Source of the DNA: a virus
Strand: one strand, 5' to 3'
IMG/VR virus record: IMGVR_UViG_3300029951_001069
Span: 1-27,958 of that record
Length of the DNA: 27,958 nt
Shown here in pieces: positions 1 through 27,958 of the stretch. The first letter of the stretch is position 1. Each line of letters starts with the position of its first letter. Position numbers and translations under genes: made by a program. The notes below the pieces were generated by a model. The model was given only the letters and a program-made list of their open reading frames with translations. It did not search any database and was not told where the DNA came from.

Positions 1-1686
1 GCACTCCAGGAGGAGCACGGGTCGATGGGACTCGCCAAGGCGCACGGGTGCTGGGAGAGTGAACGACGGGGTTGCACCGCCACCGCCACCGTAGATACCC
101 ACCTCGCCGGTTGCGACAGCCGCCGTGGCTTGGAGCTGGTCGGTCATGTTCTGAGCGGACACCGTGCCGGAGAACTTGGCGTTACCAGAACGGTCCACGG
201 CGAACACTGCGTTGTTCCAGTTCTTTGCGCCGGCACCCACCCATACCGGATAGGCATCGCCTGGGTTGTTCGTCAGCTCTGCACGGAACTCCAGCGGGTT
301 GATGATGTTTCCATTGCCGTCGAGCTGGAACGTACGGAACGTCCCGCCGTTCACTTCGCCCATGTTGGCCGTGATGGCAGACAGCGTGTTCGTGGTGATC
401 TTGTTCGCTGTGATCGAGCCATCAACGATGAGCTGGCCCGTGATACCGACCGTGCTCACGCCACCGACCGTCCCGACCACGAACGGGTACTTCATCTGCT
501 GCACGCCACCTGTGGACGTGTAGGTGGGCGAGACGATGCCGAAGCGGTCCGCCATGACGATGAAATTGGAGCCGGTCTTTGAATCGACACCCAGGCCGAT
601 GCCAGCGACAACAGGGACACCATCGATCTTCCCGCCGTTGATACGGACGGTCCAGTTCGCTTGCCACTCCGCAGCTCCACCGGGATCGGCAGAGCCTGTG
701 ACCAGGGCCTCGAAGCGCTGCTGAAGGTTCGCAAAGGAACCACTGGAGAACGCTTCGACCTGCTGGGTCGCAATGACCTTCGCTTGGTCCTTAGTGGTGT
801 AGGTGGTCGCTAAGGTCTGATAGATCGCCTGGTTTGCCAGGTTGAAATCGGAGGAGACCTTTGTGATCGCCGAGGCTCGCGCTTCGGTCTCGTTCGCGAC
901 AGCCTGGTTCACGATAGTGATCTGCGACTTGTTGTCTGCGATGGCTGCGCTGAGTTGAGTTGCGGAGGTGGTGCGCGCTTCGGTTTCCGTAGCGAGCGCC
1001 TCGCGGACCTCAATGAATTGCGCGGCCGAAGTGTCGAACTTCGCGAATAGCTCGGTGATCTGCTTTGCGATGGCATGGCTGTTATCAACGAAGCCGGAGA
1101 TCGAAGTCTCGGCAATCGTCAGCCGACCGTTGATCTTGCGGCGCTCATCGAACGTCTGCTCGCTGCGGAGGAGTTCCTCTAGGAGCGTCTCCGCAGTGCC
1201 GTCGATGTCATCTAGTCGGCTCACCAGCAGACCCATGATGGGCGACTGCATGAGCGCGTCGATGATCTGCTGGATCGGGAGGGATGGCGTGGAGCCACCA
1301 GGGTTCGGCCAGCCAGAGCCACCACCGGGGAGGCCGCCACCGCCGTACATGCCGAAGTCGATCTGCTCTTGGCAGATGTAGAGGAGCTGCTTGGTGTTTA
1401 GGTTCAAGTCCTTCGCGGGCAGCTGCGCGCCGTCATGGTAGACAGCGAGCGTGTCGTCGCGCGGGGTGAACCTACGGATGGTCACAAGGATGCCATCGGG
1501 CACCTCTGCGGCCAGCTGAATTTCGGTGGAGCCAATCCGCTTGAAGGACTGTTCCACAGCATCCCCTACATCCCCCGCGAACACACGAATGTCATCCGTG
1601 CGCAGGTAGGGAAAAGGGATGGTGTACGTGGCCGATCCCTTCGCCAGATACATGACGAAGGAATAGCCACGGGCCAGTGGGGTCAT
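1..1686 (-). CDS. Tail fibre, T7 gp17-like N-terminus with gpJ-like C-terminal part (partial, runs off left edge)
   Basis: Open frame of 562 codons from ATG at 1686 to base 1 with no stop, so the C-terminus is outside the window. Residues 1-110 match the T7 tail-fibre N-terminal domain that attaches the fibre to the tail (ARGYSFVMYLAKGSATYTIP, then PFPYLRTDDIRVF). A glycine/proline-rich hinge follows at about 112-135. Residues 140-320 are helical with repeated ETEAR units (near 226 and 266), typical of coiled segments in lambda gpJ-type proteins. Residues about 323-440 resemble the gpJ C-terminal DUF1983 region (ADRFGIV, then GQLIVDGSITANKITTNTLS). The start has a good ribosome site (AGGAG, 4 bases upstream) and lies 16 bases after the gp16-like stop. 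It should be a virion protein for host recognition. Family assignment rests on motif recall. Confidence 0.9.
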   Translation of the reverse strand, partial: MTPLARGYSFVMYLAKGSATYTIPFPYLRTDDIRVFAGDVGDAVEQSFKRIGSTEIQLAAEVPDGILVTIRRFTPRDDTLAVYHDGAQLPAKDLNLNTKQLLYICQEQIDFGMYGGGGLPGGGSGWPNPGGSTPSLPIQQIIDALMQSPIMGLLVSRLDDIDGTAETLLEELLRSEQTFDERRKINGRLTIAETSISGFVDNSHAIAKQITELFAKFDTSAAQFIEVREALATETEARTTSATQLSAAIADNKSQITIVNQAVANETEARASAITKVSSDFNLANQAIYQTLATTYTTKDQAKVIATQQVEAFSSGSFANLQQRFEALVTGSADPGGAAEWQANWTVRINGGKIDGVPVVAGIGLGVDSKTGSNFIVMADRFGIVSPTYTSTGGVQQMKYPFVVGTVGGVSTVGITGQLIVDGSITANKITTNTLSAITANMGEVNGGTFRTFQLDGNGNIINPLEFRAELTNNPGDAYPVWVGAGAKNWNNAVFAVDRSGNAKFSGTVSAQNMTDQLQATAAVATGEVGIYGGGGGATPSFTLPAPVRLGESHRPVLLLEC

Positions 1687-1701
1687 TGGTCTCCTGAGGG
1701 G

Positions 1702-4700
1702 TTAATACTGCTGCTGGTTCTGCTTTGCATCGGGAAGCTGTCGCGCCGCTGCTGCGCCCACGTTGCGCCATCCGGTTACGTTGGAGAACCAGAGAGCAGA
1801 CCATGCGGCCTGAAAGTCCTGTTTGGTTACCTGCTTGTTCGGATCGATCGCATGCGCGGGGATACCTGCGATTGCGTAGAGTCGCTGTAGTGTTCCGATT
1901 GCAGGGATGCCGAGGATGCCCGACTGGAGCCCTGAAGAGCGCCCATAGGCGAACACAGGATCTTGCTGGGCAATGTCATGCCATGCGGTATCGATGACCA
2001 TCGGGATGATCGAGGAGAAGCTGGACTGCATGAAGCCGGCTTTGAATAGCGCTCCTGGTGCGAGCTGACGCTCGCGGCCTTCAGGATCACCGATGGTGTT
2101 CAAGTAGGAACGCGCTGCCATGCCAACGGTCGCGAAGAACGTCGAAGTAGTCATCATTCCGAACGTCTGCCAGTCCCGCATGTGCAACCCGTTGAGTAGG
2201 TGACGCGTGTAGGAGGTGGTCATAAACGAACGGAACTGCGAGAACATCTTACCTACGTCGGAGTGCATGAGCTGGACGGTGTCGCCGACGTCGCCTTCAA
2301 TGACTTGGTGGCGCGTGATGTTCCACATATACGAAGACAGTGAGGTCTTCTCCTGAGGCGTCCAGGTGTGAAACTCCTTCTCCATCTGATCGAGATTCTT
2401 GATCCCCTTCAGCTTCCCAAAGATCAACGATTGGTCCGCTTCGGACATGCCGGAGTTACGCAGACGGTCGATGTGGGCTTGCTTGAGAATGTCGCGATTA
2501 GCGAAGTCGATCAGACGATGCATGGAGGAACGCGCGGCGAACCGCTGGAGGAGCGTCTGCATCGGTGCCATACCTGAGGCGACCGAAATGACACGCTTGG
2601 CAACCTGCTGGGCATTGTCGAGCTTGTTGAGGCCGGAGTTGATCTTCGTGCTGACCTTACCGGCCAGCATGTTCGACACGTCAGCGTCGTTCCAGCGTCC
2701 ATGGCCGAAGTCATCGGTGCGAAGGTATGCGGGGTTGCGGGACCAGTCCGTACCGGGGGCACAGATGTCGTCGAGCATGTTGGCGACCGGATGCTCGAAG
2801 GCTCCGCTCTTCATGCGCTTAAGCATTCCCTGCATTTCAGGCACGGCCTTCAGGGTAGCCCTGAGGCCCGCATAGGCAATCGTTGGGCCGAGTTCGGCCA
2901 TCATCGTGAAGCCCACCTGCCCCATCATGGAGAGGTGTGCGTTGTCACGCACGAGACGTCCCCAACGACCCAACGCCGCATCGGGGTTCTCTGAGGTGGA
3001 CCTACCGAGGATAGAGTTGGTGGTGATGTCGAACAGACGGTGCGTAGATACAACGTCGTCCTTAGCTTTCGCAGCCTCTTCGCCAAGTTGTAGGCGGTAC
3101 GCGTCGAGTTCGGACTGCGAGCCGATGCCGAGCTTCTGGTGCAATGCGGCCCAGCCCATTTGCTCGCGGCCATATGACGGGACGATGTGTTGGATGTTGT
3201 TCTCCAGGAGATCGGAGATGCCTACGTCATACGCGTTGCCGTCATCGCCCGTGAGCGTGGCGCGATAGTTCTCGTCCATCTCAATGCGGGACTTGGTGCG
3301 AGCGTGACTCGCGCGATCCTTGTTGCCTGCCTTCAGCGGCTCCACCATCGCCTTGATCTTCGACTCTTCGACTCCCGCACCGCGCAGCAGCGCTTCAATG
3401 GAGTCGGTGTCCTTCAGCGACAGGCTCATGTGCAGGGCTTGGCCCTGATCCATCGCCTTCGTGTGCATTCGGTCCAGCCATGCAGTCGCCACGGCCTTGA
3501 GCGTGTCCTCATTTACACCGCCCTCGCCTACATTGTGTTCCCACTTGCTTCGCATGGCAGGCATGACGACGTTCTCGATGAAGTCCGCGTGGCGGATAGT
3601 CTTCGTTCCAAACACGTCCTCGAAACCGCGACGCTTGGGAACACGCGGTAGATAGTCCGCAGCGCTGGTGATTCCCTCCCAACCAGGAACGCCGTTGGCC
3701 TGCATGTGCTGGCGAACTTCGTCGAAGTGGTTCTGCGCTTCCGCAGCAAGACGCTTCACCGCAGGTGGAGCATCTGCCTTCGGGTTTCGGATATGGTCAC
3801 CTACTTGTTCGAAGAAGTCGGCTCGACCAGCGGTGTCGAACATGCGCAGGCCGTTCTCGCGAGCATGCTCTGTCCACGCGCTATTCACTGCCGGCTGCCA
3901 CTTGGACTGCATTAGCGCTTCGGTGCGATGAGCCATCTGCGATGCTGTCTCTCCTTGGGCAACGCTCTTGTCTGCGGAACCCACACCGTCACGCACACCC
4001 TTCCAGCCGAAGTCTCGGGTGAGTGCGGAGTTCATCTTGTTTAGGCGCGCGGAGATATCGCGGCGTGCGCCGGCAAATGCTACCTGGATGTGCGAGTTCG
4101 CATAGGCCTCGTCGAGACGCTTCTTCGCAGCTTCACTCAGATTGATTTCGGGACCATCGACAGAACTGACGCCCGTGCGGACACGAGCGGAACCCATTGA
4201 GTCCGCCATGTTGCCCACGCGGGCTTCGTTGGCGATCCTCTCGGCACTCTTCGCCATGTGCGCGACCTCATGGTCAGCGAAGCCGGCGATGCCACCTGCG
4301 AAGATGAAGGAGGCAGCAGCCATCCCCGCGATGTCCGTTCCGGTAATTTCAGGGTTGTAGTGCGACTCTGCGGCTCCCGCTGCGGCAGCTTCGGCAGCAC
4401 CTACGCTACCTGTCACAGCCATCGACTTCAGTCGGCCAGGAGCAAGGTTTTTGGCGACGCCTGCGGCCGTTGTGGCTGCTTTGGTAGCCGTAGTACCCGC
4501 ATGCTCTATTGCAGAGAGCGTAGCGGCGTCCTCGGCGGAAGATGCGCCGATGTAACCAGCACGGATCGCGCGGGCCTCTGTAACGGCCTCTGTGGCTCCC
4601 TTGGCGAGCTTGCTGGCTGCATTGGCCGCACGCGCTGCCTTACCTGCACGCCCGAAGACAGCAGCGGCAGTTACGGGTGATGCAATGGCGTCCAGTGCAA

Positions 4701-5160
4701 CCATGCCAGGATCGATGGTTCCAGCAAGGAGCGTACTGCCCAGGCCGGAGTTACGCAGCGTCTCTGCCGCCATCGTGTTCTCGTGCGCGACACCGAACAG
4801 ATAGTCCTCGTGCTCCTTCGAGAACGCACTCTTCGCCAGATCTACTTGATCAGGCATGCCGGCTTTGATGAGGCGCTCAGCGAACGCCTTGGACTCCTTC
4901 CATCCGTAGTCGGGATCAACAGGCATCTTTGAGGATGTCAGTCCGCGATCCACGAGGCCAATAGTCCCCTCAACACTGGACGCGCCGAGTGTCTCGCCGA
5001 ACGAGGTGTTGTCCTTGATGCGCTTCTGCTCGGCGGCTGTTGCCCGGTCGGCTATGTCCTGCTGCGCCTGAGAGACGACAGGGGCACGTTGGGCCGATGG
5101 TGTTCGCGGATCAAGGAAGATCGGCGAGCTAAAAACGTCTGAGGGGCTAGTGGATGCCAT
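1702..5160 (-). CDS. Internal virion protein D (T7 gp16-like), without transglycosylase domain
   Basis: 1152-residue protein in the T7 gene 16 position, between gp15-like and tail-fibre genes. In T7 this protein is ejected with gp14 and gp15 and helps form the trans-envelope DNA conduit. T7 gp16 is 1318 residues and starts with a lytic transglycosylase domain. Here the N-terminus (MASTSPSDVF, with a run of polar helical sequence) shows no transglycosylase signature, and the protein is shorter by about that domain. An Ala/Gly-rich hydrophobic stretch lies around residues 240-300. The rest is long, mainly helical and Ala-rich. Start ATG has GGAG five bases upstream. The call rests on position, size and composition more than on single motifs. 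Confidence 0.85.
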   Translation of the reverse strand: MASTSPSDVFSSPIFLDPRTPSAQRAPVVSQAQQDIADRATAAEQKRIKDNTSFGETLGASSVEGTIGLVDRGLTSSKMPVDPDYGWKESKAFAERLIKAGMPDQVDLAKSAFSKEHEDYLFGVAHENTMAAETLRNSGLGSTLLAGTIDPGMVALDAIASPVTAAAVFGRAGKAARAANAASKLAKGATEAVTEARAIRAGYIGASSAEDAATLSAIEHAGTTATKAATTAAGVAKNLAPGRLKSMAVTGSVGAAEAAAAGAAESHYNPEITGTDIAGMAAASFIFAGGIAGFADHEVAHMAKSAERIANEARVGNMADSMGSARVRTGVSSVDGPEINLSEAAKKRLDEAYANSHIQVAFAGARRDISARLNKMNSALTRDFGWKGVRDGVGSADKSVAQGETASQMAHRTEALMQSKWQPAVNSAWTEHARENGLRMFDTAGRADFFEQVGDHIRNPKADAPPAVKRLAAEAQNHFDEVRQHMQANGVPGWEGITSAADYLPRVPKRRGFEDVFGTKTIRHADFIENVVMPAMRSKWEHNVGEGGVNEDTLKAVATAWLDRMHTKAMDQGQALHMSLSLKDTDSIEALLRGAGVEESKIKAMVEPLKAGNKDRASHARTKSRIEMDENYRATLTGDDGNAYDVGISDLLENNIQHIVPSYGREQMGWAALHQKLGIGSQSELDAYRLQLGEEAAKAKDDVVSTHRLFDITTNSILGRSTSENPDAALGRWGRLVRDNAHLSMMGQVGFTMMAELGPTIAYAGLRATLKAVPEMQGMLKRMKSGAFEHPVANMLDDICAPGTDWSRNPAYLRTDDFGHGRWNDADVSNMLAGKVSTKINSGLNKLDNAQQVAKRVISVASGMAPMQTLLQRFAARSSMHRLIDFANRDILKQAHIDRLRNSGMSEADQSLIFGKLKGIKNLDQMEKEFHTWTPQEKTSLSSYMWNITRHQVIEGDVGDTVQLMHSDVGKMFSQFRSFMTTSYTRHLLNGLHMRDWQTFGMMTTSTFFATVGMAARSYLNTIGDPEGRERQLAPGALFKAGFMQSSFSSIIPMVIDTAWHDIAQQDPVFAYGRSSGLQSGILGIPAIGTLQRLYAIAGIPAHAIDPNKQVTKQDFQAAWSALWFSNVTGWRNVGAAAARQLPDAKQNQQQY

Positions 5161-5175
5161 GAAGACTCCGTGGGG

Positions 5176-7509
5176 TTAGTGTGTATTCGAGAGGAAGTCG
5201 ATGAAGGACTGAGGGGCCAGTGAGGGATCGATGCCGCCCTTTGGGATCACCGACGTGGCGGGGTTCGGGTTGGGAGCGGCTTTCTTCCACTCGCGCTTCA
5301 TCTGGTACTTACCGATGTTGGAGTACGTGGTGTCGAGCTGCTCAATCCGTTTGTCCACAGCGACGTCCTTTACCTTCTCTTGGTCAACCCATGCGACATG
5401 CTTCGCAGCCAATGTCTCTGGATCGAATACAAGGGGAACCTCCACCTTCCTCGTGTGGCCCTGCTCGTCAGTGATCTCTTTCTCGACAGTCACCGGGTAC
5501 GGCGTGGAGAAGCCGCTGCGTCGGATCATCTGAACCTTGCCAGGATCTCCCTTGACCGGCGCGACGAAGATGCCCTCGTCCTCGGTCATCACTCCGCGCT
5601 TCACGAGGTTCGCTTTGGTATCGATCGTTAGCTGATTGGCAGCCTTGGCTCCCTCATCGCTCATACCTGCACGCGGGACCAACTCCGTCCCTACAGGGAC
5701 GCGTCCAGCCATAACAAGAGCTTTCGCTTCGTCCCAAGCCTTTTGCTGGTTGGAGCCGTAGTGGCCTGTCGCCAGGAGGTCTTCGTACCGCTTACCGATC
5801 TCTTCGCGCACGAAGTCCTCATTGGTAACCCTGTCGCCTGTGAAGGGCACATGGAAGCCAAGGAACTTGGTGTCGTTGACGACATCGAGCGGCGCATCGC
5901 GGTTGGCCTGAGCAACCTTCCCACCGATGCGCTTCACCGTGTCAGGGTCAAGCGGCTGCACATCGGCCATCTCGGACAGCGCAGCCTGCGGCGACATCTT
6001 CATTGTCTCGACGCGTGTCTGGTACGCAGAGAACTGCGCTTTGGCTTCAGTCGATAGCATGCGATCCGCGTACTGCGGGTTCACCATCGCGGCCTGCTGG
6101 TGGAGCGCGAAGAGCGCCTGGAACATCTCAGGGTTCTTCGGGTTGGCCGAGGAGTACATGGCCTGAACCTCAGGAGTGATCGCACCTGTGTGGGCGTTCT
6201 GCTGTAGGTAACGTGTGAAGTTCGCTAGACCTTCAGTCTTGCCGTTCTCATCCTTCGACATCGCGGCCTTCAGATACCCAGAGGTGGCCGATGCGAACGC
6301 GCGGTTGTCCGCCTTGGTAAGTTCAGAGCCACCGTGAGCAGCGGCGAACGAGGCGCGGGCCACAGGATCACCAGAGGCAGCCACGACATCCGCGTTAGCC
6401 TTGAGGGCCTTCTCCTCGGATTCCTTCGCGGCACGGATTGCTCCTGCGCGGTTCATTGCGTGAAGGCCGGTGCGGGTTTCATTGGTCACGATGTCGGGGA
6501 ACTGCTTTGCCAGCAAGGTGATCTCGCTGTCAGTCAGTCCGCCGTACTGCGCCTTGTCGGAAAGACGGTTGTAGTTCGCAACGTAGGCGTCGGCCTGCTG
6601 TTTTACCTGTGCATCCTTCTGGACACGCAGGCCCTTGTCAGCCGCAGCATCGAGCTGGCTGCGCAGATTCGCACCGCCGTTCTTACTTCCGGTGATCCAG
6701 TAGACGCCAGGGGTGCCATCAGGATGGGAAGCCTTCAGGGCATCAAGGGTTGCCTCAATGTTCCCCTTACCGATCGCGAGGTGCGATGCGGCTGCGTTCG
6801 CGATCATTACGTTCGCATCGGCGGGATGGATGTTGTTCTTCCGCGCGTAGGCGTAGAAGTTGTCGATAGCTCCAGGCTGCTGCATGGTGCCAGCTTCAAA
6901 CCCTGTGGCCGCGATGGCCTCGACCTGATCGTGCAGGCGTGCCACGGTTTCGTCGTGGGACTGCTTGATGAACTCGGTCTTTAGAGCATCAGCGGACTTC
7001 GCCATGGATTGAAGGAGTACCGCGCGAGCCTGAGGTGCGAGCGGTCCCTGAGCATCAATGAACTCCTGGGATTTCTGCTTGACGATCTGATCGATATTCG
7101 CGTCGGGATCAAGACCGGCAACAACCGTGGACATCTCACGGGAGAATTTCTGGCCGGCCAGGATGCCCGTGGTTTCGTGGTAACCCTCAAGGGCCGCATC
7201 GGATTTTGCGAGCCACGCCTGGGCCTCTTCGCTGGACGGCTCGCCTGTGATGGACTGCTTGTTGGCAAGTGCTTTGCCGCCCTCCATGTCAACAACGTCC
7301 TGAGCCTTCTTGTTGCGAGCCTGCACCTGCGACACGGTGTTCGAGATAGACGCTGCGTGATCGTTGAGGGAGTTGATGAGCGCAAAGGCAGCATTGCTGG
7401 ACCGCGCGTATGCGTCTTGGCTCGCTTGAACACCCAGGCCAACGTTCGCGGTCTGAGAGCTGTCCACGACATTGCGTGGCTTGATCTGTACGGGGCCGCT
7501 TGCGGGCAT
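5176..7509 (-). CDS. Internal virion protein C (T7 gp15-like)
   Basis: 777 residues, close to T7 gp15 (747), and placed between the gp14-like and gp16-like genes as in T7. The protein is soluble-looking, helical, and rich in Ala, Gln, Lys and Asp, with no membrane segment or signal peptide. In T7, gp15 is part of the internal core and is ejected into the periplasm with gp16 to help move the DNA in. The ATG at 7509 is preceded by AAGGAACCTCC, a ribosome site shared with the gp12-like gene. No catalytic motif is evident. Assigned mainly by gene order and length. Confidence 0.85.
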   Translation of the reverse strand: MPASGPVQIKPRNVVDSSQTANVGLGVQASQDAYARSSNAAFALINSLNDHAASISNTVSQVQARNKKAQDVVDMEGGKALANKQSITGEPSSEEAQAWLAKSDAALEGYHETTGILAGQKFSREMSTVVAGLDPDANIDQIVKQKSQEFIDAQGPLAPQARAVLLQSMAKSADALKTEFIKQSHDETVARLHDQVEAIAATGFEAGTMQQPGAIDNFYAYARKNNIHPADANVMIANAAASHLAIGKGNIEATLDALKASHPDGTPGVYWITGSKNGGANLRSQLDAAADKGLRVQKDAQVKQQADAYVANYNRLSDKAQYGGLTDSEITLLAKQFPDIVTNETRTGLHAMNRAGAIRAAKESEEKALKANADVVAASGDPVARASFAAAHGGSELTKADNRAFASATSGYLKAAMSKDENGKTEGLANFTRYLQQNAHTGAITPEVQAMYSSANPKNPEMFQALFALHQQAAMVNPQYADRMLSTEAKAQFSAYQTRVETMKMSPQAALSEMADVQPLDPDTVKRIGGKVAQANRDAPLDVVNDTKFLGFHVPFTGDRVTNEDFVREEIGKRYEDLLATGHYGSNQQKAWDEAKALVMAGRVPVGTELVPRAGMSDEGAKAANQLTIDTKANLVKRGVMTEDEGIFVAPVKGDPGKVQMIRRSGFSTPYPVTVEKEITDEQGHTRKVEVPLVFDPETLAAKHVAWVDQEKVKDVAVDKRIEQLDTTYSNIGKYQMKREWKKAAPNPNPATSVIPKGGIDPSLAPQSFIDFLSNTH

Positions 7510-7518
7510 GGAGGTTCC

Positions 7519-7974
7519 TTAGGAGGTAGGTGCGGGAGTCGGCGACTTCATGCCGTACTTCTGATACAGGGTTCCGCCAATGCTGGACGCTGCGCTCACG
7601 GTGCTGTTCGTCAGCTGTCCGTTGATCTCCGACGTGCGGGCTCGCTGGTTCATCTGCGCCTCGACGATGCCGTTCTCACGGTTCTTCTCGATACGCGATA
7701 CGTCGCGGTTGGACTGCATCAGGATGTCGTTGAGTTGCGCATCGACAGAGATGCCGGATACGCCTGCTTCGGCGGATGCGACACGAGCTTGGGCGCGAGC
7801 CTCTCGTGCCTGCTTCAGTCGGTCGTCCATCTGCGCGCTTGCTGCTTGGTTGGTCTGGTCTTGCTGCATCCGTCCGATTCGTTCGGCGGTATGCTTCTGC
7901 TGATTGGCTGTAACCGCTGCCGTAGCGACAGTGACGATAGCCATCGCGATAGGGATAGCGAGGGGGCCGCACAT
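7519..7974 (-). CDS. Internal virion protein B (T7 gp14-like)
   Basis: 151 residues (T7 gp14 is 196). The N-terminus holds one hydrophobic segment (about residues 4-23, LAIPIAMAIVTVATAAVTAN) followed by a long Gln/Ala/Arg-rich helical region. This is the layout of T7 gp14, the core protein that enters the outer membrane during ejection. The start codon overlaps the stop of the gp13-like gene (TAATG at 7972-7976), implying coupled translation. The order gp13, gp14, gp15, gp16 is the T7 order. Confidence 0.85.
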   Translation of the reverse strand: MCGPLAIPIAMAIVTVATAAVTANQQKHTAERIGRMQQDQTNQAASAQMDDRLKQAREARAQARVASAEAGVSGISVDAQLNDILMQSNRDVSRIEKNRENGIVEAQMNQRARTSEINGQLTNSTVSAASSIGGTLYQKYGMKSPTPAPTS

Positions 7975-8432
7975 TACTGGTGGATTCCGAACTCAATGAA
8001 AGGGAGTCCGTTGAAGAAGTGAATCTTCATCGGACTGAACCCCAGGTGGAGGAGCCAGAGATGCGCTTTGTAGTGGCGCGCATCTACGAAGTTGAACATT
8101 GCGGTGAAGCACTCGCCCCAGGCCGCAACGTATTCAGCCGACACTTCGAGGAATCGGCGACACACTCGCCCCTTCGGGCCGGTTGAGAGCATCCAGGGCA
8201 CGCCGATGTGGTCGTGTCCGTTGAGCGAATGAACACCGAAGACGGCCTGAGGCTTGCCTTCCCACCAAGCCATGTAGGCCTCGTGATAGGAACCTTGGCA
8301 ATCCACGGATGCCTTGAGAGATTCCAGAGGGCTACTCCAGCCGTGCGCTTCCAGCTCGGCCTGGTCCGCCGCGCATAGGCGGTCTGCAAGGTCGGCCAAT
8401 AGCTCATGCCGTACTTCGGTGATCTCGATCAC
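7974..8432 (-). CDS. Internal virion protein A (T7 gp13-like, acetyltransferase-fold)
   Basis: 152 residues with a GTG start that overlaps the gp12-like stop in a GTGA motif (8429-8432). The nearest upstream ATG alternatives lie deep inside gp12. T7 gp13 is 138 residues. The C-terminal pattern (FNFVDARHYKAHLWLLHLGF, residues about 119-138) resembles the last strands of GNAT-like phage proteins, where 'N...hiRfL..lGF' is common, and matches the T7 gp13 segment with HIRFLKTIGA. The central AVFGVHSL segment also fits. In T7 the protein is needed for correct morphogenesis. Enzyme activity is not implied. Confidence 0.8.
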   Translation of the reverse strand: MIEITEVRHELLADLADRLCAADQAELEAHGWSSPLESLKASVDCQGSYHEAYMAWWEGKPQAVFGVHSLNGHDHIGVPWMLSTGPKGRVCRRFLEVSAEYVAAWGECFTAMFNFVDARHYKAHLWLLHLGFSPMKIHFFNGLPFIEFGIHQ

Positions 8433-10627
8433 ATGCGTACCTGCGTCGTGTAAAGTGCCTCCCATTGCACGCTTTGGAAGCGCGCCTGGAAGGGCGAATC
8501 GTTCTCGAAGATCACGCGTGCGCGGTCAGCGCGGGACGGCACAAGGAAAGCGTGTGTGCCATCAACGGACGCTGGCGTGCCAAGCAGGAACGCAGAGTCA
8601 CCCGCAGTGCGAGCGCTGTACGTGGACTGCAAGCCAGCGACTAGCGTGTCTACCGCGCCAGGACGAGCCTTGGTCAATACCTTCACTTTGAAATAGGCGG
8701 TGTCCTGGAAGCGCACAGTCATTCGACGCAGCTGGAGCCGGCCAGCGAGCTGAGCCCGTTCGTTCTGATCCCTTAGGTACTGCTGGCTAAGTTCGAGGGA
8801 CTGCGTGTAGCGGTAGCCGACCATGACGCGCCCTGCCCCAATGTTCCCAGGCATGCGGATCGTCTGCCCGCCGTTGACTAGGGCGGCCTTGCGGGTGTCG
8901 ATGAAGGCTCCGGGGTTCTCCCGGTCTACCGTCTGGAGAACCTGAAGGCCCTCAAGCGTCGGCATCACGTAGGGAACCGTTATGTCCGTGTAGTTACCAA
9001 ACGCCTGATAGACAGGCGTGACCACCTCTCGACGATCCAGAAGAATGTCCTCTGTACTCGACACAACCGACTCGACGGGACAGTTGCTCAAGTCCATCTT
9101 CATCAGCTCTGCGCCGCCACCAGGAGCGACAGCGACCACGTAGAGGTCCGTACCGATGGCGTACATGTGCAGCACTGCACCCATCGTCGTGATCTGCCAG
9201 GGATGCCATGCAGATTGCTGCTTGGTGTCGCCGGACCACTTGAACTGGTGGACGTACACCTGGGGGCCAGTGGGATTCCGATGGGCCAGGAGGATCAGAT
9301 TGGCGTCCTGGGCGGAGGCCATGCAGCGAGTGTCTCCTGGGATGTAGTGCGGAACGTGCGCGGACACGTCGGCGGCATCGGGAGTGATGATGTCGGACTG
9401 CACGAAGTATTCCCGCAAGGTGCTCCAGGGTTTCCCCTGGGTGTCGTTGAGGAAGAACACGGACGAGCCGGCCACCACGGGAGCAATGAAGGGAGAGCAC
9501 TGGTAGTTTGTGACCGGGGCGATCTTCACCGTCTTCGGCGTAAGCACAGGATCACCCGTCAGCTGGAACATGCTCTTCGTGCCCGACGCGTACAGCAACA
9601 ATGCCGACTGGTAGGACAAGGCGTGAGTGAACTGCGCGACGCCCTCGGAGGGGCCTGCGACATCGATGGGGTCACTATCGAGAAGCGAGGTGACCGTAGT
9701 GCGCCAGAAGTTCATGTAGTGCCCGACTTCCGACAGGACTACATTCTCGCCGGCCAGGAAGCCGAGACGGTCGTGGTGATACACCGCGTTACCGATGCGC
9801 TGCCCCACAAAAGAAGGTGGCGGACACGAATACTCGTCACCCGCATAGCGCATGTCGTACTGGAGCGGGCCGTAGCTGAAATAGAAACCGTCCGGCGTGG
9901 TGCCATCCGGGATGCGCTTCAGGCCATGAGGCATGGTCTCGAAGTCGAAAGAACTCTTGATTCCAGGTTTCGCTGCCTCAGCCCACACGCCAGCGGACTC
10001 GCGGCTGACGTAGGTGCGCGTGAAGGCATCATTGGTTGCCCCTCGGATTTCGTACACGCCTCCGCCGACTCCATTCTTCGGAAGGTCTTGGAAGGTTTGT
10101 ACGCTTCCCACGATTCCACCGGAGGGGACAACAAACGTGAACTTCGGGAGGAAACCATAGCCAGGATCGTTGATGTTGATCCCACCAGTAGGTGGAGTTG
10201 GGACAACATCGTTCGACATCTTCACCACCACCTCTCGGTTGACGATGAATGTGTAGTCTTCAACCGTAACGGCCCGCATGGACACATGTGGGTCGAATTG
10301 AGTCCGTAGGTACTGGCGTGACTGCTCGTGCATCACGACGAGGTGCTCTTTGCCTGAGACGTGGTTGAACACACGCACGCGTCCGTCGTAGATCACGACG
10401 ATGTAACGCTCCTGTGCGTCACGCTCGATGCTATGGAAGAACGCGTTTGCTGGGATGTCCCAGCCGAGCTGGTTTACAAAGGTTGCCGGTGGGCGCTTAC
10501 AAGCACCGAGAGCGGGACTGAGGTCGCAGTTGAGTGCGGCCTCGATCTGTGACGGTAGACGTACAGACGAGTCCTGCTGAGACACGCCCCCGATCAGAGA
10601 GGGGATCGTGCCTTTGATTAGGGGCAT
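8429..10627 (-). CDS. Tail tubular protein B / nozzle (T7 gp12-like)
   Basis: 732 residues (T7 gp12 is 794). The N-terminus MPLIKGTIPSLIGGVSQQDS aligns with the T7 gp12 start (MALISQSIKNLKGGISQQPD). Later segments match as well: RVFNHVSGKEHLVV, then MRAVTVEDYTFIVNREVVVK (T7 has LRMVTVADYTFIVNRNVVA). In T7 this protein forms the tail nozzle below gp11, to which the fibres attach. The ATG at 10627 is preceded by TTAAGGAACCTC and lies eight bases after the gp11-like stop. The gene end overlaps the next gene by four bases (GTGA). Confidence 0.95.
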   Translation of the reverse strand: MPLIKGTIPSLIGGVSQQDSSVRLPSQIEAALNCDLSPALGACKRPPATFVNQLGWDIPANAFFHSIERDAQERYIVVIYDGRVRVFNHVSGKEHLVVMHEQSRQYLRTQFDPHVSMRAVTVEDYTFIVNREVVVKMSNDVVPTPPTGGININDPGYGFLPKFTFVVPSGGIVGSVQTFQDLPKNGVGGGVYEIRGATNDAFTRTYVSRESAGVWAEAAKPGIKSSFDFETMPHGLKRIPDGTTPDGFYFSYGPLQYDMRYAGDEYSCPPPSFVGQRIGNAVYHHDRLGFLAGENVVLSEVGHYMNFWRTTVTSLLDSDPIDVAGPSEGVAQFTHALSYQSALLLYASGTKSMFQLTGDPVLTPKTVKIAPVTNYQCSPFIAPVVAGSSVFFLNDTQGKPWSTLREYFVQSDIITPDAADVSAHVPHYIPGDTRCMASAQDANLILLAHRNPTGPQVYVHQFKWSGDTKQQSAWHPWQITTMGAVLHMYAIGTDLYVVAVAPGGGAELMKMDLSNCPVESVVSSTEDILLDRREVVTPVYQAFGNYTDITVPYVMPTLEGLQVLQTVDRENPGAFIDTRKAALVNGGQTIRMPGNIGAGRVMVGYRYTQSLELSQQYLRDQNERAQLAGRLQLRRMTVRFQDTAYFKVKVLTKARPGAVDTLVAGLQSTYSARTAGDSAFLLGTPASVDGTHAFLVPSRADRARVIFENDSPFQARFQSVQWEALYTTQVRM

Positions 10628-10635
10628 GAGGTTCC

Positions 10636-11220
10636 TTAACGCTGCCAGATTTCCAGCACGTCGTTCGAGTCGTTGAAGAAATTGCCTGCGAGTTCGTACT
10701 CACGCTCCTCACGCTGGAGCGAGTCGGCTGCGGCCTTCTCGTGCTCCCTGGTAAACGTGAAGAGCTGATCGCTGCCGAGCTGGCTGGTCTGGAAGACCGT
10801 GGCTGCGTGAACGGTGATGTAGCGGCGTGCGGACTCCGGCAGCTCCTCGAAGGGGAACAGCCATGTCACGTTGACGACGGGAGGCGCATCAGGGCTGAAG
10901 ACGAAGGTGCTGGCATCAGCGTTGTAGAGCTTGCCGGCGCGCGGCGTAATGCGGCGCGACTCGGATCGAGCTGGGCGAATCGAGATGACGCTCTGCGGCA
11001 GCACGACGATTCCGTCTGCGCCAGGAGTAAACGCGTAGTCGTCGTCCTTGTTGAAGTACCAGCCACGCGTCTGTAGCTCGCGAGACGTGGTACGAATTTG
11101 ATCGCGCGCAATGGCAGCGTCGGTGAAGCCGATGGTCTCCAGCGAATCCACAGGGACTTCGCCGACTGCCTTCAGCAACTCGTTGACGGCCTCAAGCTCC
11201 GTTGTGGGCTGAAGGTTCAT
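10636..11220 (-). CDS. Tail tubular protein A / gatekeeper adaptor (T7 gp11-like)
   Basis: 194 residues, almost the T7 gp11 length (196). I place the start at ATG 11220 (MNLQPTTELEAVNELLKAVG). A longer frame to 11325 would run through the terminator and into the capsid gene. The N-terminal helix (AVNELLKAVGE), LQTRGWYFNKDDDY (T7 and relatives have QSRGWTFN-type sequence) and the RRYITVHAATVFQ segment are typical of the family. In T7 this protein forms the ring between the portal and gp12. It is the first gene after the T-phi-like terminator, so its expression depends on readthrough or an unseen promoter. Confidence 0.95.
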   Translation of the reverse strand: MNLQPTTELEAVNELLKAVGEVPVDSLETIGFTDAAIARDQIRTTSRELQTRGWYFNKDDDYAFTPGADGIVVLPQSVISIRPARSESRRITPRAGKLYNADASTFVFSPDAPPVVNVTWLFPFEELPESARRYITVHAATVFQTSQLGSDQLFTFTREHEKAAADSLQREEREYELAGNFFNDSNDVLEIWQR

Positions 11221-11242
11221 AGGGGATTCCAAAGGGAAGAAG

Positions 11243-11279
11243 AAAAAAAGCCGAGGAGAGGGGTTAGCTCTCCCCGGCT
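11243..11279 (-). terminator. Rho-independent-type terminator after the capsid gene (T-phi position)
   Basis: On the minus strand a 12-pair stem with one A-C mismatch (arms 11249-11260 and 11268-11279, seven-base loop CTAACCC) is followed directly by seven T and a CT-rich tract. It starts nine bases after the capsid stop and ends upstream of the gp11-like gene. This is where T7 and T3 carry T-phi, which trims transcription of genes downstream of the capsid. Strong stem plus T-run makes this a confident call. Confidence 0.9.
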
Positions 11280-11287
11280 CGGGGGTG

Positions 11288-12235
11288 TTACGTACCGACT
11301 GCGATCTCGACTGCGCCGGCAGCACGCAGCGAGCCGTGGCCCAGCGCGAACTTGCTCAGCATCAGCGTGCCCTGACGACGCGGGTCGTATGCATCTTCCA
11401 GAGCGAGGTCCAGAAGCTTCAGGGTGCCAACAGCGGACTTGTGGAACACAGAGCACACGGTCTTCGTGTAGTCCGCACGCCGCGAGGTAACAACACTTGC
11501 GTTCGCCGTGTCATTCGCAGACGGGAAGTGGTTGGTCTTGACCAACGGGATACGGGCAACCGAATAGATCGTTGCCTGAGACAGCGAGCCGTTCTCGTTC
11601 GGGTTGAAGTCGCGGTTCACCAAGTCCTTGACCTGGGTCAGCAGATACCACATGGCCGGCTTCAGGAATGCAGCGCAGTCCGACTCGGCGATGTTCTTCT
11701 CGTCGAAGTTCTGACGAGCGGCACGAATCGCGTTCGCGACGGACACAGCGTTGGTAGCCATGTCGGCAGCAGTGATGATCGCCCCACCCGGCTGACCCTT
11801 CACGGGGCCGGTGGTCTGACGCGCGGCCAGAATGGCGCAACGCAGTTCGTTGAGCTGGCGCTGCTTAGCCAGTTCGAGACCCTGCTGCTTGGTGTACTCA
11901 CTACGGACGTCGTAGTGGTTCATGGCTTCGTCGATGTTCGAGATGAAGACATGCGAGATAAGCATCGGATCGAGGTTAACGATGATCTCGTTCGCCTCGA
12001 CCTGCATGCCGGTAATCTCAGTGCCCGGAACGTGGTACTCGGAACCGATGGTGCCCAAGGTCGGGAACGACGCGGACTTACCGTGCGAGATGTTCCGCTC
12101 GGTGACCATGCCGGCCATCTTGTACTCTTCGACGAACGAAGCGAGCACTTCACCAGCGTACTGCTTGAGGAACAGCGCCTTGTCATCACCAGTGCTCTGG
12201 ATTTGACCAAGACGATTCGGTACAGCGTTTGCCAT
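11288..12235 (-). CDS. Major capsid protein (T7 gp10A-like)
   Basis: 315 residues (T7 gp10A is about 345), HK97-type fold expected. N-terminus MANAVPNRLGQIQSTGDDKA, then LFLKQYAGEVLASF, follows the T7 gp10 pattern. Other family-like segments are NISHGKSASFPTLGTI (residues about 48-63), DPMLISHVFISNIDEAMNHY and the C-terminal DAYDPRRQGTLMLSKFALGH. The gene sits between scaffold and gp11-like genes and is followed immediately by a strong terminator. Its leader contains a stable hairpin (12290-12312) and an A-rich stretch before the start. I see no slippery site suggesting a 10B-like frameshift product. Confidence 0.95.
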   Translation of the reverse strand: MANAVPNRLGQIQSTGDDKALFLKQYAGEVLASFVEEYKMAGMVTERNISHGKSASFPTLGTIGSEYHVPGTEITGMQVEANEIIVNLDPMLISHVFISNIDEAMNHYDVRSEYTKQQGLELAKQRQLNELRCAILAARQTTGPVKGQPGGAIITAADMATNAVSVANAIRAARQNFDEKNIAESDCAAFLKPAMWYLLTQVKDLVNRDFNPNENGSLSQATIYSVARIPLVKTNHFPSANDTANASVVTSRRADYTKTVCSVFHKSAVGTLKLLDLALEDAYDPRRQGTLMLSKFALGHGSLRAAGAVEIAVGT

Positions 12236-12289
12236 GTTGTTTGTTGCGTTGAACCTTTTTTCGTTGAGGGATCGGGTCGCGGGTAAGGA

Positions 12290-12312
12290 ACCCCCGAGGG
12301 TTAGTCGGGGGT
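12290..12312 (-). other. Perfect hairpin between scaffold and capsid genes
   Basis: A perfect 8-pair stem (12290-12297 with 12305-12312; ACCCCCGA/TCGGGGGT) closes a seven-base loop, CTAACCC on the minus strand. No T-run follows on either strand, so it is unlikely to be a strong terminator. It could be an RNA processing or stability element, or a weak attenuator, in the capsid leader. Confidence 0.7.
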
Positions 12313-12319
12313 GTATGGG

Positions 12320-13081
12320 TTACAGCACTTCGCTTACTGCGATGCGCTGACGCACCAGTTCACGAAATGCCGGGTCTTTCCGGTACTCGGCGGTGTTCAT
12401 GGCCGTGGTCAGCTCGTGCTGAGACTTGAACGGCTGGACGCCTGCCGGAGCCGAAGTGCGGCCCGTGAGGGATTTGCCAGGGCGCGTGCCGGTGATCTGT
12501 GCGCGACGCGCAGCTAGACCTTCGACAGCCATCTTTGCCAAATGCGGATTGCCCGACACAATGGCTTCGTTGAAGACCTCCTTCTCTTCCTTGGTGTAGC
12601 CAGTCTTGGCCCACTCAACGAGAGAGCGATAATCCTCTTCGCCACCAGCCGTACCGAACACAGCCTTATCGTAGGCATCGGCTTCCGCCTGCTTGCCACG
12701 GATGTACGTGTCCACTGCTTCCTTCGGGATACCGGAGTCGGCGAGCTTCTTGTACGTCTCCTCGGCGAGAGCACCCTTCTCGGCGTATTCGCCGTTCAGT
12801 GCTTCCCAATCAAGGCCAGCGTTCTTTACGACTTCCTGGGCACCCTCTTCGGTCGTTTCGCTCCCCTCGGGGATCGTCTTGTCCGTACTGGTTTCCGTGA
12901 TGTCAGCCGCTTCGGTACTGACGGTAGACGCCTTGGCTTGCAGCTCTTCGTAGCCCTTCACTAACTCATCGACGGACTTGTACTTACCGGCGTAGAGGGT
13001 TTCAGTAGCGGGTGTTTCAGTCGTCTCAGTCGAAGACGTGGCTCCGCTGGTGTCCAACGTAATCTCAGATTTCTCGCTCAT
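12320..13081 (-). CDS. Scaffolding (capsid assembly) protein (T7 gp9-like)
   Basis: 253 residues, very acidic and Thr/Ser/Glu-rich at the N-terminus, located directly upstream of the capsid gene as in T7 (gp9, 307 residues). The segment LYAGKYKSVDELVKGYEELQ (residues 29-48) is the conserved signature of phage scaffold proteins. A central region (EEVYKKLADSGIPKEAVDTY-like helices) and a basic C-terminus complete the pattern. It directs prohead assembly and leaves before DNA packaging. ATG at 13081 has AAGG eight bases upstream. Confidence 0.92.
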   Translation of the reverse strand: MSEKSEITLDTSGATSSTETTETPATETLYAGKYKSVDELVKGYEELQAKASTVSTEAADITETSTDKTIPEGSETTEEGAQEVVKNAGLDWEALNGEYAEKGALAEETYKKLADSGIPKEAVDTYIRGKQAEADAYDKAVFGTAGGEEDYRSLVEWAKTGYTKEEKEVFNEAIVSGNPHLAKMAVEGLAARRAQITGTRPGKSLTGRTSAPAGVQPFKSQHELTTAMNTAEYRKDPAFRELVRQRIAVSEVL

Positions 13082-13088
13082 GTGTGCC

Positions 13089-13247
13089 TTAGAACTGGTA
13101 CATCACGAGGCCATCGGGCAACTCGCGTCGGTACTGGTCGAGGGAGGAGTCCTTGGGTTCTGCCGGATTTTCCGGCGTGGTCACCTGAGGATCGTTGGTG
13201 GCATCCGTGGATGCCTGGGTGTCCGTGGTCTTGGTGTTACGCGCCAT
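13089..13247 (-). CDS. Small hypothetical protein between portal and scaffold
   Basis: 52 residues beginning MARNTKTTDTQAST and ending with LVMYQF. ATG 13247 has a clear ribosome site (AAGGAACC) inside the portal 3' end, and the two genes overlap by 11 bases. A longer frame to 13310 would lie inside the portal gene without support. The N-terminal half is low-complexity Thr/Asp/Pro and probably unstructured; the C-terminus (SSLDQYRRELPDGLVMYQF) is the likely functional part. Its place in the head module suggests a small virion or assembly protein. The family is not recognised. Confidence 0.75.
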   Translation of the reverse strand: MARNTKTTDTQASTDATNDPQVTTPENPAEPKDSSLDQYRRELPDGLVMYQF

Positions 13248-14799
13248 TAGGGGTTCCTTGTGATTGAGCCATTGCAGCCTGCGCGATCTGCGGAGCGGCC
13301 TTGACGGCACCCTGCTGCATCGCCGCGTCCTGCTGCTCCTGCTGGAGTTCTTCGTCGCTCTTGATGAGGCCCTTCATCGACAGGTCGCTTGCTGCGCCCA
13401 TGCGTGCAAGCAGCTCGCCGGAGTTAACCCTACGGGCGAACTCTTGCGGCCCTAGCGTCTGCTGAGCTGCTTGCGCCCACTGCACGATCTTCGCCATGTC
13501 TTGACCGCGCCCCAGGGCTGCAACGCCAACGACAATGCGTGGCTTGATGAGACCCGCAGGGAGCGGAGGTAGCTGTTTGGTGTGCTGAAGTCGGTCAAGC
13601 ACGCGGCGGACCAACGGCAATAGCAAGTCTTCTGCGAGGATTGAGTAGATGCCACCGAGGACGTCTTCCAGCTCTTGAGCCAGATAACGGATTTCCTCTG
13701 CGGTAACTCGCTCGCCGCTGCGCTGGATCGCGGTGCGTACACCGAACGCCATCTCAAGACGCTGTACCAGTGAGTCGGCCTGAGCCTTCACGAACTGGAA
13801 GTCACCGAATTTCTGCTGCTGAATCGGAGTCAGGTGTGCGCCATCCATGCGGATGACAGCGCCACTCTCAGCAGAGGTGATGTCTTTGATCTTGATATCG
13901 GAGTTCTGGTTCAGCGCCCATAGAACCTTGGCGGCAGCTGCGGCTCCCTTTAGGAGCGCCTTGGACAGCTTGTCCAGCGCGTCGAAGTCGCCGAGGTATT
14001 CGTTGACGAAGCCCGCGCCGTAGCTCTCCGCATCTTCCTCAGGAATTCGCACGGGAATCCAGGGGCACGCATCGATCGGGTATGAGCCCTGCGTGTCCGG
14101 GACAACGTTGCCGTTGATCTCCTGCTGAACCATCCACAGCTGACCTTCTCGCCAGATGCGGGTGAACAGTTCGACTGCTTCGCCTACACCATCGGTTCCG
14201 GTGGAGTCGTTTTTGAGACCAACAGCGGCTACAACGGAATCGTCGAGGGTCGCAGTGTTCACACTGTCGAGCGTCACGATCTCCAGAACGTTGCCCATGC
14301 CATCGCGGTCCAAGACATAACGTGTCAGTGGATAGACCTTGGCGTTCCCTTCATCGGGCACATACAGCAGGAAGTTGCCTGTAGTTACTGCATGCTTGAG
14401 CGCAAGTGCGAGACGTCCGCGCATGCCCGACGTTTCAATCTCATTGATAACGGTCCGCTCAATTTCAGCGAGGCCTTCTTCCAACTCACCCTGGGCGATG
14501 CCCGCCTGTTCTTGCAGCTTCGCCACATCCAGGCCGTCCGGGGACAGCTTGAAGAAGTTGGCGTTGGGCGGGAAGAGCGCGAGGAGTAGACGCGAAGAGA
14601 GCGAGTTAACGCAGCGAGCTCCGGTGCCTTGGTAAGGCGTGACTCGTGTGGGAGATGACTTACCCTTTGCAACAACCTTGAACAGCGTCGGTAGCGTTAG
14701 ATCGGCGCACTTCTTTGCTCGTGATTCCGCAAGGTTGCGGTCAGACTTGAGGGCGTTGTAACGATCTTCAGCACTGACGGAGGTGTCAGCGGGTTTCAA
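13237..14799 (-). CDS. Portal / head-tail connector (T7 gp8-like)
   Basis: 520 residues (T7 gp8 is 536). The hallmark block at about 362-382 (GERVTAEEIRYLAQELEDVL) is nearly identical to T7 gp8 (GERVTAEEIRYVASELEDTL). Also conserved are PYQGTGARCVNSLSSRLLLA (55-74), the ACPWIPVRI block (244-252) and VNEYLGDFDALDKL (265-278). The start is TTG at 14799, overlapping the stop of the gene before it in a TTGA motif. No in-frame ATG or GTG exists near the expected N-terminus, and MKPADTSVSAEDRYNALK aligns with the T7 start. The C-terminus is Gln/Ala-rich, as in T7. It forms the dodecamer through which DNA is packaged. Confidence 0.96.
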   Translation of the reverse strand: MKPADTSVSAEDRYNALKSDRNLAESRAKKCADLTLPTLFKVVAKGKSSPTRVTPYQGTGARCVNSLSSRLLLALFPPNANFFKLSPDGLDVAKLQEQAGIAQGELEEGLAEIERTVINEIETSGMRGRLALALKHAVTTGNFLLYVPDEGNAKVYPLTRYVLDRDGMGNVLEIVTLDSVNTATLDDSVVAAVGLKNDSTGTDGVGEAVELFTRIWREGQLWMVQQEINGNVVPDTQGSYPIDACPWIPVRIPEEDAESYGAGFVNEYLGDFDALDKLSKALLKGAAAAAKVLWALNQNSDIKIKDITSAESGAVIRMDGAHLTPIQQQKFGDFQFVKAQADSLVQRLEMAFGVRTAIQRSGERVTAEEIRYLAQELEDVLGGIYSILAEDLLLPLVRRVLDRLQHTKQLPPLPAGLIKPRIVVGVAALGRGQDMAKIVQWAQAAQQTLGPQEFARRVNSGELLARMGAASDLSMKGLIKSDEELQQEQQDAAMQQGAVKAAPQIAQAAMAQSQGTPNGA

Positions 14800-14984
14800 C
14801 TCGGGATGACGAGACTAGAGCCGTAGGGCGCAGAGGGTGCCGTACTGTTGTTGAGGTCGATACGCATACTGCGTCGGCCTGTCGCGGCCTGAGTGGATGC
14901 CCCTGCTCCGTCACGCGCGGTGACGAGGATGGCGGGCTTGTCCGCCTCAGTCGCTTTCGGAACTTTCGGTGAACTACACACCAC
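14796..14984 (-). CDS. Small virion-associated protein, T7 gp6.7-like
   Basis: 62 residues with a GTG start placed five bases after AGGAG. The alternative ATG two bases further upstream would put the start too close to the ribosome site and in another frame. The N-terminus MVCSSPKVPKATEADKPA recalls T7 gp6.7 (MCFSPKIKTPK), a minor head protein ejected early in infection, and the gene occupies the same place upstream of the portal. The C-terminus (GRRSMRIDLNN, then SSLVIPS) matches a motif I recall from small phage proteins upstream of portals. The stop overlaps the portal start (TTGA). Function inferred from position and weak similarity. Confidence 0.7.
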   Translation of the reverse strand: MVCSSPKVPKATEADKPAILVTARDGAGASTQAATGRRSMRIDLNNSTAPSAPYGSSLVIPS

Positions 14985-15159
14985 ATTTCTCCTGGTCTTC
15001 TCGGGTGCGCATACGGACCAGTGATAGAACTAGGCGTCGCTCTCCCGTCCTTAGAAGGAACTCCTCGTGGGAAGCCTTCGGGTCATAGATGACCTCGGGG
15101 TAGCGACGCTCTAACTCGGTGATGAGGTCGTAGGCGTGTAGTGGAATGGAGGTTTCCAG
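14974..15159 (-). CDS. Small hypothetical protein with CTG start, first gene of the late operon
   Basis: 61 residues: METSIPLHAYDLITELERRY, then PEVIYDPKASHEEFL, ending in EDQEKCGV. The frame has no ATG, GTG or TTG between an upstream TAG (about 15214) and the conserved-looking part. CTG at 15159 is preceded by TCAGGAG at ideal spacing (six bases), so I propose CTG initiation. The 'LI.ELE.RYPEV' and 'EE...R.GER.LV..L' pattern resembles small conserved phage proteins found near the head genes. The 3' end overlaps the gp6.7-like gene by 11 bases. It lies about 55 bases downstream of the predicted late promoter start site. A standard gene caller would probably miss it. Confidence 0.65.
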   Translation of the reverse strand: METSIPLHAYDLITELERRYPEVIYDPKASHEEFLLRTGERRLVLSLVRMRTREDQEKCGV

Positions 15160-15194
15160 AGGGACTCCTGAGGGGTCTGTAGGGATACCTAAAG

Positions 15195-15211
15195 GGGAAG
15201 CGTTGCTTCCC
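15195..15211 (-). other. Leader hairpin of the late transcript
   Basis: A perfect 7-pair stem, GGGAAGC / GCTTCCC, with a three-base loop (AAC on the minus strand), lies between the proposed late promoter and the first late gene. If transcription starts near 15214 the hairpin would form almost at the 5' end of the late mRNA, where stem-loops often stabilise phage transcripts. No T-run follows, so a terminator is unlikely. Confidence 0.6.
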
Positions 15212-15231
15212 GTCTAGACTCAGGGTTAATT
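15209..15231 (-). promoter_or_regulatory. Predicted phage RNA polymerase promoter for the late operon (T3-like)
   Basis: On the minus strand, AATTAACCCTGAGTCTA followed by GA, with -17 at 15231 and +1 at about 15214. The first ten bases equal -17 to -8 of the phage T3 promoter (AATTAACCCTCACTAAA, then GGG); -6 A and -4 T also agree. It is part of a 19-bp sequence (15218-15236) repeated exactly at 25889-25907. It lies in the only sizeable intergenic region and faces the structural genes. The bases at -7 and -5 and the +1 to +3 sequence differ from T3. Confidence 0.75.
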
Positions 15232-15245
15232 GAACGAGACCTGCT

Positions 15246-15251
15246 TATAAT
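15246..15251 (+). promoter_or_regulatory. Host-type -10 element for the plus-strand gene
   Basis: A consensus TATAAT sits 24 bases upstream of the ATG of the only plus-strand gene. TTGAAC at 15230 is too close (10 bases) to be its -35, and nothing near 17-bp spacing is a good -35, so recognition could rely on the -10 alone or on an activator. It lies back-to-back with the phage late promoter. Confidence 0.45.
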
Positions 15252-15275
15252 CTTAGGCAGAAACTGGGGGTAGAC

Positions 15276-15911
15276 ATGGGCTTTTGGCAGACTTTGCTTG
15301 TTGCAATCGGAGGGAATGCGGTTCTGATTCTCGCGCTCGGCTGGCTCCTGCGGAGCCTGGGTAAGCACTACCTCGACAAAGACTTGGAGACTTACAAGAA
15401 TGACTTGACCAGTGCGGCAAGCGCGAATATCGAGGAACTAAAGAGCCGCCTCCAGATCACCCAGCTGGAGCATCAAATTCGCTTCTCGAATTTGCATGAG
15501 CGACGGGCGAACATCATTGCGGAGGTCTATAAGCTCCTTGTTAGCTATCACGTGTCCTCTGCCATCTTTGTGTCCCCAGCCTCTTGGGGAGGGCAGCCAT
15601 CCAAAGCTGCGCAGCTGCAACAGGCTCGGTCGGAAGCACGTGCCTTTTACATGTACTTCGATCTAAATAAGATCTGGCTACCTGCTGCCGCCTGCAAGCA
15701 GGTTGAATTGTTTATTGAGGACATTCGTAGCAATGTGGAGACGTTAGGTGTCTATGAGCCGCTGATTGAAAATCAATCCATTCCTCAACATGTCCGCGAA
15801 GATCACTCCCGGCTATTGAGGCAGGCGTCAGTGCGGTTTAGTGAGGAGATTCCTAAGGCAAAAGAGCTTCTTGAAGCGGAGTTGCGAAGGCTTCTTGGCG
15901 ATACTCCTTAG
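15276..15911 (+). CDS. Membrane-anchored coiled-coil protein, probable moron
   Basis: 211 residues; the only convincing gene on the plus strand. Residues about 5-26 form one transmembrane segment (TLLVAIGGNAVLILALGWLL), followed by a charged helical region (about 30-80, with LDKDLETYKNDLTSAASANI and IEELKSRLQITQLEHQIRF). The rest is helical and soluble, ending GDTP. It has its own -10 element, a GGGGGT ribosome-site-like stretch before the ATG, and lower GC than its neighbours (26 of 60 G/C at 15721-15780 against 36 of 60 at 16381-16440). Its 3' end overlaps the convergent diphosphohydrolase-like gene by 59 bases. I do not recognise the family. Opposite orientation, own promoter and base composition suggest a gene acting independently of the lytic programme, for example in superinfection exclusion, which is speculative. 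Confidence 0.85.
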   Translation: MGFWQTLLVAIGGNAVLILALGWLLRSLGKHYLDKDLETYKNDLTSAASANIEELKSRLQITQLEHQIRFSNLHERRANIIAEVYKLLVSYHVSSAIFVSPASWGGQPSKAAQLQQARSEARAFYMYFDLNKIWLPAAACKQVELFIEDIRSNVETLGVYEPLIENQSIPQHVREDHSRLLRQASVRFSEEIPKAKELLEAELRRLLGDTP

Positions 15912-16224
15912 GTCCACGGTCGTCCGCGCCGAGGCCTCTAATGCGGTGGGCGAGTAGCATCAGGATGCAGCATCCTGCATGTGCCAAGTGGTCCCGCCCG
16001 GACTCGGGATCAGTGTCTTCGCCGGCCAAGGAAGCGAAGGTGTGGCGCAGCATCGCGTCGTATAAACGACGATGATCAAACCCGCCAGTCCAGTTGAACG
16101 CGGCGTACTTCTGCGCACCAAAGCCGAAGACATTAGCGATCTCGGTAAGTGCGTCGGAGGGGATCAAGCTCAGGGGTGCCTTACCGGCATCATGCTTGAC
16201 TCCCGTCTTTACTACGGTGTCCAA
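15853..16224 (-). CDS. dATP/dGTP diphosphohydrolase N-terminal domain protein (DUF5664-like)
   Basis: 123 residues from TTG 16224, which is preceded by a full AGGAGG six bases upstream and yields MDTVVKTGVKHDAGKAPLSL. The longer frame to ATG 16281 lies in the exonuclease gene with no comparable ribosome site. The blocks KHDAGKAPLSLIPSDALTEI, VFGFGAQKYAAFNW, then DAMLRHTFASLAGEDTDPES, then HLAHAGCCILMLL match the phage family named dATP/dGTP diphosphohydrolase N-terminal (DUF5664), as I recall it. Family members are thought to trim dNTP pools. Overlaps the exonuclease gene by 13 bases and the convergent plus-strand gene by 59. Enzyme activity is inferred from the family only. Confidence 0.85.
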   Translation of the reverse strand: MDTVVKTGVKHDAGKAPLSLIPSDALTEIANVFGFGAQKYAAFNWTGGFDHRRLYDAMLRHTFASLAGEDTDPESGRDHLAHAGCCILMLLAHRIRGLGADDRGPKEYRQEAFATPLQEALLP

Positions 16225-17018
16225 AGGGTGACCTCCTCGGTCGTGAAGTTGTAGTCGCCATGCCGCAGGATTCGCGCGCAACGGGCTTGGATCAGAGCTT
16301 CCTCAGGAGTGCCCTTCTTGGTGGCGTAAGCAGCCACTACTGCTTCCCATAGGGCCGCTAGATGATCCTCAACGGATTCGCTGAGCATCGCCTCATGGAC
16401 AGGCATGAGGAACTCATCAGCCTTCTTGGGGCCGATGCCTGGACAGCCCTTGTAGTTGTCCACGGTGTCGCCTGTGAGCACCTGCTTCATCCAGAACAGA
16501 TTCGCCTCGTGCTCGCTGATCGTGCGGGTGCCGATGTCGGGCTTGCCGGGATTGAACAGGCGTCCCGGAATCGTCTGCATGTCCTTGTCGATGGACACGA
16601 TGATTCGCTTGCCAGGGCACAGCCGGGGTTTCGGCATGGTCGCCAGAAGGCCGAGGATGTCGTCGCCTTCGAGATACTCGCGAGTGATGATCTTCTCGGG
16701 GTACAGCTCGTGGAGGAATCCATCCACGGCATCCCACAGGGCAGGCTTCGGCTTCGTGCGGTTACCCTTGTAGGTCGGCAGGATTCCCTTGCGGAAGTTA
16801 GTGCTTACCGAGAGGGGCAGGAGGAAGTGGCGTGTGCCGAACTTCTCCAATAGCTCTTCGATATAGTCGTCCAGGTCGGCCTTCGCCTTCTCAGGATTGA
16901 CGACTTCGGATACAACTACCTCAGCGCTGTCGTCTTCGTCTTCCCACTTGATCGTCTTCGTGTTCTTGAAGGAGAGCTGGTAGCGGAGAACGTCGGCGTC
17001 GATGAGGATCGTGAGCAC
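16212..17018 (-). CDS. 5'-3' exonuclease (T7 gp6-like)
   Basis: 268 residues (T7 gp6 is 300) with a GTG start directly after the preceding TAA. Metal-binding acidic residues of the FEN family are visible: D7 and D9 in ILIDADVL, E117/D119/D120 in LEGDDILG, D144/D146 in SIDKDMQTI and D183/D187 in TGDTVDNYKG, followed by a helix-hairpin-helix-like GCPGIGPKKADEFL. The C-terminus CARILRHGDYNFTTEEVTLW closely matches the T7 gp6 end (MARILRFNEYNFIDKEIYLW). In T7 the enzyme removes RNA primers, degrades host DNA and works in recombination. It is the last core replication gene before the late module. Confidence 0.95.
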   Translation of the reverse strand: MLTILIDADVLRYQLSFKNTKTIKWEDEDDSAEVVVSEVVNPEKAKADLDDYIEELLEKFGTRHFLLPLSVSTNFRKGILPTYKGNRTKPKPALWDAVDGFLHELYPEKIITREYLEGDDILGLLATMPKPRLCPGKRIIVSIDKDMQTIPGRLFNPGKPDIGTRTISEHEANLFWMKQVLTGDTVDNYKGCPGIGPKKADEFLMPVHEAMLSESVEDHLAALWEAVVAAYATKKGTPEEALIQARCARILRHGDYNFTTEEVTLWTP

Positions 17019-17243
17019 TTAGCCGTAGCGTCCCGTCCACAGACCCACGTACACGTCACGGTCGATCTGGCGGATATCGTAGGTGTGGGTGGTAAGGGTC
17101 AGGTTATGCAATGGCTCGCCGCCGCAGTAAGGACGCGCGGGCAGAGGGTTCATTGAGGCGACGCAGATGTGATTCATGCGGTTATCCACCACATGACGCT
17201 GGAGGTCAGCAGGGCCTCCGATAAGGGTTACTTGGATGGTCAT
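17019..17243 (-). CDS. Small hypothetical protein upstream of exonuclease
   Basis: 74 residues starting MTIQVTLIGGPADLQRHVVD at ATG 17243, which overlaps the previous stop in an ATGA motif; a longer frame to 17276 lacks support. The stretch CGGEPLHNLTLTTHTYDIRQ and an end of LWTGRYG suggest a compact beta-rich protein with no membrane segment. It is stop-to-start adjacent to the exonuclease gene (TAA then GTG), so the two are probably co-translated. Not recognised; a role in the replication phase is only implied by the operon. Confidence 0.75.
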   Translation of the reverse strand: MTIQVTLIGGPADLQRHVVDNRMNHICVASMNPLPARPYCGGEPLHNLTLTTHTYDIRQIDRDVYVGLWTGRYG

Positions 17244-17455
17244 GCGAGCTGATCCAGCGCTTCCTTGGCAATGCATCCCAAGTCGTGTTCCGCGCAGCGC
17301 TCACCAAACTCCACCGCGTCGTCGTAGTTGCCGTAGTACCTGTCGTGGTCGTCGTAGGTGCGCTGGCCGTCCTCGTCGATGCTGTAAGGCACCTCTGCGC
17401 GTTTGTGCGACGCGATCTTCTTCAATGCCTCAAGGGCAATAGCAATGCTGCTCAC
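17240..17455 (-). CDS. Small acidic hypothetical protein
   Basis: 71 residues from GTG 17455, which overlaps the holin stop in a GTGA motif. The N-terminal helix (SSIAIALEALKKIASHKRA) is followed by an acidic, Tyr/Asp-rich part (QRTYDDHDRYYGNYDDAVEF) and a C-terminal ERCAEHDLGCIAKEALDQL. Two cysteines but no clear metal site. It follows the holin gene, the place where a lysis partner could sit, but nothing in the sequence indicates a spanin or endolysin (no signal peptide, lipobox or membrane segment). Unknown function. Confidence 0.75.
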   Translation of the reverse strand: MSSIAIALEALKKIASHKRAEVPYSIDEDGQRTYDDHDRYYGNYDDAVEFGERCAEHDLGCIAKEALDQLA

Positions 17456-17856
17456 TTGGTCTTCCTTAGGTTCTTGAGTTTGGTGAACGGCTTAAGGCCG
17501 TAGGACACGCCAACGGTCGCCATGACCATCCATCGCCACCATTCGGGCAGCGAGGCGTCGAGCGCGGTGAAACCGTCAACAACGTAGTGGGCGCAGTCAG
17601 GGATGAAGCAGAGGATTAGGGGGAGCATGACGATCACGAACATCGCCCCGTCCTTCCAACCGGAGTTCTTCACGGCCTCAACTTCCCACTCGCCGTCCTT
17701 CTGTGCCTTCGTGATCTTTGCTTGGATCGTGGCGAGCTGAAGGTTGTGCTCGGCGGCGTTCTCGCGCTGCTCGATGAGGCGCTTCTGCTTGATTGAATCC
17801 ACGATGCCGCCGAAGACGAACTTGGCAGCGGGTGCGATCAGGGAGAGGAAGTTCAT
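17452..17856 (-). CDS. Holin, 3-TM family (GTA holin-like)
   Basis: 134 residues from ATG 17856, which overlaps the preceding stop (ATGA). A longer frame to 17919 covers the cysteine-rich gene's end. Three hydrophobic segments: the N-terminus (NFLSLIAPAAKFVFGGIV), about 75-95 (MFVIVMLPLILCFIPDCAHY) and about 108-125 (WWRWMVMATVGVSYGLK). A charged Glu/Gln/Lys-rich helix separates the first two. The motif NSGWKDG just before the second segment and PEWWRW before the third are typical of the 3-TM holin family of phages and gene-transfer agents. It would make membrane holes or release an endolysin. Unusually, it sits in the replication region with no endolysin nearby. Confidence 0.85.
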   Translation of the reverse strand: MNFLSLIAPAAKFVFGGIVDSIKQKRLIEQRENAAEHNLQLATIQAKITKAQKDGEWEVEAVKNSGWKDGAMFVIVMLPLILCFIPDCAHYVVDGFTALDASLPEWWRWMVMATVGVSYGLKPFTKLKNLRKTK

Positions 17857-18089
17857 ACCGCCAACTCCAGCTGGCGCTTGCGCTCCTGGAAGTGGCGCCC
17901 CTTCATGCCGCACTTCCAAGGCAGGATCGAAGCACGCTCCCCTCGCCCGGTGCGGTACACGCCGTCCGTCCTGACGATGATGCGGCGCTCACCGCCGTAG
18001 GTGGTGTCGGGTTCGGTACCCCACACGACCTTGCGGTTACAGCGCCCGTCGTAGCTGTCGAAGAATTTGCAGTCGATGCAACGCTCCAT
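17853..18089 (-). CDS. Cysteine-rich small protein, possible zinc binder
   Basis: 78 residues from ATG 18089. The N-terminus has MERCIDCKFF, then GRCNRKV, and a fourth cysteine in LPWKCGMKGRHF, giving a C-x2-C...C...C arrangement that could bind zinc. Similar small phage proteins that begin with a 'C..C.ff' motif are common, but their function is unknown to me. Overlaps the holin gene by four bases (ATGA), so it probably couples holin translation. GGGGTT rather than a strong AGGAG precedes the start. Confidence 0.8.
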   Translation of the reverse strand: MERCIDCKFFDSYDGRCNRKVVWGTEPDTTYGGERRIIVRTDGVYRTGRGERASILPWKCGMKGRHFQERKRQLELAV

Positions 18090-18091
18090 GC

Positions 18092-18364
18092 TCAGAACCC
18101 CTCGAAGTAATCGCGGACATCCGTCGGGACATCCGAGGGTGCGATGCGAACCATCGGTGCCGCGCTGGCGCGCGAGCGATCCATCGGCTTCCAGCAGTGC
18201 TTGTAGGTGCCGTCATCCTGCTTGACCATGCCCTGACAGAGAATCAGCAACTCCTCGTCTTCCTCGCGGATGCGGGTGATGCGGTGGCCGATGTACTTGC
18301 GACTCAGCACGCCGTAGTACACGTAGTCTCCGACGTTCAATTGGTTACCAAACATGTCTTTCAT
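18092..18364 (-). CDS. Hypothetical protein, SH3-like N-terminus
   Basis: 90 residues starting MKDMFGNQLNVGDYVYYGVL at ATG 18364, whose A is shared with the HNH-like gene's TAA (TAATG). The N-terminal 'G..l.vGD.V.Y....g..y.GhRI.rI.ee.eell' pattern suggests a small SH3-like beta barrel, a fold often seen in short phage proteins. The C-terminal part (APSDVPTDVRDYFEGF) looks extended. No catalytic motif. Function unknown. Confidence 0.78.
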   Translation of the reverse strand: MKDMFGNQLNVGDYVYYGVLSRKYIGHRITRIREEDEELLILCQGMVKQDDGTYKHCWKPMDRSRASAAPMVRIAPSDVPTDVRDYFEGF

Positions 18365-18645
18365 TAGCGGTTCTCCTGGTAATAGGCAGCGACACGCAGC
18401 AACTCCTCAGGAGTCGCATTGCTCTTGATGGCGTTCGCTTTGGACGAGATGACGTTGACGTTGCCTCTGACATAGCCGAGGGCGGGATCGATGCGATCCA
18501 GTGAGGGACTGTTGGGGCCTTGTGCGAGGCCGCCTGTGTTGCGATATAGCGGTAAGCCCAGCACCGGGCAGAAGTCGGGGATCACCACGTCGTCAACGGT
18601 GAGGTTGAATGGGATACCCCGCTTCTTTGCCCGGTGCTTCGTCAA
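18364..18645 (-). CDS. HNH-like endonuclease family protein
   Basis: At least 93 residues. The segment NSPSLDRIDPALGYVRGNVN, then VISSKANAIKSNATPEELL, has the 'S.DRI....GY..GNV.v.s..aN..K' pattern of phage HNH/treble-clef nuclease-like proteins; IPDFCPVLGLPL precedes it. TTG 18645 is the first conventional start (MTKHRAKKRGIPFNLTVDDV). The frame stays open to CTG 18684, inside the DNA polymerase stop (CTGA), and would add KRASPASRLLSL, which fits N-termini I recall in this family. Neither start has a clear ribosome site. It lies directly behind the DNA polymerase gene, a frequent site for stand-alone nucleases. Activity is unproven, as the usual first histidine is not obvious. Confidence 0.75.
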   Translation of the reverse strand: MTKHRAKKRGIPFNLTVDDVVIPDFCPVLGLPLYRNTGGLAQGPNSPSLDRIDPALGYVRGNVNVISSKANAIKSNATPEELLRVAAYYQENR

Positions 18646-18680
18646 CGAGAGGAGACGACTTGCCGGAGAGGCGCGCTTAA

Positions 18681-20525
18681 TCAGTGCGTGTCGTGCCAGT
18701 TATTGCCGACCTTGTATTCGCCGGCCAGAGGACAACGGAAACCGAAATGCTCACCAGCGCGGAAGATTGCATCGGTGGCAGCTGCGCCTACAGCGTCGGC
18801 ATGTTCCTCGGATACCTCCATCTGAAATTCGTCGTGTATGTTCGCGACGAACTCGTAGTCGATACCGGGAATCAGCCCTATCTCTTGCAGACGATTGTCG
18901 AGGAGAACAAGAGCCTTCTTCATCAAGATGGCACCCGCCGATTGCAGGAGGGTGTTCAAGGCTGCGTGATCGCTGCGGACGTGCAGCTTGCGTCCATCCA
19001 GGCCGATCAGATAGCCCTTCTCTCGTACTGCTTTCTTGATGGCATTGATGAGCTTGTCCAGCGCTGGCAAACCAGCCAGAAACTTCGCCTTCAACGCCGC
19101 TCCAGTCACACGGCCCTTACCCACAATCGAACCAATCTTCTCGTCACCTGCTCCGTAAAGGAACGCGTAGATGAAGGTCTTTGCTTGGTTGCGGGTGGAC
19201 AGACCAGCCGCGCACTGATTGGTCGTGTGTACGTCACCTTCCAGGATGATCTTCGCGTAGTCGCCGTGATCCCATCGCCCCATGAAGTGCGCCAAACAAC
19301 GCAGCTCAAGTCCGCTAGCGTCCGCACCTACCTGTTTCTTACCTTTGGGCACGCAGAACAGCACGCGGCACTCAGGGCCATACAGCGAACCCGACGATGG
19401 CACCTGGGCCATGTTGGGCGATGAGTGCGTCATGCGCCCGGTGACAGCACCGTTCTGCGTCACACTACCGTGGATGCGTCCGTCCTCCTTCACTGACTTG
19501 AACCACGCCTGCTTGCCTTCGCTGAGCTGGCCCAGCCGTTTCTCAACGGTCAGGAACTCGATCAGTAAGGGAGCTTCGGGATAGTTCAGACCCAGCAGGG
19601 TCGTTTCATCCACCTTCGGCTGGCCCGAGTCTGTGAACTCTTTGGGCTTCCAGCCGTACAGTTTCGTAAGGCGATCAGCGATGTGCTGGCGCGAGCCTGG
19701 GTTGAACGTGACGATCTTCGTCTTCTGGAACGGAACTCCTTTGACGTAGCCCTTCGCTTTGTTGTCGCGCTTTGGGATCAGTACACCAGCCTTCACTTCC
19801 CATGGCGGGAACACGACATGCAGCTGATCGACCAGCTCGGCGCGGCGCGCGGCCAGCCGGCCTTCCAGCACACGAGCCTTCTCTTTGTCGAAGAGAAAAC
19901 CGTGGGCCTTCTGGCGGGCGAGGATCGGCGCAACGTCGTGCTCAAGGCGGATGGACTCTTCGCTGAAGCCTTGCGCCTTCAGCTTGTCCCACAGCTTGCA
20001 GGTGACGCGGATGTCCTGGACGCAGTAGTCGTCCATTTCCTGACTCCACTTCTCCCAGGGATCGAGGCCCTTGGCCTCCATCATCTCCGCGTAGTCGCCC
20101 TTCCAGACGCCCATGCGGAAGCCCCACGCCTTGAGCGTGTGCTTACCGATGACGTTCTTCGGGAAGATCGGCGAGTTCCTACGCCCTGCGTTGAACTCAC
20201 GCTCTTGCGCACGGATACGCTCGTAGTCGTCGTTGGTCAGGTCAGTGAACATGAGCCGCGACATGAGCAAGGTGTCCCACACCCTGCCCTTCGGCTTGAA
20301 CCACGGGTAAATCTTCTGGATCGCTGGGATGTCGAAGTCGATGATGTTGTGACCAACGATGTCGTCGGCCTCCATCAACAAGCGGACACCGGCCTCGTTG
20401 CTCAGTACCGAACCGTGATCGTTGGCCCGGTAGGTGACGCCATTCACGATGTCGCGTATGGCGATACAGTGAATGGCGTCCAGCTTTTCTAAGAGGCCAT
20501 TGGTCTCGATGTCGAATACGAGCAT
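18681..20525 (-). CDS. DNA polymerase, family A with 3'-5' exonuclease (T7 gp5-like)
   Basis: 614 residues (T7 gp5 is 704). Exonuclease residues: D5 and E7 in VFDIETNG, the GHNIIDFDIPA block (58-68) and D171 in YCVQDIRVT. Polymerase motifs: A at 402-409 (DASGLELR), B at 446-460 (NQAKTFIYAFLYGAG, with K449 and Y453) and C at 563-567 (IHDEF). LDGRKLHVRSDHAALNTLLQ (509-528) is nearly identical to T7. The chain ends in His, as in T7. The thumb insertion that binds host thioredoxin in T7 is represented only by a short basic stretch (about 245-275), so thioredoxin dependence is doubtful. ATG 20525 follows the previous stop by seven bases. Confidence 0.97.
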   Translation of the reverse strand: MLVFDIETNGLLEKLDAIHCIAIRDIVNGVTYRANDHGSVLSNEAGVRLLMEADDIVGHNIIDFDIPAIQKIYPWFKPKGRVWDTLLMSRLMFTDLTNDDYERIRAQEREFNAGRRNSPIFPKNVIGKHTLKAWGFRMGVWKGDYAEMMEAKGLDPWEKWSQEMDDYCVQDIRVTCKLWDKLKAQGFSEESIRLEHDVAPILARQKAHGFLFDKEKARVLEGRLAARRAELVDQLHVVFPPWEVKAGVLIPKRDNKAKGYVKGVPFQKTKIVTFNPGSRQHIADRLTKLYGWKPKEFTDSGQPKVDETTLLGLNYPEAPLLIEFLTVEKRLGQLSEGKQAWFKSVKEDGRIHGSVTQNGAVTGRMTHSSPNMAQVPSSGSLYGPECRVLFCVPKGKKQVGADASGLELRCLAHFMGRWDHGDYAKIILEGDVHTTNQCAAGLSTRNQAKTFIYAFLYGAGDEKIGSIVGKGRVTGAALKAKFLAGLPALDKLINAIKKAVREKGYLIGLDGRKLHVRSDHAALNTLLQSAGAILMKKALVLLDNRLQEIGLIPGIDYEFVANIHDEFQMEVSEEHADAVGAAATDAIFRAGEHFGFRCPLAGEYKVGNNWHDTH

Positions 20526-20532
20526 CGAGCGC

Positions 20533-20769
20533 TTAGTCGATCAACGCCGCGACGCGGGTTGCTACACGGGCTGCGCGACTGGCTTCGCGCTGGTGCTCCT
20601 TGGCGAACTCAACGAAATCGTTGGCAGCTTCGAAGTGCGCATCGGCAGCAGCGCTGTGGTTATCGGCGATCTTGTTTAGACGGGCGACGTCTCGCTCGAA
20701 GCGCTTGATGGCACTATCAACCGTGTACGGGAACACCTGGGACAGCAGATTCTTGATGAGGTCTTTCAT
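20533..20769 (-). CDS. Small helical hypothetical protein upstream of DNA polymerase
   Basis: 78 residues from ATG 20769, overlapping the stop before it (ATGA). After a short N-terminal helix (MKDLIKNLLSQVFPYTVDSA) the chain is almost entirely charged helix with Ala spacing (FERDVARLNKIADNHSAAAD, then EAANDFVEFAKEHQREASRA), so a coiled coil or helical bundle is likely. No membrane segment. Unknown function; place in the operon suggests a replication-phase role. Confidence 0.78.
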   Translation of the reverse strand: MKDLIKNLLSQVFPYTVDSAIKRFERDVARLNKIADNHSAAADAHFEAANDFVEFAKEHQREASRAARVATRVAALID

Positions 20770-20945
20770 TCGATTTCCTCGATAGTGATGGTTACGCGCA
20801 CACGCCGAGCGCCCTCTCGGAATTCAGAGGACGTGGCGGATGCGGCGGACTTGGGGAGGTACGGAAAGCAGGCCGATGCGGCGTAACCTGCTGGTGCGTC
20901 TTTCGGGATGTAGACGATGTGCTCGACGGCTGACAGCTCACTCAA
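20766..20945 (-). CDS. Small hypothetical protein with TTG start between primase-helicase and helical protein
   Basis: 59 residues: MSELSAVEHIVYIPKDAPAG, then YAASACFPYLPKSAA, ending VRVTITIEEIE. TTG 20945 overlaps the primase-helicase stop (TTGA at 20942-20945) and its own stop overlaps the next ATG (ATGA at 20766-20769). The frame therefore exactly fills a 172-base interval that would otherwise be noncoding in a fully packed operon. The amphipathic C-terminal strand (RRVRVTITIEEIE) looks like real protein. No family recognised. Confidence 0.65.
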   Translation of the reverse strand: MSELSAVEHIVYIPKDAPAGYAASACFPYLPKSAASATSSEFREGARRVRVTITIEEIE

Positions 20946-22564
20946 AAGTCAGGCTGCCCTTCCCCTACAGGTTCTTCATCGAACATTGCGGAGTCATCGG
21001 ACTTCTCGAAGAGCCTGCCGGTTTCCACGTCGTAGCCCAGCAGGATCGTCTTGCCGGTCGCTTGCCCGGTGAAGCGGTCTTTTAGGATGCGGAACGTAGT
21101 GGTCTGTCGAACGGTCTCATCTTCAGCCTGTTGGTCACGCTCCAGGCCAAACATGAAGTGGCTCCAGAAGCCGATGGCGCGTGAACCCTTGAAGTGACGG
21201 ATCATCACGCGGCCACCCTCTTCGTGCGGCTTGCCTTCGGGCGTTGCCAGATGGGAGATGCCGTAGAAGCAAACCTGACTGGCCTGTGCGAACGAGGCGA
21301 TCTCTTCCATGATCTTCTCCAGAGCCTTGCGCTCGTCCTCCTCGGCAGCAGCGAGGGCCGTGAGGTGATCTAGGAAGATGTGCTTCACGCCTTCGGCATG
21401 CACGAGGTACTTCATCTTCGCCAGGATGGTTGACCACTCTGTCGAACCGAACGAGTCGTACATGAAGACGTTTCCGCTCGCTTCGATCTGGCTGAAGGCT
21501 GTATCCAGCTCTTCCTGTGTCCAGGAGTCATCCGGTACATGGAAGCGTCGGCCTGCCAGCTTGCCGGCGACACGCTTGCCGGTCTCGACAGGTGGCTGCT
21601 CCAGGTAGAACAGGCCAACCCTCTCATTGAGCGTCACTGCGGTGTGGACGATCTCCTGCGTGAACAGGTCGGTCTTACCGACACCAGTGCCCGCGCCAAA
21701 GAAGTACACCTCGCCGTAACGGCGACCGTAGGTGGCTTCGGTGAGCGTGTTCAGAAACCACGGCAAGCCACGGACGATCTTCGCTAGAGCCTTCTCGCGA
21801 ATGTCCCCGAAGGTCACGATGCCGTCTGGTCGGAACACCTTGGCGTTCCAGATGGCCGTGACGATCTCGCGGCTCTTACCTGCCACCAAGAGTTCGTTCG
21901 GGTCTTTCATCGACAGGTGCGCGATCTTGCACTTACCCGGCGTGAACAGCAGCGCACATTCCTGTGCTGCGTCCTGACCGGGCTTGTCCATGTCGAACAC
22001 CAGGACGATTTCCTCGAACTTCTCAAGCCATTCGAGTTCTTGCGCGAGCGACTTCTTTGCGACGGCAGCGCCGCCAGGGACAGAGACCACAGGCCACTTG
22101 TTCTCTTGGGCCTGACTCACACTGAGGCAATCGATCTCACCTTCGGTGATGACAACGCGCCTTCCGGGACTCCAGAGGTGCTGACCGTACAAGCCAGCGT
22201 CTTTCACCTTACCGATGGTGCTGAACTTCTTGTTCGCGCCACGAACTTTCTGCATGACAACTTCGCCGTCGCGACGGTAGTTCGCAATCTGTACCGGCTC
22301 GTCGTATTGCTCACCCACCAAGTATCCGAACTTGGCGCACGTATCTTCAGACAGTCCACGCTTCGTTAGGGCCTGGGGCTGTCCGTGTAGGAATTCAGCG
22401 GACATGCGTCGGCTCCTAGTTGGTGTGTGCTCTCCTGATCCCTGTCGCGTCTTACCGCATGAAAAACAGTGCGTGTGCCCATCGGAGTACAGGGCACACG
22501 CATCTGAAGAACCGCAGTCGTCGCAGGAACCTTTGGAGACGAGTTCGGACTCAGCGCTTTCCAC
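20942..22564 (-). CDS. Primase-helicase (T7 gp4-like)
   Basis: 540 residues (T7 gp4A is 566). An N-terminal zinc-binding domain has C14, C17, C33 and C36 (CDDCGSSDACALYSDGHTHC, then FSC). The TOPRIM part has E141 in ITEGEIDCLS, SVPGGA (161-166) and D191/D193 in VFDMDKPG. The RecA-like helicase has a Walker A at 290-298 (GAGTGVGKT), then FLDHLTAL (Walker B), and an ISHLATPEG motif. The C-terminus is acidic and ends DF, the tail by which T7 gp4 contacts the polymerase. The full-length start is GTG 22564 with no clear ribosome site. M54 (ATG 22405) has AGGAG seven bases upstream and would give a zinc-domain-less form like T7 4B. Confidence 0.96.
   Translation of the reverse strand: MESAESELVSKGSCDDCGSSDACALYSDGHTHCFSCGKTRQGSGEHTPTRSRRMSAEFLHGQPQALTKRGLSEDTCAKFGYLVGEQYDEPVQIANYRRDGEVVMQKVRGANKKFSTIGKVKDAGLYGQHLWSPGRRVVITEGEIDCLSVSQAQENKWPVVSVPGGAAVAKKSLAQELEWLEKFEEIVLVFDMDKPGQDAAQECALLFTPGKCKIAHLSMKDPNELLVAGKSREIVTAIWNAKVFRPDGIVTFGDIREKALAKIVRGLPWFLNTLTEATYGRRYGEVYFFGAGTGVGKTDLFTQEIVHTAVTLNERVGLFYLEQPPVETGKRVAGKLAGRRFHVPDDSWTQEELDTAFSQIEASGNVFMYDSFGSTEWSTILAKMKYLVHAEGVKHIFLDHLTALAAAEEDERKALEKIMEEIASFAQASQVCFYGISHLATPEGKPHEEGGRVMIRHFKGSRAIGFWSHFMFGLERDQQAEDETVRQTTTFRILKDRFTGQATGKTILLGYDVETGRLFEKSDDSAMFDEEPVGEGQPDF
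22403..22417 (-). promoter_or_regulatory. Internal ribosome site and start for a short helicase form (T7 4B-like)
   Basis: AGGAG (22413-22417, minus strand) lies seven bases before ATG 22405, codon 54 of the primase-helicase and in frame with it. Translation from here would skip the zinc domain (cysteines 14-36) and give a helicase of 487 residues. T7 makes just such a short form (4B) from codon 64 of gene 4. Confidence 0.65.
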
Positions 22565-22709
22565 GCTGGACGGACCACATGGTCTTGCGGGTCGTCAGGC
22601 CCACCTTCCGGCGCAGGGCGGACTTGATGTCGGCCTGGACATTGCTCTGGATAGCCTTACGGGCAGCGGCGTCGAACGCGACGCGCATAGCAGTAGCGGT
22701 TTGATTCAA
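22551..22709 (-). CDS. Small basic hypothetical protein upstream of primase-helicase
   Basis: 52 residues if started at TTG 22709, which overlaps the HTH gene stop (TTGA) and has GGAG about nine bases upstream; 45 residues if started at ATG 22688, which lacks a ribosome site. The body MRVAFDAAARKAIQSNVQAD, then IKSALRRKVGLTTRKTMWSV, is helical and very basic, compatible with nucleic acid binding. It overlaps the primase-helicase start by 14 bases. Not recognised. Confidence 0.65.
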   Translation of the reverse strand: MNQTATAMRVAFDAAARKAIQSNVQADIKSALRRKVGLTTRKTMWSVQRGKR

Positions 22710-23062
22710 GCGGTCAGCTCCATCAGGTGTTGGACAAATTTCTTCATGGTGCAAGGGCACACACCGGCCAGCGCCGCTGCGGTGCCTACCTGGTCTCCCG
22801 TGTATCGAGTGATGCGCTTGCGCGGTGCGTAGATCGGTTCATCGCGGGCGAGCTGCGCCAACGACAAGGCATAGCGGACGTAACGCTGCCCACGGCGGTC
22901 GCGGGCTTCGGTCTTCTTAATCTCGTACCCAGCAGCAACGATCTCGTCTACGCGTGATGCAAGTCGGCGGATGCCGTACACGCCTTCGGCAGTCCAGGAG
23001 GTGATATGCGGTTCAGCGCGGAGGTGAGCGAGCACGGTGCGTGCCTGCAACGAGAGCTTCAT
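22706..23062 (-). CDS. Winged helix-turn-helix DNA-binding protein (HTH_39-like)
   Basis: 118 residues. The N-terminal half (LSLQARTVLAHLRAEPHITS, then AEGVYGIRRLASRVDEIVAAGYEIK) has the form of the short phage winged helix-turn-helix family 'VL.hL....IT...A...YGI.RLAsRI.eLr..Gh.I' (recalled as HTH_39). A basic linker (RDRRGQRYVRYALS) follows. The ATG shares bases with the amidase-like stop (TGATG). It could regulate transcription or take part in replication; the sequence does not say which. Confidence 0.8.
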   Translation of the reverse strand: MKLSLQARTVLAHLRAEPHITSWTAEGVYGIRRLASRVDEIVAAGYEIKKTEARDRRGQRYVRYALSLAQLARDEPIYAPRKRITRYTGDQVGTAAALAGVCPCTMKKFVQHLMELTA

Positions 23063-23454
23063 CAGGATTCCTTGAGGGTTAGTTCGAGTGCGGCGAGGGG
23101 TGGCTCATGGCCAAACACCAACGGGACGTCGGCGCTATCAGCGAGCTGCTTCAGTCGATCCACCTGGGCGGTGGTAAAGGAACCACGCGGTTCCAAGGCC
23201 TCGTTGAGGCCTCCGATGAGGCAGACCTGGAGCGAGGTGGATGCGTGGGTTGGTGCAGCAGCACCGCGAACGCTCACCGGCCTGCCCTCCTCCACAGTCC
23301 CGTCTTGTCGAATGACATAGTGGACGGAGACTGCGGAGTAACCCTGGCGGCGATGCGCTCGTGCCAGTTCCTCAACGCCGATGTCGGCGCTGGGTGCGGT
23401 CATGGAACAGGTGACGAAGATGCGCTCGATGCTGTCGAGGGCTTTGATCTTCAC
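23062..23454 (-). CDS. Lysozyme/amidase homologue (T7 gp3.5-like) lacking the catalytic centre
   Basis: 130 residues with GTG start overlapping the resolvase stop (GTGA). It follows T7 lysozyme through most of its length: RIFVTCSMTAPSADIGVEEL against AIFVHCSATKPSQNVGVREI, then AVSVHYVIRQDGTVEEGRPV against VGYHFIIKRDGTVEAGRDE, then VCLIGGLN against VCLVGGID. But the T7 zinc ligands H17, H122 and C130 correspond to T15, G115 (H116 is next door) and no cysteine; catalytic Y46 and K128 correspond to V44 and a hydrophobic residue. The CPxF motif is absent and the C-terminus (PPLAALELTLKES) is different. T7 lysozyme also binds and inhibits T7 RNA polymerase; this protein may keep only that role. 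The gene sits at the T7 3.5 position. Confidence 0.88.
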   Translation of the reverse strand: MKIKALDSIERIFVTCSMTAPSADIGVEELARAHRRQGYSAVSVHYVIRQDGTVEEGRPVSVRGAAAPTHASTSLQVCLIGGLNEALEPRGSFTTAQVDRLKQLADSADVPLVFGHEPPLAALELTLKES

Positions 23455-23900
23455 AGCTTGTAAATGTGGACTTCCGTGCGTGCAGCTTCACCAGGAGCGG
23501 CGAAGCGCTTTGAAGTGAAGAGGCCTACAACCTGCGAGTCATCACGCCAGTAGCCGCCACATTTCGTGATGACGTCGAGCGGTCCTTTGGCGAGGTTGTC
23601 CACGTCGGGGCGCGGACGCTTCAGCTTCGAGGTGCGTGCCTTGGTCATGATCGATTCGACGGTGACGATGAGGTCCGCATCAGGATCGATGTCAGCCCAC
23701 CGGCCTTCGAGAAGTTCACCAACGGCGTCGAGCCATGCCTTGTACGGCTTGGCGTGATAGGTTCCCCAGCGGGTTACGCGGGGACGTGATGCTGAGACAG
23801 GTTCGATATTGAGCGTGACGGAGGCGACATGTGCTGCCGCCTCCATGCGTTCGATACTACGAGCCAGTGAAAGGGACTTAGAAGTCCGCGCTGCCGCCAC
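23451..23900 (-). CDS. RusA-like Holliday junction resolvase
   Basis: 149 residues from GTG 23900. The signature is clear: VTLNIEPVSASRPRVTRWG at the domain start, PRPDVDNLAKGPLDVI (PDVDN at 98-102) and GYWRDDSQVVGLF (DDSQ at about 120-123). RusA proteins have the catalytic acids in 'PD.DN..K..LD...' and 'w.DD.qv'. RusA-type enzymes cleave Holliday junctions. GTG 23900 has AGGAAGG upstream and overlaps the SSB gene by 23 bases; ATG 23846 is possible but has no ribosome site, and an ATG at 23984 would overlap SSB by 107 bases. It occupies the slot of T7 endonuclease I (gp3), which is unrelated. Confidence 0.9.
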   Translation of the reverse strand: MAAARTSKSLSLARSIERMEAAAHVASVTLNIEPVSASRPRVTRWGTYHAKPYKAWLDAVGELLEGRWADIDPDADLIVTVESIMTKARTSKLKRPRPDVDNLAKGPLDVITKCGGYWRDDSQVVGLFTSKRFAAPGEAARTEVHIYKL

Positions 23901-24567
23901 TGCCTTCCTGACTGTCGTCCTGGGTAGCTTCGTCGCCCGTTGCGAATGGCACGTCATCGGCGGACTCGTCGGCTTCGTAGCCACCTTCGTCTTCGTCGAA
24001 GCCCATATCCTTAGAGGACACGCTACCGAAGGTGACCAGTTCGATCAGCTTCACGCCGACCAGCTTGGGGCTTAGATAGAATTTCTTGGCGCTCGGCACA
24101 GGACCGCCGCCCATTTCACATGCGACACGTAGAACAGAACCACCACCAATGACAGGAGGGTTCTTCAGTTCCTTACCCTTCGAGTCGAAGATGGTCGGCT
24201 TCCGCTTCCACGGCTTATTGGTCTTCTTCGAGACACCGCTCGCCTTCATCTTGAAGTTGATGGTGATGCGACCAGTCTCTTCGCCATCCTTATCCAGCTC
24301 TTCAGCGAACACAGGGGCGACTTCGTACTTCTGCAACGCCTTCTTCTTGACCGGCGTGTCAGCGTTCTCGATCTCCTGGGCGAACAGCTCGTCGCGGATC
24401 GTTTCCAGTTTGGCGATTAACGCCTGGACTTCAGGCAGGTTCGGATCGAATGCCAGCTTGCAGGTGTACTCACCTTCCGGCTTGAACTTGGTATCGGGTG
24501 CTGCGAGGTTCGGCCATACGGCCACACCCTTTGGGGTGTTGAGAATCGGGTACTTCTTTTGTGCCAT
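23878..24567 (-). CDS. Single-stranded DNA-binding protein (T7 gp2.5-like)
   Basis: 229 residues (T7 gp2.5 is 232). The N-terminus KKYPILNTPKGVAVWPNLAA, then PDTKFKPEGEYTCKLAF, is typical of phage gp2.5-type OB-fold proteins, as is KGKELKNPPVIGGGSVLRVA (about 130-150). The C-terminal 45 residues are strongly acidic (MGFDEDEGGYEADESADD, later QEGSGGSADF) and end in Phe. In T7 gp2.5 the acidic tail with terminal Phe contacts the DNA polymerase and helicase. ATG follows directly on the stop of the preceding small gene (TGA ATG). Confidence 0.93.
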   Translation of the reverse strand: MAQKKYPILNTPKGVAVWPNLAAPDTKFKPEGEYTCKLAFDPNLPEVQALIAKLETIRDELFAQEIENADTPVKKKALQKYEVAPVFAEELDKDGEETGRITINFKMKASGVSKKTNKPWKRKPTIFDSKGKELKNPPVIGGGSVLRVACEMGGGPVPSAKKFYLSPKLVGVKLIELVTFGSVSSKDMGFDEDEGGYEADESADDVPFATGDEATQDDSQEGSGGSADF

Positions 24568-24717
24568 TCAGTCTTCCGGGTAAGGGTTTGAGATTGCAGT
24601 CAACACAGCGGTGTCGATACCTGCCGTGTGGAGATTGCGCAGTGTGGTGAGCGTGAGAGAGCCGCTTTCATCCAGCTCTCGATACGCGTCACGGAGGAGT
24701 TCGGTGGGAGTTTTCAG
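24568..24717 (-). CDS. Small hypothetical protein with proposed CTG start upstream of SSB
   Basis: 49 residues: MKTPTELLRDAYRELDESGS, then LTLTTLRNLHTAGID, ending ISNPYPED. The frame runs from an upstream TGA near 24780 and has no ATG, GTG or TTG before the conserved-looking body. CTG 24717 overlaps the previous stop (CTGA at 24714-24717) and has AAGAGG five bases upstream. The stop abuts the SSB ATG. It fills an otherwise empty 146-base gap in a packed operon. The two-helix look (ELLRDAYRELDESG, TLRNLHTAGIDTAVLTAI) is protein-like. Start codon is inference. Confidence 0.55.
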   Translation of the reverse strand: MKTPTELLRDAYRELDESGSLTLTTLRNLHTAGIDTAVLTAISNPYPED

Positions 24718-25001
24718 GTAAACCTCTTCGTGATCTCGCCATCCACGTATGCGGAGATAGCGCTGAAGGTGTCTTCATTGCGGAACGTACAATCGGCCTG
24801 CATGCGACCAACGATCTGCATGAGTTCGGCGGTGTCGAAGCGGAGGACATCCGCTGTGACCTTGAAGGCGGCTGCCAGTGAGAGCACTTGGTTTGCGGGA
24901 TGGATTTCTTGGAGCGCGGTGATGACGCCAAAAGCCCCCAAGGCGGCAGCCTCGGGGGTTGAGTGGGTCACTCGGTCGCGGACGGTGGAGCGGATGCTCA
25001 A
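24714..25001 (-). CDS. Hypothetical early protein
   Basis: 95 residues from TTG 25001 (MSIRSTVRDRVTHSTPEAAA). The same frame is closed by the previous gene's stop only six bases upstream, so TTG (with GAGGA four bases upstream) is the best start; the next in-frame ATG is too far in. HPANQVLSLAAAFKVTADVL, then RFDTAELMQIVGRMQADC and DTFSAISAYVDGEI, give a helical, soluble protein reminiscent of small conserved proteins in T7-like early regions. Function unknown. Confidence 0.75.
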   Translation of the reverse strand: MSIRSTVRDRVTHSTPEAAALGAFGVITALQEIHPANQVLSLAAAFKVTADVLRFDTAELMQIVGRMQADCTFRNEDTFSAISAYVDGEITKRFT

Positions 25002-25007
25002 GCGTCC

Positions 25008-25172
25008 TCAGTAGCCAGAGGGAGTCGGATGGGTGGAGCGGCGGAACCGCAGCGCGTCAGTGATGGCGGCGTGGACACCCATGCGCTGCTGGAGCGGCAG
25101 GTTGTTGGCGAGCTGTGCGACTCGCTGCATGTCCTTGGTGTAGAGAGGGCAAACGGTGCGCTTCTTCGGCAT
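25008..25172 (-). CDS. Small basic hypothetical protein
   Basis: 54 residues from ATG 25172: MPKKRTVCPLYTKDMQRVAQ, then LANNLPLQQRMGVHAAITDA, ending THPTPSGY. Basic N-terminus and a predicted helix in the middle. It starts three bases after the preceding stop (25176), and the next gene starts six bases after its own stop. Not recognised; it may be one of the small host-modifying early proteins that T7-like phages carry next to the RNA polymerase gene, but that is only positional. Confidence 0.7.
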   Translation of the reverse strand: MPKKRTVCPLYTKDMQRVAQLANNLPLQQRMGVHAAITDALRFRRSTHPTPSGY

Positions 25173-25175
25173 GGT

Positions 25176-25346
25176 TCAGCCCCCTAGCTTGCTGACGAGG
25201 ACTACGCCGCCAATGAAGATCAGCACGGTGAGGAGAACACTGATCCAGGCGGGGCTAAGCACCCACAACCACGACCACGCGATGACTTTCGTGAGCTTCA
25301 AGATCACGAAGACGAGTGTGAGGAGACCTGCGAATCCGATCTGCAT
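25176..25346 (-). CDS. Small membrane protein (transmembrane Fragile-X-F type)
   Basis: 56 residues: MQIGFAGLLTLVFVILKLTK, then VIAWSWLWVLSPAWI, then SVLLTVLIFIGGVVLVSKLGG. Two hydrophobic helices flank a Trp-rich turn (AWSWLWVLSPAW). The pattern 'GL..L.f..LKL..vI.WsWwwVlsPlWi' is that of many phage proteins annotated as transmembrane Fragile-X-F proteins. Function unknown; inner membrane location expected. ATG lies three bases after the preceding stop. Confidence 0.85.
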   Translation of the reverse strand: MQIGFAGLLTLVFVILKLTKVIAWSWLWVLSPAWISVLLTVLIFIGGVVLVSKLGG

Positions 25347-25348
25347 GC

Positions 25349-25489
25349 TTAGCCCTCCACGAGAGCGCGAGCGCTGGCGCGAAAGTCAGCCAGGGTGCCG
25401 TGGTCGGCAGGGGCATAGATCGCGAGGACTACGCCGTACTCATCGACTGCGGTGTATTTGCCCAGCTGGGTGTTGTACTGAATGCTCAT
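25349..25489 (-). CDS. Small hypothetical protein, first gene after RNA polymerase
   Basis: 46 residues from ATG 25489: MSIQYNTQLGKYTAVDEYGV, then VLAIYAPADHGTLADFRASA, ending RALVEG. TAGGAGATGTAAGC precedes the start, a usable ribosome site about eight bases away. The 'Y...LGKYTAVDEYGVVLA.Y....' pattern suggests a short beta hairpin then a helix. It is the first gene of the small early cluster and would be transcribed from the proposed promoter inside the RNA polymerase gene. Not recognised. Confidence 0.72.
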   Translation of the reverse strand: MSIQYNTQLGKYTAVDEYGVVLAIYAPADHGTLADFRASARALVEG

Positions 25490-25531
25490 GCTTACATCTC
25501 CTAATGTGGATGGTTGACAAATAGGGATTTA

Positions 25532-27958
25532 TTAGGCAAAGAAATACTCGCTGGAGAGAACCAGCTGTAAGTCCAAGGTGCCCATTGGTGGAAGTGGTGG
25601 TAACTCAGCGGCCACCTCAGGCGGTAGCTGCGCCTCCAGCTCGCGCTTGAAGTCGCCTAAGACGTCACCGCTGTACTGGTTGACGAAGGCTTGACGAAGA
25701 GAAGCAGCAAGGGTGTCGCAACGTCCCGCGTGAGTACCGTAGGAATCGTGGATCATTGCGAAGCCGGCGATGCCGTTGTGGCGGGCCACGTTGACGGTCA
25801 GCATGAGGTGGCTGGCGTCCTGGCTGTGGATGAAGTTAGGGGAGATTCCGAGGGCCTGTCGGCGACGGTCGAGTTTGTCTGAATCACTACTCAGGGTTAA
25901 TTGAACGCGGCGTCCTCCGATGTGCATGTCGATGATGCGACCGGTCGGTTCTTTGTACTCCTGGAGCACCGGGAAACCCGCACAGGTGTTCCATGAGATC
26001 GGGTGGTCGCTGGCCGATGCTACCTTCGCTGCATCGCGCAGCCAGTCCATAGCCTGTCGAGCCGCGATCACGACTTCACCAATGCAATCCCACAGAACAC
26101 CCGCGAGATAGCCAGCAGCTGCCCAATCGTCAGCCATACCGGCTTTCTTCATGGCGACCTGTACCTGCCCTCGCATCCCTTGCTTGGTCACCCCGTAAGG
26201 AAGGGTCATCACGGGCTGCTTCACGATGGAGCGGGATAGTTGGCCGTCCCACTTAATAGCCTGCTCGTCCCCTTGCTCGGCTGCCGTCCGGATGTACTTC
26301 TGCGCGAGCTTCATCACCTCCGTATAAATATCGGCGGGCTTCGCCTGGGGCGTTAGGTTCGTAGCTGATCCACCGACAGGATCACGCAGCATGGCCGAAA
26401 AGTTCTGAAGCCCGTTACAGGAGCCGTCTAGAGCGATGGGTAGGCGCGAGACGTACTCGTCACCGTTTGCCTTGTATCCAGCCCACTCGATGCACGCGGC
26501 GAGTGCGCAGAACGGAGAGTCCGCACTCTCCCACCTACGATGTCCGTCCAACGGATCGAGCGCCGAATCTAGAATCATCGCTTCGTTGTCCATAACCCAC
26601 TGCACGCGGTCATCAAAGGTCACCTTATCGACCCCGAAGCAGTTGGCGAGATGAACGGCAAGCCAGAACGCACCTGTCTCTCCAAGCTGCACCCCTTCAG
26701 CGAAGTGGAGCAGCGCCTTCGTGGCGTCGTCACCCTGCGGAGACAGCCGACCGGGGATCGGATAGATGCGGCCTCGGAAGTCCAAGGAGTGCGGGAAGTA
26801 GATAGCGCCCTCTTCGGCAAAGCGTCGGGCCACATCTATAAGATCGCGTGCAGCCACACGCTTGCTGATAGTGCGCGCGTTCTCCTCATGGGTCTCAGCG
26901 GCTGACCGCTTCCACGCCTTGAAAGCTTCCGGCTCCATATCCTTGAACACGTCACCGTGCTCAATGAGCCCGGCAGGACGTGGCGGGATCGATGTCAGCT
27001 CACGGTCGGGGAGACCAGCCACACCACCGCCGCCTTCCCATAGGGCCTCCATAACTTCCAGAACAGGACCGTTAACGGCCCAGGCGGTCTCCTGGATCGA
27101 GTTGACGGCGGCGTACACAGCCGGCATGTCCACGTTACGGAGTTCCCGGAGATACGCGCGGTTGCGGGTACGGACAAAGGATTCCCGTCCTCCCGCCGAG
27201 GTTAGGTAACCGCCGTGCCCCGTCTCGCCCCAGGGTGCCGGTGGAACCAGCATGGGTAGGCGTAGAGGAGACAACAGCGCGGTACGCTCGTGAGCAGATT
27301 CAAGCCATTCCAGCAGAGTCGGCGTCGGGCGCAGCAGTAACTCCTCACGCTTCATCCCTCGGGAGCGATCGGTATGTAACTCGGCAAAGCCCGTCGCGGC
27401 GATGAAGACCTCGATCATCTTAGAACCCAGCAGTACACCCTCGTTCCCAGGAAACTCGAAGGTTTCAACTTCCTCCCTACGCACCGCAGCATCCATTACG
27501 GCCTCTGAGTGACGACTGCTGGTGGACTTCTTCAATACCTTCTGGATATGCAGGTACAGCCCTTTGTTAGCGGCGCGGAACGCGGAGTAGTTCAGGTCGT
27601 TCTCGATGGACGTGGCGATCTTGGCCGCGACATCCTGCACCCGTGAGCGCGGGCTATTACCCAGCGTGTTGAGGCAGTGCATGACCGTGAGGTGGGCCAT
27701 CGCAGACGTGTCGAATCCAATAAGCCATTTCACGGATGCATGGCGGCGACCCGGTTTCCCGCTGGACGCCTCCGCGACAAGCGCGTTGAGAGCGTCAGTG
27801 ACAGTACCAATAGCGATGCGGAGGAGATGCTGCCCTGGGCGTGTATCCGTGGTGTCGGACTTGTCGAGCTGGCGGTTGTACCGCTCAACGCCGAGGCGAA
27901 CCGACTCTTCCTCTAGGGCGATCTGTCGGGTGGTGAGTTCGTTGTTTGTTCCGTACAT
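25532..27958 (-). CDS. Single-subunit DNA-dependent RNA polymerase (T7 gp1-like), 5' end possibly beyond window
   Basis: At least 808 residues (T7 has 883). Catalytic residues are in place: D511 in ALDGSCNGLQNFSA, K580 and Y588 in SIVKQPVMTLPYGVTKQGMR and D738 in IHDSYGTHAG; the C-terminus SSEYFFA matches the T7 'FAFA' foot. The specificity loop lies at about 666-692 and keeps R674, R684 and Q686 (T7 R746, R756, Q758), with an aspartate at 677. Residues 2-3 (YG) align with about T7 residue 28, so the true start may be upstream of the window edge. It transcribes middle and late phage genes. A proposed promoter lies within its 3' third. Confidence 0.97.
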   Translation of the reverse strand: MYGTNNELTTRQIALEEESVRLGVERYNRQLDKSDTTDTRPGQHLLRIAIGTVTDALNALVAEASSGKPGRRHASVKWLIGFDTSAMAHLTVMHCLNTLGNSPRSRVQDVAAKIATSIENDLNYSAFRAANKGLYLHIQKVLKKSTSSRHSEAVMDAAVRREEVETFEFPGNEGVLLGSKMIEVFIAATGFAELHTDRSRGMKREELLLRPTPTLLEWLESAHERTALLSPLRLPMLVPPAPWGETGHGGYLTSAGGRESFVRTRNRAYLRELRNVDMPAVYAAVNSIQETAWAVNGPVLEVMEALWEGGGGVAGLPDRELTSIPPRPAGLIEHGDVFKDMEPEAFKAWKRSAAETHEENARTISKRVAARDLIDVARRFAEEGAIYFPHSLDFRGRIYPIPGRLSPQGDDATKALLHFAEGVQLGETGAFWLAVHLANCFGVDKVTFDDRVQWVMDNEAMILDSALDPLDGHRRWESADSPFCALAACIEWAGYKANGDEYVSRLPIALDGSCNGLQNFSAMLRDPVGGSATNLTPQAKPADIYTEVMKLAQKYIRTAAEQGDEQAIKWDGQLSRSIVKQPVMTLPYGVTKQGMRGQVQVAMKKAGMADDWAAAGYLAGVLWDCIGEVVIAARQAMDWLRDAAKVASASDHPISWNTCAGFPVLQEYKEPTGRIIDMHIGGRRVQLTLSSDSDKLDRRRQALGISPNFIHSQDASHLMLTVNVARHNGIAGFAMIHDSYGTHAGRCDTLAASLRQAFVNQYSGDVLGDFKRELEAQLPPEVAAELPPLPPMGTLDLQLVLSSEYFFA
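25880..25902 (-). promoter_or_regulatory. Predicted phage RNA polymerase promoter inside the polymerase gene (T3-like)
   Basis: Minus strand AATTAACCCTGAGTAGT followed by GA, with -17 at 25902 and +1 at about 25885. It shares 19 exact bases (25889-25907) with the late promoter region and has all ten bases of the T3 promoter from -17 to -8. It faces the DNA-metabolism operon, which begins about 400 bases downstream. The same bases encode residues 685-690 of the polymerase (VQLTLS), so coding constraint on this copy is an alternative explanation. Confidence 0.6.

Follow-up and report, generated by a model that had tools for sequence, protein, structure and literature searches.

How does a short-tailed virus come to carry a tail fibre that begins like gp17 of phage T7 and continues like gpJ, the central fibre protein of lambda-type siphoviruses? 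The question is raised by the gene at the start of the window analyzed here, which spans 27,958 bases and is the entire virus record. Its main genes are all encoded on the minus strand and follow a T7-like arrangement (RNA polymerase, head-tail adaptor, scaffold, major head protein, tube, nozzle, internal virion proteins, fibre), and after the RNA polymerase there are frames that we named by eye, from sequence alone, as SSB-like, amidase-like, helicase/primase-like and polymerase-like. The fibre is thereby co-encoded with T7-type tube, nozzle and internal virion proteins (PF17212, PF25675, PF24072, phrog_342). A 777-aa frame (window 5176–7509) flanked by two internal virion protein genes had no Pfam or PHROGs matches; judged by its place, it should be a T7 gp15-like protein, and positions 2026–4338 of a Rhodanobacter genome (L106) appear to hold its counterpart.

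The fibre gene occupies positions 1–1686 on the minus strand, from an ATG at 1686 to base 1, where it is truncated after 562 codons. A second viral contig (L004) matches all 562 residues at 100% identity and extends the protein to its full 645 aa. The probable receptor-binding head (residues 516–645) lies mostly beyond the window, and the full-length view given below is taken from L004. The parts of the fibre and the tail genes that frame it are collected in Table 1.

Table 1. Parts of the fibre gene and neighboring tail and marker genes, in window coordinates.
Feature	Position	Strand	Basis and remarks
T7 gp17-type N-terminal anchor, residues 1–112	1351..1686	−	PF03906; own-record search 1351–1665; Foldseek
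Gly/Pro-rich hinge, residues 113–137	1276..1350	−	G+P content
Helical shaft, predicted coiled coil, residues 138–293	808..1275	−	AF2 helices; shaft profile against gpJ
ETEAR copy 1, residues 234–238	973..987	−	sequence
ETEAR copy 2, residues 266–270	877..891	−	sequence
Stem, residues 294–515, including PF09327/DUF1983 at 340–455 (window 322–669)	142..807	−	Pfam, stem profile, Foldseek
Jelly-roll tip, exchangeable, first 47 residues (516–562)	1..141	−	AF2; last 83 residues outside the record, present in L004
Internal virion protein, adjoining the fibre gene in T7-like order	1702..5160	−	phrog_342, E = 4.7e-115
Tail nozzle protein	8429..10627	−	PF25675, E = 1.8e-163; context for the anchor
Tail tubular protein	10636..11325	−	PF17212, E = 8.7e-42; context for the anchor and T7-type tail
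Single-subunit RNA polymerase	25532..27958	−	phrog_414, E = 1.8e-254; marks the virus as T7-like

The original prediction, drawn from the sequence, held residues 1–110 to be T7 gp17-like, and the Pfam search agreed (PF03906 at residues 8–112; 60.7 bits with a cut-off of 25.2, E = 1.7e-16). The anchor model matched the fibre anchors of Kp7, Kp9, T7 and PhiM1 in Foldseek, and a PDB sequence search matched the anchor to other phage tail spikes and fibres. A DUF1983-like segment had also been proposed, and the outcome named as refuting, a lack of any gpJ/DUF1983 profile match, did not occur: PF09327 (Phage_Tail_Tip, formerly DUF1983) was found at residues 340–455 (43.1 bits, cut-off 22, E = 4.4e-11) and scored above its cut-off in all 10 of 10 related viral records. 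PHROGs placed the first 110 residues in fibre families and residues 231–437 in another tail protein family. The proposed hinge of glycine and proline is likewise present, residues 112–137 being the 26-mer richest in these two amino acids in the whole protein (16/26), and a comparable linker precedes the shaft in Stenotrophomonas phage Philippe and in a distant relative (G073). Two ETEAR repeats fall within residues 223–440, as had been noticed; they are spaced 32 residues apart, a pair that appeared in 0 of 3,002 shaft shuffles, and two relatives (L024, L025) are short by exactly one 32-residue unit of shaft. AF2 predicted shaft helices at residues 138–146, 149–195, 203–217 and 221–314, with low pLDDT.

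The composite or parts of it recurred in 31 viral contigs (one identical over 562 residues, 30 at 61–76% identity), and the same domain order was found in bacterial genomes of Rhodanobacter (L106–L108), Dyella (L109) and Stenotrophomonas (L110, L111). More distant viral contigs among L054–L081 share this order; by eye, most of them begin with a T7-type N-terminus, which Pfam confirmed in three. The position of the gene at the record end and its repetitive helical shaft might suggest an assembly chimera or a chance match between low-complexity helices. Assembly chimerism is ruled out by the independent contigs and genomes, while the stem and tip matches fall outside the helical part, and we give an artefact of either kind virtually no weight. 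When 299 genomes of the order of Rhodanobacter were sampled, nine had a match at E 1e-10, comprising two Rhodanobacter fibres, one T7-anchored fibre (G073) and, for the rest, frames of 1,058–1,343 codons that are gpJ-like by length only. The G073 fibre (L138 770–3580, minus strand) has 937 codons and contains a Gly/Pro hinge, a shaft, a tip and a PF09327-like stem that is split and preceded by a long insertion. In another contig (L068 2173–7206), a T7-anchored fibre of 1,677 aa carries the same stem at its far end behind a long middle with stray Pfam matches only. Mycobacterium phage jiawei has the T7 anchor, and Pfam gave no PF09327 match in it.

These relatives also bear on host and lifestyle. 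Of nine related or own records, five, including the longer ones, have one integrase near an end; it adjoins tRNA-Leu in two Rhodanobacter genomes, and in one Rhodanobacter genome a 21-base piece of tRNA-Leu recurs beyond the RNA polymerase, as expected for an attachment site. By kinship, this T7-like (Autographiviridae-type) virus has a host in the Rhodanobacteraceae and is probably temperate; the window ends before the integrase region. A tyrosine integrase stands beside tRNA-Leu in the nearest relatives, T7-like Rhodanobacter prophages (L139 4429–5880, L140 14206–16942, L141 5665–7070). A second tail-fibre-like gene (530–533 aa) follows the fibre in prophages (L106 9650–11242, L109 9583–11184); the L106 copy matches PHROG tail families (E = 4.6e-20), and its equivalent in the window would fall past the record end.

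We compared region-specific profiles of the podoviral fibres with 15 gpJ-type proteins and a further four podoviral fibres; E-values refer to this small panel, and bit scores carry more weight. The anchor profile found T7-anchored fibres only, and no gpJ in the panel. The shaft profile matched Philippe and several gpJ proteins (for example phage XT34, iE 3.7e-19, and L105, iE 1.7e-16), with the proviso that helical shafts can match by composition. The stem profile matched residues 846–911 of lambda gpJ (30.7 bits, iE 2.4e-10) as well as SSU5, Xp15 and Xanthomonas prophage gpJ, and the tip profile matched L082 gpJ (110 bits), Philippe (61 bits), and Xp15 and Xanthomonas prophage gpJ (53–57 bits). 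Sequence searches matched the distal part to residues 855–1144 of PDB entry 9l9p_S (E = 2.4e-7), the central fibre gp33 of phage T1 (PMC11945409), and to Xp15 gpJ (E = 3e-8). The tblastn matches of a relative (L064) to Drexlerviridae gpJ begin at about residue 137, just past the hinge. L082 and L088 have siphovirus-like surroundings, with minor tail protein genes preceding L082 and tape-measure and minor tail genes preceding L088. Hub and FNIII domains (e.g., FNIII-A_GpJ), which Pfam finds in Xp15 gpJ and L082, had no match in the window fibre. Profiles and sequence searches thus both show homology between the distal part and siphoviral gpJ, at an identity of only ~25–29%.

The predicted structure provides weaker support for this kinship. 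Structure prediction, which had been proposed originally, gave a confident tip for the full L004 protein and no confident stem, as expected for an interleaved trimer folded as a single chain; in the stem model, pLDDT was below 50 over most of residues 1–153 of the folded part. The top PDB match of the stem and tip model, with its poorly modelled stem, was the lambda gpJ-LamB central fibre (Foldseek, E = 4.9e-7). The C-terminal domain (516–645; pLDDT mostly 80–90) matched trimeric C1q/TNF-type jelly-rolls at Z 9–12, a shared fold that shows neither kinship nor function.

With Caulobacter phage S2B left out, one branch of an unrooted tree of the stems separates podoviral from gpJ stems (98/93); the same split received 42/0 when the very long S2B row was included. 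Because the podoviral stems cluster together, separate from every gpJ stem sampled, the step between podoviruses and siphoviruses looks like one old event, for which an unrooted tree gives no direction. The fibre of Philippe (Schitoviridae) is homologous all the way from hinge through shaft and stem to tip, with 40% identity across the distal 383 residues, but lacks the T7 anchor, its first ~140 residues being common to N4-like phages (Pokken, RiverRider, PB119). Since its stem falls among T7-anchored stems (group 100/97, tree with S2B) while its N-terminus is N4-like, a later transfer between two podovirus families, to Philippe, is likely; T7-anchored stems as one clade without Philippe gave an AU p of 0.062, which leans one way only. 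The shaft and PF09327 might alternatively be a general tailed-phage fibre module with no special home in gpJ, drawn from a common pool or passed from podovirus to siphovirus. Such a history would sit well with the unrooted tree and with the occurrence of the module on the T7 anchor, the N4-like anchor and the gpJ hub, three bases unrelated to one another, but many weaker tblastn matches of the distal part are phage genes named gpJ or central fibre, and gpJ stems look more diverse than podoviral ones; we regard it as somewhat unlikely.

The original prediction had gone further, placing an exchange of receptor-binding modules between podoviruses and siphoviruses at the hinge. A T7 anchor is indeed joined to a gpJ-type part whose homology starts past the hinge, but the step looks old, and the joint that appears active is another one. 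Among ten relatives, the anchor averaged 73% identity, the shaft 67%, the stem 80% and the tip 40%; anchor, shaft and stem co-vary inside the clade, and the hinge with its flanks is kept in the window's own clade. L017 and L020 illustrate the contrast: their anchors share 95% identity, their tips 35%. At the DNA level this pair shows 91–98% identity in the anchor (86–100% across the upstream stretch and anchor), ~45% in the tip (43–63% from codon 520 to 640) and then 81–91% downstream. It looks, from these alignments, as if tips are replaced at a conserved stem/tip border near residue 515 (window ~base 141), not at the hinge. The part of the fibre that is still being swapped is the terminal head; the fusion itself is old and stable.

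A recent exchange at the hinge is favored by gpJ homology beginning right behind it, and by the tips. The L082 gpJ (1687–7149; 1,820 aa, in a 102-kb record) has a tip 45% identical to that of the fibre fragment L034 versus 25–32% to Xanthomonas gpJ tips, a value within the podoviral tip range, and gpJ tips occupy two places on the tip tree. Against it, sequence identity with gpJ is only ~25–29%, the podoviral stems form their single group, the parts other than the tip vary together, and a single gpJ-tip clade is not rejected (AU p 0.084). When the L082 tip was used as a query, L082 itself was the sole match. Unsupported by the identity values and the stem tree, a recent swap at the hinge seems to us very unlikely.

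We instead consider it highly probable that the gene encodes the receptor-binding fibre of a T7-like virus, built from a gp17-type anchor, a hinge and a gpJ-type module as an old, inherited fusion whose tip is swapped near residue 515. The sequence shows how the pieces are ordered: the gp17-type anchor comes first, and beyond the Gly/Pro hinge follows a module whose homologue makes up the distal third of gpJ in siphoviruses. As in T7, the anchor would dock fibre trimers on the tail tube and nozzle as side fibres, and a module that forms one axial fibre in lambda-type phages would here form several side fibres. The tip at the stem end would meet the host-surface receptor, as in lambda (PMC11101478). 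DNA release would have to be triggered through the T7-type tail, because the fibre lacks the gpJ hub that relays the signal to the tail tube in lambda. The fusion would be inherited with the genome, and host specificity would probably be retuned by tip replacement through recombination at the stem/tip border. A broader proposal is that a lambda-type axial fibre was made into T7-type side fibres, and that the jelly-roll tips are a pool still traded at the fixed stem/tip joint by temperate T7-like, N4-like and siphoviral phages of Xanthomonadales, three tail types using the same receptors on related hosts. We put this forward tentatively and think it unlikely as a whole. That Xanthomonadales phages share the type IV pilus as a receptor is no more than speculation, for which a literature search gave nothing.

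Compared with known systems, the fibre shares with T7 gp17 (PF03906) its N-terminal anchor and the T7-type tail encoded in the same record, but it carries a gpJ-type shaft, stem and jelly-roll tip in place of the shaft and tip of T7. With siphoviral gpJ (lambda gpJ, T1 gp33, Xp15 gpJ) it shares the helical shaft and PF09327 stem, and with the gpJ of Xp15, Xanthomonas prophages and L082 also the tip; unlike these proteins, it is built on a T7 anchor and has neither hub nor FNIII domains. The receptor-binding domain of lambda gpJ is Ig-like (PMC11101478). The nearest public precedents are gp14 of S2B and a fibre of Pseudomonas phage DEV. S2B gp14 (Autographiviridae, MN857473) has the T7 anchor (E = 5.4e-22) and was deposited as DUF1983, but its PF09327 score is below the cut-off (19.3 bits, cut-off 22), it has no Gly/Pro hinge, and its branch in the stem tree is very long. 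The DEV short fibre gp56 (Schitoviridae) is another podoviral fibre whose main part resembles gpJ, and its authors suggest horizontal spread of the module; it differs in connecting to the tail tube and recruiting a separate receptor-binding protein, gp54, with no T7 anchor described (PMC12892993). DUF1983 has appeared among C-terminal receptor-binding domains in a search starting from the T7 anchor (PMC9230537), and a short-tailed phage protein combining DUF1983 with COG4733 had been noted by 2016 (PMC5155283). Within the literature searched, we found no paper describing a T7-anchor/gpJ-stem fibre or naming PF03906 and PF09327 together.

The mosaic is real and well supported, as a variant of known fibre modularity; possible novelties are its conservation in a temperate clade, the occurrence of the module on three tail bases, and the tip joint. 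The fibre is a clear natural example of a single receptor-binding module mounted on three tail bases of unrelated kinds, with a sharp tip-replacement joint. It suggests that the same distal fibre can serve singly on the tail axis and, by inference, in several copies as side fibres. Host prediction could also gain, as tips seen in long-tailed prophages may be informative for short-tailed ones.
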